In this document: positions 1-60,693 of the stretch, one piece after another | How positions within the stretch are numbered: the first letter of the stretch is position 1 | Layout: each line of letters begins with the position of its first letter | Notes under the pieces: generated by a model | Seen by the model: only the letters and a program-made list of their open reading frames with translations | Told to the model about the DNA's origin: nothing | Database searches by the model: none | Position numbers and translations under genes: made by a program | Source: Ferrovibrio sp. | GTDB lineage: Bacteria > Pseudomonadota > Alphaproteobacteria > Ferrovibrionales > Ferrovibrionaceae | Assembly: GCF_029255545.1 (NCBI RefSeq) | Contig: NZ_JANLJJ010000038.1 | Location: 1-60,693 of the forward strand | Reading direction: 5' to 3' | DNA: 60,693 bases

Positions 1-766
1 GGGCAATCGGGCCGCGCAGCAAGGCGAAACGTGCACCAGACAGTTTGGCGGCGGCGGATCGCTGCATGTCGGTGCGCTGATCAAGGAAGTTGGCCTGGCT
101 TCGGCGCTGGTGCCGCGCTTCCCCGGCGTTACATCCGCGCTGGGCTGCGTGATCGCCGATATGCGCCACGATTTTGTGCGCACGGTGAACAAGACCCTGG
201 ACGACACCGATCCGGCCATCCTCGATGCGGCCATCGGTGAGGCAGCGGCAGAAGGCACGCGGCTGCTTGATCAGGCTGGTATTGCTTTCGAGGGCCGCAG
301 CATCGCGGTCGAGCTCGATATGTCGTATCTCGGCCAGACGCACACCGTGGCCGTGCCGCTGCCCGGTGATTTCACCACGCCGGCAATACTGACCCGCGAG
401 GGCATCAAGGCTGCTTTCGAGGCCGCCTATGCCGCCGCCTTCGGCCGCGTGCTGGAAAAGATCGGCATCCGCGTGCTGAACCTGCGCGTGGCGGCCATCG
501 GCCGGCGCAAGAAATTCGACCTTGGCCTGCTGGCGCCGCCCAAGGGAGGCTCGGTCGAAGCCGCCAAGCGCACCACGCGCCAGGTCTGGCTCGATGGCGC
601 CTGGCACGAAGCCGGCATCTATCGCCGGCTGGAACTGCCGCTCGGTGCCATTATCTCCGGTCCGGCCATCCTGGAGCAGCCTGATACCACGATCCTGATC
701 GAACCCGATCTGGTGGGCGAGGTGGACGGGTTCGGCAACCTGATCGTGAAGCGGAAGTCCGCATGA
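1..766 (+). CDS. Hydantoinase/oxoprolinase (HyuA-type) family protein, C-terminal part
   Basis: The reading frame is open from base 2, so the gene starts before the window; about 254 C-terminal residues are visible. The family hydrolyses cyclic amides (hydantoins, 5-oxoproline) with ATP. The stretch FGGGGSLHVGAL followed by VPRFPGVTSALGC matches the conserved glycine-rich region near the end of the ATPase core of HyuA proteins (usually FGGAGPLHA), and the rest matches the C-terminal beta-rich region ending in a GPAILEQ-D-T motif. The stop overlaps the next ATG by four bases (ATGA), so the genes are translationally coupled. The exact substrate cannot be told from this fragment. Confidence 0.85.
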   Translation, partial: GNRAAQQGETCTRQFGGGGSLHVGALIKEVGLASALVPRFPGVTSALGCVIADMRHDFVRTVNKTLDDTDPAILDAAIGEAAAEGTRLLDQAGIAFEGRSIAVELDMSYLGQTHTVAVPLPGDFTTPAILTREGIKAAFEAAYAAAFGRVLEKIGIRVLNLRVAAIGRRKKFDLGLLAPPKGGSVEAAKRTTRQVWLDGAWHEAGIYRRLELPLGAIISGPAILEQPDTTILIEPDLVGEVDGFGNLIVKRKSA

Positions 767-1374
767 GCGCCAGGCTGGATCTGAAACGCACCGCTTTGCT
801 GATCGTCGATCTGCAGAACGATTTCCTGCATGCCGATGGCGCCTATGCCCGTGGCGGGGCTAACCTGCCAGGCGCGGCGGCGCTGATCGCCAACATGAAA
901 TCGGTGGCCGACGCGATGCGGGCGGCGGGCGGCTGGATCGTCTCGACCCAGTTTACCCTGGTGCCGGGCCGGGCTGGCGAGCCGCTGATCAGCCCGCATC
1001 TGAAACAGTTGCGCCCGTTCTTGGCCAAGGGCGATTTCCAACCCGGCACCTGGGGCCATAGCCTGATCGACGAACTGGCGCCGGCCGATTTCACGGTGGA
1101 GAAGGTGGCTTATTCCGCTTTCTATATGACGCGACTGGAATTCGTTCTGCGTAAGGTCGGGATCGACACATTGCTGGTCGGCGGTATCGTCACCAATGGT
1201 GGCGTCGCCAGCACGTTGCGCGATGCTCATGTGCGCGATTTCCATGCCATGCTGCTGACCGATGGCTGCGCGGCCTTCTCGAAGGAGGCGCATGAGGCCA
1301 GCATCGCGTCACTCGGCACCATCGCGCCGAAACTGACCTGCGCCGAGGCAACGGCGCTGATCAATGCGGCATGA
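763..1374 (+). CDS. Isochorismatase/cysteine-hydrolase fold protein lacking the catalytic Cys
   Basis: A 203-aa protein of the isochorismatase-like alpha/beta hydrolase superfamily (N-carbamoylsarcosine amidase, nicotinamidase, isochorismatase). The catalytic Asp (D16 in LLIVDLQNDF) and Lys (K114 in VEKVAYSAF) are visible. The nucleophile segment, normally G-x-x-T-x-x-C-V-x-x-T, reads GIVTNGGVAST, putting Gly147 where the Cys should be. True isochorismatases that act on enol ethers also lack this Cys, so this may be a non-amidase member or a degenerate one. It overlaps both neighbours by four bases (ATGA at each junction), which places it in a catabolic operon with the HyuA-like and FAD proteins. 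Confidence 0.85.
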   Translation: MSARLDLKRTALLIVDLQNDFLHADGAYARGGANLPGAAALIANMKSVADAMRAAGGWIVSTQFTLVPGRAGEPLISPHLKQLRPFLAKGDFQPGTWGHSLIDELAPADFTVEKVAYSAFYMTRLEFVLRKVGIDTLLVGGIVTNGGVASTLRDAHVRDFHAMLLTDGCAAFSKEAHEASIASLGTIAPKLTCAEATALINAA

Positions 1375-2777
1375 GCAGAGTCCTGCCGACCGCGGGCATC
1401 GATTTCCCGCTTGAGATTCCGGTATTGGTGATCGGGGGTGGCGCCTGCGGCTTGACGGCGGCGCTGGCCGCCCATGATGCCGGAGCGGATGTCCTGGTGC
1501 TGGAGCGCGATCCGTCGCCCAGCGGCTCGACGGCCATGTCGTCGGGCATGATTCCGGCCGCCGGTACGGCTTTGCAGGCGGCGCGCGGTGTCGACGACAC
1601 GCCCGAGATCATGGCCGCCGATATCCAGGCCAAGGCCCATGGCGAAAATGATCCGGCAATGGTGGCGGCGATCTGCGCCGCCTCCGGCCCCACGGTGAAC
1701 TGGCTAGTTCAAACCCATCATGTACCGCTCACCCTGGTGGAGGGTTTTCTCTATCCCGGCCACAGCAAGCCGCGCATGCATGCGCCGGCCTCGCGCAGCG
1801 GCGCTGATCTGGTTGCCGGCCTGCTGGCGGCGGCAAATGCCGCCGGCATCGATATCGTCTGCGATGCTGCGGTTACGACGCTGTTCGCCGATGCCGATGG
1901 CTGCGTGCGGGGCGTGGAGCTGCAGCGGCCCGATGGCAGCCATGAGCGCATCGGCTGCGATACGCTGATCCTGGCCTGTTCGGGATTCGGCGGCAATGCC
2001 GACCTGCTGGCGCGCCACATCCCGGAACTGAAGGGTGCCCAGTATTACGGCCATACCGGCAATCGCGGCGACGCGCTGCTGTGGGGCGAGCAACTGGGCG
2101 CCGCCGTGAGGAATCTGGGCGCCTATCAGGGTCATGGTTCGCTGGCGATGCCGCATGCCATCCTGATCACCTGGGCCCTGATGATGGAAGGCGGCTTCCA
2201 GGTCAATGCCAACGGCGAGCGGTTCTCCTGCGAGCATGACGGCTATTCCGAACAGGCCATGCGGGTGATTGCCCAGCCGGGCGGCGTGGCCTGGAACATC
2301 TTCGATGAGCGCCTGCACAGGCTGGGTCTCGATTTCGAGGATTACCGCGACGCGCTGAAGGGTGGCGCGGTGAAAACCGCAGACAGCATCGCGGCGCTGG
2401 CCGACCTTTGCGGCCTGCCGCCGGCCGCGCTGGCCGCGACGCTGGACGAAACCCGGGCCTTGGCGGCGGGGCAGGGCAGCGATCGTTTCGGCCGCGACTT
2501 CACGACCAAGCCGGCCCTGACGGCGCCCTTTTATGCCGTGAAGGTCACTGGCGCGCTGTTCCATACCCAGGGCGGTCTGAGCATCGACGCCGATGCCCGC
2601 GTACTACGTGCGGATGGTCGGCCTTTGCCAAATCTGCTGGCCGGTGGAGGCGCTGCCTGCGGCATCTCGGGGCGTGGCCGCGACGGTTATCTGTCGGGCA
2701 ATGGCCTGCTGGCGGCGGCGGTGCTTGGCGCCAAGGCCGGCCGGACGGCTGCGGCGCTTGTCAAACGGGGAGTCTGA
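1371..2777 (+). CDS. FAD-dependent oxidoreductase, fumarate reductase/ketosteroid dehydrogenase type
   Basis: A 468-aa flavoprotein of the FAD_binding_2 family. The N-terminal dinucleotide-binding motif VLVIGGGACGLTAALAA begins near residue 17 and is followed by an acidic strand end (VLVLERD). Near the C-terminus PFYAVKVTGALFHTQGGL and GYLSGNGLLAA match the catalytic/FAD-capping region of fumarate reductase-like and 3-ketosteroid dehydrogenase-like enzymes. No signal peptide or membrane segment is seen, so it is probably cytoplasmic. It overlaps the preceding gene (ATGA) and lies two bases before the tautomerase fusion, so one operon is likely. It probably oxidises or reduces a C=C bond of the pathway substrate, which is unknown. 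Confidence 0.82.
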   Translation: MSRVLPTAGIDFPLEIPVLVIGGGACGLTAALAAHDAGADVLVLERDPSPSGSTAMSSGMIPAAGTALQAARGVDDTPEIMAADIQAKAHGENDPAMVAAICAASGPTVNWLVQTHHVPLTLVEGFLYPGHSKPRMHAPASRSGADLVAGLLAAANAAGIDIVCDAAVTTLFADADGCVRGVELQRPDGSHERIGCDTLILACSGFGGNADLLARHIPELKGAQYYGHTGNRGDALLWGEQLGAAVRNLGAYQGHGSLAMPHAILITWALMMEGGFQVNANGERFSCEHDGYSEQAMRVIAQPGGVAWNIFDERLHRLGLDFEDYRDALKGGAVKTADSIAALADLCGLPPAALAATLDETRALAAGQGSDRFGRDFTTKPALTAPFYAVKVTGALFHTQGGLSIDADARVLRADGRPLPNLLAGGGAACGISGRGRDGYLSGNGLLAAAVLGAKAGRTAAALVKRGV

Positions 2778-2779
2778 CC

Positions 2780-3343
2780 ATGCCGGTGATCCGCGTGACC
2801 CTGATCGAAGGGTATGACGAGGCGGTGCGCGACCGCCTGCTGGAAGGCTACAGCGCGGTGACGCGCACGGTGCTGGATGCGGTGCCCGATGGCATCACGG
2901 CCGTTATCGAGGAAGTGAAGGCCAGCAACTATCGGCGCGGCAACCAACGCAAATCGCCGAAAGCTCCACCGCCGCCGCCTGAGCAGATTGTGCGCGATTA
3001 CCTTGCCGTCATGGAGCGTCGCGACCTTGCCGCTGCCAAAGCCCTGCTGGCGCCGAGCTTTGCCATGGTGTTTCCGGGTGGTGCGCGATTTACCAAACTG
3101 GAAGACCTGATCGAATGGGCGAAGCCGCGCTACCAGCGGGTCGGCAAGGTCTATGAGCGGTTCGACACGGTGCCCAGCATGGATCATGCCGTGGTTTATT
3201 GTTATGGCACGTTGGAAGGGGTGTGGCCCGATGGCGCAGTCTTCGCGGGCGTGCGATTCATCGACCGCTTCACGATCCGCGGTGGTCTGCTGGCGGACCA
3301 GATGGTGTGGAACGATCTCGATGCCGCGAAAGCGGCGCTCTGA
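2780..3343 (+). CDS. Tautomerase (4-OT-like) fused to an NTF2/SnoaL-like domain
   Basis: A 187-aa two-domain protein. Residues 1-57 resemble 4-oxalocrotonate tautomerase: Met is followed by Pro (the catalytic N-terminal Pro after Met removal), with VTLIEGY and a VIEEVKASNYRRG end. The Arg that follows EG in classical 4-OT is Tyr here. A proline-rich linker (residues about 58-68, APPPPP) leads to an NTF2/SnoaL-like domain (EQIVRDYLAVMERRDLAAA through DRFTIRGGLLADQMVWND). The start at 2780 is chosen because it places Pro directly after Met and follows the upstream stop by two bases. It is the last gene of the operon and ends 4 bases from the convergent FNR gene. The fold assignments are fairly sure; the reaction is unknown. 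Confidence 0.78.
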   Translation: MPVIRVTLIEGYDEAVRDRLLEGYSAVTRTVLDAVPDGITAVIEEVKASNYRRGNQRKSPKAPPPPPEQIVRDYLAVMERRDLAAAKALLAPSFAMVFPGGARFTKLEDLIEWAKPRYQRVGKVYERFDTVPSMDHAVVYCYGTLEGVWPDGAVFAGVRFIDRFTIRGGLLADQMVWNDLDAAKAAL

Positions 3344-3346
3344 GGT

Positions 3347-4096
3347 CTAGCTGCTGGGCGAAGCCAATTCGGCCAGCTTTTCCGGCAGATTGATGCAGAC
3401 GCGATCGGCGCTAAGCAGGCTGATGATATTGGCCTTGCGCAGCTTGGTGAAACAGCGACTGACCGTTTCAATCGTCAGGCCGAGATAGTCGCCCACCTCG
3501 GCGCGGGTCATGGGCAGCAGCAGTGGTGTGGTGGTCATGCCGCGGTTTTCCGCGCGCTCCATCTGCAGCAGCAGAAACGAAGCGATGCGTTCCATGGCGG
3601 TCTTGCGCCCGAGCAGCAGAATCTGGTTCTGCGCGGTTTCAAGTTCGGTTTCCGCAAGCGACAGCAACCGATGCTCAAGCACGGGAACTCGTTCCAGCAA
3701 CTGCTGGAAATTCCGGCGCGTGAAGCGGCAGGCGTGAACATCCGTGAGAGTTTCCGCACTCAGGGAATATTCCGTGCCAGCGCCGAAACCAAGAAAATCG
3801 CCGGCGCCTAGGAAGCCGGTGATCTGGCGACGGCCATCGGCCATTGATTTCGACAGGGCAACGCTGCCGCTGGTGATATTAAAGACGTGGGTAGCCTCAT
3901 CGCCTTCATGGAAAATCATCTGGCGCGGCTTGATCACCATGCCGGTGGAGAGACCCGCGACCTCAGCCTGTTCCTGCGGGCTCAGCGGAGCGCAGATGGT
4001 CAGGCTCCGGGCCGTGCAGTTCACGCATGGATCGGCAGCTTTCGCAGTCGTGGCCTGCCGGGCGGCCGGCAGCGGCAAACTGTGAACATTGCCCAT
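3347..4096 (-). CDS. fnrN: Crp/Fnr family oxygen-sensing regulator (FnrN-like)
   Basis: A 249-aa transcription factor. Cys24, Cys27 and Cys35 (C-x2-C-x7-C) plus internal Cys123 form the four-cysteine set that binds an oxygen-labile [4Fe-4S] cluster in FnrN-type regulators. A cyclic-nucleotide-binding-fold sensor domain (about residues 40-150) and a dimerisation helix precede the helix-turn-helix RAEVGDYLGLTIETVSRCF. Glu210, Ser213 and Arg214 match the E-x2-S-R recognition residues that read TTGAT-N4-ATCAA. Matching sites occur at 4769-4782 and 6438-6451, so it very probably activates the neighbouring hemerythrin, TauE-like and cco genes when oxygen is low. A GAGGGA ribosome site precedes the ATG. 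Confidence 0.92.
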   Translation of the reverse strand: MGNVHSLPLPAARQATTAKAADPCVNCTARSLTICAPLSPQEQAEVAGLSTGMVIKPRQMIFHEGDEATHVFNITSGSVALSKSMADGRRQITGFLGAGDFLGFGAGTEYSLSAETLTDVHACRFTRRNFQQLLERVPVLEHRLLSLAETELETAQNQILLLGRKTAMERIASFLLLQMERAENRGMTTTPLLLPMTRAEVGDYLGLTIETVSRCFTKLRKANIISLLSADRVCINLPEKLAELASPSS

Positions 4097-4164
4097 GGAA
4101 ATCCCTCAGACTGGTATCAGTCATCAAGCTGAGCGCATATCGGTCGATAGGCGCGAGTTAAAAT

Positions 4165-4734
4165 CTAGTTGCGGCGGCACATGGCCTTATGCCACCGGGC
4201 CAGATCATCCGCCGTCAGACGGACCTGCGCCAGAGGTAAAATTGTCGCATCTTCCCAAGCCAGATGGCGCCGCTGGTGCTCGGCGAACGAGCGTAAGGCG
4301 GCACAAAGCACAACAAGGTCGTCGTCATCGACCCCCGTTGCAACTTCCTCGCAACGGCTCGCCAGGCTGCTGGCTTGCTGGCGATCCCGTTGATGCTCGT
4401 CAATCAGTTGGTCGATCACCTGATCCAGATCGTCGCCGAGCAGCAGACGACGACGCAGGGCGGGTAGCAGGCCGTTTTCTTCCTCGGCCAGCATGGTCGG
4501 GTAATCCTGGCGCAGAAAAGCGGCAATTCCCGGAGCCAGCGCGCGCACCATCGGTGCCGCCACATTCGGCAGAGCGTTAAGCACAGCGCAAAAGGCGGTC
4601 AGGTTCAGGCGCTGACCAACCAGCATTTCCAGAGGCGATATCGCCTCGCTATCATTATGCAGTGCAATTAATATCTGCAGCATCGCTGGCGACGGTGCCG
4701 GCCGGAGTTGCTGGATATTACGGTTCGCGTCCAT
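4165..4734 (-). CDS. Hemerythrin HHE-domain protein
   Basis: A 189-aa soluble protein. His and carboxylate residues expected to hold a di-iron site are spread as in HHE domains: His26 (LHND), Glu86 (EEENGLLP), His114 (DEHQRDR), His153, His157 and Glu161 (EHQRRHLAWEDATILPLA). Such proteins bind or sense O2 or NO, or protect iron-sulfur proteins. It lies between the FNR gene and a perfect FNR box; the box centre is 41.5 bases from the A of its ATG and no good Shine-Dalgarno is visible, so a leaderless transcript is plausible. A role in microaerobic or nitrosative adaptation is inferred from context. Confidence 0.85.
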   Translation of the reverse strand: MDANRNIQQLRPAPSPAMLQILIALHNDSEAISPLEMLVGQRLNLTAFCAVLNALPNVAAPMVRALAPGIAAFLRQDYPTMLAEEENGLLPALRRRLLLGDDLDQVIDQLIDEHQRDRQQASSLASRCEEVATGVDDDDLVVLCAALRSFAEHQRRHLAWEDATILPLAQVRLTADDLARWHKAMCRRN

Positions 4735-4768
4735 GCCGGTACGCTATGGGGGCGAGTCACCAGTTGCA

Positions 4769-4782
4769 TTGATCCGGATCAA
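4769..4782. promoter_or_regulatory. FNR box, perfect palindrome, between divergent genes
   Basis: TTGAT-CCGG-ATCAA is a perfect match to the FNR consensus. It lies between the divergent hemerythrin and TauE-like genes, 34-35 bases from each ATG. Its centre (4775.5) sits at the class-II activator distance of about -41.5 for transcripts that would begin at or next to each start codon. Confidence 0.9.
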
Positions 4783-4803
4783 CACCTGTCAGCCTTCCGG
4801 AGT

Positions 4804-4809
4804 TATAGT
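4804..4809 (+). promoter_or_regulatory. -10 element of the FNR-dependent promoter
   Basis: TATAGT occupies -12 to -7 relative to the A of the ATG at 4816. With the FNR box centred about 41 bases upstream, this predicts transcription starting at the start codon itself. On the opposite strand TAGCGT (4746-4741) occupies the same position relative to the hemerythrin ATG. Confidence 0.6.
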
Positions 4810-4815
4810 CCGCGC

Positions 4816-5580
4816 ATGTTTGATTGGTCTGCTTTTCTGTCTGCCTGCACCGCCCTGGTTCATGGCGATGCCGCGCCGGGGGTCTTTGCATTTGGCCTGC
4901 CGCTCGGGCTGCTGCTGTTGGGGATCATCGGCGGATTCACCCATTGCGCGGGAATGTGTGGGCCGTTTGTCCTGGCCCAAGTTGGCAGCCGGCTGGCCGC
5001 CACCGATCTGAGCGCGATGACCCGCCTGACCCGTCTGCAGGGCGTTGCGCTGCTGCCCTATCATCTCGGCCGTGGCACTACCTATGCCCTGCTGGGCGGA
5101 ATGGCGGGGGGCTTGAGCGGTGGCGTGCAGTGGCTGGCCAGCTTCAGCCGCCTGCCGGGCATCGCGTTATCCCTGATGGCTGTGGTTTTTCTGGTAATGG
5201 CGGTGTTCCAGTGGGCGCCGAGGCTGGCTTTCGCAGGTGGCGGGGCGCTGTCAGCGGGCTGGCAGAAACTGTTTGCCCCCTTATTCAGCCGGCCGACCGG
5301 CATGACGGGCTATGTTCTTGGCCTCGGTCTGGGGTTCCTGCCCTGCGGCTTGATTTACACGGCCCTTTTGATGGCCGGAGCCAGCGGCGACTGGCAGCTG
5401 GGCGCTCTCGGAATGGCGGCTTTTGCCGTCGGGACTGTGCCGGCCCTGCTGGTGGTCGGCGTGCTTGGCGCTGCTGCCGGCCAGAAACTGCGCCGGCAAC
5501 TGCGCCTGTGGCTGGTTCCCGTTCTGCTGTTCAACGCCCTGCTGGCCAGCCTGATGGCCTGGCGTTGGTTCGTCGGCTAG
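4816..5580 (+). CDS. TauE/SafE-like (DsbD_2 family) membrane protein
   Basis: A 254-aa polytopic inner-membrane protein with about six hydrophobic helices. The GGFTHCAGMCGPF motif near residues 39-51 (His43, Cys44, Met47, Cys48) is the hallmark of the DsbD_2/UreH-like family often found beside cbb3 oxidase assembly genes, where a role in copper or cytochrome maturation is suspected. A second small-residue motif, GLGFLPCGLIYTALL, lies near residue 175. The ATG at 4816 is chosen because it follows the FNR box and a -10 element at ideal distance; longer in-frame extensions would overlap the regulatory site. Its stop shares CTAG with the convergent DUF2189 gene. Confidence 0.82.
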   Translation: MFDWSAFLSACTALVHGDAAPGVFAFGLPLGLLLLGIIGGFTHCAGMCGPFVLAQVGSRLAATDLSAMTRLTRLQGVALLPYHLGRGTTYALLGGMAGGLSGGVQWLASFSRLPGIALSLMAVVFLVMAVFQWAPRLAFAGGGALSAGWQKLFAPLFSRPTGMTGYVLGLGLGFLPCGLIYTALLMAGASGDWQLGALGMAAFAVGTVPALLVVGVLGAAAGQKLRRQLRLWLVPVLLFNALLASLMAWRWFVG

Positions 5581-6347
5581 GCCACTAGGTCCCGATAAGC
5601 ATGCCAGGTGGCATGGGCCACCAGCGGAAACAGCAGCCCAAGGCCGATGAAGAACGTGGCCAGGCCAACAGCGGTGAACAGCACGATCAGGCCGGCCCAC
5701 AGGGCCATCGCTTTTGGATTCCGCAGCACGGCCCGCACGCTGATAATGATGGCCGTAATTACATCGATATCCCGGTCTAGCAGCAGGGGGAGTGAGACCA
5801 CGGAAGCTGCGAAAACGCTGATGGCGAATGCGCCACCGATCAGGGTTCCGATCACCAGGAAGGGCAGATTCTGCGCCTCGATCAGGTAGAACGGCACGGC
5901 ATCAAGCGGCGGGGTTTCGCCGTGGAAATACAGCGCAAACCACAGCAGGGCAACGCGGGTCCAGGCGAAATGGATCAAGAGCAGGACAATGCCGAAACTG
6001 GCGATCTGCACGGGGCGCCGCCAGCTGGTCAGGGCGCTGGCCAGATTTACCGACTCGCCCAGCTGCAATCTGCGACTGGTGTCATACAGTCCGATCGCAA
6101 TCAGTGGCGCGATCAGGAAAAACCCGCCCGCCATTGGCAGGACCAGGTAACCCAAGTCTGCCTGCCACAGGCCCAGTACCAGCAGATAACTGACAATGAC
6201 CAGCCCGGCGCCATAAGCTAGGCTAACCTGAGGGGTGCGGGTCATGTCACGCCAGCCCATAGCCAGCCAGTGCCAGGGGCGGTCATTCTGTATCTGCCGC
6301 ACCGGCTGAGGCTGATTCGCGGGAATCGGTTCGCTTACGCTGATCAT
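5577..6347 (-). CDS. DUF2189 integral membrane protein
   Basis: A 256-aa inner-membrane protein with about six hydrophobic segments. The N-terminal WHWLAMGWRDMTRTPQVSL followed by an SYLL... helix matches the DUF2189 family of predicted integral membrane proteins found in alpha- and betaproteobacteria, commonly beside respiratory oxidase genes. The function is unknown. It is convergent with the TauE-like gene, sharing the palindromic stop region CTAG, and divergent from ccoN. The FNR box at 6438-6451 lies 91 bases from its start, so it may be co-controlled with the oxidase. A GAGGAAATT ribosome site precedes the ATG. Confidence 0.8.
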   Translation of the reverse strand: MISVSEPIPANQPQPVRQIQNDRPWHWLAMGWRDMTRTPQVSLAYGAGLVIVSYLLVLGLWQADLGYLVLPMAGGFFLIAPLIAIGLYDTSRRLQLGESVNLASALTSWRRPVQIASFGIVLLLIHFAWTRVALLWFALYFHGETPPLDAVPFYLIEAQNLPFLVIGTLIGGAFAISVFAASVVSLPLLLDRDIDVITAIIISVRAVLRNPKAMALWAGLIVLFTAVGLATFFIGLGLLFPLVAHATWHAYRDLVA

Positions 6348-6437
6348 GAATTTCCTCCTGGCGGCTTATTGGATTTGCCGCCTGCGTCACCGCGTCGCAG
6401 TATAACCTTGATTTTGCTCGGAGGGGAGGGGCTGATA

Positions 6438-6451
6438 TTGACATGAGTCAA
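6438..6451. promoter_or_regulatory. FNR/FixK-type box upstream of ccoN
   Basis: TTGAC-ATGA-GTCAA is a perfect 5-4-5 palindrome of the FNR/FixK type, 80 bases upstream of the ccoN ATG. A transcript starting about 41 bases beyond its centre would have a leader of about 46 bases. It is between ccoN and the divergent DUF2189 gene. Confidence 0.85.
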
Positions 6452-6531
6452 TGCCGGTCGAGCCGGCCCGGTGAAGTATCCCAACGCTGGCGGGGGGACC
6501 CCGAATCGCCAGCCGTTAATGTGAGGAATCC

Positions 6532-8022
6532 ATGACAGCTATAGCTGCAGCCCAGCCGGGCGCCACTTTGGCCACAGGAGCGCGCTCCGAGGCCTATGTT
6601 GAAGATGCCGTTCGGGCCTTTGTGATCGCGACGATCTTCTGGGGCGTCGCGGCCTTTGCCGCCGGTGTCTTTATCGCTCTCCAGTTGGCCTATCCCGTGC
6701 TCAATCTGGGGCTGGAATGGACCACCTTCGGCCGTCTGCGGCCGCTGCACACCTCGGCGGCGATTTTTGCCTTCGGTGGCAACGCGCTGCTCGGCACCTC
6801 GCTGTATATCGTCCAGCGTACCTGCCGCGCCCGCCTGTTCGGCGGCCCAGCGGTCGCCTGGTTCCTGTTTTTCGGTTACCAGCTTTTCATCGTGCTGGCG
6901 GCGCTGGGTTACATTTTCGGAATTACCCAGAGCAAGGAATACGCTGAACCGGAATGGTTCGTTGATCTGTGGCTTACCCTGGTTTGGGTGGTTTATCTCG
7001 TGGCCTTCGTTGGCACGCTTATGAAGCGTGAGGAGCCGCATATCTATGTGGCCAACTGGTTCTTCGTGGCCTTCATCGTCACCATCGCGATGCTGCACAT
7101 CGTCAACAACCTGGCGATCCCGGTGTCGTTCTTTGGTGCCAAGAGCTACGCCCTGTTCTCAGGCGTACAGGATGCACTGACCCAGTGGTGGTATGGCCAT
7201 AACGCGGTGGGTTTCTTCCTCACCGCCGGCTTCCTGGCGATGATGTATTATTTCATTCCCAAGCAGGCGAACCGCCCGGTCTATTCCTACCGTCTGTCGA
7301 TCGTGCACTTCTGGTCCCTGATATTCCTCTATATCTGGGCCGGCCCGCACCATCTGCATTACACCGCGCTGCCTGATTGGGCCGCGACACTCGGCATGGT
7401 TTTCTCGGTGATGTTGTGGATGCCGTCCTGGGGTGGCATGATCAACGGTCTGATGACGTTGTCGGGCGCCTGGGACAAGCTGCGCACCGATCCGGCGCTG
7501 CGTTTCTCGGTCACCGCCGTGGCCTTCTACGGCATGTCGACCTTCGAGGGGCCGGTGATGTCGATCCGGCAGGTGAACGGCCTCAGCCACTACACTGATT
7601 GGACCATCGGCCACGTGCATTCTGGTGCGCTGGGCTGGAATGCCTTCATCACCTTCGGCGCGCTGTATTACCTCGTGCCGGTGCTGTGGAAGCGGGCAGG
7701 TCTCTATTCCATCCGGCTGGTGTCGTATCACTTCTGGATCGCCACCATCGGCATCCTGCTCTACATCAGCGCGATGTGGGTCTCGGGCATCATGCAGGGC
7801 CTGATGTGGCGCGCCTACGATAATCTTGGCTTCCTGCAGTATTCCTTCGTCGAGACCGTGCAGGCGATGCATCCCTTCTACGTGATCCGTGCCACTGGTG
7901 GTCTGCTGTTCCTGACCGGCGCCCTGATCATGGTCTACAACCTGTGGCGCACGGCGCGCGGCGATGTCCGCGATGAAACGCCGATCGTCCGCGCACCCGC
8001 CCAGTCGGCGGCGGCAGAGTAA
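6532..8022 (+). CDS. ccoN: cbb3-type cytochrome c oxidase subunit I
   Basis: A 496-aa haem-copper oxidase catalytic subunit with about 12 or more membrane helices. Recognisable cbb3 features include [20 protein letters not shown] near the first haem b ligand, [20 protein letters not shown] (copper-B histidine region), [18 protein letters not shown] (conserved double His), and [18 protein letters not shown] near the C-terminal third with the haem ligands. It reduces O2 to water with high affinity and pumps protons. It starts the ccoNOQP operon behind an FNR box. The length is normal for the family. Confidence 0.97.
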
Positions 8023-8034
8023 GGAGAGCCGGAC

Positions 8035-8760
8035 ATGGCCTATCGTCACGAAATCGTCGAGAAGAACTCGATCCTCATGGTCGTTCTGGTCCTGATCACG
8101 GTCGCCATCGGCGGCCTGGTCGAGATCGTCCCGCTCTTCACCATCGAAACCACCATCGAGCGCGTTCAGGGCATGCGCCCTTACTCACCGCTCGAACTGG
8201 CCGGCCGCAACATCTATATCCGCGAAGGCTGCTATGTCTGCCACAGCCAGCAAATCCGCCCGCTGCGTGATGAGGTCGAGCGTTATGGCCATTACAGCTT
8301 GGCGGCGGAAAGCATGTACGACCATCCATTCCAGTGGGGCTCGAAGCGTACGGGTCCGGATCTGGCTCGCGTTGGTGGCAAGTATTCCAACGAATGGCAT
8401 GTCGAGCATCTGAAGGATCCGCGTGCGGTGGTTTCGGAGTCAATCATGCCGCCGTATGCCTTCCTGGCGGACCGCCCGCTGCAATATGCCGACATCGCCG
8501 ACCACCTGAAGGCTCTGCGTGTCACCGGCGTACCCTACAGCGACGCGATGATCCAGAACGCCAAGGTGGACCTGGAGACGCAGACCACGCCAGATGCCGA
8601 TACCGATGCCGTGATCGGCCGCTATCCCAAGGCGCGGCTGGGGGATTTTGACGGCAATCTGGAGAAGATCACCGAAATGGATGCCCTGGTCGCCTATTTG
8701 CAGATGCTTGGCACCCTTGTCGAATTCGACAAGGTGCAGCCCGGCAGTCTCCGCCAGTAA
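8035..8760 (+). CDS. ccoO: cbb3-type cytochrome c oxidase subunit II (monohaem cytochrome c)
   Basis: A 241-aa membrane-anchored cytochrome c. One N-terminal membrane helix (residues about 12-34) is followed by the haem-binding motif C66-YV-C69-H70 and the typical [15 protein letters not shown] and [17 protein letters not shown] segments. Near the C-terminus [13 protein letters not shown] matches the haem methionine region of the family. It passes electrons from CcoP to CcoN in the periplasm. It lies 12 bases after ccoN with its own GGAGAG ribosome site. It is of full normal length. Confidence 0.97.
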
Positions 8761-8770
8761 GGGGGCTGTC

Positions 8771-8944
8771 ATGCTGCAGGCCATCTATCCGCATCTGAAA
8801 TCGCTGTGGACGCTGTGGTTTTTCCTGCTGTTCGCCGCAATCATCGCCTGGGTGATGTGGCCCGCCAAGCGCAAGGAATGGGAAGCCCGCGGGCAAATCC
8901 CGCTGCGCGACGGCGCCTCGCACAACGGCATCGAGAAGGAGTGA
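8771..8944 (+). CDS. ccoQ: cbb3-type cytochrome c oxidase small subunit CcoQ
   Basis: A 57-aa single-helix protein. The hydrophobic segment LWTLWFFLLFAAIIAWVMWP is followed by the basic/aromatic PAKRKEWEARGQIPL end typical of CcoQ/FixQ, which stabilises the CcoP-oxidase interaction. The ATG at 8771 gives the expected size and lies 10 bases after ccoO; longer in-frame extensions run inside ccoO. Context between ccoO and ccoP confirms the call. Confidence 0.93.
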   Translation: MLQAIYPHLKSLWTLWFFLLFAAIIAWVMWPAKRKEWEARGQIPLRDGASHNGIEKE

Positions 8945-8948
8945 TCTG

Positions 8949-9812
8949 ATGCCCACCAAGATCGAAAAAGATTCAGTCACCGGCACGGAAACGACCGGCC
9001 ATGAATGGGACGGCATCAAGGAACTGAACAATCCACTGCCGAAATGGTGGTTGTATGTGTTCTATGCCTGCGTGCTGTTCTCGGCGGTATGGATGGTGCT
9101 GTATCCTTCGGTACCGTATCTGCGCAGTCATTTCGGTGGCGTGCTTGGCTATACCCAGCGCGACGCCGTGGCCAAGCGGCTGGAAGAGGCCAGTGGGGCA
9201 CAGGCGCAGTATCGCGACCAGATCGCCAAGCTGGATATCCAGGCGGTGAAGGCCGATGCCGACCTTAACCGCTTTGCCCTGGCCGGCGGCCGCGTGTTGT
9301 TTGCCGAGAATTGCGCGCCCTGCCATCAGTCCGGCGGGACCGGCGCCAAAGGCTACCCCAGCCTGGCCGACGACGACTGGCTGTGGGGTGGCAAGCTGGA
9401 GGATATCCAGATGACCCTGCAGCATGGCGTCCGCTCGACCAATGACGATGACACCCGGGTATCGCAGATGCCGCGCTTCCTGGCCGATGGTCTGCTGACC
9501 ATGCCGCAGATTCAGGCGGTGGCGCAGCATGTCCTGTCGCTGTCGGGGCTCGACAAGCCGAATGCCGACGGCGCCAAGCTCTTTGCCGAGCAATGCGCCT
9601 CCTGCCACGGCGAACAGGGCAAAGGCATGCGGGAAGTCGGCGCGCCGAACCTGACCGACAAGATCTGGCTCTACGGCGGCGACAAGGCGGTCGTGGTGCA
9701 GTCGATCGCCTATTCCCGCGGCGGCGTGATGCCGGCCTGGGCCGGGCGCCTCGACGACGCAACGATCAAGATGCTGGCGCTCTATGTCCATGCCCTGGGC
9801 GGTGGCGAATAA
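8949..9812 (+). CDS. ccoP: cbb3-type cytochrome c oxidase subunit III (dihaem cytochrome c)
   Basis: A 287-aa dihaem cytochrome. The N-terminus carries HEWDGIKELNNPLPKWW, typical of CcoP, then one membrane helix (about 34-52) and two periplasmic cytochrome c domains with C122-AP-C125-H126 and C216-AS-C219-H220. It accepts electrons from soluble cytochrome c or the bc1 complex and feeds CcoO. It begins four bases after ccoQ, completing the structural operon. About 150 bases without a gene follow before ccoG. Confidence 0.97.
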   Translation: MPTKIEKDSVTGTETTGHEWDGIKELNNPLPKWWLYVFYACVLFSAVWMVLYPSVPYLRSHFGGVLGYTQRDAVAKRLEEASGAQAQYRDQIAKLDIQAVKADADLNRFALAGGRVLFAENCAPCHQSGGTGAKGYPSLADDDWLWGGKLEDIQMTLQHGVRSTNDDDTRVSQMPRFLADGLLTMPQIQAVAQHVLSLSGLDKPNADGAKLFAEQCASCHGEQGKGMREVGAPNLTDKIWLYGGDKAVVVQSIAYSRGGVMPAWAGRLDDATIKMLALYVHALGGGE

Positions 9813-9966
9813 GGCTTAATGAGATGGCGGGGCGCAGCGGCGTATTGCCGCTGCGCCCAAACGCCACAGATTAAATCTGTACACAGCGCACTAAGTTCCG
9901 GAAAAACGGATCGGGGAGGAGATCCGGGATTCAGACCAGCAGCGCATGAGGGTGCGAGTGACCGAC

Positions 9967-11430
9967 ATGAACCAGATGGCCCCCGAGACTAAGAATCGCG
10001 CCGATGCGATGCTGGGGTTGCTTGCCCCTTCACTCTATTCCGATTACGTCAAAGTTTATCCACGCGCCGTTTCCGGCCGGTTCCGCAATATCAAATGGGC
10101 GATCCTGATCGCCTGCCTTGCGGCGTATTACATTGCGCCCTGGATTCGCTGGGACCGGGGTCCCAATGCTCCCGATCAGGCGCTGCTCCTCGATATGGCC
10201 GGTCGTCGCGGCTATTTCTTCTGGATCGAAATCTGGCCGCAGGAAGTTTATTACCTCACCGGCCTGCTGATCCTCGGTGCCGTGGCGCTGTTTCTGGCCA
10301 CCGCTCTGTTCGGCCGCGTCTGGTGCGGATATACCTGCCCGCAGACGGTCTGGACCGATCTGTTCATGCTGGTCGAGCGCTGGATCGAGGGCGATCGCAA
10401 CGCCCGCATCAAGCTGGACCAGCAGCCTTTCAGCTTCAACAAGGCCTGGCGCAAGACGGCCAAGCATGCAGTCTGGCTGGTGATCGCCGCCACCACCGGC
10501 GGCGCCTGGATCATGTATTTCCAGGATGCCCCAACCGTGACGCGCGAGATTTTTACCGGCGACGCTTCCGGCGGCACCTATTTCTTTTTCGGCCTGTTCA
10601 CGGGCACCACCTATCTGTTGGCGGGCTGGGCGCGCGAACAAGTCTGCACCTATATGTGCCCGTGGCCGCGCTTCCAGGCGGCGATGCAGGACGAGCATAC
10701 CCTGGCAGTTACCTATCAGGGCTGGCGCGGCGAGGCTCGCGGCAAGCACAAGGCCGGCGAGAGCTGGGAAGGGCGTGGTGACTGCGTCGATTGCCGGGCC
10801 TGCGTGAATGTCTGCCCTACCGGCATCGATATCCGCGATGGCATGCAACTCGAATGCATCGGCTGCGGTCTGTGCATTGATGCCTGTGACGAGATCATGA
10901 CCAAGGTCGACCGGCCCCAGCGGCTGATCGACTTCGTCTCGATCGCCAACCTTGAGCGCCGGGCCCAGAAGCAGCCGACCATCCTCAAGCTGATCCGCAG
11001 TCGCACCGTTATCTATGCCGCCATGCTGGTGCTGGTAGCGGCCATCATGGCCGGTGCGCTGCTCACCCGCGCCAGCTGGGAGATGAACGTGCTGCATGAC
11101 CGTGCGCCTCTTTATGTCACGCTTTCGGACGGCTCGCTGCGCAACGGCTATACGATCAAGTTGCTCAACAAGACCCGGGATGAGCGTACGCTGTACCTGA
11201 CCATCGAGGGCATTCCGCAGGCTACTATGTTTCTGGCGGGCGAGGGTGAGGCCCCGTCAAGCCGCCTGCCTGTCACCGTACCTCCAGATGACGTCGGCGA
11301 TTACCGCGTCTTTGTGAAAGCGCCACGTCAGGTTATCAAGGAATCCTCGACGACCCTGCGCTTCAATGTGGTCGATGAGCAGGGGCGCCGCCTGACCGGC
11401 TACAAATCCACCTTCAACGCGCCGAATTGA
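9967..11430 (+). CDS. ccoG: Cytochrome oxidase assembly protein CcoG (ferredoxin-like)
   Basis: About 487 aa, membrane-bound, with several helices and iron-sulfur motifs. Visible are WCGYTCPQTVWTDLF and CTYMCPWPRFQ, then two ferredoxin-like clusters CVDCRACVNVCPTG and CIGCGLCIDAC. The C-terminal periplasmic Ig-like domain (from about residue 375) matches CcoG/RdxA/FixG. CcoG reduces Cu(II) for cbb3 copper delivery. An in-frame ATG at 9946 gives seven more residues; the ribosome site GGGGAGGA at 9913-9920 is rather far from either, so the start is uncertain by 21 bases. The ATG at 9967 is preferred because it gives the compact N-terminus usual in the family. Confidence 0.93.
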   Translation: MNQMAPETKNRADAMLGLLAPSLYSDYVKVYPRAVSGRFRNIKWAILIACLAAYYIAPWIRWDRGPNAPDQALLLDMAGRRGYFFWIEIWPQEVYYLTGLLILGAVALFLATALFGRVWCGYTCPQTVWTDLFMLVERWIEGDRNARIKLDQQPFSFNKAWRKTAKHAVWLVIAATTGGAWIMYFQDAPTVTREIFTGDASGGTYFFFGLFTGTTYLLAGWAREQVCTYMCPWPRFQAAMQDEHTLAVTYQGWRGEARGKHKAGESWEGRGDCVDCRACVNVCPTGIDIRDGMQLECIGCGLCIDACDEIMTKVDRPQRLIDFVSIANLERRAQKQPTILKLIRSRTVIYAAMLVLVAAIMAGALLTRASWEMNVLHDRAPLYVTLSDGSLRNGYTIKLLNKTRDERTLYLTIEGIPQATMFLAGEGEAPSSRLPVTVPPDDVGDYRVFVKAPRQVIKESSTTLRFNVVDEQGRRLTGYKSTFNAPN

Positions 11431-11458
11431 TGCTTTCAGGCCGTACGGAGTCGCTATA

Positions 11459-11956
11459 ATGGCTATTGCCATGGCACAGAAACCATCTTCACCGCGGGGA
11501 CGTTGGATTCCCTGGCTGTTCGTCGGCGGCTTTGCCGTCGTGATCGCCGTCAATACGACGCTCATCGTCTATGCCAGCAGCACATTCAGCGGGCTGGTGG
11601 TCGAGCATCCCTACAAGAAGGGACTGGAGTACAACCAGACCAAGGCGCAACTCGAGGCTCAGGCCAGGCTGGGCTGGCGCTACGAGGTCTCGGCGGTGCC
11701 GGCTGCCGATGCGGTGATGATTGAGATGCGCTGGGTGGATGCAGGCAAGACGCCTCTGGACGGCCTGGCGCTGGATGGCGAGTTGCAGCGTCCGGTCGAA
11801 AACCTGCCGCCGCTACGGATCAGTTTCGAGGCCGTCGGCGCCGGTCGCTATCGCAGTCAGGTACAACTCCCGAAACAGGGGGCCTGGGATCTGCATCTTA
11901 CAGCCCGCCGCGGCAGCCAGGAATTTTCTGCCGCTGAACGCCTGCTGATCCGCTGA
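11459..11956 (+). CDS. ccoH: FixH/CcoH family oxidase assembly protein
   Basis: A 165-aa protein with one N-terminal membrane helix (WIPWLFVGGFAVVIAVNTTL) and a periplasmic domain. HPYKKGLEYNQTKAQLEAQARLGW is the typical FixH segment, where N-x-x-x-A-x-x-Q is conserved. CcoH/FixH is needed for stable cbb3 assembly with the copper ATPase CcoI. It lies between ccoG and ccoI in canonical order, 28 and 8 bases from its neighbours. Confidence 0.92.
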   Translation: MAIAMAQKPSSPRGRWIPWLFVGGFAVVIAVNTTLIVYASSTFSGLVVEHPYKKGLEYNQTKAQLEAQARLGWRYEVSAVPAADAVMIEMRWVDAGKTPLDGLALDGELQRPVENLPPLRISFEAVGAGRYRSQVQLPKQGAWDLHLTARRGSQEFSAAERLLIR

Positions 11957-11964
11957 GGTCAGGC

Positions 11965-14367
11965 ATGGCGCTTGCCGCTCTGTCTTCCGAAGCGACCAAG
12001 CCGCCGCCTGCCACCGCGGTAGCCCAGGCGGTTTGTGCCCATTGCGGCGCACCGGTCGTTGGTAAGGCGGAGACTGGGCAGCCGGTTTTTTGCTGTAGCG
12101 GTTGTGCCGGCGCCCATGCGCTGATCAAAGGGCTTGGCTTGGAACGGTATTACGCGTTGCGGGATGTCGCGGCGCCGACCCCGGCCGATGCCGAGGCTGC
12201 AGATTGGTGTGAATTTGTCCAGGCTGGCCCCGATGGCGCCTGCCGGGTCGAATTCCTTGTTGAAGGCATGCATTGCGCAGCCTGCCTCTGGCTGATTGAG
12301 CAGGCTCTGCGGGCGCAGCCCGGCGTGCAGCAGGCGCGCCTGTCGGCGGCCACCCGGCGGCTGACGCTGACCTGGAAGGGAAGAGCGTCGCTGGTCAATG
12401 ATCTGGCGACGATTGTCACCCGTCTGGGCTATCGCTGTCTGGCCCTGACGTCCGACGCGGCAGAGAAGATTGGCAGCGCCGAAGAGCGTGATCTGCTCCG
12501 GGCCATGGCCGTGGCCGGTTTCGCCGCCGCCAATATCATGCTGCTCTCGGTCTCGGTCTGGTCCGGCCATGTCGGCGAGATGGGCATAGCCACCCGTGAC
12601 CTGTTCCATGCCATTTCAGCGCTGATTGCGATTCCGGCCATCGCCTATGCAGGCCGGCCGTTTTATCGCTCGGCCTTTGCGGTACTGCGCCAGGGTCGCA
12701 CCAACATGGACGTGCCGATCAGCATCGGCGTCGCTCTCGCCGTGGTGGTCAGTCTGGCCGAGATGCTGCGCTCGGGGCCGCATGCGTATTTCGATGCTGC
12801 CGTCACGCTGCTGTTTTTCCTGCTGGTCGGCCGTTATCTCGATCTGCGGGCGCGCGGCTTCGCCCGCCGCACGGCGCAGCGGCTGGTGGCCTGGACGGCA
12901 AAGCCGGTGGCGGTGATGACCGATGCGGGCATCGCCCAGCGGCCGGCGCACTTGGTGGCCGTTGGCGACCGCGTTCTGGTCGCAGCGGGTGAGCGGATTC
13001 CTGTGGATGGCGTGGTGATTGAAGGGCAGTCGGCGCTGGATGCCAGCCTGATCAACGGTGAAACCCTGCCGCAGCCTGCCGCGCCCGGTGCCAGCGTCTT
13101 CGCCGGCGCCATCAATCTGGACGCGCCGTTGACCCTGCGGGTTTCCGCCGTGGGGAGCGCCACCCTGCTGGGCGAAATCGCCCGCCTGATGGAGGCGGCC
13201 GAGCAGGGGCGGGATCGTTATGTGCGCCTCGCCGAGCGCGTTGCCCGTTGGTATGCACCTGTGGTGCATGCCACGGCGCTGTTGAGTTTCTTCGGTTGGA
13301 TTTTCATCGGCGATGCCGATTGGCGTAGCGCCATGCTGATTGCGGCTGCCGTGCTGATCATCACCTGTCCCTGCGCCCTGGCTTTGGCCGTGCCGGTGGT
13401 GCAGGTGGTGGCCAGCAGCCGCCTGATGCGTCGCGGCATCCTGCTCAAATCGGCGACCGCCCTGGAGCGGGCCGCCGCCATCGACACCATCGTCTTCGAC
13501 AAGACCGGTACGCTCACCCTGGGCCAGCCGCGGCTGCTGGAAGAGGATGCCAGCGATACCGAGGCCTTGCGCCTGGCTGCCGGGCTGGCGGCGCGAAGCC
13601 GCCATCCGCTCTGCAAGGCATTGCTGGTGGCCTGTGCTGACGTGGCTCCAGCCGATGGCGTCGAGGAACTGCCCGGCCAGGGGCTGCGGCTGCAGGCGCC
13701 GGATGGCGAAATCAGGCTCGGGCATGCGCGTTTTGCCGGTGTCGATGCGCGGCCAGCCGACGGCTATTCCGAATTGTGGCTTACTCGTTCGGGCCATGCG
13801 GCGCGCCGCTTCCGTTTCCGCGATACACTGCGTAGCGATGCCGGCGCCACGATTGATGGTTTGCGCAGGGCCGGGTTCCGGCTGGCGATCCTGTCCGGCG
13901 ACCATGCCATGGCGGTGGGCGTCGTCGCCGATCAGCTCGGCATCGCGGAATGGCAGGCCGGCATCGATCCGCGTGGCAAGGCGGCGGCGATTGCCGCGCT
14001 GAAACAACGGGGCTGTCATGTGCTGATGGTGGGCGACGGACTGAACGATGCGGTGGCTTTGGCCGAGGCAGATGCCTCGCTGTCGCCGTCTTCAGGTCTC
14101 GATATCGCGCAGAATGCGGCTGATGCGGTTTTCCAGGGCGAGCGCTTGGCTGCCGTTCCGGAATTCCTTGGTGTTGCCCGTCGCAGCCGCAATCTGGCGC
14201 AGCAGAATCTGGTTCTGGCGCTGATCTATAATATGTTTGCCGTGCCGCTGGCGATTGCCGGTCTGGTCACGCCGCTGATTGCCGCCATCGCGATGTCGAG
14301 TTCCTCCATCCTGGTGGTCGGCAATGCCCTGCGGCTTGATCTTGGGCGGCGGAAGGAGAACGCATGA
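11965..14367 (+). CDS. ccoI: Copper-exporting P1B-type ATPase of cbb3 assembly
   Basis: An 800-aa heavy-metal ATPase. The N-terminus has a CcoI-specific cysteine-rich segment (CAHCGAP then FCCSGCAGAHALI) followed by a heavy-metal-associated domain with GMHCAACLWLIEQAL. The membrane metal site is C468-P-C470, the phosphorylated Asp is D512 (DKTGT), and the hinge motif is GDGLND. It exports Cu(I) for insertion into the cbb3 CuB centre. It overlaps ccoS by four bases (ATGA). The length is normal for FixI/CcoI. Confidence 0.95.
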   Translation: MALAALSSEATKPPPATAVAQAVCAHCGAPVVGKAETGQPVFCCSGCAGAHALIKGLGLERYYALRDVAAPTPADAEAADWCEFVQAGPDGACRVEFLVEGMHCAACLWLIEQALRAQPGVQQARLSAATRRLTLTWKGRASLVNDLATIVTRLGYRCLALTSDAAEKIGSAEERDLLRAMAVAGFAAANIMLLSVSVWSGHVGEMGIATRDLFHAISALIAIPAIAYAGRPFYRSAFAVLRQGRTNMDVPISIGVALAVVVSLAEMLRSGPHAYFDAAVTLLFFLLVGRYLDLRARGFARRTAQRLVAWTAKPVAVMTDAGIAQRPAHLVAVGDRVLVAAGERIPVDGVVIEGQSALDASLINGETLPQPAAPGASVFAGAINLDAPLTLRVSAVGSATLLGEIARLMEAAEQGRDRYVRLAERVARWYAPVVHATALLSFFGWIFIGDADWRSAMLIAAAVLIITCPCALALAVPVVQVVASSRLMRRGILLKSATALERAAAIDTIVFDKTGTLTLGQPRLLEEDASDTEALRLAAGLAARSRHPLCKALLVACADVAPADGVEELPGQGLRLQAPDGEIRLGHARFAGVDARPADGYSELWLTRSGHAARRFRFRDTLRSDAGATIDGLRRAGFRLAILSGDHAMAVGVVADQLGIAEWQAGIDPRGKAAAIAALKQRGCHVLMVGDGLNDAVALAEADASLSPSSGLDIAQNAADAVFQGERLAAVPEFLGVARRSRNLAQQNLVLALIYNMFAVPLAIAGLVTPLIAAIAMSSSSILVVGNALRLDLGRRKENA

Positions 14368-14531
14368 CTATCCTGCTGTTTCTGATTCCGGCGGCGCTCG
14401 GCCTCGGCCTGCTCGGCATGTTCGGATTCCTCTGGGCGTTGAAAGCCGGCCAGATGGATGATCTCGAAGGAGCCGGCCGCCGCGTACTGTTCGATGATGC
14501 TGATGCAGAATTACGTGAAAGGAGCAAGTGA
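14364..14531 (+). CDS. ccoS: cbb3-type oxidase assembly protein CcoS
   Basis: A 55-aa single-helix protein: ILLFLIPAALGLGLLGMFGFLW followed by ALKAGQMDDLEGAGRRVLFDD. The helix plus the G-Q-x-D-D-L-x-G-x-x-x-R-x-L-x-D pattern is the signature of CcoS/FixS, required for cofactor insertion into the oxidase. It overlaps ccoI at ATGA, and its stop overlaps the next ATG by one base (TGATG). Confidence 0.93.
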   Translation: MTILLFLIPAALGLGLLGMFGFLWALKAGQMDDLEGAGRRVLFDDADAELRERSK

Positions 14532-14728
14532 TGAACGCGAATGCCATGAACGTGATGGGATACTGGGTGATCGCCGCGCTGGTGACGGTGCTTGGCCTGC
14601 TTGGAGTTGTTCTTGCCGCAGGCGCCAGGGATGCCGGCATGCAGGCCTTTGGCCTCGCGCTGGCCGCCTTCGCCGTGTTCTACGATTTCTGGGCGATCAA
14701 CCGCAGCCACGACGAGGATGTAGCCTGA
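14531..14728 (+). CDS. Small membrane protein at the end of the cco assembly operon
   Basis: A 65-aa protein with two hydrophobic segments (YWVIAALVTVLGLLGVVLAA and FGLALAAFAVFYDFWAI) and a charged C-terminal tail NRSHDEDVA. It begins at a TGATG junction with ccoS and has a GGAGC ribosome site, so it is translationally coupled to the oxidase assembly genes. I do not recognise the family. Context suggests an accessory or assembly protein of the cbb3 oxidase. Confidence 0.7.
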   Translation: MNANAMNVMGYWVIAALVTVLGLLGVVLAAGARDAGMQAFGLALAAFAVFYDFWAINRSHDEDVA

Positions 14729-14750
14729 GCGAGACTTGGGCGCGATCTGG

Positions 14751-14768
14751 GCGCGTTGCCGCGCTTTT
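14751..14768 (+). terminator. Possible weak terminator after the cco operon
   Basis: GCGCG-TTGC-CGCGC followed by TTTT, 22 bases after the last cco gene. The stem is short (5 bp) but all G-C. Confidence 0.4.
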
Positions 14769-14777
14769 GATCAGGAC

Positions 14778-14803
14778 TGATGCCGCCTTCAGCAGCGGCA
14801 TCA
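14778..14803 (+). other. Strong hairpin without T-run
   Basis: TGATGCCGC and GCGGCATCA form a perfect 9-bp stem with an 8-base loop. It is in the 166-base gap between the cco operon and the 2OG oxygenase. No U-tract follows, so it is either a processing or stability hairpin or part of the oxygenase leader. Confidence 0.55.
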
Positions 14804-14842
14804 TGTGATTCTGGCTCGTTCGGCTGGCATCATTGCTGCATA

Positions 14843-14887
14843 TCCCCGCAGGCGACCGTAGCGATGGTCGTCATGTCAATGCGGGGA
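14843..14887 (+). promoter_or_regulatory. Leader stem that pairs with the ribosome binding site of the oxygenase gene
   Basis: TCCCCGCA (14843-14850) pairs perfectly with TGCGGGGA (14880-14887). Inside it GCGACC (14852-14857) pairs with GGTCGT (14866-14871). The GGGGA at 14883-14887 is the Shine-Dalgarno sequence, seven bases before the ATG at 14895, so the stem would hide it. This may be a translational switch or thermometer; no known riboswitch class was recognised. Confidence 0.5.
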
Positions 14888-14894
14888 ATGCTTC

Positions 14895-15899
14895 ATGCTC
14901 ATATACACGCCGCCTGCCACCGTCAGGGCACTGCCCGTCATTGATATATCGGGCAGCACTGGCGGCGATGTCGCAGCGATCGATGCCATCGCCTGGGAAA
15001 TCCACAAAGCCTGTCGAGATACCGGCTTTTTCTATATTTCCAACCACGGCGTACCGGCCGACCTGATCGACAGCCAGTTTCTCTGGGCCCGTCGTTTTTT
15101 TGCCTTGCCGGCTGACGTCAAGGCCGGGCTGGAGATGAAACGCTCACGCAGCCTGGTTGGCTATGAGCCCTTGGCCGGCCAGGTATTGGATGCCGGCTCG
15201 CCGCCCGACCTGAAAGAGGGATATTATTACACGGCCGATCTGCCCGACGATGACGCCTATCTCCGGGCCGGCATCCGCGGTTACGGCGGCAATCTCTGGC
15301 CAGGCGAGGCAGCAGGTTTTTCCGGGGCCGGGTTTCGCCGGCAGATGCTGGCCTATTTTGACGCTCTGCGGTCGCTGGGCGACCGCCTGCTGATGCTGTT
15401 GGCCCGCTCGCTCGATCTTCCGGGAGATCATTTCGTCCCGATGTTTGAACGGCCGAATGCCGTGATGCGGTTGCTGCATTATCCGCCGCAGCCCGAGCGG
15501 GCCCGGTTCAATCAGCTTGGGGCCGGCGCTCATACCGACTGGGGCGGTCTCACGGTGCTGCTGCAGGACGATGCCGGTGGTCTTGAGGTGCAGAATGCGG
15601 CCGGCGAATGGATCGCAGCACCACCGCTTCCCGGCACCTTCGTGATCAATCTGGGCGATATGGTGCAGCGCTGGACCAACGATTTCTATCGCTCGAACAT
15701 GCATCGGGTACTCAATCACCACAGCCAGGCACGCGACCGCTATTCGGTGCCGTTCTTCTACACGCCCGACCATTATGCGCGGATCGAATGTCTGCCCGGC
15801 TGCAATGGACCCGAGCGTCCGGTGCGCTATTCGCCCTGCCAGGCGGGCGAGCATATGATGGAGATGTTCAATCGAACTTACGACCGTAAGGTGAGCTGA
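14895..15899 (+). CDS. Isopenicillin N synthase-like 2OG-Fe(II) oxygenase
   Basis: A 334-aa non-haem iron oxygenase. The N-terminal DIOX_N region (LPVIDISG, DTGFFYISNHGVP) is followed by the iron ligands H213 and D215 (GAHTDWGGLTVLLQDD) and H270 (MHRVLN), with the 2-oxoglutarate-binding pair Arg282 and Ser284 (RYSVPFF). The domain order and length match the isopenicillin N synthase family. The substrate is unknown. A strong stem in the leader can hide its GGGGA ribosome site. The next gene, a VOC protein, starts five bases after the stop, suggesting a two-gene operon. Confidence 0.88.
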   Translation: MLIYTPPATVRALPVIDISGSTGGDVAAIDAIAWEIHKACRDTGFFYISNHGVPADLIDSQFLWARRFFALPADVKAGLEMKRSRSLVGYEPLAGQVLDAGSPPDLKEGYYYTADLPDDDAYLRAGIRGYGGNLWPGEAAGFSGAGFRRQMLAYFDALRSLGDRLLMLLARSLDLPGDHFVPMFERPNAVMRLLHYPPQPERARFNQLGAGAHTDWGGLTVLLQDDAGGLEVQNAAGEWIAAPPLPGTFVINLGDMVQRWTNDFYRSNMHRVLNHHSQARDRYSVPFFYTPDHYARIECLPGCNGPERPVRYSPCQAGEHMMEMFNRTYDRKVS

Positions 15900-15904
15900 T
15901 CATC

Positions 15905-16357
15905 ATGGCCGCCGCGCGACTGGCTTATGTCAATCTGTTTGCCCGCGACATCGTCGCCCAGGCAGCTTTCTATACGGCTTTGTTCGGGTTTACGGAAATC
16001 CAGGCGCATCGCTCGCCGATTTACCGTTGCCTGGATGCCAATGGCACGGAACTGGGTTTCAATGCACCCGAGGCCTACGATCTGCTGGCGTTGCAATCGC
16101 GCCGGCCGCCGGATGACCAGCCCCTGCCGCTGGGAAGCTATTTCACCATCGAACTGGACAGCGAAGCCGCCATCGATCGTGCCGTCGCCGGGTGCCGGCG
16201 GCTTGGCGGCTCGGTGCTGAAAGAGCCGTACCTGACCTATTACAATGCATGGCAGGCGGTTCTGGCCGATCCGGAAGGGAACGTATTCCGGGTCAATCAT
16301 CGCATCGGTCATCGCACGCCCTATGACGAGCTGCCCGATGGCAGGCGGTCGGTCTAG
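15905..16357 (+). CDS. VOC (glyoxalase/bleomycin resistance) superfamily protein
   Basis: A 150-aa protein with two beta-alpha-beta-beta-beta repeats. LAYVNLFARD...AFYTALFGF opens the fold and DPEGNVFRVNH closes it. The usual metal-binding Glu after the final DP-x-GN motif is Arg here and the first-strand His is absent, so it is probably a non-metal or ligand-binding member. It follows the 2OG oxygenase by five bases and ends before the minus-strand terminator of the flgN-like gene. The specific role is unknown. Confidence 0.8.
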   Translation: MAAARLAYVNLFARDIVAQAAFYTALFGFTEIQAHRSPIYRCLDANGTELGFNAPEAYDLLALQSRRPPDDQPLPLGSYFTIELDSEAAIDRAVAGCRRLGGSVLKEPYLTYYNAWQAVLADPEGNVFRVNHRIGHRTPYDELPDGRRSV

Positions 16358-16365
16358 GCCGGTAG

Positions 16366-16401
16366 AAAGAAAAGCCCCGCAGCGGCGAGGCCGTGCGGGG
16401 C
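16366..16401 (-). terminator. Rho-independent terminator of the flgI-flgJ-flgN operon
   Basis: Read on the minus strand, GCCCCGC (16401-16395) and GCGGGGC (16380-16374) form a 7-bp stem followed by TTTTCTTTC. It is 36 bases after the flgN-like stop. Confidence 0.8.
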
Positions 16402-16436
16402 AGGTGGGTACTGGCGGGGGGAAACGGAAACAGGCC

Positions 16437-16994
16437 TCAGCAGGTTTCGTTGCTGAACAGCGATACCGGTTGCCGGGCGCCGTAATTCGTGGTCAGGGCG
16501 GTCATGGCGCCGGTACGGCCATAGCCGGTGCCGAGCTGGCTCTGTTTGGTAGCGCCGCGGATCACGGCATCCAGCAGCATCTTGTTGGCATCGCGCGCCG
16601 TGCGGACCACGATCTCGTTGCGTTTGCCGATTTCCTGCATCTCGCCCAGCAGGCGCCTCAGGGTCTCGCGCTCTTCCTCCGGAGCATCGTGCAGAGCATG
16701 GGGGTGCTGGCGTAGCACCTTCTGCTTGTCACGCAGCAGGCCGGCAATGATCCGCTTCTGCTCGGTGGTGCGGGGCAGGTTGTCATAGGCATACCGCTCC
16801 AGCATCGCAGTTTCTTCCTGCATGATGTCTTTCAGCTGGATCACCAGATCGCTCAGCTCCGGAACCGTGGGCGGCACGGCGCCGGGCCCGCAATTATCGG
16901 CAGGGCGCGGGCTGTTATCGATACCCAGACGCTGAGCCGTGCGCGCATTGAGCGGCTGCGGGCGTCCGGCGGAATTCTGCTGGCGATTGTTCAT
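16437..16994 (-). CDS. flgN: FlgN-like flagellar chaperone (possibly FlbY-type)
   Basis: A 185-aa, highly charged and mostly helical protein. The central part ([23 protein letters not shown], then [11 protein letters not shown] and [25 protein letters not shown]) shows the long amphipathic helices and spacing of FlgN-family export chaperones for hook-associated proteins. The C-terminal tail with [14 protein letters not shown] is not part of classical FlgN. It is last in flgI-flgJ, overlapping flgJ by four bases. In Caulobacter the gene at this position is called flbY, which is an alternative name. The family call rests on context plus weak pattern. Confidence 0.65.
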
Positions 16995-17320
16995 GACTGC
17001 GCCTCCTGCATTTTCAGCATCTGATCGTAGACCATATCGGCAATACCGATGCCGCGGCTTTTGGCCATCTCGCGGCCGTATTGATCGTTGAGGAAGGAGC
17101 GCCAGGTCGCTTCGGCCTGACCGCCACCCATCGGACCATCGGTTTTGAGATCCTTGGACATGAATTCAAAGAACTGCGTGAGGAAGAATGCCTCGAAGTC
17201 CTCGGCTGCTTTGCGGGCGCCGCCGGTTGCACGGCCGCCCGTGTCGCTGCGCAGGCGATCGGTGCGCGCCTGCTCGATGGCGTAGGAGTTGATGGCGGGC
17301 GAAGAGACCAGGGTCGACAT
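16991..17320 (-). CDS. flgJ: Rod-binding protein (FlgJ N-terminal domain only)
   Basis: A 109-aa protein. [20 protein letters not shown] and the ending [16 protein letters not shown] match the rod-capping domain of FlgJ. The C-terminal muramidase domain of enterobacterial FlgJ is absent, as is usual in alphaproteobacteria where a separate enzyme is used. The ATG at 17320 overlaps the flgI stop by one base (TGATG), so it is preferred over the GTG three bases upstream. It is coupled to flgI and to the flgN-like gene. Confidence 0.88.
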
Positions 17321-18657
17321 CACATCACCTGTATTTCGGCCTGCAGCGCGCCTGCGGCCTTGATCGCCTGCAGGATGGTGATCATGTCGCGCGGACCGAC
17401 GCCGAGGGCATTGAGGCCATCAACCAGTTCTTGCAGCGAGACGCCGCGCTTGAGGATGCCGAGGCGGCGATCCGCCTGCTCATCGACCTGGATGTCGGTG
17501 CGCGGCACCACCACGGTCTGCGCGCCGCCGCCGATCTGGCCGGCCACGGTGGGCGTGCCGGTGCCGGGCACTGCCTGGGTGATGGTGTCGAACACGAAAT
17601 TGCCAGACGCATCCTTCACAGGCAGGCCATCCGGGCCGATACGCGGAACCTGCACGGTGCCGGTGCTGGCCGACGTGCCGGCGATGCTGGCGACACTGGC
17701 TGGGCCAGGTGCAAAGGGACTCGGCTGCGAAACCTGTGGGGTTTCCGTGATGCGGACGGTAAGCGAGCCCTGGGCGATGGCGACGGTATCGATGCGCACA
17801 TTCGGGCCCATCACAATGGTACCAGAGCGCTCATCAATCACCACGCGGGCCATCTGGTCGGGCTCGACCTGCAACTGCTCGACTTCGGTCATGAAACCGA
17901 TGATGTCGCGACGGTAACGCTCAGGAATGTCGATATGCACGGTGCTGGGGTCCAGCGCGCGTGCCGTCGGGGTACCGGCCAGGGTCGAAACCGCCTGGCT
18001 GATCCGGCGCGCCGTGGTGAGATCCGGATTTTTCAGGGCCAGACGCAGCACCGGCAGCGAGGCAAGTTCGAAGCCGACTTCGCGCTCGACGATGGCACCG
18101 TTGGCGATACGACCCGAGGTCGGCACGCCACGGGTGACCTGGGCGGCGGCGCCCTGGGCCTTGAAACCGCTGATCGCGATGGCGCCCTGGGCGACACCGT
18201 AGACCTCGCCGTCGGCGCCGAGCAGGGGGGTAACCAGCAGGGTGCCGCCCTGCAGGCTCTTGGCATCGCCCATGGTCGAGACATTCACGTCGATGCGGCT
18301 GCCATGACGCGAGAAGGGCGGCAGCGAAGCCGTCACCATCACGGCGGCAAGATTCTGGGTGCGGAAAGTGCCGGCATCGCGGATATTGACGCCGAACCGT
18401 TCCAGCATCGCCTGCAGGCTCTGGCGGGTGAACGGGGCGTTGGTCAGGCTGTCGCCGGTGCCATCCAGACCGACCACGAGGCCATAGCCGACCAGCATGT
18501 TGTCGCGGATGCCCTCGAAATCGGCGATGTCTTTGATACGCGAGGCGCCCTGGGCGGTGCCGCTTGTGACGGCCGCCAGCAGAAGACTGCAAGCCAGGGC
18601 CGTCCGGGCCAGGCGGTGCAGCAGGGTCTGGATGCGATCACGGGCGAAGCTGGACAT
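17320..18657 (-). CDS. flgI: Flagellar P-ring protein FlgI
   Basis: A 445-aa exported protein with a signal peptide ([23 protein letters not shown]) that forms the periplasmic P ring around the rod. [26 protein letters not shown] is nearly invariant in the family, as is the C-terminal [24 protein letters not shown]. Usual length is about 370 aa; here a 64-residue Gly/Pro/Thr/Ala-rich insert lies at about residues 316-379, between [12 protein letters not shown] and [12 protein letters not shown]. The ATG at 18657 follows an AAGGAAG ribosome site. A sigma-54 promoter lies at 18712-18727. Confidence 0.95.
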
Positions 18658-18711
18658 TTCGCGTCTTCCTTTACTCTCGCGGTCGCAAGGACCGCTGTTC
18701 GTGCTTTGTAA

Positions 18712-18727
18712 TGCGAAGGACGTGCCA
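18712..18727 (-). promoter_or_regulatory. Sigma-54 promoter of flgI-flgJ-flgN
   Basis: On the minus strand TTGGCACG-TCCT-TCGCA matches the -24/-12 consensus with GG and GC ten bases apart and one mismatch in the -12 part. Transcription would start near 18700, giving a leader of about 43 bases before the flgI ATG. Confidence 0.85.
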
Positions 18728-18779
18728 ATGGTTAATGTGTTGAAAACGCATGATTTTATATCCAGTTCACCTTTGCATG

Positions 18780-18794
18780 CGGCAAAAAATGCCG
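18780..18794. promoter_or_regulatory. CGGCA-N5-TGCCG palindrome, probable enhancer site
   Basis: A perfect palindrome with an A5 centre, about 67 bases upstream of the flgI sigma-54 promoter and 58 bases before fliX. The same palindrome occurs at 23300-23314 upstream of the other sigma-54 promoter in the window. It is probably the binding site of an NtrC-family activator such as FlbD. Confidence 0.7.
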
Positions 18795-18851
18795 GCTTTA
18801 CCCGGTCAGTCTTATCGGGCACGATGCAAAACAGGACGGATCACAAATCCC

Positions 18852-19280
18852 ATGAGCATCGATAAAATCAAAGGCCCAGGCGGTATTGCGCCGGGGGCTC
18901 CCAAGCGTACGAGCGGCGGCGGCAGTGCCGGCGGCCCCAGCTTTGCCAGCCTGCTGAAAGGCGCCGACAAGCCTGCCGGCCAGGTGGCGCAGGCCGCGCC
19001 GATGGCGGCTCTGGATGCCATGCTGACCATCCAGGCCGTGGATGATCAGGCCGGACGGCAGAATCGGCAGCGTGCGTTCCGGCGCGGCTCCACATTGCTG
19101 GAAAAGCTTGATGAGATCCGCCATGGCCTGCTGGAAGGCCGGATGCCGGCGTCTCGGTTGCAGGCTTTGGCCCAGGCCCTGCGCACCGAGAAAATGGGGA
19201 TCGAAGACCCCAAACTGGCCGAGCTTGTGGCCGAAATCGAACTCCGTTGCGAGGTTGAATTAGCCAAGCTCGGGCTCTGA
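18852..19280 (+). CDS. fliX: Flagellar assembly regulator FliX
   Basis: A 142-aa soluble protein. A low-complexity Gly/Ser-rich N-terminus (residues 8-30) is followed by SFASLL and a helical C-terminal half with AALDAMLTIQAVDD and RGSTLLEKLDEIRHGLLEG, the FliX pattern. In Caulobacter FliX links basal-body assembly to activity of the sigma-54 activator FlbD. Its divergent position from flgI is the same as in Caulobacter. The ATG at 18852 gives the family's normal length; in-frame extensions upstream overlap the enhancer palindrome. Confidence 0.88.
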   Translation: MSIDKIKGPGGIAPGAPKRTSGGGSAGGPSFASLLKGADKPAGQVAQAAPMAALDAMLTIQAVDDQAGRQNRQRAFRRGSTLLEKLDEIRHGLLEGRMPASRLQALAQALRTEKMGIEDPKLAELVAEIELRCEVELAKLGL

Positions 19281-19352
19281 ATCTGTTAATCCGTATTCGG
19301 ACGTTTCGCAATTTTTTCAAAAAATCAAAGGCTTCCAGGCAGTTCGACGGCC

Positions 19353-19381
19353 TTGCTCCGGACGGGGTCGATTCATATACT
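19353..19381 (+). promoter_or_regulatory. Sigma-70 type promoter of dksA
   Basis: TTGCTC (19353-19358) and TATACT (19376-19381) are 17 bases apart. Transcription would start near 19388, at the base of a strong hairpin. Confidence 0.6.
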
Positions 19382-19386
19382 CCCGC

Positions 19387-19422
19387 GCGCCGCGGCCGGG
19401 GGTCCCGGAGTCGCCGCGGCGC
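19387..19422 (+). other. GC-only leader hairpin directly before the dksA ribosome site
   Basis: GCGCCGCGGC (19387-19396) pairs perfectly with GCCGCGGCGC (19413-19422), and CCGGG/CCCGG can extend it inwards. It would be the first structure of the dksA mRNA and ends two bases before the GGAGGG ribosome site. Confidence 0.6.
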
Positions 19423-19438
19423 CTGGAGGGTCTCTTAC

Positions 19439-19858
19439 ATGGGTATCCAATTGAAGGCGAATTATCGGCCGACCGAGAGTGAGTCCTTCATGAACCCGCG
19501 CATGAAGGAATACTTCCGCCGCAAGCTGCTGGCCTGGAAGGAAGAAATTCTGCGGGAATCCAACCAAACCCTGCAGCATCTGCAGGAGGACACAACTCAG
19601 GAACCGGATATTGCCGATCGTGCCTCGACCGAGACCGATCGGGCTCTGGAACTGCGTACCCGCGATCGCCAGCGCAAGCTGATCTCCAAGATCGATGCGG
19701 CGCTGAAACGGATCGAGGACGGTTCCTATGGCTATTGCGAGGAGACCGGCGAGCCGATCTCGCTCAAGCGCCTTGAGGCCCGTCCGATCGCCACGCTGTC
19801 GATCGAGGCCCAGGAACGGCACGAGCGTCGTGAGCGTACCCATCGCGACGACATGTAG
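19439..19858 (+). CDS. dksA: RNA polymerase-binding transcription factor DksA
   Basis: A 139-aa coiled-coil regulator that, with ppGpp, alters RNA polymerase initiation. FMNPRMKEYFRRKLLAWKEEI opens the coiled coil, the tip carries DIADRASTETDRA, and GSYGYCEETGEPISLKRLEARP is the C-terminal zinc-finger fold. Only the first of four zinc-binding cysteines remains (the others are Thr, Ser and Ala), as in many alphaproteobacterial DksA proteins, so zinc binding is unlikely. GGAGGG precedes the ATG. It sits between the two minus-strand flagellar operons, as in Caulobacter, and ends at a strong terminator. Confidence 0.92.
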   Translation: MGIQLKANYRPTESESFMNPRMKEYFRRKLLAWKEEILRESNQTLQHLQEDTTQEPDIADRASTETDRALELRTRDRQRKLISKIDAALKRIEDGSYGYCEETGEPISLKRLEARPIATLSIEAQERHERRERTHRDDM

Positions 19859-19882
19859 CATCTTCCGGCCAGCTGGAATGAC

Positions 19883-19911
19883 GAAAAGGCCGGTCTTCTG
19901 ACCGGCCTTTT
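19883..19911. terminator. Bidirectional rho-independent terminator (dksA / flgH)
   Basis: AAAA precedes GGCCGGTC-TTCT-GACCGGCC, an 8-bp stem followed by TTTT. It serves dksA on the plus strand and flgH on the minus strand. Confidence 0.9.
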
Positions 19912-20010
19912 GCGTTTTCCACACCCCTGGCGTTTTGCCGCGGTCCGCTTCCTGCGGTCCTGACGCACGTTCTGGCGCGCCCGCATTGCGGGCGGGGTGG
20001 ATGCTCCCGA

Positions 20011-20787
20011 TCAGAACGGGAAGACTACGTCGAAGATCTGCTGACCCCAGCGACCCTGCTGGACGTCGGTGAGCTGGCCGCGACCGCCATAGGAAATCCG
20101 CGCTTCGGCCATCTGGGTATGAGTGATGGTATTGGTAGCCGTGATGTCTTCCGGCCGTACGATGCCCTTGATCAGCAATTCGCGTATCTCGCTGTTCACC
20201 CGGATTTCCTGACGCCCCTGCACCACCATGTTGCCGTTCGGCAGGATCTGGGTGACCAGTGCCGCGACGCTGAGCGTAATCTGCTCCTGGCGATTGATCT
20301 GGCCCTGGCCCTGCACGCCTGACGTCGAGCTCATGCCGACCAGATTGCTGGCGTCGACGCCATTGAAAATGCGTTCCAGCGCGCCGCCGGCGGCTTCGAT
20401 ACCGAGGAAATTGGGCAGTCCCTGCGTCTCGCTGTTGTCGCGCGAGGTCGTGGTATTGTTCTGCAGCTGGGCGCGTTCCTGGATATTGATGTTGACGGTC
20501 AGGATGTCGCCCACCTTGGTGGCGCGCGGATCTTTGAAGAACTGGCGCGCACCCGGGCGCCACAGCGAATTGGCATGCCGCGGCGTCACTTCGGGCGCCG
20601 GCATCGGCAGGCTGACGGCGCGGTAATCACGCTGTTCCGTCGGATTGTCGATCTTGCTGAGCGGCGGCGCCGAGCCGACATCGGCCAGGCGGCTGAGATT
20701 GCCGCAGGCACCCATGGTAACGGCCAGGCCGGCAATGGCGGCAAGGCGCAGGGTGGCGGTGAGCGGGGCGGGGTTGAGGCGGAGCAT
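20011..20787 (-). CDS. flgH: Flagellar L-ring lipoprotein FlgH
   Basis: A 258-aa outer-membrane lipoprotein forming the L ring. The signal peptide ends in VTMGAC, a lipobox whose Cys would be lipidated. ARQFFKDPRATKVGDILTV and IVRPEDITATNTITHTQMAEA are typical FlgH segments, ending in FDVVFPF. AAGGA eight bases before the ATG at 20787 supports this start; an ATG at 20817 that overlaps the flgA stop would add ten residues and is the alternative. It is last of flgF-flgG-flgA-flgH. Confidence 0.92.
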   Translation of the reverse strand: MLRLNPAPLTATLRLAAIAGLAVTMGACGNLSRLADVGSAPPLSKIDNPTEQRDYRAVSLPMPAPEVTPRHANSLWRPGARQFFKDPRATKVGDILTVNINIQERAQLQNNTTTSRDNSETQGLPNFLGIEAAGGALERIFNGVDASNLVGMSSTSGVQGQGQINRQEQITLSVAALVTQILPNGNMVVQGRQEIRVNSEIRELLIKGIVRPEDITATNTITHTQMAEARISYGGRGQLTDVQQGRWGQQIFDVVFPF

Positions 20788-20816
20788 GGTAATCATCCTT
20801 CTCTGCTCGGCTTTCA

Positions 20817-21590
20817 TCAGTTCAACACAACCAGGCTGGGTGCAGTGATGACCTGAACCTGGTTCAAGCCAGTCACCGTCGCCTGCACGGTTTTCTTGCT
20901 CTGCAAATTCATCACCTGGATCACGTCACCCAGGCTGCCGGCTTCGATGGCGCGGCCCGTCGTGGTGATGGTCAGGCCGGGACCCTGGGCCACCATGGTG
21001 ATCAGACTGTTCTTGGTGATCACTTCGGGCGTGCCGATATCGGCGCTACGCAGCGGCAGGCCGGCGGCCAGCGGGCGGCGCGGACTCTGGCCGATCAGGT
21101 CTTCGATGCGGTCGATATACCCGCCGCCGTAGCGGCCGGCGGGTACCTGCATCCATTCGACATCGGACTTGGTGATCGTCTGGCCTGCGGCAATGCGGTT
21201 TTTCAACACCGGCAGGGATTCGATCGGCTGGGCACGGCCGCTGAAACGGACGGCCTCGCCACGGCCGGGCGTGGTCAGGGCGGCAATGAAGCGACCACTG
21301 CGCGAGTCGAAGGAGAAGCTCTCGACCTGCAGGACGGCCTGACCGGCCGGCGGCACCTCGATGATATTGTCCATGCCGTGGAAATGGATTTCCACCGGCT
21401 GGCCACCATTGCGCTGCTGCACCAGGCCGGCAATTCGCTTGGCCACTTCGCGTTCGCCGATGATGCGGCCGGCGCCACTGCCAACCGATGCCAGCTGTGT
21501 CTGCGCGGCAGCCGCCTGCGACAGGGCCAGCGGCAGGACCAGTGCGGCAGTGGCGAGACCGGCGAGAAGGAAAGAGCGAAGCGGGGCCAT
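20817..21590 (-). CDS. flgA: Flagellar P-ring assembly chaperone FlgA
   Basis: A 257-aa periplasmic protein with a signal peptide (FLLAGLATAALVLPLALSQAAAA). The C-terminal SAF/ChapFlgA domain is visible: PVLKNRIAAGQTITKSDVEWM, GQSPRRPLAAGLPLRSADI and GRAIEAGSLGDVIQVMNLQSKK. It assists FlgI polymerisation around the rod. A GGAGA ribosome site precedes the start. It sits between flgG and flgH in the operon that begins at flgF. Confidence 0.92.
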   Translation of the reverse strand: MAPLRSFLLAGLATAALVLPLALSQAAAAQTQLASVGSGAGRIIGEREVAKRIAGLVQQRNGGQPVEIHFHGMDNIIEVPPAGQAVLQVESFSFDSRSGRFIAALTTPGRGEAVRFSGRAQPIESLPVLKNRIAAGQTITKSDVEWMQVPAGRYGGGYIDRIEDLIGQSPRRPLAAGLPLRSADIGTPEVITKNSLITMVAQGPGLTITTTGRAIEAGSLGDVIQVMNLQSKKTVQATVTGLNQVQVITAPSLVVLN

Positions 21591-21619
21591 GGCGTATCTC
21601 CGTGTGTCGGATCAGTGCG

Positions 21620-22405
21620 TCAGCGCAGCCGGGTAGCGGTCTGCAGCATTTCGTCAGACGCCGTGATCGTCTTGGAATTCATTTCGTAGGCGCGCTGTGC
21701 CGTGATCAGGTTGGTGATTTCCTGAACCGGATTGACGTTCGAAGTTTCGACATAACCCTGGCGCAGGGTGCCGAACCCCACCGCATTCGGATTGCCGACG
21801 GTCGGCTGGCCGGAAGCCGCGGTCTCCAGGAACAGGTTGTCGCCGGTCGCTTCCAGGCCCGCCTCGTTGATGAAGGTGGCGAGCTGGATTTGGCCGAGCT
21901 GCTGGGCATTGGCCTGGCCCGCGATCCGCGCCTCCACGATGCCGGTGGCATCGATGCTGACCGACAGCGAACCCTGCGGCACGGTGATGGCCGGATTTAG
22001 CAGGTAGCCGTCGACTGTGACGATCTGGCCCTGGGCGTTGACCTGGAACGAACCGGCGCGGGTATAGGCGGTTTCACCTGAGGGCAGGGTGATCTGGAAG
22101 TAGCCCTTGCCGCTGATCGCCAGGTCGTAGGTATTGCCGGTCGTGGTCAGGTTGCCCTGTTCGTGAATACGGTAGACGCCCGCCGTACGCACGCCGACGC
22201 CGATCTGGATGCCCGAGGGCACGATGGTGTTGGCATCGGACGAGGACGAGCCAGGGCGGCGCATGTTCTGGTACAGCAGGTCCTGGAATTCCGCACGCTG
22301 GCGCTTGAATGCCGTCGTGCTCATATTGGCGATGTTGTTCGAGATCACCTCGACATTGAGCTGCTGGGCCATCATGCCGGTGGCGCCGGTGCTGAGCGAA
22401 CGCAT
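21620..22405 (-). CDS. flgG: Distal rod protein FlgG
   Basis: A 261-aa rod protein of normal length. The N-terminal helix MRSLSTGATGMMAQQLNVEV followed by SNNIANMSTTAFKRQRAEF is the flagellar rod motif, and the C-terminal YVETSNVNPVQEITNLI plus AYEMNSKTI closes the D0 domain. It is exported by the flagellar type III apparatus, so no signal peptide is expected. AGGAGA precedes the start. It follows flgF by 25 bases. Confidence 0.96.
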   Translation of the reverse strand: MRSLSTGATGMMAQQLNVEVISNNIANMSTTAFKRQRAEFQDLLYQNMRRPGSSSSDANTIVPSGIQIGVGVRTAGVYRIHEQGNLTTTGNTYDLAISGKGYFQITLPSGETAYTRAGSFQVNAQGQIVTVDGYLLNPAITVPQGSLSVSIDATGIVEARIAGQANAQQLGQIQLATFINEAGLEATGDNLFLETAASGQPTVGNPNAVGFGTLRQGYVETSNVNPVQEITNLITAQRAYEMNSKTITASDEMLQTATRLR

Positions 22406-22430
22406 GGTTGGTTCTCCTGCTCTCTAAAAC

Positions 22431-23159
22431 TTACGTGGTGCTGCGGCCAAGCCGCTGGATCGCGGTGCGCTGGCGCTCGTGCTCGGCATCCATCAGGCTC
22501 TGCGTGCCCTGATACTGCCGCAGCAATTCCATCATGGTCGTCATCTCGATGATCGGTTCGACATTCGAGGCTTCCAGCATGCCTTGCACCAGCGTGCTGC
22601 TGGCCGGAGCGACCTGCGGTTCCTGGGTGGTGGCGTAGAGGCCCTGTGCGGTCTTGCGCAGTTCCTGCTCGCTCTCGAAGGTGACCAGATCAATCTTGCC
22701 GAGCTGCTGCTGGCCAACGGTGATGGTGCCGTCGGTGGCGATCACCGGGATATCCTGGGCATCCGGCGGAATGATGATGTCGCGGCCGCGGTTATCGAGC
22801 ACCGGGTGGCCACCGGAGGTCACCAGGCGGCGGTCGGTATCCAGGCGCAGATGGCCGTCGCGCGTATACCGGCGGCCCTGCGGGGTATCGACCGTCAGAA
22901 AGCCGTTGCCGGCGATGGCCAGGTCGTAGGTATTGCCGGTCTGCTCCAGCTTGCCGACACGGTTATCGCGCAGAACTGCGAAGTCGTTGACAAAGCTGAC
23001 CTTTTTACCCTGGGTTGGCCCTTTCAGGTATTCTTCGAACAGCACCCGCTCGCCCTTGTAGGCGTTGGTATTCATATTCGCCAGGTTGTTGGCCAGTGCG
23101 TCCATCTCGCGACGCATGGTCGAGAGGCGGGAGAGGCCGATATAGGATGCGTTTTCCAT
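22431..23159 (-). CDS. flgF: Proximal rod protein FlgF
   Basis: A 242-aa rod protein. The N-terminal YIGLSRLSTMRREMDALANN with LANMNTNAYKGERVLF and the C-terminal LEASNVEPIIEMTTMMELLR match FlgF. It is the first gene of flgF-flgG-flgA-flgH. A sigma-54 promoter at 23199-23214 gives an expected leader of about 29 bases; the ribosome site is weak. Confidence 0.94.
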   Translation of the reverse strand: MENASYIGLSRLSTMRREMDALANNLANMNTNAYKGERVLFEEYLKGPTQGKKVSFVNDFAVLRDNRVGKLEQTGNTYDLAIAGNGFLTVDTPQGRRYTRDGHLRLDTDRRLVTSGGHPVLDNRGRDIIIPPDAQDIPVIATDGTITVGQQQLGKIDLVTFESEQELRKTAQGLYATTQEPQVAPASSTLVQGMLEASNVEPIIEMTTMMELLRQYQGTQSLMDAEHERQRTAIQRLGRSTT

Positions 23160-23198
23160 GACACCAAACTCGCGTTTAGCTGTTGCTGCCCCTTCTTC

Positions 23199-23214
23199 TG
23201 CAGGCTACGTGCCA
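23199..23214 (-). promoter_or_regulatory. Sigma-54 promoter of flgF-flgG-flgA-flgH
   Basis: On the minus strand TTGGCACG-TAGC-CTGCA matches the -24/-12 consensus with GG and GC ten bases apart and one mismatch. Transcription would start near 23188. Confidence 0.88.
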
Positions 23215-23299
23215 AGTTTATTTTTCCCAGAAAATTGGCAAAAAAATTGGTTAATTTGGACGATATGGGCATTTTGGCCGGGGCCGGGGAAGGGTGACT

Positions 23300-23314
23300 C
23301 GGCAAATTCTGCCG
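23300..23314. promoter_or_regulatory. CGGCA-N5-TGCCG palindrome, probable enhancer site
   Basis: CGGCA-AATTC-TGCCG is centred 100 bases upstream of the flgF sigma-54 promoter and about 87 bases before the fliL ATG. It is identical in its arms to the palindrome at 18780-18794. Confidence 0.7.
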
Positions 23315-23393
23315 GGCGGTGACAAAGTGTTAACTGTGGGGCCTTACCAATGGCAGCCTGAAGTGGACCGGCAGAGGCCAGGGATTCGCCTGC

Positions 23394-23888
23394 ATGAGTG
23401 ACGAGACCGAAGGCCAAGAGGGCGAAGAGCTCGAAGGCAAGAAGAAGAAAGGCAAGCGGGCGATCGTCATCATCGCCATTGCCGTTGTGCTGCTGCTCGT
23501 CCTCGGCGGTGGTGGTGCGGCCTATTTCTTCCTCTTCGCAGGCAAGAGCGAGGAAGCAGAGGTCAAGCCTGAAGCGCCGAAAGTGACGGTTTTCTACGAT
23601 TTGCCAGATATTCTGGTGAACCTGAATTCCACCGGCCGCCAGGCATCCTATCTGAAGCTCAAGGTGGCGCTGGAGCATAATGACCCGCTGGCAACGCCGA
23701 AGCTGAACGAGCTGCTGCCGCGGGTGACGGACAATTTCCAGATCTATCTGCGCGAACTGCGTCCGGATGATCTGGTCGGTTCGGCTGGTTTGTATCGGCT
23801 GAAGGAAGAGCTGCTGATCCGCGTTAATCAGGCGGTCGCCCCGATCAAGATCAACGATGTGCTGTTCAAGGAGATGTTGATCCAGTGA
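23394..23888 (+). CDS. fliL: Flagellar basal-body protein FliL
   Basis: A 164-aa single-pass inner-membrane protein. A charged N-terminus (EGKKKKGKR) precedes the membrane helix AIVIIAIAVVLLLVLGGGGA, followed by a periplasmic stomatin-like domain with VFYDLPDILVNLNSTGRQ and the C-terminal FKEMLIQ. It associates with the stator and supports torque. It is followed after 15 bases by fliM, starting a plus-strand operon through the motE-like gene. Confidence 0.93.
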   Translation: MSDETEGQEGEELEGKKKKGKRAIVIIAIAVVLLLVLGGGGAAYFFLFAGKSEEAEVKPEAPKVTVFYDLPDILVNLNSTGRQASYLKLKVALEHNDPLATPKLNELLPRVTDNFQIYLRELRPDDLVGSAGLYRLKEELLIRVNQAVAPIKINDVLFKEMLIQ

Positions 23889-23903
23889 CGAAGCGAGGCG
23901 GCC

Positions 23904-24932
23904 ATGGTGGATAATCCCGAAGACGGCGATGCGGCATGGGCCGGCGCCGGCGATGATGCCGGTGGCTCCACGCGCATCCTGAATCAGGACGAAATCGATA
24001 GCCTGCTCGGTTTTGACGCCAGCGTCGAAGAGGATGCGGACAAGGCCGGCATACGCGCGATCATCAACAGCGCGCTGGTTTCCTATGAGCGTCTGCCGAT
24101 GCTCGAGGTGGTGTTCGATCGCCTCGTGCGTCTGATGACCACGTCCTTGCGCAATTTCACCTCCGACAACGTCGAAGTCTCGCTCGACAACATCACTTCG
24201 ATCCGTTTTGGCGATTATCTCAATTCGATCCCGCTGCCCGCCATCCTCAGCGTGTTTCGTGCCGTGGAATGGGACAATTACGGTCTGCTGACCGTAGATT
24301 CCTCGCTGATCTACTCCATCGTCGACGTGCTGCTCGGCGGTCGCCGTGGTACCGCGGCGATGCGCATCGAGGGCCGCCCTTACACCACGATCGAGCGTAA
24401 CCTGGTCGAGCGCATGGTCAATGTCGTGCTCGACGACATGCGTGCGGCCTTCGAACCGCTGGCGCCGGTCAACTTCTCCTACGACCGTATCGAGACCAAT
24501 CCGCGTTTCGCCACCATCGCGCGCCCGGCCAACGCGGCAATCCTTGCCCGCCTGCGTGTCGACATGGAGGATCGCGGCGGCCGCCTTGAGCTTATGCTGC
24601 CTTATGCGACCCTGGAGCCGGTTCGCGAGCTGCTGCTCCAGATGTTCATGGGCGAGAAATTCGGCCGTGACTCGATCTGGGAAAACCATCTTGCCACCGA
24701 ACTGTGGTCCACCGATGTCGAGATCGAGGCGGTGCTGGACGAGCAGGTGATGACGCTCGGTCAGGTTATGAACCTCGAAGTAGGCAAGACCATCATGTTC
24801 AACGCTACGCCGGAATCGGTGATCATGATGCGCTGCGGCGGCATTCCCATGGTGGAAGGCCGGATGGGTCGCATGGGCAATAACATTGCGGTCAAGATCG
24901 ATCGGACTCTGAAGAGTCTGGGAGGTGTGTGA
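23904..24932 (+). CDS. fliM: Flagellar motor switch protein FliM
   Basis: A 342-aa switch protein. The N-terminal LNQDEIDSLLGF is the CheY-P binding motif, preceded by a longer acidic N-terminus than in enterobacteria. The middle CheC-like domain begins at RLPMLEVVFDRLVRLM, and the C-terminal surface-presentation domain includes LDEQVMTLGQVMNLEVGKTI. It forms the C ring with FliG and FliN. Its stop overlaps the next ATG by one base (TGATG). Confidence 0.96.
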   Translation: MVDNPEDGDAAWAGAGDDAGGSTRILNQDEIDSLLGFDASVEEDADKAGIRAIINSALVSYERLPMLEVVFDRLVRLMTTSLRNFTSDNVEVSLDNITSIRFGDYLNSIPLPAILSVFRAVEWDNYGLLTVDSSLIYSIVDVLLGGRRGTAAMRIEGRPYTTIERNLVERMVNVVLDDMRAAFEPLAPVNFSYDRIETNPRFATIARPANAAILARLRVDMEDRGGRLELMLPYATLEPVRELLLQMFMGEKFGRDSIWENHLATELWSTDVEIEAVLDEQVMTLGQVMNLEVGKTIMFNATPESVIMMRCGGIPMVEGRMGRMGNNIAVKIDRTLKSLGGV

Positions 24933-25450
24933 TGACGTTGACCCTGGCTGTCGAGATTGTCGTTGCCGTTCTGCTGGTGATCACCTTCACCATATCGCTG
25001 GTGCTCAATCGCCGGCTGGGCAATCTGCGCGCCAACCAGGAAGAGATGCGTCGCCTGATCGGTGAATTCGACAAGGCGCTGACCAAAGCGCGTCAGGGAA
25101 TGACTGAACTGAAAACGGCCTCGGCTGGCGCCGATGCCGCGCATGAAGACCGCATGAAACAGGCCAGGATCCTGCGCGATGAGCTCGGCTTCATGATCGA
25201 AACCGCCGACCGTCTGGCCGATCGTCTGGCCGGCGAGGCCAGCGGGAACCGCGCCGCGCGGCAGGAACATGTCCAGCAGCGCGGCCATGAACGCCCTGCG
25301 GACCGTGCTCCGGAGCGTCCGCAGCCGGTCACGCCATTTCCGGTCAAGCGGCCGGTGGCTTCTGCCCAGGGCGGCAGCCGGGATTTCAAGATCGAGCCGC
25401 GTTCGGAAGCCGAGCGTGAATTGCTGATGGCGCTGAGGCAGGCCCGATGA
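24932..25450 (+). CDS. DUF6468 flagellar-cluster membrane protein
   Basis: A 172-aa protein with one N-terminal membrane helix (LAVEIVVAVLLVITFTISLVL) and a cytoplasmic helical region (NLRANQEEMRRLIGEFDKAL...GMTELKT), then a disordered Arg/Pro-rich stretch (residues about 105-150) and a short C-terminal helix. It resembles DUF6468 proteins encoded between fliM and the MgtE-like gene in alphaproteobacteria. Start and stop overlap both neighbours, implying coupled translation. The function is unknown; a stator or export accessory role is suggested by position. Confidence 0.75.
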   Translation: MTLTLAVEIVVAVLLVITFTISLVLNRRLGNLRANQEEMRRLIGEFDKALTKARQGMTELKTASAGADAAHEDRMKQARILRDELGFMIETADRLADRLAGEASGNRAARQEHVQQRGHERPADRAPERPQPVTPFPVKRPVASAQGGSRDFKIEPRSEAERELLMALRQAR

Positions 25451-26391
25451 CAGCTGCGCGTCAGCAGGCAGTGAAGGCGCCAGCGGCCTCGCCGCGCAAC
25501 GGCAAGGCCCGTCTTGCTGCGCGGGTGCGTATTCTGCCGCTGACCATTCTTGCCGTGGCCCTGCTGCTGGGATTGAAGATCGGCTCATTGTGGCAGGGCA
25601 GGGCCGAATTGTTTGTGACGCCGGCCGGCGCACAGCAGCAGGCGGCTGGCCAGCCGACCCAACTGACGCCGCAGGCTGCCCCGAAACCCGCAACTCCACC
25701 TGCATCCCAGTCAACCGGTCAGCAACCTGCCCAGAGCCTCGCGCAGAACCAGCCGGCGCAATCCGCCGCGCCGCAAGCTCCGGGTCAGGCCTCGGCGCCA
25801 GCCGGCGGTGCTGCTGCGCCCGCTTCGACAGTGCAGTCGCTCGCCGACCGGGACCCGACCACATTCACGCGCGCCGAAATCGAATTGCTGGCCAATCTGG
25901 CGCAGCGGCGCGACCAGCTTGAACAGCGCGCCCGCGAGATCGATCTGCGTGAAAGCCTGCTTGGCGCGGCCGAGAAGCGCATCGACGAGCGGATCGCTGA
26001 ACTCAAGAAACTGGAAGCCAGCATCAAGCAGATCGTCCAGCAATACGACAAGCAGGAAGAACAGAACCTGCAGGGCCTGGTGAAGGTCTATGAGAACATG
26101 AAACCGAAGGATGCCGCCCGCATCTTCGAGAAACTGGAGCCCAACATTCTGCTCGGCGTTGTTGAGCGGATGAAGGAAGCCAAGCTTGCCGCGGTGATGG
26201 CCGACATGAGTCCGGCGACCGCTCAGGACATCACGGTACGTCTGGCCACGCGGAAGCAGATTCCGCCGAGCGTGCGGGCTGGTGCCGCAGCCCAGATCCA
26301 GCCCGGCGGCAGCGCCGCGCCCACCGCAGCGACACCCACTGCGCCGGCTCCGGCCGCACCGGTGCAGCGTCCGGCCGGCGCCGGCGGCTGA
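25447..26391 (+). CDS. motE: MotE-like flagellar protein with MgtE N-terminal-like domain
   Basis: A 314-aa protein. A membrane helix (RILPLTILAVALLLGLKIGSL) is followed by an Ala/Gln/Pro-rich linker (residues about 60-135), a coiled coil (LLANLAQRRDQLEQRAREID through IVQQYDKQEEQNL) and a MgtE N-like domain (VYENMKPKDAARIFEKLEPN, MSPATAQDITVRLATRK). In Sinorhizobium MotE is a periplasmic chaperone for MotC. It overlaps the DUF6468 gene by four bases and ends a fliL-fliM operon. Confidence 0.8.
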   Translation: MTAARQQAVKAPAASPRNGKARLAARVRILPLTILAVALLLGLKIGSLWQGRAELFVTPAGAQQQAAGQPTQLTPQAAPKPATPPASQSTGQQPAQSLAQNQPAQSAAPQAPGQASAPAGGAAAPASTVQSLADRDPTTFTRAEIELLANLAQRRDQLEQRAREIDLRESLLGAAEKRIDERIAELKKLEASIKQIVQQYDKQEEQNLQGLVKVYENMKPKDAARIFEKLEPNILLGVVERMKEAKLAAVMADMSPATAQDITVRLATRKQIPPSVRAGAAAQIQPGGSAAPTAATPTAPAPAAPVQRPAGAGG

Positions 26392-26401
26392 AAAAACACG
26401 G

Positions 26402-26417
26402 TTAATTATAAGTTAAC
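26402..26417. promoter_or_regulatory. CtrA-type box
   Basis: TTAA-TTATAAG-TTAAC is a perfect match to TTAA-N7-TTAAC, in the 158-base gap before the DUF1217 gene. CckA, the kinase upstream of CtrA, is encoded in this window. Confidence 0.75.
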
Positions 26418-26428
26418 TACTTGAAGCA

Positions 26429-26444
26429 ACAGGGGAAACCCTGT
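26429..26444 (+). other. Leader hairpin with GAAA tetraloop
   Basis: ACAGGG-GAAA-CCCTGT lies 11 bases after the CtrA-type box, at the likely 5' end of the DUF1217 mRNA. Confidence 0.5.
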
Positions 26445-26549
26445 CTTGCCGTTGTTGGCTGCCGTGGTAGTATTGTTTCGGAAGATTTCAGCGCGGAGTC
26501 CCAGAACCGGGGCGGCGCCGATCATCACTGCCGCAGGAGGCGCGCAAGG

Positions 26550-27992
26550 ATGTCGATTGATCTGAGCATACTCTACGGCGGCGCGGGTACCGGCGCGGCG
26601 ACAATGTCGCCGATGGCGATGTATCGCAAGCTGCAGAAGCTCGCTGCCGAAAACGAGGATAAGAGCGCGCCTGACGCCGATGCGGAAAAGGCGAAAGCCG
26701 TCACGCGCGAATTCAACAATGCGGCGATCCGGCTGCGTAACGCCCAGGCCAAGGAAAACAATGCCCGGGTGCAGAATGATGCGCTCTACTACAAAAACCG
26801 TGCCGCGACCGCGACGACGGTCAGCGAGTTGATCAATGATGATCGCTTCATGCGCGTTCTGGCCTATGGCAATGGCTATGAAGACCTGTTCAAGACCAAT
26901 CCGCAGAAACTGCGCGACATTCTGACCAGCGATCTGAACGATCCGAATTCAGTGGCCCGTAAAGGCACGCTGAAGGATATTGAACTGGCCAAGAAATACA
27001 ATTTCGCCGCCACCGGCACGCTGGTCGATGTCGACGGCAACCCGATCGGGCTGGATAGCAATGGCCGGGTGGTCAACGGCGCCACCCTGGTTACCCCGCT
27101 GGAGCCTGGTCTGGCGAAAATTCGCAACCTGCTGATCGATATGAACGGCAAGGCGCTGGTGACGGCGAATTCCAAGGATCCCGCCGATGACGGGAAATTG
27201 TTGTTCGGTTCTAGCCTGGTCGCCAAGGATGCCAGCATCTACTCGGGCAAGCAGAGCAAGACCCTGATGCCGGAGCAGGCGGCGCCCACGAACACCAAGT
27301 CGGTCAATTACTATGAATTCGACAGCCCGGATTTTCAGCGGTTCCGTGAGCGCCGCGATATCAAGGCTGAAATCGACTATTTCACCGAGAACGCCTCGCA
27401 GATCAAATCGGTGGACGATTTCTTCAGCAACAGCCGCCTAATGAAATTTGTGCTGTCTGCCTACGACCTGGAAAGTGAAGCGCAGTATCCGGGAAAAATC
27501 CGCAAAATACTTGAGAGCGATCTGACCGATCCGGATTCGCTGGCCAACCGCTTCCAGGATCCGCGTTTCAAGCAGATGACCGAGGATCTGGGGATTTTCC
27601 TGTTCAAGGAATCCAGGCTGAAGATGGGGTCGACGGCGATCGAGCTGGGCAAGAAGTTCGAGCAGGTCAAATACGAGAAATACCTCGACGAGCAGGCGCC
27701 CGGCGTGCGTGCCGCGATCGAGTTCACCCGCCGGATCAAGAATGTTGATCTGACCGTCCAGATGCTTGGCGACAGTGTGCTGCGCGAAGTCATCACGGTT
27801 GCCAACAATATCCCGAAAGAACTGGCCTATCAGGAAGTCGAAAGCCAGATCACGGCACTGGAAAAGCGGGTCGATGTCAAATCGCTCAAGGGCGACCAGA
27901 ACGAGATCGAGAAGGTGGTCACCCGTTACCTGACCTTCAAGGATGCCGGCACCAGCAGCCCGCAGAGCTATTTGCTCAATCTGTTCGGCTAG
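26550..27992 (+). CDS. DUF1217 flagellar-cluster protein
   Basis: A 480-aa protein. Two related segments, YYKNRAATATTVSELINDDRF followed by RVLAYGNG, and IDYFTENASQIKSVDDFF followed by KFVLSAYDLE, match the repeated DUF1217 domain found in alphaproteobacterial flagellar regions. The start at 26550 follows GGAGG. There is no signal peptide or membrane segment. It is probably the target of the CtrA-type box at 26402. The function is not known; export by the flagellar apparatus or a role in assembly is possible. Confidence 0.78.
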   Translation: MSIDLSILYGGAGTGAATMSPMAMYRKLQKLAAENEDKSAPDADAEKAKAVTREFNNAAIRLRNAQAKENNARVQNDALYYKNRAATATTVSELINDDRFMRVLAYGNGYEDLFKTNPQKLRDILTSDLNDPNSVARKGTLKDIELAKKYNFAATGTLVDVDGNPIGLDSNGRVVNGATLVTPLEPGLAKIRNLLIDMNGKALVTANSKDPADDGKLLFGSSLVAKDASIYSGKQSKTLMPEQAAPTNTKSVNYYEFDSPDFQRFRERRDIKAEIDYFTENASQIKSVDDFFSNSRLMKFVLSAYDLESEAQYPGKIRKILESDLTDPDSLANRFQDPRFKQMTEDLGIFLFKESRLKMGSTAIELGKKFEQVKYEKYLDEQAPGVRAAIEFTRRIKNVDLTVQMLGDSVLREVITVANNIPKELAYQEVESQITALEKRVDVKSLKGDQNEIEKVVTRYLTFKDAGTSSPQSYLLNLFG

Positions 27993-28024
27993 GCGCTTCC
28001 GTCATTTTGCGTTAAGCCGGCCGT

Positions 28025-28411
28025 ATGGCTGCCGACAAATCCATGCCGATTCTGGTGGTCGACGACCATCGTACCATGCTGGTGATCATCGCCAGGCAGT
28101 TGCAGGGGATCGGCTTCCACGATGTCGATACCGTGGCCGACCCGGTCACGGCCTTGACCATGCTGCGCCGTCGCCGCTATGGCCTGATCCTGTCAGACTG
28201 GAACATGGCGCCCATGAATGGCCTGGCCTTTCTCGAGACCCTGCGGCGCGATCCGGATTTTGCCGATATTCCCTTCATTCTGATCACGGCGGAAAACAGG
28301 CCGGAGAATGTGGAGCAGGCGCGCCGGCTGGGGGTGGACGGGTTTATCCTGAAGCCCTTCGATACGGCCACCCTGCAGGCCCGGCTGGCAGCCGTGGTCG
28401 GCGCCGTCTGA
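28025..28411 (+). CDS. cheY: CheY-like response regulator
   Basis: A 128-aa single receiver domain. The acidic pocket VVDDHRTM, phospho-acceptor Asp58 (LILSDWNM), Thr88 and Lys110 (ILKPF) are all present. It resembles CheY that binds FliM to control rotation. It lies alone, 33 bases after the DUF1217 gene, within the flagellar block and far from any chemotaxis kinase in this window. Confidence 0.9.
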   Translation: MAADKSMPILVVDDHRTMLVIIARQLQGIGFHDVDTVADPVTALTMLRRRRYGLILSDWNMAPMNGLAFLETLRRDPDFADIPFILITAENRPENVEQARRLGVDGFILKPFDTATLQARLAAVVGAV

Positions 28412-28470
28412 GCGGCGATCTGGCCGAAAGAACAATCTGTTAACAGTATCGCCTTATCCTGCCACGCTTC

Positions 28471-28476
28471 TATAAT
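28471..28476 (+). promoter_or_regulatory. -10 element before the large TPR gene
   Basis: A perfect TATAAT with no clear -35 match. It would start transcription near 28483, about 49 bases before the ATG at 28532. Confidence 0.4.
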
Positions 28477-28531
28477 TGCGAAACGCGGGGTGCGATTCCC
28501 CGGTGAGCTAGGACCGATACAGACAGGGAGC

Positions 28532-31500
28532 ATGGCAGACAGGCACGACAGGCGACCTCTGGCGACCCGGCATAGTCCGGCCCGCAGCGGTGTCGCCGGC
28601 CTTGCAATGGTCGGCGCCCTCGGCCTTTTGTCGTCTGTGACTCTAGCCCAGACCGCGCCACAGACCAATACGCCGCCGATCGGCCGCCCGGTTGCCGCGC
28701 CGCCACAGCCCGCCAGTCCGGCCCAAGTCGCTCCGGCGCAACCAGCAACCTCACCAGCACAGCAGGGTGGCGCTTCGGTGCGCCTTCGCGCAGGTGAGCA
28801 TCCCACATATACCCGGCTGGTTTTTGATTGGCCGCAGCGCATTGATTACAGCGCAACGGCCGAAGCAGGCCAGGCGACCATCCGTTTCGCCAGCCCGGTG
28901 GCGGTTGATCTGGGGCGCCTGCCGCAATTCCCACCGCGCAATGTGAAAAATCTGGCCTGGCGCGCTGAAGGCGGTGGCGGTGTGCTCAGTTTCACCATCC
29001 CCGAGGGTGCCGGCCTGAAATCCTGGCGCGATGGCGCCAAGATCGTTGTTGATATCACCCAGGCTGCCGAACCGGCACCGGCCGAGCCGAAGCCTGCTGC
29101 GGCCAAGGCGCCAGATACCAAGGTGACAGCCGCGAAACCTGCGGCGCCCCCCTCGGCAGCGGCAAAGCCATCTGCGGCACCGGCCACCCCGGCACCTGCG
29201 CCCGAACGCCAAGCCACCCCGGCCCAGACTCCGGCTCAGAACCAGACCCCAGCTCCGGCGGCACAGGCCAATGCCGCGCCGCCTCCTGTCGCTCCATCGG
29301 CTGCAGCCCCGGCATCCGCCGGCAATCCGGCTGCCGGGATTCCCGCTGCCGCGCCTGTTCCGGTGGTGCAGACGGCGCCGCTTGGCACATTCATGCCGGC
29401 GCCCCCGACCGGACCGATCACCGGCGCGCCCCTGGTGCCCGGCGTGGATTCCAGCCGGACCGGGCCCTTGCTCAATTTCCCCTGGACGCGCCCGGTTGCC
29501 GCCGCGGCCTTTCTGCGGAATGGCAATCTGTGGCTGGTTTTCGACCGGGCGGCCCACGTTGATCTGCGTCCCATCACCACGCGTGACTGGAGTGGGGCGA
29601 TCAATGGCGTCGAGCAGCTTCCCATACCAGGCGTTACCGTGCTGCGGCTGGCGGTTCCGAGCGGGACGACGGCGAATTTCACCAGACGCAATACCGGCTG
29701 GCAGATCGGCATCAACACGATTCAGCCCGAACAGCTGGTTCCGAAGGAAACGGCCCCCGGTGCCCCGGCCGACGATTCGGGCTCACCGCGCAATCGACCG
29801 CAGGAGATCGATGTGCGCCGGCAGCTGGATGCCGATGGCGGGGCGCGGCTGTTCTTTGCCGCCAACGATCCGTCGCCGCAACTGGTCGTCCCCGATCCGG
29901 ATACGGGCGACACGCTGACGGTGATCCCCTTCGCGGGCGCCAATGGCGGCGTGTCCAGCCGTCGCGATTTCATCGAACTCAGCGTATTGCCGAGCTTCCA
30001 GGGATTCGCCATTGAGCCGCATGCCGATAATCTCGATATCCGCCGTTTCCCGCGCGGCGTCGAGATCGCGACGCCGAATGGCCTGTCGCTGTCGGCGCCG
30101 CGTGGTGCCGATCCGAAAAGCGGCGCCAGCGACATTCTGCAGTTCAGCGAGTGGCGCAAGATCGACGGTGAAAGCTACGCCGAGCGGGAGGAAAACCTGC
30201 TGCGCCGGCTGGGTTTGAGCCCGCCCGGGCAGCGCCAGCAGAACCGGCTGGCTCTGGCGCAGTTCTATTCGGCCAACGATATGCAGCCCGAGGCACTTGG
30301 TGTTCTTGCGAAAGCGCGTGCGGAGCAACCGGATCTTGAGCGCGACAAGCTATATCGCGCGTTGCGCGGTATAGCGTATCTGCGGCTGGGCCGGCTTAAT
30401 GATGCTGCAAACGATCTCGATTCCAAGGTTTTCGACGACGACCCTGACGTGCTTGCCTATCGTGGCATGCTGGCGGCCGAGCGCGACGACTGGCCCGCCG
30501 CGCGCCGCGCCTTCTCGCTGTCGGGTGCTGCGGTGGCAAAATTTCCGCCCGATCTGCGCGCGACACTGCGACTGACCATGGCGCGGGCCTGGCTGGCTGG
30601 TGGCGATATTGCGGCCGCCACAGCTGAATTACAGGCTCTCGACTGGGATACGCTGACCCGCGGTCAGGCCGCCGAAGGCAACTATGTACGTGGCCTGCTG
30701 GCCGATGCGACCAACAAGCCGGAAGATGCGATCCGCTTTTTCGACCTTGCTTCTGGCAGTGGCGACCGGCGCGCCCGTGCGCTGGCTGAATTCGCCAAGA
30801 CCGAACTGATGTTCAGCCGCAAGCTCATCGATACGCCGCAGACGATCGAGCGGTTGGATCAATTGCGGTTTGCCTGGCGCGGCGGCCCATATGAATTCAA
30901 TCTGTTGCGGCGGCTCGGCGAATTACAGTTTTCCACGGGCGATCTGCGCGGCGGGATCACCACGTTCCGCCAGTTGGTGAAGTATTTCCCGAAATCGCCG
31001 GAAGTGCCGCTGCTGACCAAGCAGATGAGCGACGAATTCGCCAAGCTGTTCCTCGATGGCGGTGCTCAGGCCCTGCCGCCGCTGACCGCGCTGGCGCTGT
31101 ATTATGATTATCGCGAACTCACGCCGGTCGGGCCGGAGGGTGACGAGATCATCGGCAAGCTGGCTGACCGACTGGTTTCGGTCGATCTGCTTAACCGTGC
31201 CGCCGAGCTGCTTGAGCACCAGATCACCTACCGCCTGCGCGGTGAGGATCGCTCCAAGGCCGGAGCACGCCTCGCGGTGGTTTATCTGCTCGACCGTAAT
31301 CCCGAAGCCGCGTTGAAATCGCTGCAAAATACCCAGGCCCCGAATCTGTCGCCGGCGGTTGCGCAGGAACGCCGTCTGCTTGAGGCCCGTGCCCTCGGGG
31401 ATCTTGATCGTTTCCCCGAGGCGCTCAACCTGCTTGGTCAGGACCAGAGTACGGGAACCCGCAATCTGCGGGCTGATCTGCACTGGCGCGCCAAGGACTG

Positions 31501-31840
31501 GATTGCTTTTGCCCGGGTGGTCAGCCTGTCGCTGGGCAACCGCCATGCCGATCCGGCGCCCTTGAGCCCCGACGAACGCAAGCAGGTACTGCAGCTTGGC
31601 GTGGCCTATTCGCTGAGCAACGACGCGGCGGCGCTGAATGATCTGCGGGGCAAATACGAGGATAAATTCCGCAATACCCCTGATGCGCCGGCCTTTGCGG
31701 CGGTGGCCAGCACGGTTACCCGTGCGGCCGGCGATCCACGCGAATTGGCGGCTACGATTGCCCAGATCGGCCAGTACGAAGCCTTCATGAGCCGCTACCG
31801 CGAACGCGTCGCCAAGGGCGGCCTGAGCGCTATCAACTGA
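28532..31840 (+). CDS. Large exported TPR protein in the flagellar cluster
   Basis: About 1102 aa. A signal peptide (GLAMVGALGLLSSVTLAQ) predicts export. Then come an AMIN-like beta domain (RLRAGEHPTYTRLVFDW...VVDIT), an Ala/Pro/Gln-rich linker (residues about 165-285), a second beta domain (LWLVFDRAAHVDLRP) and a long helical C-terminal half with TPR-like repeats (LALAQFYSANDMQPEALGVL, ALRGIAYLRLGRLNDAANDL). An upstream GTG at 28490 would add 14 residues. I do not recognise a named family. Its position after motE-like, DUF1217 and cheY suggests a periplasmic motor or assembly role. Confidence 0.8.
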   Translation: MADRHDRRPLATRHSPARSGVAGLAMVGALGLLSSVTLAQTAPQTNTPPIGRPVAAPPQPASPAQVAPAQPATSPAQQGGASVRLRAGEHPTYTRLVFDWPQRIDYSATAEAGQATIRFASPVAVDLGRLPQFPPRNVKNLAWRAEGGGGVLSFTIPEGAGLKSWRDGAKIVVDITQAAEPAPAEPKPAAAKAPDTKVTAAKPAAPPSAAAKPSAAPATPAPAPERQATPAQTPAQNQTPAPAAQANAAPPPVAPSAAAPASAGNPAAGIPAAAPVPVVQTAPLGTFMPAPPTGPITGAPLVPGVDSSRTGPLLNFPWTRPVAAAAFLRNGNLWLVFDRAAHVDLRPITTRDWSGAINGVEQLPIPGVTVLRLAVPSGTTANFTRRNTGWQIGINTIQPEQLVPKETAPGAPADDSGSPRNRPQEIDVRRQLDADGGARLFFAANDPSPQLVVPDPDTGDTLTVIPFAGANGGVSSRRDFIELSVLPSFQGFAIEPHADNLDIRRFPRGVEIATPNGLSLSAPRGADPKSGASDILQFSEWRKIDGESYAEREENLLRRLGLSPPGQRQQNRLALAQFYSANDMQPEALGVLAKARAEQPDLERDKLYRALRGIAYLRLGRLNDAANDLDSKVFDDDPDVLAYRGMLAAERDDWPAARRAFSLSGAAVAKFPPDLRATLRLTMARAWLAGGDIAAATAELQALDWDTLTRGQAAEGNYVRGLLADATNKPEDAIRFFDLASGSGDRRARALAEFAKTELMFSRKLIDTPQTIERLDQLRFAWRGGPYEFNLLRRLGELQFSTGDLRGGITTFRQLVKYFPKSPEVPLLTKQMSDEFAKLFLDGGAQALPPLTALALYYDYRELTPVGPEGDEIIGKLADRLVSVDLLNRAAELLEHQITYRLRGEDRSKAGARLAVVYLLDRNPEAALKSLQNTQAPNLSPAVAQERRLLEARALGDLDRFPEALNLLGQDQSTGTRNLRADLHWRAKDWIAFARVVSLSLGNRHADPAPLSPDERKQVLQLGVAYSLSNDAAALNDLRGKYEDKFRNTPDAPAFAAVASTVTRAAGDPRELAATIAQIGQYEAFMSRYRERVAKGGLSAIN

Positions 31841-31861
31841 GCGGGCAATTCCGGCGCCGTC

Positions 31862-32626
31862 CTAGCGGGCGCCGAGGAAACTTTCGACCAGTGCGGCGCA
31901 GACCAGATTCCAGCCGTCGACCAGCACAAAAAAGATCAGCTTGAAGGGCAGGGAAATCATCACCGGCGGCAGCATCATCATGCCCATCGACATGAGGACC
32001 GAGGCCACAACCATGTCGACCACGATGAAGGGGATGAACAGCAGGAAGCCGATTTCGAAGGCGCGTTTGAGTTCGCTGATCATGAAAGCCGGCACCAGAA
32101 CACGCAACGAGATCGCTTCCGGCGTTTCCGGCGGCGGCAGTCGGGCAAAGCCGCTGAACAATGCCAGGTCCTTCTCGCGCACCTGGCTGCGCATGAATTC
32201 GTGAAACGGCGCAATCGAGCGGTCGAAGGCGGTGCGTTCGTCGATCTGCTCTTCCATCAGGGGCTGGATGCCTTCGGCATAGGCCCGCTCCAGCACCGGC
32301 TGCATGATGAAAAAGGTCAGGAACAGCGCCAGGCTGACCATCACGGTGTTCGGCGGCGTCGACTGGGTGCCCAGCGCGCTGCGCAGCAGCGACAGCACCA
32401 CGACGATGCGCACGAAACTGGTGATGACGACAAGGATGGATGGCGCCAGCGCCAGCACCGTGGTGAGGGCGATGAGTTGGATCACCCGGCCGGTCAGCGA
32501 ACCGCCCTGGCCCAGATCGATCGACACCGACTGAGCCAGCAGCGAAGAGGGCATCAGCAGGAAAAAACCGGCCAGGGTGGCGGCCACACCGAAGACGGCG
32601 CTCCTGGCAATCCAGCGCTTATGCAT
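31862..32626 (-). CDS. fliP: Flagellar export gate protein FliP
   Basis: A 254-aa inner-membrane protein with a cleavable signal-like N-terminus, as is typical for FliP. RVIQLIALTTVLALAPSILV and TSFVRIVVVLSLLRSALGTQ are strongly conserved, as is FEIGFLLFIPFIVVDMVVAS. It forms the export gate with FliQ and FliR. The ATG at 32626 overlaps the end of fliO by eight bases and gives the normal length; longer extensions lie within fliO. Confidence 0.96.
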   Translation of the reverse strand: MHKRWIARSAVFGVAATLAGFFLLMPSSLLAQSVSIDLGQGGSLTGRVIQLIALTTVLALAPSILVVITSFVRIVVVLSLLRSALGTQSTPPNTVMVSLALFLTFFIMQPVLERAYAEGIQPLMEEQIDERTAFDRSIAPFHEFMRSQVREKDLALFSGFARLPPPETPEAISLRVLVPAFMISELKRAFEIGFLLFIPFIVVDMVVASVLMSMGMMMLPPVMISLPFKLIFFVLVDGWNLVCAALVESFLGAR

Positions 32627-32975
32627 TGCCGCGCCCCTGTTTGCCGGGCACGCGCAGGGTCGGCCAGCCGCCGATCCCGCTCTCTGGCGCAGGGCTGCCA
32701 TCGTCCGGCCTGGTTACCGGAATGCCGGTCTCGATCACTACATCGCCATGGCTGCCTAATAGCAGCAGATGTTCGGTGTCATCGCGCCGGATCAGCACAA
32801 GTCGTCGGGTGCCATCCACCGGCGTGCTGTCGACCACGCCGATCCGCTGGCCGGGCCGCCATTTGCCAAAGCGGGCAGTGCCAGACAGCGCGCGGGCACC
32901 GTAATAGAACAGGGCAAGCAGGACCAGCAGACCGCCGAAGGCGATCGCGACCTGAGTGAAATTGATGCTGTCCAT
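32619..32975 (-). CDS. fliO: Flagellar biosynthesis protein FliO
   Basis: A 118-aa protein with one membrane helix (AIAFGGLLVLLALFYYGAR) and a cytoplasmic domain with RIGVVDSTPVDGTRRLVLIR and HLLLLGSHGDVVIET, the FliO pattern. It helps assemble the FliPQR gate. It overlaps fliP and follows the small FlhB-like gene by 72 bases. Confidence 0.9.
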   Translation of the reverse strand: MDSINFTQVAIAFGGLLVLLALFYYGARALSGTARFGKWRPGQRIGVVDSTPVDGTRRLVLIRRDDTEHLLLLGSHGDVVIETGIPVTRPDDGSPAPESGIGGWPTLRVPGKQGRGNA

Positions 32976-33047
32976 GCCGGTTCCCTGATTGCGCGCTACT
33001 TTGGTGGCGGCCCCCGAGTCGGGTCAAGCTGATATGGCCTGCAGCCG

Positions 33048-33347
33048 CTATGGCAGCGGCTTGCCCTGGCTGCGGTAGATATAGCTGAGAATCTCGGCCA
33101 CCGCGGCGAAGGCTTCGACCGGGATCAGGGCATCGATATCGAGTTTGGCCAGAATTTCGACCAGATCGGCGTCCTGCCGGACCGTGATGCCGTGATCGAG
33201 GGCAATCCGCACGATCTGGTCGGCGATAAGGCCCTGACCGGTGGCCACCACCCTGGGGGCCTCGTCATGTGCGGCGTCATAACCCAGGGCGACGGCCTTG
33301 CTGCGGGGCGGCGGCTTGGCGGGTGGTTTGGAGGGGGGCTGGGCCAT
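33048..33347 (-). CDS. Stand-alone FlhB-like (EscU/YscU cytoplasmic domain) protein
   Basis: A 99-aa protein. KAVALGYDAAHDEAPRVVATG, then IADQIVRIALDHGITVRQDADLVEILAKLDIDALIPVEAFAAVAEIL closely follows the C-terminal cytoplasmic part of FlhB, after its autocleavage site. It lacks the membrane part and NPTH, consistent with FhlB-type proteins that can replace the FlhB C-terminal fragment. A Pro/Lys-rich N-terminus precedes it. It is first in the minus-strand operon with fliO and fliP, divergent from flgB across a CtrA-type box. Confidence 0.85.
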   Translation of the reverse strand: MAQPPSKPPAKPPPRSKAVALGYDAAHDEAPRVVATGQGLIADQIVRIALDHGITVRQDADLVEILAKLDIDALIPVEAFAAVAEILSYIYRSQGKPLP

Positions 33348-33401
33348 AAACGGAATTTCACCGGTGAGAGCGGGGTTGCGGCATCCTACCACGCCTCCCG
33401 G

Positions 33402-33417
33402 TTAACCGAATCTTTAC
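33402..33417. promoter_or_regulatory. Near-consensus CtrA box between flgB and the FlhB-like gene
   Basis: TTAA-CCGAATC-TTTAC differs from TTAA-N7-TTAAC at one base. It lies in the 153-base divergent gap between two early flagellar operons. Confidence 0.5.
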
Positions 33418-33500
33418 GGCTGGGGGCCAGTCTGCCAGCCAGTGGAAAAGGCCCCCGCGCGGCCCCCCGTTCCGGGGTGACCGCCGACTGAGGATCTGGC

Positions 33501-33917
33501 ATGGATCTCGACCGTATCAGCTTGCTGAAGGCGATCACCCGGCGCATGGACTGGCTGGGCGAGCGGCAGCGTGTGCTGGCGGAAAACGTCTCCAATGCCG
33601 ATACCCCGGGTTATAAGCCCAAGGATCTCAAGCCGGTAAGCTTCAGCGAACTGGTCCGCAGCAGCCAGATCGGCATGGCGGCGACAGCCACCCAGCCCGG
33701 TCATTTCCGCGGCCTCGGCGGTCGCGGCAGCGATGGCTGGAAGGCGGATCGCAGCAAAGGCACCTATGAGACCGCGCCGAACGGCAACGAAGTGACTCTG
33801 GAACAGCAGATGATGAACGTGGCGGAGAACCAGGCCGACCACTCCCTGATGACCAATCTTTACCGCAAGCAGGTCAGCATGCTCCGCAAGGCGATTGGCG
33901 GCGGCGGCGCCCGGTGA
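33501..33917 (+). CDS. flgB: Proximal rod protein FlgB
   Basis: A 138-aa rod protein. RQRVLAENVSNADTPGYKPKDL is the conserved N-terminal rod motif and LEQQMMNVAENQADHSLMTNLYRKQ closes the domain. The length is normal. It is the first gene of flgB-flgC-fliE-fliQ-fliR-flhB. Confidence 0.95.
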   Translation: MDLDRISLLKAITRRMDWLGERQRVLAENVSNADTPGYKPKDLKPVSFSELVRSSQIGMAATATQPGHFRGLGGRGSDGWKADRSKGTYETAPNGNEVTLEQQMMNVAENQADHSLMTNLYRKQVSMLRKAIGGGGAR

Positions 33918-33945
33918 TGCGGCAATTGGATAACGGAGGCAGCGC

Positions 33946-34356
33946 ATGGAACTGAAAAATGCGATGAAGATATCGGCCTCGGGCATGCGCGCCCAGGGCG
34001 AGCGCCTCAAGACGCTGGCGGAAAACATCGCCAATGCCGATTCCATGGCGAAAACCCCTGGCGGCGATCCGTACCGTCGCAAGGTGGTCAGCTTCAAAAG
34101 CGAACTCGACCGCGCCACCGGCGCCAATCTGGTGAAGGCGCAGCCGCCCAAGACTGACCGGTCCGATTTCGAGCTGAAATACGATCCTGGCCACCCCTCG
34201 GCCAATGCCGATGGCTACGTCAAGATGCCGAACGTCAAGACGGTGATCGAAATGGCCGACATGCGCGAGGCCCAACGCACCTACGAGGCCAATCTGAACG
34301 TGGTCGATTCAGCCAAGCAGATGATCAGCCGCACGGTCGATCTGCTGCGCAACTGA
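33946..34356 (+). CDS. flgC: Proximal rod protein FlgC
   Basis: A 136-aa rod protein. MKISASGMRAQGERLKTLAEN with IANADSMAKTPGGDPYRRKVV and the C-terminal VKMPNVKTVIEMADMREAQR are characteristic of FlgC. A GGAGGC ribosome site precedes the ATG. It follows flgB by 28 bases. Confidence 0.95.
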   Translation: MELKNAMKISASGMRAQGERLKTLAENIANADSMAKTPGGDPYRRKVVSFKSELDRATGANLVKAQPPKTDRSDFELKYDPGHPSANADGYVKMPNVKTVIEMADMREAQRTYEANLNVVDSAKQMISRTVDLLRN

Positions 34357-34379
34357 TCCGGGCAAGAGGAGACTGAACC

Positions 34380-34679
34380 ATGGCAGATCTTCGGATTGGC
34401 AATCCTCTTGCCGGGCTGGCCGCTTCCATGGCCACCGGCGATGCCGGCAAGGTCAAGCCCGGCGGGGGCTTCGGCGACATGCTGGGCGAGGCGTTGCAGC
34501 AGGCCGTCGATGCCTCGAAGCAGTCGGAAGTCACTTCGGCCAAGGCGGTCGTGGGTAAAGCCGATGTCACCGACGTGGTGACGGCCGTGACCAATGCGGA
34601 AGTCGCCCTCGATACCGTGGTGGCGGTGCGCGACCGCGTCATCAGCGCCTACCAGGAAATCATTCGTATGCCGATCTGA
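34380..34679 (+). CDS. fliE: Flagellar hook-basal body protein FliE
   Basis: A 99-aa MS-ring/rod adapter. FGDMLGEALQQAVDASKQSE and the C-terminal DVVTAVTNAEVALDTVVAVRDRVISAYQEIIRMPI match FliE. It lies between flgC and fliQ, with a GAGGAG ribosome site. Confidence 0.93.
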   Translation: MADLRIGNPLAGLAASMATGDAGKVKPGGGFGDMLGEALQQAVDASKQSEVTSAKAVVGKADVTDVVTAVTNAEVALDTVVAVRDRVISAYQEIIRMPI

Positions 34680-34742
34680 CCGCGCATCCCCTCTGGGGTT
34701 GCGGCGGACAATGCGGTATGGTCGGCGGCAGAGGGCGAATCG

Positions 34743-35009
34743 ATGACGGCCGTCGAAGTCACAGACGTTATGCGCGAAGGCATTTGGGTGCTGATCAAGG
34801 TGGCCGGTCCGGCCATGATCGTCAGCCTGGTGATCGGCATTGCCATTTCCCTGTTCCAGGCCCTGACCCAGTTGCAGGAGCCGACGCTGACCTTCGTACC
34901 CAAGATCCTGTCGATCTTTGGCACGCTGGTGCTCACCATGCCGTTCATGATCGGCACCATGGTCGCTTTCATGGAGCAGATCGCGCATCGCATAGCCGGC
35001 TTGCAATAG
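34743..35009 (+). CDS. fliQ: Flagellar export gate protein FliQ
   Basis: An 88-aa protein with two membrane helices. EGIWVLIKVAGPAMIVSLVIG and QALTQLQEPTLTFVPKIL are conserved in FliQ. It is part of the FliPQR gate. The fliR frame opens 11 bases after its stop. Confidence 0.95.
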   Translation: MTAVEVTDVMREGIWVLIKVAGPAMIVSLVIGIAISLFQALTQLQEPTLTFVPKILSIFGTLVLTMPFMIGTMVAFMEQIAHRIAGLQ

Positions 35010-35020
35010 CGGGGCGGGCG

Positions 35021-35785
35021 GTGCTGCAGGATTTTGTTGCCGGCAATGTCTACGCATTCCTGCTGATCTTCTGTCGCCTCGGCGCGGCGATGATGTCGCT
35101 GCCGGCCGTCGGCGAGAATTCGGTACCGCCGCGTATCCGTCTCAGCATTGCCCTGCTCACCGCCGCGTTGTCGGTGCCGATCCTGGGGGCCGGCCTGCCG
35201 CCATTGCCAGCCCAGCCCTTCCATCTGGCTTTCCTGATCGTTACCGAGATCGGCTTCGGTCTGGCGCTTGGCATCATGTCGCGCCTGGTGATGTCGGCGA
35301 TGCATGTTGCCGGCACCATCATCGCCATTCAGGCCGGTCTGTCGGCGGCGATGTTCTTCGATCCCAACCAGGGCTCGCAGAGCGTGCTGATCAGCAGCGC
35401 CCTGGTTTTCCTGGGCATCGCCCTGGTCTTTGCCACCGACCTGCATCTGCTGGCGCTGCAGGCCGCCTATGACAGCTACACGCTGTTTCCCCCGATGCTG
35501 GCGCCGTCCTTCGGCGATTTCGCCAATGCCGCCACGGACATGGTCGCCTCCAGCTTTGCCGTCGGCCTCAAGATGGCGGCTCCCTTCATCGTTTACGGCA
35601 TCATCTTCAACGTCGCGCTTGGCCTGCTCAATCGCCTGATGCCGACGCTGCAGATTTTCTTCATCATGCAGGCGCCACAGATCGCCACGTCGCTGTTCGT
35701 GCTCGGTTTTTCGCTGGCCGCGATCGGCATATTGTTCACCACGCGCTACGAGGAACACATGGCGCAGTTCCTCGCGCCGCGCTAG
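35021..35785 (+). CDS. fliR: Flagellar export gate protein FliR
   Basis: A 254-aa protein with about six membrane helices. LLIFCRLGAAMMSLPAVGEN, IAIQAGLSAAMFFDPNQGSQ and GLLNRLMPTLQIFFIMQAP are characteristic. The GTG at 35021 is taken as the start because it follows fliQ closely and gives the normal length; upstream extension runs through fliQ. Confidence 0.93.
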   Translation: MLQDFVAGNVYAFLLIFCRLGAAMMSLPAVGENSVPPRIRLSIALLTAALSVPILGAGLPPLPAQPFHLAFLIVTEIGFGLALGIMSRLVMSAMHVAGTIIAIQAGLSAAMFFDPNQGSQSVLISSALVFLGIALVFATDLHLLALQAAYDSYTLFPPMLAPSFGDFANAATDMVASSFAVGLKMAAPFIVYGIIFNVALGLLNRLMPTLQIFFIMQAPQIATSLFVLGFSLAAIGILFTTRYEEHMAQFLAPR

Positions 35786-35794
35786 GAGGCGGAT

Positions 35795-36895
35795 ATGGCC
35801 GAAGATGCCGATCCAGACTCCAAAACAGAAGACCCTTCCGGCAAACGACTGGCCGATGCGGCAAAGCAGGGCAATATCGCCCGCTCGCAGGAAATCGGTC
35901 ACTGGTTCATCTTCCTGGCGGCCACGATTGCGCTCTGGGTGATGGGCGACATGCTGTCGCGCCGCGTGATCGGCGCGACGCTGTTTTTTTTCGAACAACC
36001 GCATCGTATCCCGATTGATCCCAGCCATCTGACTCAGCTGGCGGTCAACATGGCCATGGATGTCGGCTTGGTGATGGCTCCGGTGCTGGGATTGTTCGTG
36101 GTGTTCAGCCTTGCGGCCAGCATCATGCAGAACAAGCCTCAGGTCACGTTCGAGAAGCTCAAGCCCGATATCTCGAAGCTGTCGCCAATGGCCGGGTTGA
36201 AGCGGATATTCTCGGTTTCAGGCGCGGTCGAGTTCGTCAAGAACCTGATGAAGGTGGGGCTTATCGGCGCCATCCTATTCGCCATCCTGATTCCTGAGCT
36301 CGACAAGCTGGAAGCCCTGATCGATCTCGATCTTTCGGTGATCCTGCCTTTCTGCATCAGCATCGTGTTCAAGCTGCTGGGCTCACTGATCGGCATCATG
36401 GCGGTGGTCTCGGTCGCCGACTATCTCTACCAGCGCTACAATTACATCAAACAGCTCCGCATGACCCGGCAGGAGGTCAAGGACGAGCATAAGGAGACCG
36501 AAGGCGATCCGATCATCAAGGCGCGCCTGCGTCAGTTACGCATGCAGCGCGTGCGTAAGCGCATGATGGCCAACGTGCCGCAAGCCAGCGTGGTGGTCAC
36601 CAACCCGACCCATTACGCCGTTGCGCTCAAATACGAGGAAGGCCAGTCCGAGGCACCGATCGTAGTGGCCAAGGGCGTCGACGTGCTGGCGCGGCGCATC
36701 CGCGAAATCGCCACCGAGCATGATGTGCCGATTGTCGAGAATCCGCCGCTGGCCCGCGCGCTCTACAAGGTCGAGCTCGATGAGCCGATCCCGATCGACC
36801 ATTATCGTGCGGTTGCCGAGGTGATCTCCTACGTCATGCGGCTGAAGGATGGCCTGACGACCAAGTATGAGCCCAAGGTCGAGACGGTCGAGTAG
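35795..36895 (+). CDS. flhB: Flagellar export switch protein FlhB
   Basis: A 366-aa protein. The N-terminal DSKTEDPSGKRLADAAKQGN is characteristic, followed by four membrane helices and a cytoplasmic domain with the autocleavage motif N270-P-T-H273 (VVVTNPTHYAVALKY). Self-cleavage there switches export from rod/hook to filament substrates. It has a GGAGG ribosome site and ends four bases before cckA. Confidence 0.96.
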   Translation: MAEDADPDSKTEDPSGKRLADAAKQGNIARSQEIGHWFIFLAATIALWVMGDMLSRRVIGATLFFFEQPHRIPIDPSHLTQLAVNMAMDVGLVMAPVLGLFVVFSLAASIMQNKPQVTFEKLKPDISKLSPMAGLKRIFSVSGAVEFVKNLMKVGLIGAILFAILIPELDKLEALIDLDLSVILPFCISIVFKLLGSLIGIMAVVSVADYLYQRYNYIKQLRMTRQEVKDEHKETEGDPIIKARLRQLRMQRVRKRMMANVPQASVVVTNPTHYAVALKYEEGQSEAPIVVAKGVDVLARRIREIATEHDVPIVENPPLARALYKVELDEPIPIDHYRAVAEVISYVMRLKDGLTTKYEPKVETVE

Positions 36896-36898
36896 CCG

Positions 36899-39226
36899 AT
36901 GCCACTGTCCTTCATCTCGTTGATCGGTTCCTCGCGTCGCCGCGCGGCCTGGCTGCTGGCAGAAGCCAGCCCGTTCGCCCGCGCCGTTACCCGCGGCCCG
37001 ACGCTGCTGGCCGCAAATACCGCCTATCGCGTGCTGGCGGCCCGTCTGGGCCATGAAGGCAGTATTGCGCCCGAGCAGTTGCTGGGCGCCGAAATCGGCA
37101 ATGCCGAAACTCTGTCACGCCTGCGTGCGCTGCTGCCGCTGGGTCGCGCCGTGCAGGAGGATTTTCCGCTCGAACTGGGTGAGGATTTCCTGCCGTTGCG
37201 CGTGACCGGCATGTTGGCGCCGGGCCGGCGCGACTGGGTGATTTGGGACATCCAGGAGGTCGCCGACAGTGCCGCGGCCCTGGTTGCTGTGCGTCAGCAG
37301 CGCGACGAGCTGGCGGCTTTTATCGATAACGCGCCGGTCGGACTGTATTCGGTCGCGCCGGATGGTCATTTTCTATTCGCCAACCGCACTTTTGCCGCCT
37401 GGCTTGGCCTGCAGCCCGAGCAGCTGGTCGGTGGCGACCTGGTTCTGGCCGACGTGCTGCAGCATAGCGAGGATCGTGCCGGCGAGGCGATGACGCCGGA
37501 TTGGGAAGGCGGCGAGGCGAAGCTGAAGCCGGCCAGAGGCGAGAAGGGCAGCGACGAGAAGGCCGGCCTGCGCCTTGTCAGCGTCAGCCAGACCGCGATC
37601 GCTGATCCCGAGGGCCATCCGCTGCGCTACAGCGCCGTGGTGCATGACCTCGGGCTGGAATTGCGCCAGCGCGGTACGTTGCGTCCGGTGGAAGCCGAAT
37701 TCCGCCGCTTCTTCGACCAGGCCCCCATCGGCATCCTGGTGCTGGATGCGGCCGGCACCGTGCGCGAGGCGAATGCCGCCTTCGCGCAGCTCTGCGGGCG
37801 TGATGACTGGCTCGGCCAGCGGCTGGCCGCGCTGGTGCGCGAGGAGGATGCTCTGGCGCTGACGCGGCATCTTGTGGCGTTGCGGCGCGGCGAGATTTTC
37901 GGCCGGCCGCTGGAGGTGCGCCTGGCCGGCCCGCGTGAGCGTGTGGTCGAGGTTTTTGCCGCCTCGTCGGCCGAGCGCGACGACGGCCAGTCGGCGCAGC
38001 TGGTTTATCTGGTCGACACTACCGAGCAGCGCAGCCTGCAGACCCAGTTTCACCAGAGCCAGAAGATGCAGGCGGTGGGCCAGTTGGCCGGCGGCATCGC
38101 GCATGACTTCAATAATCTGCTGACCGCGATGATTGGTTTCTGCGACCTGCTGCTGCAGCGGCACCAGCCCGGTGACCAGTCCTTCGCCGACATCATGCAG
38201 ATCAAGCAGAATGCCAGCCGGGCAGCCAATCTGGTGCGCCAGCTGCTGGCCTTCTCGCGCCAGCAGACCCTGGTGCCCAAGGTGCTCGATGTTACCGACG
38301 TGCTGGCCGATCTGCGCAACCTGATCGGCCGCCTGATCGGCGAGACCATCACGCTGACCATGACCCATGGCCGCGATCTCGGCCTGGTCAAGGTCGACCA
38401 GGGCCAGCTTGAGCAGGTCATCATAAATCTGGCGGTCAATGCCCGCGATGCCATGAGCGAGGGCGGCGAACTCAAGATCCGCACGCTCAACCACCATGTC
38501 GACCGTGCCGCCGAACTGGGTGCCGAGACGATCCCGCCCGGCGATTACGTGCTGATCGAGGTCACCGATACCGGCCACGGCATTCCGCCGGAGCATATGG
38601 CCAAGATCTTCGATCCATTCTTCACCACCAAGGCGGTCGGCGCCGGCACCGGTCTGGGCCTGTCCACCGTCTATGGCATCATCAAGCAGACTGGCGGCTT
38701 CATCCACGTCGAAAGCGAGCCGGGCGATGGCGCCTGTTTCCGGATCTACCTGCCGCGCTACCGGCCCAAGCCCGAGGAACTGGCGGCCAGCCGCAACGAG
38801 GCTCGGCCCGATACCCGCGATCTTACCGGGCGTGGCCTCGTGCTGCTGGTGGAGGACGAGGATGCCGTGCGCGCCTTCGCCGCCCGTGCCCTGCGCAACA
38901 AGGGCTACACCGTGATCGAGGCGGCCTCGGGCGAGCAGGCGTTGGCGTTGCCGACCGAGCAGCTCAACCGGGTGGAACTGCTGATCTCCGACGTGGTGAT
39001 GCCCAATCTGGATGGTCCCAGCCTGGCGGCGGCCCTGCGGCAGAGCCGGCCGGACCTGAAAATCCTGTTTATCTCTGGTTATGCTGAAGACAGTTTACGC
39101 TCGAATTTGGCGAAATCGCCCCATGTAAACTTCCTTCCCAAGCCATTTTCTCTGGGCCAGCTGGCCGGAAAGGTGAAGGAAGTGATGGATGCCGAGCCAC
39201 CCGGCGGGAATCGCCCGGCAGCCTGA
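36899..39226 (+). CDS. cckA: Hybrid histidine kinase CckA (cell-cycle phosphorelay)
   Basis: A 775-aa hybrid kinase. Two PAS-like domains ([21 protein letters not shown] and [20 protein letters not shown]) precede the HisKA domain with H402 ([20 protein letters not shown]), a HATPase domain ([31 protein letters not shown]) and a C-terminal receiver with D698 ([13 protein letters not shown]). HisKA and HATPase are very close to Caulobacter CckA, which phosphorylates CtrA through ChpT. No convincing membrane helix is visible in the N-terminus, unlike Caulobacter CckA. It starts four bases after flhB, so it is probably co-transcribed with flagellar genes. Confidence 0.9.
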
Positions 39227-39399
39227 ACGGCCGCGAACCGGTTTGAAATAGAACCAGAACATCCTGCGAATTTATTGAAAAAACCCTGCCGGCACGGGGC
39301 GTTGCCGATTCCGCTGGACAATGGCAACGATATGAGAACATATAGGGTCATTAGCGCGTATCGTTGCAAATCCACCGGCCCCATGAAAGGATGCCCCGC

Positions 39400-40473
39400 A
39401 TGTCGTCCCCCAATCTTCGCGTCGTGGAAAAAGAGAACATGGACAAGAGTAAGGCGCTGGAAGCTGCGCTCTCGCAGATCGAGCGCACCTACGGCAAGGG
39501 CTCCGTGATGAAGCTGGGGGCGCGCCAGAATGTCGAGATCGAATCGATCTCGACCGGTTCGCTCGGCCTCGATATCGCGCTTGGCATCGGTGGCCTGCCG
39601 CGGGGCCGCATTATCGAAGTCTACGGTCCGGAAAGCTCGGGCAAGACCACGATCGCGCTGCATGTGGTGGCCGAGGCCCAGAAGAAGGGTGGCACCTGCG
39701 CCTTCGTCGACGCCGAACATGCGCTGGATCCGTCCTATGCCCGCAAGCTCGGCGTCAATGTCGGCGAGTTGCTGATTTCCCAGCCCGATACCGGCGAACA
39801 GGCGCTGGAGATCGCCGATACCCTGGTGCGCTCGGGCGCCATCGACGTGCTGGTAATTGACTCCGTCGCCGCCCTGGTGCCGCAGGCCGAGCTGGAAGGC
39901 GAGATGGGCGATACCCATGTCGGCCTGCAGGCCCGCCTGATGAGCCAGGCCCTGCGCAAGCTCACCGCTTCGATCTCCAAGTCGAACACCATGGTGATCT
40001 TCATCAACCAGATCCGCATGAAGATCGGCGTCATGTTTGGTAATCCGGAAACCACCACCGGCGGCAACGCGCTGAAATTCTACGCCTCGGTCCGCCTCGA
40101 CATCCGCCGGATCGGCGCCATCAAGATCCGCGACGAGGTTGTCGGCAACCAGACCCGCGTCAAGGTGGTCAAGAACAAGGTCGCGCCCCCGTTCAAGGTG
40201 GTCGATTTCGACATCATGTATGGCGAGGGCATCTCCAAGACCGGTGAGCTGATCGACCTGGGCGTGAAGGCCAATGTGGTCGACAAGTCGGGTGCCTGGT
40301 TCTCCTACGACAGCCAGCGGATTGGCCAGGGCCGTGAGCAGGCCAAGGTATTTCTTAAGGAAAATCCAGAGGTTGCCCAGAAAATCGAAGCCGCGATCAA
40401 GGCCAATTCAGGCATTGTCGCCGCTGCCATCGATGCCGGGGCGGATGTTCCCGAAACCGAAGACGCAGATTGA
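39400..40473 (+). CDS. recA: Recombinase RecA
   Basis: A 357-aa protein. Walker [10 protein letters not shown] begins at Gly76; [35 protein letters not shown] (Walker B) and [20 protein letters not shown] (L2) are invariant RecA segments. It catalyses strand exchange and LexA cleavage. The ATG at 39400 is chosen because AAAGGA stands eight bases upstream; other in-frame ATGs at 39391 and 39439 are possible. A strong terminator follows. Confidence 0.97.
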
Positions 40474-40527
40474 TTTTTCCCCTCGCGCCGCTATCTCGCG
40501 GCGTATGAGTTCTCTCCTCCATGGGAA

Positions 40528-40563
40528 CCCCGGTACCGGAGCTCGGTGCCGGGGTCTTTTTTT
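40528..40563 (+). terminator. Rho-independent terminator of recA
   Basis: CCCCGGTACC and GGTGCCGGGG form a 10-bp stem (one G-T pair) with a 7-base loop, followed by TCTTTTTTT. It is 55 bases after the stop. Confidence 0.95.
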
Positions 40564-40752
40564 GCCCTAAAGCTGGGCAGTTAACCGCTTTCGGCCTGCC
40601 TTTCCGCTGGCTGGACAGGGGTTTCCCGGGGCGTTAATTAAGTCCTCTTGCCGGGCGGCCGGGGGAGAATCCTTAACGGCCGGCCCGGCCCAGACAGCAG
40701 AATTCCGCCGGCCGGCCCTCAGCCGCCGGCCCTGATCAGGGGTGTGAAGCCA
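40564..40752 (+). other. alaS leader region rich in GGCC palindromes
   Basis: Between the recA terminator and alaS there are three TTAA motifs (two TTAAC), several copies of GGCCGGCC/CCGCCGGCC that can pair with each other, and a perfect 12-bp palindrome CCCTGATCAGGG (40730-40741) overlapping the AGGGG ribosome site. No ORF or known leader type was recognised. Confidence 0.4.
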
Positions 40753-43394
<2,642 letters not shown>

Positions 43395-43398
<4 letters not shown>

Positions 43399-44618
43399 CA
43401 GTACGGCGCCACAAGCGCCAGATTGCCGCCGCCTCCGGTGAAGGCTGGCGCCGGCGCTGTTTCGATCTGCTGGCCGACGATCTGACCGATTCAGGCCTCG
43501 GCCACCGGCTGGTTTCCAGCCTGATCCTGTTGGGCATTGCCGCCTGCGCGCTCGCCATTGTCCTGGTGACCATACCGGGGCTGGATGCGCGCAGCGGCTT
43601 CTGGCTCGATCGTGTGCGCGAAGCCACCGACATCCTATTCACCGCCGAATATCTGCTGCGCATCTGGATCGCGCCAGATTACATCCATGGCGGCCGGATC
43701 AGCGCCACGACGATGCGTCGCCGCTACATGACCTCGTTTCTCGGTGTCATCGACCTGCTGGTGATCCTGCCATTCTGGATTAATCTGATCGTACCGTTCC
43801 CGCGCGACCTGTTTCTGACGCTGGAAATGTTCACCCTGTTCAAGCTGGCGCGCTATCTGCCGGGGTTAAGCCTGGTTGTCGGTGTTCTGAAGCGCGAAAT
43901 GTCGGCCTTGGGCGCGGCGCTGATGACGGTCGGCGTGTTGCTGGTGATCGCCTCCTGCATCATGTACGTGCTGGAAAACGAAACCCAGCCCGAGGTGTTC
44001 GGGTCGATCCCGCAGGCATTGTGGTGGGGCATCGTCACCGTCGGCTCGGTCGGTTATGGCGACATGATTCCGGTGACGCCGCTGGGCAAGCTGTTCAACG
44101 GCTTTGTCATCGTGCTGGGCGTAGCCACCTTTGCCATTCCGGCCGGTCTGCTCGCTTCGGGCTTTGCCGAGGAATTCAAGCGCCGCGAATTCATGGTCAC
44201 CTGGCGCGCGGTCGCCGCCTTGCCGATCTTCAGTCAGCTCGATGCCAGTTCGATTGCTGAGATCGCCAGCCTGCTCAAGCCGCAGGTGGTGCCGGCTGGC
44301 GCGGTGATCGTGCGCCGGGGTGACCGGGCCGAAGCCATGTTCTTCATCATGGCCGGCGAAGTGGAGGTTGAAATCCTGCCCGAACCGGTCCTGCTCGGTA
44401 TGGGCCAGCATTTCGGCGAGATTGCCCTGCTCAATCGCACTGACCGCACCGCCACCGTCATCGCGGTCAGTGCCTGCCGCCTGCTGACCCTGGAAGTGGC
44501 CGATTTCCAGCGCCTGCTGCAGGTGCATCCGACCATCCGCGAACATATTTCCAGCCTGGCCGAACAGCGCATCGCGCAAAGAAAAACGGCGGAGGGCGAT
44601 CTGCCCCCCGCCGTCTAG
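43395..44618 (+). CDS. Cyclic-nucleotide-gated potassium channel (MlotiK1-like)
   Basis: A 407-aa six-helix channel. The selectivity filter reads [17 protein letters not shown] after a pore helix, with S4-like [12 protein letters not shown] weakly charged as in non-voltage-gated relatives. The C-terminal cyclic-nucleotide-binding domain (from about residue 275) has [18 protein letters not shown], the phosphate-binding cassette with its Arg. It should let K+ through the inner membrane in response to cAMP or cGMP. The GTG start overlaps the alaS stop (GTGA). The last residues are encoded within a minus-strand terminator. Confidence 0.87.
44578..44614 (-). terminator. Rho-independent terminator of the GST operon, inside the channel gene end
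   Basis: On the minus strand ACGGCGG/CCGCCGT with inner G-C pairs forms a long stem followed by TTTTTCTTT. It overlaps the last codons of the convergent channel gene. It is 33/37 identical to 46743-46779. Confidence 0.85.
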
Positions 44619-45289
44619 GCTGAGGCTTTCATTAGGCCTGACAAGTGCGAGCCGCGGCTGCGCAGGAAGATTTCCAGCAGCTTCGGATAATCGGCCGACA
44701 CGGCCTCTCTTATGCTTTCCCGCGCAGAAAGCGCCCGTCGCCAAGCCTTCAGGTTCGGTTTTCCGTCGAAGACGTCGGGATCGATGTGCCGCTCGAACAC
44801 GTCGAAATACCGGAAGACTGGGCCGAATGCGGCATCGACCAGGGAAAAAACCGCACCCGAGAAATACAGCCCTTCCCGGTGCGCCAGTTCATCTTCCAGC
44901 CGCTGGAATTTGGCGCCGATATCCGCCGTCTTCCGCTCGAAGCCATCGGCATCGGGGGCGACATAAAAACCCCAGATGTCGTTCAGCACCGAAGAGGCGA
45001 ATTCGATCCAGGCGCGGTGCTGGGCCCGCCGGATCGGATCGGCGGGGTGCAGGCGGGGCGCGATCGTCTCGTCGAGGTAATCGCAGATCGCGGCAGACTC
45101 AAAGAGCACGGCATCGTCCACCAGCAGCAGCGGAACCTTGCCCAGTGGTGAAATAGCCCTGAACCACTCAGGCTTGCTGCTCAGATCAACCACAATGCGC
45201 TCGAATGTGACCTGCTTTTCCGTCAGGGCGATGGCCGCACGCTGTACGTAAGGGCAGAGCGCATGGCTGACCAGTTTCAGTTGCGTCAT
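44615..45289 (-). CDS. Glutathione S-transferase family protein
   Basis: A 224-aa protein. The thioredoxin-fold N-terminus starts LKLVSHALCPYVQRAAIAL and has SPLGKVPLLLVDD (cis-Pro) and FESAAICDYLDE (glutathione-binding E-S). The helical C-terminal domain follows. The CPY at the active position suggests a beta/omega- or zeta-like class. The ATG at 45289 gives the standard length. It follows the DoxX gene by 13 bases in one minus-strand operon. Confidence 0.9.
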   Translation of the reverse strand: MTQLKLVSHALCPYVQRAAIALTEKQVTFERIVVDLSSKPEWFRAISPLGKVPLLLVDDAVLFESAAICDYLDETIAPRLHPADPIRRAQHRAWIEFASSVLNDIWGFYVAPDADGFERKTADIGAKFQRLEDELAHREGLYFSGAVFSLVDAAFGPVFRYFDVFERHIDPDVFDGKPNLKAWRRALSARESIREAVSADYPKLLEIFLRSRGSHLSGLMKASA

Positions 45290-45302
45290 GATCGGCTCCT
45301 CA

Positions 45303-45713
45303 TCAGGCGCGGACGCTGCGGAACCGGAAAGCGCCACCGCCGACGAGGGCCTGCGCCAGACAGAGCACCAGCAGATATGCCGGATATTCCCAGCCGCCAT
45401 TCGATGCCGAAAAGACCCAGCCGTTTCCGGCATGTACATACCAGGCACCGATCAGGATGGGAGAAAGGGCGAGCGCCACAACGCGCGTCAGGATGCCGGC
45501 GATCAGCATCAGGCCGCCGGCCGTTTCCGCCAAAGCTGTGACATAGGCCAGCCAGCCGGGTAGGCCGATGCCTTCGAAGAAGACTGCCGTGCCAGCCAGG
45601 CCAAACACGAAGACTTTCAGGAGCAGGCCATGAGCCAGGAACATGATGCCAAGGCTGACGCGCAGCAGGGCAATGCCGTAGTCGCGGCTGGCGGGCGAGG
45701 TGAGGTCGATCAT
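45303..45713 (-). CDS. DoxX family membrane protein
   Basis: A 136-aa protein with four hydrophobic helices. YGIALLRVSLGIMFLAHGLL and LAETAGGLMLIAGILTRVVA match DoxX (the G-x-x-F-x-x-H-G and E-x-x-G-G motifs). The ATG at 45713 with GGAG seven bases upstream is chosen. It is the first gene of a doxX-GST operon, divergent from a LysR regulator, which suggests an inducible response to electrophilic or oxidative compounds. Confidence 0.88.
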   Translation of the reverse strand: MIDLTSPASRDYGIALLRVSLGIMFLAHGLLLKVFVFGLAGTAVFFEGIGLPGWLAYVTALAETAGGLMLIAGILTRVVALALSPILIGAWYVHAGNGWVFSASNGGWEYPAYLLVLCLAQALVGGGAFRFRSVRA

Positions 45714-45763
45714 CGGGCGGTCTCCGCAGGTTGGTTCCGCTGCCGAAGTACCGCCTTCCATTT

Positions 45764-45800
45764 TGCAAATCCATATGCATTTTTGGAAATTAGATTTGCA
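45764..45800. promoter_or_regulatory. Inverted repeat in the doxX-lysR intergenic region
   Basis: TGCAAATC (45764-45771) and GATTTGCA (45793-45800) are perfect inverted copies 21 bases apart, in the 121-base AT-rich divergent gap. An ATGCAT palindrome lies between them. It is likely to bind the adjacent LysR-type regulator. Confidence 0.55.
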
Positions 45801-45834
45801 TGACTGCAAGAAAACAAACGGCTATGCTGGCGCC

Positions 45835-46809
45835 ATGCAGGACTGGAACGACCTTCGGCTGATATTGGCCATCGGCCGCGCAACGACCCTGACCGGCGCA
45901 GCCGTCGCGCTCGGGATCAATCATTCGACGGCTTTCCGCCGGCTTGGTGCGCTTGAAACGGCCATGGGTGTGCGGCTGTTCGAACGCCTGCCCGCAGGGG
46001 TGTATGCGCCCACGGCGGCTGGGGAGCGCATGGTCGCGGCCGCGGAGCGAATCGAAACCGAGGCTGCGGCGCTGGACCGGGAGATCGCCGGCCGCGACCA
46101 TAGCCTGACGGGCCGTTTGCGCGTGACGGCTTCTGAAACGCTGGCCTATCGGGTGTTGACCGGACAGATCGCCCGCTTCCACGCTATCCATCCCGGCATC
46201 GGCATCGAACTGCTGATCGACAATCGTATCCTAAGCCTGTCGCGTCGCGAAGCCGACGTCGCCCTGCGCGTGATGCGGCCGAAGGAGGGCGATCTCTACG
46301 GCCGTAAGCTCGCCGATATCGCCTGGTCGGTTTACGCCTCGCGAGGTCTGGCTGAAACTCTGCCGGTCGTCCGCGCCCTGCGGTTCGAGAATCTGCCCAT
46401 GATAGGCTGGGAAAGCGGCGTCACCGGCATCAATACGGCCGACTGGCTGGGGCAGCATGGCGCCGACAGCAGCACGATCTACCGGACGAACAGCGTGGTG
46501 AATCAGCTTGTCGCCGCCAGGACCGGCATCGGCGTGGCGGTTCTGCCCTGCTATCTGGGCGATCCCGAGCCGGATTTGGTCAGGCTCGTGCCACAGCCGA
46601 TCCCAGCCTTGGACCGGGAGTTGTGGATCGTCACCCATGAGGATCTGCGCCGAACCGCACGCGTACGGGCATTTTTCGATGTGGTCGGAGAGGGCATTAT
46701 CGCCACCCGCAATCTGCTCGCGGGGTTTGTCGGACGGCAGGAAAAGAAAAACGGCGGGGAGCGATCCGCCCCCCGCCGCAAGCAGGCTGCAGGTAAAGCG
46801 CGGGCTTAG
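45835..46809 (+). CDS. LysR-family transcriptional regulator
   Basis: A 324-aa regulator. The winged helix-turn-helix is at residues 4-60 ([36 protein letters not shown]), followed by the LysR substrate-binding domain ([24 protein letters not shown]). It is divergent from doxX-GST and so probably controls them. The ATG at 45835 gives a normal N-terminus. Its Lys/Arg-rich C-terminal tail is encoded across the terminator of the convergent icd gene. Confidence 0.9.
46743..46779 (-). terminator. Rho-independent terminator of icd, inside the lysR gene end
   Basis: On the minus strand CGGCGGGG/CCCCGCCG forms an 8-bp stem followed by TTTTTCTTTTC. It overlaps the last codons of the convergent regulator gene. 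It is 33/37 identical to 44578-44614. Confidence 0.85.
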
Positions 46810-48017
46810 GCCAGCGCCTTCTTCAGGTTCTCGTCGATCTTGTCGAGGAACTTCTGAGTGGTCAGCCAGGGCTGCTCCTTCGAGATCAGGATCGCCAGGT
46901 CCTTGGTCATGAAGCCGGCTTCCACCGTCTCGATGCAGACCTTCTCCAGCGTATGCGCGAACTTGTCCAGCGCCGCGTTGTCGTCCAGCTTGGCGCGATG
47001 CATCAGGCCGCGCGTCCAGGCGAAGATCGAGGCGATCGGGTTGGTCGAGGTCTCGCGGCCGGCCTGGTGTTCGCGATAGTGGCGCGTCACCGTGCCGTGG
47101 GCAGCCTCGGCTTCCACCACCTTGCCATCCGGCGTCATCAGCACGCTGGTCATCAGGCCCAGTGAGCCGAAGCCCTGCGCCACCACGTCGGACTGCACGT
47201 CGCCGTCGTAGTTCTTGCAGGCCCAGACGAACTTGCCCGACCACTTGATGGCGCAGGCCACCATGTCGTCGATCAGGCGGTGTTCGTAGGTGATGCCGGC
47301 AGCCTTGAACTTGTCGGCGAATTCGGTGTTGAACACCTCTTCAAACAGATCCTTGAAGCGGCCATCATAGGCCTTGAGGATGGTGTTCTTGGTCGACAGG
47401 TAGAGCGGCCAGCCACGCACCAGCGAGTAGTTCATGCTGGCGCGGGCGAAGTCGCGGATCGAGTCATCGAGGTTGTACATCGCCATGGCGACGCCGCTGC
47501 TCGGGGCCTTGAAGACTTCCTTCTCGATCACCTTGCCGTCCTCGCCGACGAACTTGATGGTCAGCACGCCCTTGCTGGGGAAGCGGAAGTCGGTGGCGCG
47601 ATACTGGTCGCCGAAGGCATGGCGACCGACCACGATGGGCTCGTTCCAGTGCGGCACCAGGCGCGGCACGTTCTTACAGATGATCGGCTCGCGGAAGATC
47701 GTGCCGCCCAGGATGTTGCGGATGGTGCCGTTCGGCGACTTCCACATTTCCTTCAGATTGAATTCCTTCACGCGCGCTTCGTCCGGCGTGATGGTGGCGC
47801 ATTTCACGCCGACGCCGTGCTTGAGGATGGCGTTGGCGGAATCGATGGTCACCTGGTCGTTGGTCTTGTCGCGGTATTCGACGCCGAGATCGAAATAGAG
47901 CAGGTCGACATCGAGATAGGGGAGGATCAGCTTCTCCTTGATGAACTTCCAGATGATCCGGGTCATCTCGTCGCCGTCGAGTTCGACGACCGGATTCTTC
48001 ACCTTGATTTTCGCCAT
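46806..48017 (-). CDS. icd: NADP-dependent isocitrate dehydrogenase
   Basis: A 403-aa TCA-cycle enzyme of the eukaryote-like homodimeric type. [20 protein letters not shown], the [13 protein letters not shown] segment and [25 protein letters not shown] are characteristic, as is [19 protein letters not shown] near the cofactor site. It converts isocitrate to 2-oxoglutarate and CO2. The ATG at 48017 follows GGAGGG. The gene is monocistronic and ends at the terminator at 46743. Confidence 0.96.
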
Positions 48018-48198
48018 TAGACAGATCCCTCCACGGTCTCGGTTGCGTTTCGTCAGGTGGCCGGACCCTAGCAAAGCAGGCCGGCCGGGCAAAGGCCTTG
48101 GCTCCCGGAAGGCGGGTGGATTTAAACTCTAGCCGGGGCGAGAAAAGATCAAATTCGGCGCGGCCGGCTGGATTTGCCGCGGTTCGGCGGCAGTGCGC

Positions 48199-48783
48199 TC
48201 AGATCCGGCTGGTGGTGGCAGGCCGTTCCGGTGCCGGCTCGGCCAGCAGGGCGGCCACTACCGCCTCGGCGTCATCCACCACGGTGAACAGGGTGGTGGC
48301 GGTGCGGCGGGCAAAACCGCGCTCGATCACCGCTTCCACCAGCGCCAGCAGGGGATGCCAGTAATCCCCCGTATTCAGCACGATCACCGGCTTGTCATGC
48401 AGCTTGAGCTGTCGCCAGGTCACCACCTCGAAGAATTCGTCCAGCGTACCCAGCCCGCCGGGCATGGCGATGAAGGCGTCCGACATGTCGACCATCATGC
48501 GCTTGCGCGTATGCATGCTGTCGACCACATGCAGTTCCGTCAGGCCGGTATGTCCGACTTCCCAATCATGCAGATGGTTGGGAATGATGCCGACCACCTC
48601 GCCGCCGGCAGCCAGCGCCGCTTCGGCCACCACGCCCATCAGGCCGATGCGGCCACCGCCATAGATCAGGCGGATGCCGTTCTCGGCCAGGCGGCGACCA
48701 AGGATCTGGGCCTGGGCGGTATAGATCTGGCTCTCGCCGAGGCTCGAGCCGCAATAGACGCAGACGGAGCGGATGGCGGTCAT
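48199..48783 (-). CDS. LOG family protein (TIGR00730, lysine decarboxylase-like Rossmann fold)
   Basis: A 194-aa protein. SVCVYCGSSLGESQIY, YGGGRIGLMGVVAEAAL and the catalytic PGGLGTLDEFFEVVTWRQL are the signature of LOG-type nucleoside 5'-monophosphate phosphoribohydrolases. It would release a base from a nucleotide such as AMP or cytokinin ribotide. The ATG at 48783 gives normal length. The 181 bases between it and icd hold no gene I can see. Confidence 0.92.
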   Translation of the reverse strand: MTAIRSVCVYCGSSLGESQIYTAQAQILGRRLAENGIRLIYGGGRIGLMGVVAEAALAAGGEVVGIIPNHLHDWEVGHTGLTELHVVDSMHTRKRMMVDMSDAFIAMPGGLGTLDEFFEVVTWRQLKLHDKPVIVLNTGDYWHPLLALVEAVIERGFARRTATTLFTVVDDAEAVVAALLAEPAPERPATTSRI

Positions 48784-48881
48784 CGCGGGTCCAAACTGGG
48801 AGGTGGTTTCTGTGGGTGGGGATGGGTAGCCGATTCTGTCCGTTTGCGCCAGCGCCAGTTCTGGCCGTTGCCGGGCACCGT

Positions 48882-48899
48882 CGTTACTCCGGGGTAACG
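48882..48899. repeat. Imperfect palindrome upstream of cytochrome c'
   Basis: CGTTACTCCGGGGTAACG, with one mismatched pair, lies 112 bases upstream of the cytochrome c' ATG in a 227-base divergent gap. It could be an operator. Confidence 0.35.
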
Positions 48900-49010
48900 T
48901 TCGTTGAATTCTTCGTGAGGATTGAATGACTTGTCGTCGGGCTGCCGCAGACCGGGTATAGAAGATTCCGGCCCGGCACAGCAGACGGGTCTCAACGAGG
49001 GGAAACTCAT

Positions 49011-49466
49011 ATGACACGGTGGCATAAGGCGGTTCTGGCGGCAGCGCTGGGCGTGGCGGTGACGGCGGCGGCCGGCCTGGCGGTGGCTCAGGCCGATATC
49101 ATCAAGGCCCGGCAGGAGGGCATGAAGGCGCAGGGCGCCGCCATGGCGGCGATCAAGAAGGTGGTCGACGAAAATGGTCCGGCGGCCAATGCCGTTGCGC
49201 CGGCCGCGACCATTGCGGCCTCGGTTGCAAAGGCGCCGGGTCTGTTCCCGAAGGGCTCGGACAAGGGTGCGGAAACCTGGGCCAAGCCCGAAATCTGGGC
49301 CAACTGGGCTGATTTCGAGAAGATGGCGGCGGCCAGCAAGGCCGCGGCCGAGAAGCTGGAGGCTTCGGCCAAGGCCGGCAACATGGATGCCGTGAAGGCC
49401 GACTTTGCCGCCCTGGGCGGCACCTGCGGTTCCTGCCACCGGCCCTATCGTACGCCCAAGAGCTGA
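49011..49466 (+). CDS. Cytochrome c' (class II cytochrome c)
   Basis: A 151-aa periplasmic cytochrome. A signal peptide (AALGVAVTAAAGLAVAQA) is followed by a four-helix bundle with ADIIKARQEGMKAQG at the start and the haem motif C139-GS-C142-H143 near the C-terminus, the class II layout. Cytochrome c' and c556 proteins bind NO or carry electrons. A GAGGGGAAA ribosome site precedes the ATG. A strong terminator follows. Confidence 0.92.
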   Translation: MTRWHKAVLAAALGVAVTAAAGLAVAQADIIKARQEGMKAQGAAMAAIKKVVDENGPAANAVAPAATIAASVAKAPGLFPKGSDKGAETWAKPEIWANWADFEKMAAASKAAAEKLEASAKAGNMDAVKADFAALGGTCGSCHRPYRTPKS

Positions 49467-49493
49467 GCGGACCGACCCGTTTACTGACGCGGA

Positions 49494-49521
49494 CGGGCCG
49501 GCTTAAGCCGGCCCGTTTTTT
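49494..49521 (+). terminator. Rho-independent terminator of the cytochrome c' gene
   Basis: CGGGCCGGC-TTAA-GCCGGCCCG is a perfect 9-bp stem followed by TTTTTT. It is 28 bases after the stop. Confidence 0.95.
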
Positions 49522-49539
49522 ATTGCGCCCACTTTATTG

Positions 49540-50466
49540 TTATTGCGATTGCGGTTTGCGCGGCAGGCTCTCGATCGGCGGCAGCGATTTCAGATAGACG
49601 GCTATCGCCAGACGGTCCCCGGCGGTCAGGTACTTCGTGCTTTCCGCCACCACGTCGCCCATCAGTCCGCCAGTGAAATCGCCATCCGGCGTCATGCCGC
49701 TGCCGATGAAATCGGCGATGTCCTTCTCGCTCCAGCGGCTAATCCCGGCGGAGGGATGCGGCGTGATGTTGGGGACCGATTTGCCTTCGGCGCCGTCAGT
49801 CGAGCCGGCGAACATCCTGTCGGATTTCAGGCCGCCCAGCAGGTTACGTTGGGTGTGGCATTCGCCGCAGTGGCCCAGCGCGTTGACCAGATAGGCGCCA
49901 CGGTTCCAGGCCGCGGGTTTTGCCGGGTCGGCAACGAAAGGCTTGCCGTCGAAATAGAGGAGCTTCCAGCCCCACACGGCGAGCCGCAGATTGAACGGGA
50001 AGGGCACGTCATGGGGCTTGTTCGCCTGCCTGACCGGCGGTTGTGCCCGCAGATAGGCCCAGAGCGCCTGCATGTCCGCGTCGGTGATCTTGGCGAAAGC
50101 GGTGTAGGGGAAGGACGGGAAGTAGTTTTCTCCCGCGGGCGACAGGCCCTTGCGCATTGCCTTGACGAAGTCGGCTTCGCTCCAGCGCCCGATGCCGGTT
50201 TCGGGGTCCGGCGTGATATTGGGGGAAAAGAAGGTGCCGAATGGCGTCGGCAGGCCTCGTCCGCCGGCCAGGGGCTGGCCCTTGTTCTTGGTGTCGGTGT
50301 GGCATTCGAAGCAGCCACCGGCGCGGAACACATAGGCGCCACGTTGCACCGGATCGGCGGAAACAGCCGGATTGGCCGCGTTCTGCCCGAAAGCGGCGGC
50401 GGGCCAGGCAAGGGTCAACGCAACCAGCCAGGCCGGCCATTGCCGTTGCGGAGGGGGAAAGGTCAT
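49540..50466 (-). CDS. Dihaem cytochrome c
   Basis: A 308-aa exported protein. A signal peptide (PAWLVALTLAWPAAAFGQ) is followed by two cytochrome c domains with GGCFECHTD and GHCGECHTQR; NITPDPETGIGRWSEADF and NITPHPSAGISRWSEKDI are the matching segments in the two halves. This resembles the cytochrome subunits of alcohol or aldehyde dehydrogenases, but no such dehydrogenase is nearby. The ATG at 50466 is chosen because it precedes the signal peptide closely; longer extensions are unlikely. Confidence 0.87.
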   Translation of the reverse strand: MTFPPPQRQWPAWLVALTLAWPAAAFGQNAANPAVSADPVQRGAYVFRAGGCFECHTDTKNKGQPLAGGRGLPTPFGTFFSPNITPDPETGIGRWSEADFVKAMRKGLSPAGENYFPSFPYTAFAKITDADMQALWAYLRAQPPVRQANKPHDVPFPFNLRLAVWGWKLLYFDGKPFVADPAKPAAWNRGAYLVNALGHCGECHTQRNLLGGLKSDRMFAGSTDGAEGKSVPNITPHPSAGISRWSEKDIADFIGSGMTPDGDFTGGLMGDVVAESTKYLTAGDRLAIAVYLKSLPPIESLPRKPQSQ

Positions 50467-50600
50467 GTGTCGGCCCCGAGCGCGATGTTCTAGACGGCGG
50501 AAGGGTTTATTACAGGGGGCCAGCTTAGGGGAGTTGCGATGCCACAGGCGAGGTTTTAATCTCACCCGTCGTTCACAATTTGGCTAGCCGGGATAATACG

Positions 50601-51626
50601 GTGCGGGGCAGTCGTTTCTTCTTCATCCTTCTCGGCGTCGCTGTCCTGGGCATCCTGGCGGTGATTTTCTTCGGTGCCGACCCGAACAAGCGCGGCATGA
50701 CCCCGCAGGCCAATATCCCGGCGCCGCCGCCGGTGCCCGCCGCGCCCGCCGCGCCGCCGGCCGACAGCGTGGCCAGGGTGTCTCCCAGTTTTGACGTGGT
50801 GCGCATCAGCCGCAACTGCACCTCCGTTTTCGCCGGCCGCGCCATGGCGGGCTCGGTGGTGGTGGTCAAGACCGGCCAGCGTGAGCTCGGCCGCGTGACA
50901 GCCGACAGCCGTGGCGAGTGGGTGCTGGTGCCCGACCTGCCGCTGGAAAAAGGCAACCAGGAATTCGTGCTCGAATCCCAGATGCAGGGTCAGGACCCCA
51001 TCAAGGCCGAGGCGAGCGTGGTCGCCGTGGTGCCGGAATGCCAGCCGGGCGAGGGCGGTGAGCAGGCGATTGCCGTGCTGACCCCGTTGAAAGGCGCCAG
51101 CCGGCTGCTGCAGCGGCCCGATGGCCCGCTCGATCCGGCCCGCAAGGGCCTGGCGCTGGATGCCATCGATTACGACCAGAGCGGCAACCTGATCCTGTCC
51201 GGCCGGGCCCAGCCCGGCGCCACGGTGCAGATTTACCTGAACAACGAACCGATCGGCGTCGCCACCGCGGACAAGAACGGCCGCTGGACCATGAAGCCTG
51301 AAAAGGCCGTCGATCCCGGCATCTATTCGCTGCGCGTCGATCAGGTCGAACAGACCGGCGGCAAGGTTGCCTCGCGCCTGGAACTACCCTTCAGCCGGGC
51401 CCGGCCGGAAGACATCAAGTTCAACGAGGATGGCTCCAGCGTGGTGGTCCAGCCTGGCAACAGCCTGTGGCGCATCGCCCGCCGCCTGTATGGCGAGGGA
51501 CCGCTTTATACCGAGATTTATCGCGCCAATCAGGGCCAGATCCGGGACCCGGATCTGATCTATCCGGGGCAGGTTTTCTCGTTGCCGCGCGGCGAGAACG
51601 GCGCGGCGCCCAAAGCCCAGAACTGA
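50601..51626 (+). CDS. LysM-domain protein with membrane anchor
   Basis: About 341 aa. An N-terminal membrane helix (FFFILLGVAVLGILAVIFFG) is followed by a Pro/Ala-rich stretch, two bacterial Ig-like folds (AGRAMAGSVVVVKTGQRELG and LSGRAQPGATVQIYLNNEPI) and a C-terminal LysM domain (VVQPGNSLWRIARRLYGEG through LIYPGQVFSLP). It would bind peptidoglycan from the inner membrane or periplasm. No ATG start exists; GTG at 50601 or TTG at 50580 are the choices and neither has a good ribosome site. Confidence 0.85.
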   Translation: MRGSRFFFILLGVAVLGILAVIFFGADPNKRGMTPQANIPAPPPVPAAPAAPPADSVARVSPSFDVVRISRNCTSVFAGRAMAGSVVVVKTGQRELGRVTADSRGEWVLVPDLPLEKGNQEFVLESQMQGQDPIKAEASVVAVVPECQPGEGGEQAIAVLTPLKGASRLLQRPDGPLDPARKGLALDAIDYDQSGNLILSGRAQPGATVQIYLNNEPIGVATADKNGRWTMKPEKAVDPGIYSLRVDQVEQTGGKVASRLELPFSRARPEDIKFNEDGSSVVVQPGNSLWRIARRLYGEGPLYTEIYRANQGQIRDPDLIYPGQVFSLPRGENGAAPKAQN

Positions 51627-51774
51627 TCTCACGGCCCCGGGGCTGGGTCATGGTCGGATAGACCTGCCGGCAGCCTTAACCGGAAGCCCGCAGCAGGCTA
51701 CACTGGCGCCATGAACATCATTTCCACGATCGACCGGGCCGCGCCCGGGATCGGGTGCGTCGAGGATTGGTTGC

Positions 51775-52815
51775 GTGACAATTGATGCGCCTGAAGCGAG
51801 GCCGGGCATGGCTGCCGGGATGCCGTCGCAGGGCGTCGCGCCGGTCTTTGCCGCGCTCGACCTCGGCACCAACAATTGCCGCCTGCTGATTGCCCGGCCG
51901 CACCGCGACGGCTTCCGGGTCATCGAGGCGTTCTCCCGCATCGTCCGGCTGGGCGAAGGGCTGTCCACCTCCGGCGTCCTGTCGGATGCGGCGATGGCCC
52001 GCACCATCGACGCGCTGAAAATCTGCTCCGAGAAAATGGCGCGCCGCGGCGTGGCCGTAGCCCGGGCGGTCGCCACCGAGGCCTGCCGGCGCGCCGGCAA
52101 CGGCGCCGAATTCCTGCATGACGTGAAAGTCGCCACCGGTATCCAGCTCGACATCATTTCGACGGCGGAAGAGGCGCGCCTGGCGCTCACTGGCTGTGCG
52201 CCCTTGCTCGAGCCGCCGCATCGCGAAGCCATCGTGTTCGATATCGGCGGCGGTTCGACGGAAATCCTCTGGGCCAGGCTGCCCGGTGGTGGCCGCACCG
52301 AGGTGATCGACTGGATTTCGCTGCCCTACGGCGTCGTCAACCTGACCGAGCGGTTCGGCGCCGGCGACCGGGAGAGCGGCTCGTATGAGCGCATGATCGA
52401 GGAAGTTTCGGCCGCCCTGCAGCCCTTCGAGGCCAAACATGCTCTGGGCGAGAAGCTGAAAAGCGGCGAGGTGCAGGTACTGGGCACTTCGGGCACGGTT
52501 ACCACGCTGGCCGGCGTGTTGCTCGGCCTGCCGCGCTATGAACGCCGCCATGTCGATGGCTGCTGGCTCGATTTTCCCACCGTGATCGCGCAGTCGCACC
52601 AGCTGGCGGCGCAGACCGTGCCGGAACGCGCGCTGCATCCCTGCATCGGCGAGGAGCGCGCCGATCTGGTGGTGGCCGGCTGCGCCATCCTGGAATCGTT
52701 GTATCGCTTCTGGCCGGCGCCGCGTCTGCGGGTTGCCGATCGCGGCGTGCGCGAGGGCGTGCTGGTCGAGCTGATGCGTCAGTCGCGCTCCGGTGCCACC
52801 AGGACGCCGCGATGA
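51775..52815 (+). CDS. Ppx/GppA phosphatase family protein
   Basis: A 346-aa ASKHA-fold phosphatase. [20 protein letters not shown], the [13 protein letters not shown] loop, [15 protein letters not shown] and the [13 protein letters not shown] phosphate loop are characteristic of exopolyphosphatase/guanosine pentaphosphatase. It would cleave polyphosphate or pppGpp. The GTG at 51775 is taken as the start; an ATG at 51808 is an alternative. It overlaps rlmE by four bases (ATGA), a pairing common in alphaproteobacteria. Confidence 0.92.
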
Positions 52816-53489
52816 ACGCACCGCGCAAACCCGGCCCCAAGGTGAAGGTGAAGACGGCGCGCGGGCGCACCGTCGGCCAGGCGCGCTGGCTGCAGCGCCA
52901 GCTCAACGATCCCTATGTGGCCGCGGCCAAGACCGAGGGCTGGCGCAGCCGCGCCGCCTACAAGCTGATCGAGCTGGACGAGAAATACAAACTGCTCAAG
53001 CCGGGCATGCGCGTGGTCGATCTGGGGGCGGCGCCCGGCGGCTGGACCCAGGTGGCGGTCAAGCGCGTGAAGGCCGGCGATCAGGCCGGCGGCTTCGTGC
53101 TCGGTGTCGACATCAACCCGGTCGATCCCATCGTGGGGGCCACCCTGATGCAGCAGGATTTTCTGGCCGAGGGGGCGGACCAGAAGGTGATCGACGCGCT
53201 GGGCGGCAAGGCCGACCTGGTGCTGTCCGACATGGCGGCGCCGGCCACCGGCCACCGCCAGACCGACCATATCCGCATCATGGCCTTGTGCGAGGCGGCG
53301 CTGGATTTCGCCCTGCGGGTGCTCAACCCGGGCGGGGCCTTCGTCGCCAAGGTGCTGCGTGGCGGCACCGAAAACGAGCTGCTGAACACCATGAAACGGG
53401 ATTTCCGCGCCGTGCGGCACGTCAAACCGCCGGCCTCCCGGGCGGATTCGGCCGAATCCTACGTGATCGCCACCGGCTTTCGCGGCTAA
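52812..53489 (+). CDS. rlmE: 23S rRNA 2'-O-ribose methyltransferase RlmE
   Basis: A 225-aa FtsJ-family enzyme that methylates U2552 of 23S rRNA with S-adenosylmethionine. [35 protein letters not shown] (SAM site), [22 protein letters not shown] and [10 protein letters not shown] supply the K-D-K-E catalytic tetrad. The basic N-terminus ([13 protein letters not shown]) is common in alphaproteobacteria. It overlaps the ppx/gppA stop. Confidence 0.95.
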
Positions 53490-53587
53490 ACCCGCTTAAA
53501 TGTGGGAGCTTTTGAGGCTGGACCCGGCGGCGAAGAGGGGCTATATCCTCCGCGGCAAGGACCCACTTCACTCCCTCAGGAGCCGCC

Positions 53588-54310
53588 TTGCCAATGGCCG
53601 CGTCGGACCTTTCCGAGCCCGCGGTGGACCCGGCATACCTTGCCGCCACCCCTTTCATCGATAGCGATCATGCGGCCGTGCGCGCGTTTGCCCGTGCGGC
53701 GGCCGGCGACGAGACGGACCCCAGGGCCAAGGCGATCCGGCTCTATTACGCGGTGCGCGACCGCTTCCTCTACGATCCCTATTCCGTCGAAGTCAGCCAG
53801 GATGGCATGCGCGCCTCCGGCGTGATCGAGCGTGGTAAGGGCTTCTGCGTCAACAAGGCGATCCTGCTGGCGGCCGTGGCGCGGGCCGAGGGCATTCCGG
53901 CGCGGCTGGGCCTGGCCGATGTGAAGAACCACCTGGCCACCGAGCGCCTGCGCGCCCAGATGGGCACCGATATCTTCTACTATCACGGCTATACGGAACT
54001 CCATATCGAGGGCAGATGGGTGAAGGCGACGCCGGCCTTCAACCTGGCGCTCTGCGAGAAATTCCGCGTGTTGCCGCTCGAATTCGATGGCGAAACGGAC
54101 TCGGTGTTCCATCCTTTCGACGCCGACAACCGCCGCCACATGGAATACGTCGCCGATCGCGGCAGCTTTGCCGACCTGCCATTCGCCGAATGGCGCGACG
54201 CGATGCTGACCTACTATCCCGACCTGATGAAAGAAGACCGCAACGGTGGTGACTTCGCCGCCGAGGCGGCTGCCGAAAACAACAAAAAGCCCCAGACCAG
54301 ACCCGCGTGA
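53588..54310 (+). CDS. Transglutaminase-like family protein
   Basis: A 240-aa protein with the papain-like transglutaminase core. The catalytic Cys lies in GVIERGKGFCVNKAILLAAV, followed by GIPARLGLADVKNHLAT; the His lies in YYHGYTELHIEGRWVKATPAFN. It probably acts as a cysteine protease or amide hydrolase; the target is unknown. AGGAG stands five bases before TTG (53588) and eleven before ATG (53594), so the start is uncertain by two residues. It is 15 bases upstream of guaB. Confidence 0.85.
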   Translation: MPMAASDLSEPAVDPAYLAATPFIDSDHAAVRAFARAAAGDETDPRAKAIRLYYAVRDRFLYDPYSVEVSQDGMRASGVIERGKGFCVNKAILLAAVARAEGIPARLGLADVKNHLATERLRAQMGTDIFYYHGYTELHIEGRWVKATPAFNLALCEKFRVLPLEFDGETDSVFHPFDADNRRHMEYVADRGSFADLPFAEWRDAMLTYYPDLMKEDRNGGDFAAEAAAENNKKPQTRPA

Positions 54311-55789
<1,479 letters not shown>

Positions 55790-55795
55790 GCCTCG

Positions 55796-57073
55796 ATGAC
55801 GCCGGCTGCGCGCCTGGCGGCAAGCATCGAGATCATCGCCGAAATCCTGCAGCGCGCCGCGGCCGCCGACCGCATGGTGGCCGAATGGCAGAAACGCAGC
55901 CGCTTCGCCGGCGCGAAAGACCGCCGCGCGGTGACCGAGCAGGTCTATGCCGTGTTGCGCGAACAGGGCATGCGGCGCTGGCGGCTGCAGCAGGCCGGCG
56001 CCGAGCTGACGCCGCGCCTGCTGGTCTTCGCCGATGCCTCGACGCCCCTGCATGTCTGGCAGCAGCTCTGCGATGGCAGCCGCTATGCGCCGGCGCCGCT
56101 GGATGACACGGAGGCCGCCGCGCTGGCGCGCCTGCCATCCGACGATGCCGCGCCGCTCTGGGCGCGCGGCAACCTGCCGCCGGAAGTGGCCGCCATGGTG
56201 CAGCAGGCCTTCGGCGCCGATACCGAGATGGAGCTGGCCGCGCTGAACGGCCGGGCGCCGCTCGATCTACGTGTCAACACGCTGAAGACCAACCGCGGCC
56301 TCGTGCTGGAGCAATTGCAGGCTGGCGGCATCACGGCGGCTGCCACGCCGTTCTCGCCGCTGGGCATCCGCATCCCCGAGCGCGTCCGGCTGGAGATGAA
56401 CGATCTCTACCGCGACGGCCTGATCGAACCGCAGGACGAGGCCGCTCAGCTGGCCGGCCTGCTGGTCGATGCCCGGCCGGGTGAAGTCGTGATCGACCTC
56501 TGCGCCGGGGCCGGCGGCAAGACCCTGCTGCTGGCGGCTGCTATGCGCAACCAGGGCGAACTGCATGCCGCCGACAACGACCAGCGGCGGCTCGACCGCC
56601 TGACGCCACGGCTGGAACGCGCCGGCGTGCGCAACACCACTGTGCACCCGGCCGCCGCCATGCCCGACCTGCTGCGCAAGCTGGAAGGGCAGGCCGACCG
56701 CGTGCTGCTGGACGTGCCTTGCTCGGGCAGCGGCACCTGGCGGCGCAACCCGGAGGCGCGCTGGCGCTACGATCCGGCCAGCCTGGACGAGGTGCTGCGG
56801 CGCCAGCGCGGCCTGCTGGTCGATGGCGCCCGGCTGGTGCGGCCCGGCGGTCGACTGGTTTATGCCACCTGTTCGATCCTGCCCGCCGAAAATGGCGAGC
56901 AGGCAGATTGGTTCCTCAACCATCACGGGGAATTTACGGCGCTGCCGCTGGCCGAGGCCTGGGGTGAGGCTATAACCGACTCCCGTATGCGTTCCGGGGC
57001 ACGGCTGTCCCTGACGCCCTACCGCCATGGCACCGACGGCTTTTTCGCCGCTGCCTTCCGGCGGGCCGGCTGA
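55796..57073 (+). CDS. RsmB-like RNA (cytosine-C5) methyltransferase
   Basis: A 425-aa NOL1/NOP2/Sun family enzyme. The N-terminal helical region (residues 1-150) resembles the NusB-like domain, and the methyltransferase core has VIDLCAGAGGKTLLLAAAM (SAM site), LDVPCSGSGTWRRNPEARW and YATCSILPAENGEQ with the two catalytic cysteines. It is likely to methylate 16S rRNA or another RNA. It starts six bases after guaB. Confidence 0.88.
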   Translation: MTPAARLAASIEIIAEILQRAAAADRMVAEWQKRSRFAGAKDRRAVTEQVYAVLREQGMRRWRLQQAGAELTPRLLVFADASTPLHVWQQLCDGSRYAPAPLDDTEAAALARLPSDDAAPLWARGNLPPEVAAMVQQAFGADTEMELAALNGRAPLDLRVNTLKTNRGLVLEQLQAGGITAAATPFSPLGIRIPERVRLEMNDLYRDGLIEPQDEAAQLAGLLVDARPGEVVIDLCAGAGGKTLLLAAAMRNQGELHAADNDQRRLDRLTPRLERAGVRNTTVHPAAAMPDLLRKLEGQADRVLLDVPCSGSGTWRRNPEARWRYDPASLDEVLRRQRGLLVDGARLVRPGGRLVYATCSILPAENGEQADWFLNHHGEFTALPLAEAWGEAITDSRMRSGARLSLTPYRHGTDGFFAAAFRRAG

Positions 57074-57132
57074 GGGGTGGCCGTATGAACCCCGGGACGG
57101 ATATACTGTCATCCGCATCGAGGAGCTTCGCG

Positions 57133-57627
57133 ATGTCCGTATCCCGTATCCTGCCGGTTGCCCTGCTGGCCGCCGCCTTCAGCCTTTCTCCGATTCTTTT
57201 TTCCGTGATGCCGGCCCATGCCGCCGGCGGCAGCGATCCGGCCCCCGCCGCCCGCCCGGTCGATCCGAATTTCACCGAGGGCCGCAAGGCCATCGACGCC
57301 AAGAACTTCAGCGCGGCGATCCCGCTGTTCCAGGCCGTGGTGGCCAAGGATGCCCAGAATGCCGACGCCTATAACTGGCTGGGTTATGCCTATCGCAACC
57401 TGGGCAATTACGAGCAGTCCTTTGCCCAATACGCCAAGGCCCTGCAGATCGATCCGCGCCATCGCGGCGCCCATGAATATATCGGCGAGGCCTATCTGAA
57501 GACCAACCAGCTTGAGAAGGCCGAGGAGCATCTCAAGCGCCTCGACAGCCTGTGCGTGTTCGGTTGCGCCGAATATACCGAGCTGAAAACCAAGATCGCC
57601 GCCTTCAAGGCCGGCAAACCGAGTTGA
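57133..57627 (+). CDS. Exported TPR protein (first of a tandem pair)
   Basis: A 164-aa protein. A signal peptide (LPVALLAAAFSLSPILFSVMPAHA cut to about residue 33) is followed by three TPR units: FTEGRKAIDAKNFSAAIPLF, AYNWLGYAYRNLGNYEQSF and GAHEYIGEAYLKTNQLEKAE. The end carries LDSLCVFGCAEYTELK, where two Cys are four apart and could form a disulfide. GAGGAG precedes the ATG at 57133. It is about 65-70% identical by eye to the next gene. Confidence 0.85.
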   Translation: MSVSRILPVALLAAAFSLSPILFSVMPAHAAGGSDPAPAARPVDPNFTEGRKAIDAKNFSAAIPLFQAVVAKDAQNADAYNWLGYAYRNLGNYEQSFAQYAKALQIDPRHRGAHEYIGEAYLKTNQLEKAEEHLKRLDSLCVFGCAEYTELKTKIAAFKAGKPS

Positions 57628-57641
57628 GGAGGGAGGGACCC

Positions 57642-58124
57642 ATGTCGATCTTGCGTCGTATTCCAGGCCTTATAGTCCTCGCTGCCCTGCTGGCCCTGCC
57701 GCCCGCTGCCGTCTTTGCCATGGGCAGCGATCCGGCCCCGGCAGCTGCCAAGCCGGCCGACCCCGATTTCGCCGAGGGCCGCAAGGCCATCGATGCCAAG
57801 GATTTCGCCGCGGCCATCCCGCTGTTCCAGAAGGTGGTGGCCAGGGACGATAAAAACGCCGATGCCTTCAACTGGCTGGGTTATGCCCTGCGCAACCAGG
57901 GCGACTACGACAAGGCCTTCATCGCTTATAACCGCGCGCTGGAGCTCAACCCCAAGCATCGCGGCGCCCACGAATATATCGGCGAGGCTTACTTAAAGAC
58001 CAACCAGCCTGACAAGGCCGAGGAGCACCTCAAAAGGCTCAGCAGCCTTTGCACCTTCGGCTGCGCCGAGTATACGGAACTGAAAAACAGGATCGCCGCC
58101 TATCGGGCGGCAAAACCAAGCTGA
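57642..58124 (+). CDS. Exported TPR protein (second of a tandem pair)
   Basis: A 160-aa paralog of the preceding gene. The signal peptide (IPGLIVLAALLALPPAAVFA) differs, but the mature part is very similar: FAEGRKAIDAKDFAAAIPLF, AFNWLGYALRNQGDYDKAF, GAHEYIGEAYLKTNQPDKAE and LSSLCTFGCAEYTELK. The pair arose by tandem duplication. The function is unknown; a periplasmic protein-interaction scaffold is likely. A GGAGGGAGGG ribosome site precedes it. Confidence 0.85.
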   Translation: MSILRRIPGLIVLAALLALPPAAVFAMGSDPAPAAAKPADPDFAEGRKAIDAKDFAAAIPLFQKVVARDDKNADAFNWLGYALRNQGDYDKAFIAYNRALELNPKHRGAHEYIGEAYLKTNQPDKAEEHLKRLSSLCTFGCAEYTELKNRIAAYRAAKPS

Positions 58125-58144
58125 AGCAAGTTGGCTGGAGCAGG

Positions 58145-58178
58145 GGCCCCCGACCGGGGGCCTCTTCGCTTCGGCCCC
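58145..58178 (+). promoter_or_regulatory. guaA leader with two mutually exclusive stems
   Basis: GGCCCCC (58145-58151) pairs with GGGGGCC (58156-58162), followed by TCTTCGCTTC. The same GGGGCC can pair instead with GGCCCC (58173-58178). This looks like a small attenuator 25-60 bases before the guaA ATG, though the T-run is weak. Confidence 0.4.
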
Positions 58179-58202
58179 AACCACAGGAGCGGAAGTACCC
58201 CG

Positions 58203-59762
58203 ATGGCGGAGCGTATTCTCATCGTCGATTTCGGATCGCAGGTCACCCAGCTGATTGCCCGCCGCGTACGCGAGGCCGGCGTGTATTGCGAGATCGTTCC
58301 GTTCCAGAAGGCGGCCGAGGCGCTGAACGCCGAAAGCCCGCATGGCGAGCTGAAGGGCATCATCCTCTCCGGCGGCCCGGCTTCCACGACAGAGGAATTT
58401 TCGCCCCGCGCGCCGCAGGCGGTGTTCGAGCGCAACCTGCCGGTCTTCGGCATCTGCTACGGCGAACAGACCATCTGCACCCAGCTCGGCGGCCAGGTCG
58501 AGACCGGCCATCACCGCGAATTCGGCCGCGCCTTCCTTGAGATCAAGGACGATTGTGGCCTGTTCGACGGCGTCTGGGGCAAGGGCGAAAAGCACCAGGT
58601 GTGGATGAGCCACGGCGACAAGATCACCAAGATCCCCGATGGCTTCCGCGTGGTGGGTGTCAGCGACGGCTCGCCCTATGCCGCCATCGCCGACGACAAG
58701 CGCAAGATCTACGCCGTGCAGTTCCACCCCGAGGTGATGCACACGCTGGACGGCGCCAAGCTGCTGCGCAACTTCGTGCGCAAGGTGGCGGGCTGCTCGG
58801 GCGAATGGAGCATGAAGGGTTACCGCGCCGAGGCGATTGCCAAGATCCGTGCCCAAGTGGGCAAAGGCCGGGTGATCTGCGGCCTGTCCGGCGGCGTCGA
58901 TTCTTCCGTGGCGGCTGTGCTGATCCACGAAGCCATCGGCGAGCAGCTCACCTGCGTCTTCGTCGATCACGGCCTGCTGCGCAAGGGCGAGGGCGAAGAG
59001 GTCGTGAAGCTCTTCCGCGAGCATTACAACATCCCGCTGATCCACAAGGATGCTTCCGCGCTGTTCCTGGGCAAGCTGGCCGGCGTCTCCGATCCCGAGA
59101 CCAAGCGCAAGACCATCGGCGCGCTGTTCATCGACGTGTTCGAGGAAGAAGCCAAGAAGATCGGCGGCGCAGAATTCCTGGCGCAAGGGACTCTCTATCC
59201 CGACGTGATCGAAAGCATCAGCTTCCATGGCGGCCCCAGCGTCACCATCAAGTCGCACCACAATGTGGGCGGCCTGCCCGAACGCATGAACATGAAGCTG
59301 GTCGAGCCCCTGCGCGAGCTGTTCAAGGACGAGGTGCGCGACCTGGGTCGTGAACTCGGCCTGCCCGAAAGCCTGGTCGGCCGGCACCCCTTCCCGGGCC
59401 CGGGTCTCGCCATCCGCATTCCCGGCGACATCACCAAGGACAAGCTCGACCTGCTGCGCGAGATCGACGCGGTGTATCTGGATGAAATCCGCAAGTCCGG
59501 CCTGTATGACGATATCTGGCAGGCTTTCGCCGTGCTGCTGCCGGTGCGCACCGTGGGCGTGATGGGCGATGGCCGCACCTACGATCAGGCCTGCGCGTTG
59601 CGCGCCGTCACCTCCACCGACGGCATGACGGCGGATTACTACCCGTTCCCGCACGACTTCCTCGGCCGCGTCGCCACCCGCATCATCAACGAGGTGAAGG
59701 GCGTGAACCGCGTGACCTACGACATCACCTCGAAGCCGCCGGGCACCATTGAATGGGAATAA
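58203..59762 (+). CDS. guaA: GMP synthase (glutamine-hydrolysing)
   Basis: A 519-aa two-domain enzyme. The glutaminase domain has Cys85 in [11 protein letters not shown] and His/Glu in [11 protein letters not shown]; the ATP-pyrophosphatase domain has [15 protein letters not shown] and the C-terminal dimerisation domain ends in PPGTIEWE. It converts XMP to GMP. The ATG at 58203 follows CAGGAG. Lying near guaB, it completes guanine nucleotide synthesis. Confidence 0.97.
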
Positions 59763-59812
59763 GGGGCGCGTGGGCGCAAAACGTTTTCAGTTTCTAAGTC
59801 AGTGCACATCCC

Positions 59813-60693
59813 ATGATTCGTCTCGATAACGTCAGTAAGCAGCACGGCCACCAGATTCTGTTCATCGATGCGTCGATGGGCCTCCAGAAGGGGGAGAAGG
59901 CGGGGCTGGTCGGGCCGAACGGCGCCGGCAAGTCCACGCTGTTCCGCATGATCGTCGGCGAGGAAAAGCCCGACGATGGCCAGGTATCGATCGATACCGG
60001 CATGACCATCGGCTATTTCAACCAGGATGTCGGCGAGATGTCGGGCCAGTCTGCTGTCGCCGCCGTGATGGATGGCGTCGGGCCGGTCAGCGCGCTGGCC
60101 GCCGAGATGGCGCAGCTTGAGGCCGCCATGGTCGACCCTGAGCAGGCAGACGACATGGAAGCCCTGATCGAGCGGTATGGCGAGGTGCAGGCGCGCTTCC
60201 AGGAACTGGACGGCTATGCGCTGGAGGCCAAGGCGCGCGAGGTGCTGGCGGGCTTGAGTTTCAGCCAGGAGCGCATGGACGGCGATGTGGGGCTGCTGTC
60301 GGGCGGCTGGAAGATGCGCGTGGCGCTGGCCCGTATTCTGCTGATGCGCCCGGACGGCATGCTGCTCGACGAGCCGAGCAACCATCTCGATCTCGAAAGC
60401 CTGATCTGGCTGGAAAGTTTCCTGAAGAACTACGACGGCGCGCTGCTGATGACCTCGCATGACCGCGAGTTCATGAACCGCATCGTCGGCAAGATCGTCG
60501 AGATCGATGGCGGCACGCTCACCACCTATTCCGGCAACTATGATTTCTACGACCAGCAGCGCGCGCTGAACGAGAAGCAGCGCCAGGCGCAGTTCGAGCG
60601 CCAGCAGGCGATGCTGGCCAAGGAGATCAAGTTCATCGAGCGCTTCAAGGCGCGCGCCTCGCACGCCGCCCAGGTGCAGAGCCGGGTGAAGAA
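59813..60693 (+). CDS. ABC-F family ATP-binding protein (truncated by the window end)
   Basis: The first 293 residues of a plus-strand frame that stays open to the last base. The first ATPase domain has Walker A GLVGPNGAGKSTLFRM, signature LLSGGWKMRVALARILL and Walker B LLLDEPSNHLDLESL. It is followed by the P-site-tRNA-interaction-like linker rich in Lys/Arg/Gln (ALNEKQRQAQFERQQAML). No membrane segments are seen. ABC-F proteins act on the ribosome to relieve stalling or drug effects. The second ATPase domain lies outside the window. Confidence 0.92.
   Translation, partial: MIRLDNVSKQHGHQILFIDASMGLQKGEKAGLVGPNGAGKSTLFRMIVGEEKPDDGQVSIDTGMTIGYFNQDVGEMSGQSAVAAVMDGVGPVSALAAEMAQLEAAMVDPEQADDMEALIERYGEVQARFQELDGYALEAKAREVLAGLSFSQERMDGDVGLLSGGWKMRVALARILLMRPDGMLLDEPSNHLDLESLIWLESFLKNYDGALLMTSHDREFMNRIVGKIVEIDGGTLTTYSGNYDFYDQQRALNEKQRQAQFERQQAMLAKEIKFIERFKARASHAAQVQSRVK

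Follow-up and report, generated by a model that had tools for sequence, protein, structure and literature searches.

A conserved palindrome as a predicted FlbD enhancer of late flagellar sigma-54 promoters in Ferrovibrio

Paired palindromes and promoters at two flagellar loci

Two divergent flagellar regions of Ferrovibrio sp. raise the question of whether a palindrome shared by their sigma-54-like promoters is a regulatory site and, if so, which protein reads it. Both lie within the window, the 60,693-nt stretch of contig NZ_JANLJJ010000038.1 that was analysed. A preliminary description had put one palindrome upstream of each promoter, at about 67 and 100 bases, with fliX encoded between the two sites. 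Pattern searches located both palindromes and both promoters in these places, the distances measured 68 bp (flgI) and 101 bp (flgF) from centre to centre, and the intervening fliX was recognised by its match to PF10768. The features of the two loci are as follows.

17320–18657, minus strand: flgI, P-ring protein (PF02119, E 4.2e-137 for the longer ORF; ATG at 18657 by sequence)
18713–18727, minus strand: sigma-54-like promoter of flgI, TGGCACG-TCCT-TCGC (pattern match)
18733–18745, minus strand: IHF-like sequence between palindrome and flgI promoter, one mismatch to WATCARNNNNTTR
18780–18794, no strand: palindrome CGGCA-AAAAA-TGCCG, predicted FlbD enhancer, CGGCAAAAAATGCCG (pattern search)
18852–19280, plus strand: fliX, FlbD partner (PF10768, E 1.9e-35 for the longer ORF; ATG at 18852)
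22431–23159, minus strand: flgF, rod protein (Pfam rod domains)
After flgF in the same direction, minus strand: flgG, flgA and flgH (named from reading of the translations)
23200–23214, minus strand: sigma-54-like promoter of flgF, TGGCACG-TAGC-CTGC (pattern match)
23300–23314, no strand: palindrome CGGCA-AATTC-TGCCG, predicted FlbD enhancer, CGGCAAATTCTGCCG (pattern search)
23394–23888, plus strand: fliL, divergent neighbour (PF03748, E 4.5e-19)

Both promoters have a -24/-12 sigma-54 element, in which the -12 box is TCGC (flgI) or CTGC (flgF) and not TTGC. The window contains three copies of the palindrome against 0.41 expected, a number that 1 of 100 shuffles reached, and no sigma-54-like site lies within 250 bp of the third copy (53631–53645).

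Genome-wide association with sigma-54 sites

The preliminary description had proposed a genome scan and held that the link would be due to chance if the palindrome were common throughout the genome or absent from other flagellar sigma-54 promoters. The palindrome alone is indeed not rare, since the genome holds 51 copies of CGGCA-N5-TGCCG against 37 of the reversed pattern; its pairing with promoters gave a different picture. A strict pair was defined as a palindrome, 40–100 bp and TGGC-N-Y-N5-TTGC, and because both founding sites lack the TTGC at -12 and fall outside this definition, the pairing test is independent of them. Seven strict pairs were found, none of them in the window, whereas the separate counts predict 0.13 (P ~1e-10). 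One of these, C17:2917, was rejected as a genuine pair and is probably due to chance, given its GC-rich spacer and the lack of an ORF start within the first 290 bp. More broadly, an outward sigma-54-like site lies 41–126 bp from 11 of the 50 palindromes that could be read (51 exist, one of which is not listed). Sigma-54-like sites are themselves commoner than their reversal (176 versus 41), so the reversed control is too lenient and understates chance; multiplying the two counts of the same genome, or using FliX-negative genomes, gives a better background.

Flagellar genes marked by the pair are flgI, flgF, flgE-flgK (C70), a second flgE operon (C82) and fliK-flgD (C53), and, among others, flgE and fliK have the site 58–125 bp from their sigma-54 sites. 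Beyond flgI and flgF the pair marks these three additional operons, but it was not found at flgB-flgC, the two flagellin genes (C55 and C99) or the rod-type gene of C29. Helical phasing was also considered: palindrome–promoter distances cluster, yet no period stands out over the distinct values, in a list that includes two mispicked loci (L113 and L119).

Conservation and co-occurrence with FliX

Across the 18 genomes of the order, 57 pairs were found against one by the reversed control. Two genomes (G015 and G016) have no strict pair, yet their flgI palindromes are perfect. At the flgI-fliX locus, 16 of 18 genomes have a perfect palindrome and all 18 have one within a single mismatch, with arms that are 94–100% identical and flanks that average 43–56% (17 loci). 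A promoter matching the pattern used is present at 16 of these 18 loci; 15 of them, counting the window, have TCGC as the -12 box, and L105 has CTGC. Of 17 copies of the main fliL locus, 12 carry a perfect palindrome and 16 carry one with at most a single mismatch (L122 left out); the -12 box of the flgF promoter is CTGC at all 11 of these 17 loci that have a pattern-matching promoter.

At the level of the class, 136 pairs occur in 82 of 289 Alphaproteobacteria genomes, against five by the reversed control. Among genomes of at least 3 Mb, a pair is present in 71 of 103 that are FliX-positive versus 2 of 38 that are FliX-negative (P 3.5e-12), the strict pair being missing from the other 32 FliX-positive genomes. 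A flagellar structural gene lies downstream of 23 of the first 40 pairs listed outside the order; the flagellin of C55 was not a query in this tally, having no ORF by the rule used. In the named genomes, the site is present with at most one mismatch at 18 of 19 loci where FlgI was recognised beside FliX (10 perfect), and at 10 of 59 FliX loci without a recognised FlgI. None of the 80 named loci in the comparison is titled Caulobacter, and locus L255 enters no result. Beyond the Alphaproteobacteria the pair was found in 18 of 236 genomes (reversed control, one), versus 51 of 161 within.

FlbD, FliX and the proposed mechanism

Alongside FliX (PF10768), the genome encodes an FlbD protein that scores 808 bits against NF050807 (cut-off 750). 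It has a sigma-54 interaction domain, a GAFTGA motif and an HTH_8 domain, while its receiver domain scored under its own cut-off, and its gene lies in the order fliF-fliG-x-fliN-flbD-flhA. The suggestion that the palindrome is an FlbD-type enhancer thus gains support from its flagellar pairing, from the flbD and fliX genes, from its conservation in the order and from its co-occurrence with FliX. We consider it very likely (probability roughly 0.88) that the palindrome is an upstream, ftr-like enhancer for FlbD at late flagellar sigma-54 promoters.

From the computed sites, their pairing and conservation, the FliX co-occurrence and the FlbD gene, we infer a scheme of binding, bending, activation, timing and repression. 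A dimer of FlbD, an NtrC-family activator, would recognise both CGGCA arms (consensus CGGCAR-N3-YTGCCG), which stand about 58–125 bp upstream of a TGGCAC..TTGC-type promoter; at many promoters IHF would bend the intervening DNA, and FlbD would contact sigma-54 polymerase by way of its GAFTGA loop. FlbD would open the promoter once FliX signals completion of the basal body and export gate, and in the window would drive flgI and flgF-flgG-flgA-flgH. As the palindromes abut the upstream regions of fliX and fliL, FlbD may also repress these genes, an action that we regard as possible; in Caulobacter, fliF is reported to be repressed by FlbD.

IHF-like sequences are enriched between palindrome and promoter: perfect matches to WATCARNNNNTTR, the IHF consensus, occur in 13 of 84 intervals of related promoters versus 0.36 in base shuffles. 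The flgI interval has one with a single mismatch, and the flgF interval contains none better than two mismatches.

Alternative explanations

The palindrome could simply be an inverted repeat that arose by chance near two promoters of a G+C-rich genome, as its abundance (51 copies versus 37 of the reversed pattern) and the 39 of 50 readable copies without an outward sigma-54-like site might suggest. The strict pairing (7 versus 0.13 expected), the link with FliX, and the preservation of the palindrome at orthologous promoters, where the arms are conserved above the flanks across genera, make this the least probable of the alternatives. If the site is functional, it might serve another sigma-54 activator, either the 646-residue protein of C11 or one of the C35 pair (taken to be NtrC and NtrX); the genome has four strong activators, and GAFTGA also occurs in those of C11 and C35:30531. 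However, many marked genes in this and other orders are late flagellar, the pair follows FliX, and a search allowing two mismatches found no palindrome in 230 bp at the strong sigma-54 site near the C11 regulator. Of the alternatives this is the most credible, and still very unlikely.

It is similarly improbable, with a standing between those two, that the palindrome is mainly a repression operator for the divergent fliX and fliL, with the sigma-54 promoters using other sites. TTTACC is found no more than a few bases from the right arm at 14 of 18 flgI-fliX loci (counted by eye), and four of these 14, as well as L119 slightly further down, have TTTA-N7-TTAA, a layout resembling that of CtrA sites. 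Against this reading, the palindrome also stands 58–125 bp from sigma-54 sites of genes, flgE and fliK among them, that lack fliX or fliL as divergent neighbours.

Comparison with known systems

The mechanism favoured here, FlbD acting from an upstream enhancer, is already known from Caulobacter. The FlbD-ftr system of class III/IV promoters in Caulobacter crescentus shares FlbD, FliX, an upstream site, ring, rod and hook sigma-54 promoters and perhaps IHF, according to excerpts of PMC3096577, PMC3930126 and PMC6180460; the likeness is one of parts and layout. Excerpts of PMC6180460 describe the Caulobacter rod, FlgI and FlgH genes as RpoN- and FlbD-dependent, and those of PMC3930126 describe its flagellins as RpoN-dependent and FlbD-regulated, unlike the two flagellin genes found here without a pair. 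An excerpt of PMC12421884 refers to work by Fumeaux et al. that mapped FlbD sites in Caulobacter. The FlbD consensus letters do not appear in excerpts of PMC3096577, PMC3930126, PMC7064773, PMC4287350, PMC12421884, PMC10274813 or PMC6180460, and a term search of PMC7591256 for the site letters gave no match. FlrC/FleR-type activators of polar flagellates occupy the same flagellar control tier as FlbD but have a cognate kinase, where FlbD uses FliX instead (PMC7064773).

The palindrome can also be set beside NtrC-type enhancers. These are inverted half-sites with a short spacer, and the palindrome likewise has a pair of half-sites, which a Fis-type HTH dimer would presumably recognise; HTH_8 is present in this FlbD. 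The letters of NtrC half-sites differ from those found here.

A searchable rule and unexpected predicted targets

What this analysis adds is, first, a searchable rule for late flagellar genes (CGGCAR-N3-YTGCCG, followed after about 40–110 bp by a sigma-54 site) and, second, two predicted targets that were not expected. The rule is usable in many Alphaproteobacteria, including those that cannot be grown, and singles out concrete, functionally uncharacterised genes as candidates for testing. One predicted target is an unnamed family of ~340-residue proteins with the motif NPLxHIPxVSxxYRxxTGD...GGALFGGPIG. Neither Pfam nor NCBIfam named a family for the member in this genome. Three Pfam families matched at E up to 1, each in one or two of ten members, and were judged to be noise (best E 0.016); the predicted structure (mean pLDDT 47.3, pTM 0.20) was too poor for a fold search. 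The other target, a diguanylate cyclase, carries an HGDEF signature. We tentatively suggest, at somewhat under even odds, that the FlbD regulon exceeds flagellar structure: the ~340-residue family may be a late flagellar component or an export client that is conserved across Alphaproteobacteria but has escaped recognition, and the cyclase may tie basal-body completion to cyclic di-GMP, a possible direct link between building the flagellum and cyclic di-GMP signalling.

Sigma-54-like promoters of flgI and flgF are paired with a conserved palindrome

Two copies of the palindrome CGGCA-N5-TGCCG and two sigma-54-like promoters were found in the window where the preliminary description had placed them, separated centre to centre by 68 bp (flgI) and 101 bp (flgF):

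18780-18794: palindrome, flgI-fliX region
18713-18727: sigma-54-like promoter of flgI, with its own non-consensus -12 box (TCGC) kept across genomes
23300-23314: palindrome, flgF-fliL region
23200-23214: sigma-54-like promoter of flgF, with its own non-consensus -12 box (CTGC) kept across genomes

Pfam analysis identified the neighbouring genes as flgI (PF02119), fliX (PF10768), flgF (rod domains) and fliL (PF03748), and thereby confirmed that fliX, which encodes the FlbD partner, lies between the two palindromes.

The association of palindrome and promoter could be a chance one if the palindrome were common throughout the genome, and a genome-wide scan gave a divided answer. Alone, the palindrome is frequent, with 51 copies in 4.11 Mb against 37 for the reversed control, whereas 11 of the 50 copies surveyed for pairing have an outward-pointing sigma-54-like site 41-126 bp away. 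These comprise the two in the window, single copies on contigs C25, C45, C48, C53, C82, C94 and C17, and two on C70 that share one promoter. Pairing was seen for 9/23 copies with at least three A/T in the spacer versus 2/27 others. Under a strict definition (promoter TGGC-N-Y-N5-TTGC, gap 40-100 bp), the genome holds seven pairs, none of them in the window; by chance, the separate totals of 51 palindromes and 176 promoter-like sites would give 0.13. A perfect palindrome stands within 230 bp upstream of four of the 19 TGGCACG-N5-TGC sites; at the remaining 15, none with fewer than two mismatches was found in that interval. A strong sigma-54 site on C11 (77876-77890, L036), near a gene for a 646-residue sigma-54 activator, has no palindrome nearby and probably belongs to a different regulon.

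Each of the 18 Ferrovibrionales genomes has a flgI-fliX palindrome with at most one mismatch, and 16 of them have a perfect one. At the main fliL locus, chosen by fliL whatever its neighbour, it is perfect in 12/17 and within one mismatch in 16/17; this count leaves out L122, whose sole one-mismatch copy sits near the FliL-coding match and whose genome carries flgF elsewhere with its own pair (L251). Two additional fliL loci were scanned as well: L137 showed two one-mismatch palindromes, both G+C-rich, and no palindrome within one mismatch was found at L138. In a palindrome-anchored alignment of 17 loci, including the mispicked L113 and L119, identity was 94-100% in the arms and averaged 43-56% in the flanks. 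The spacer varies between genomes, yet its first base is R in 77/84 cases and its last base Y in 79/84, and the consensus is therefore CGGCAR-N3-YTGCCG. The -12 box of matched promoters reads TCGC in 15/16 cases (flgI) and CTGC in 11/11 (flgF).

The pair co-occurs with FliX and flagellar genes

A 456-residue protein encoded on C53 exceeds the cut-off of the NCBI FlbD model NF050807 (808 versus 750 bits) and features a sigma-54 interaction domain, GAFTGA and a Fis-type HTH; its receiver domain match falls under the cut-off. A survey of named genomes yielded 80 FliX loci, 78 with sufficient upstream sequence; the FliX proteins closest to that of the window come from Ferrovibrio, which suggests a Ferrovibrio-like source. 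Where FlgI, recognised via a short signature, lies beside FliX (n = 19), the palindrome is perfect at 10 loci, has one mismatch at eight (including Paramagnetospirillum, Magnetospirillum and Phaeospirillum, reading TGCCC) and is absent at one, versus three, seven and 49, respectively, for the 59 loci lacking an adjacent FlgI. In 289 alphaproteobacterial genomes, 136 pairs occur in 82 genomes versus five by the reversed control (sums by hand), and 80 of these 82 genomes encode FliX. Among genomes of at least 3 Mb, 71/103 FliX-positive and 2/38 FliX-negative genomes carry a pair (P = 3.5e-12, kinship ignored). In a phylum-wide draw, pairs were present in 51/161 Alphaproteobacteria versus 18/236 others (split by hand).

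Collectively, these data support the earlier proposal that the palindrome is the FlbD-type enhancer of this organism, a predicted counterpart of the ftr sites of Caulobacter. The FlbD enhancer system is already known; the additions, which are useful gains, are the sequence rule and two unexpected gene families, a 340-residue family and a diguanylate cyclase.

Predicted regulon

The following genes lie behind pairs elsewhere in the genome:

C70: flgE, then flgK
C82: another flgE operon, from which a rod-type gene diverges
C53: fliK, flgD and DUF1153; further along the contig, fliF, fliG, a 217-residue protein, fliN, FlbD and flhA
C45 (L027:3021-3743): diguanylate cyclase with a GGDEF domain, 240 residues
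C25 (L016:4138-5160): 340-residue protein, no match in Pfam or NCBIfam
C48: 190-residue protein, nothing over the Pfam cut-off
C94: 101-residue protein, nothing over the Pfam cut-off

No pair was found at the window's flgB-flgC, at the flagellin genes of C55 and C99 or at the rod-type gene of C29; at these places, one-mismatch palindromes have a G+C-rich spacer or lack a nearby sigma-54-like site. The C82 region (34500-43000, L024), with its palindrome and promoter, encodes flgE, flgK-like and flagellin/flgL-like genes beside the divergent rod-type gene, and may represent a second type of hook. On C53, a gene that diverges from the fliK promoter (L022:2175-3995) encodes a TPR protein whose C-terminal part resembles PrmA/arginine methyltransferases and which possibly modifies flagellar proteins.

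Within the order, 57 distinct pair sequences precede hook/rod-type genes (16, one promoter with two palindromes being counted twice), the 340-residue family (11), fliK (9), diguanylate cyclases (7), two groups of unnamed proteins (4 each), flagellin (2) and single cases (4). For the first 40 of 121 pairs listed outside the order, 23 have flagellar structural genes downstream (flgF-flgG, flgE, fliK-flgD, flgK, flgI, flagellins and rod-binding protein), a few recognised about 2 kb away. Seven precede the 340-residue family, one a diguanylate cyclase and one a DUF1217 protein; eight have other or no clear genes, and some of these look like chance, such as that at an NMT1-type protein. The 340-residue family, to which the C25 protein belongs and whose members have about that length, shares the motif NPLxHIPxVSxxYRxxTGD...GGALFGGPIG. 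RLHGDEF is present in each of the seven diguanylate cyclases of the order, preceded at a distance of five residues by an unvarying R..D, and the lone cyclase found outside reads GGDEF. Judged from sequence, both families are candidate FlbD targets.

IHF-like sequences and the divergent genes

Between palindrome and promoter, WATCARNNNNTTR, which we take to be the IHF consensus, occurs perfectly in 13/84 intervals versus 0.36 in base shuffles (maximum of 100 shuffles, 2), and with at most one mismatch in 41/84 versus 5.6 (maximum 12); this comparison is informal, as many intervals come from close relatives and the shuffles preserve single bases only. In the window, the flgI interval has a one-mismatch copy and the flgF interval two mismatches at best.

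TTTACC adjoins the right palindrome arm at 14/18 flgI-fliX loci (by eye). The longer TTTA-N7-TTAA, which we take to resemble a CtrA site, was read by eye at five flgI-fliX loci in all and was not seen in full at the window's own. According to one published account, CtrA starts early flagellar genes and FlbD represses fliF through ftr4 (PMC3930126), a picture that TTTA-N7-TTAA fits. By analogy, the same arrangement may extend to fliX and fliL.
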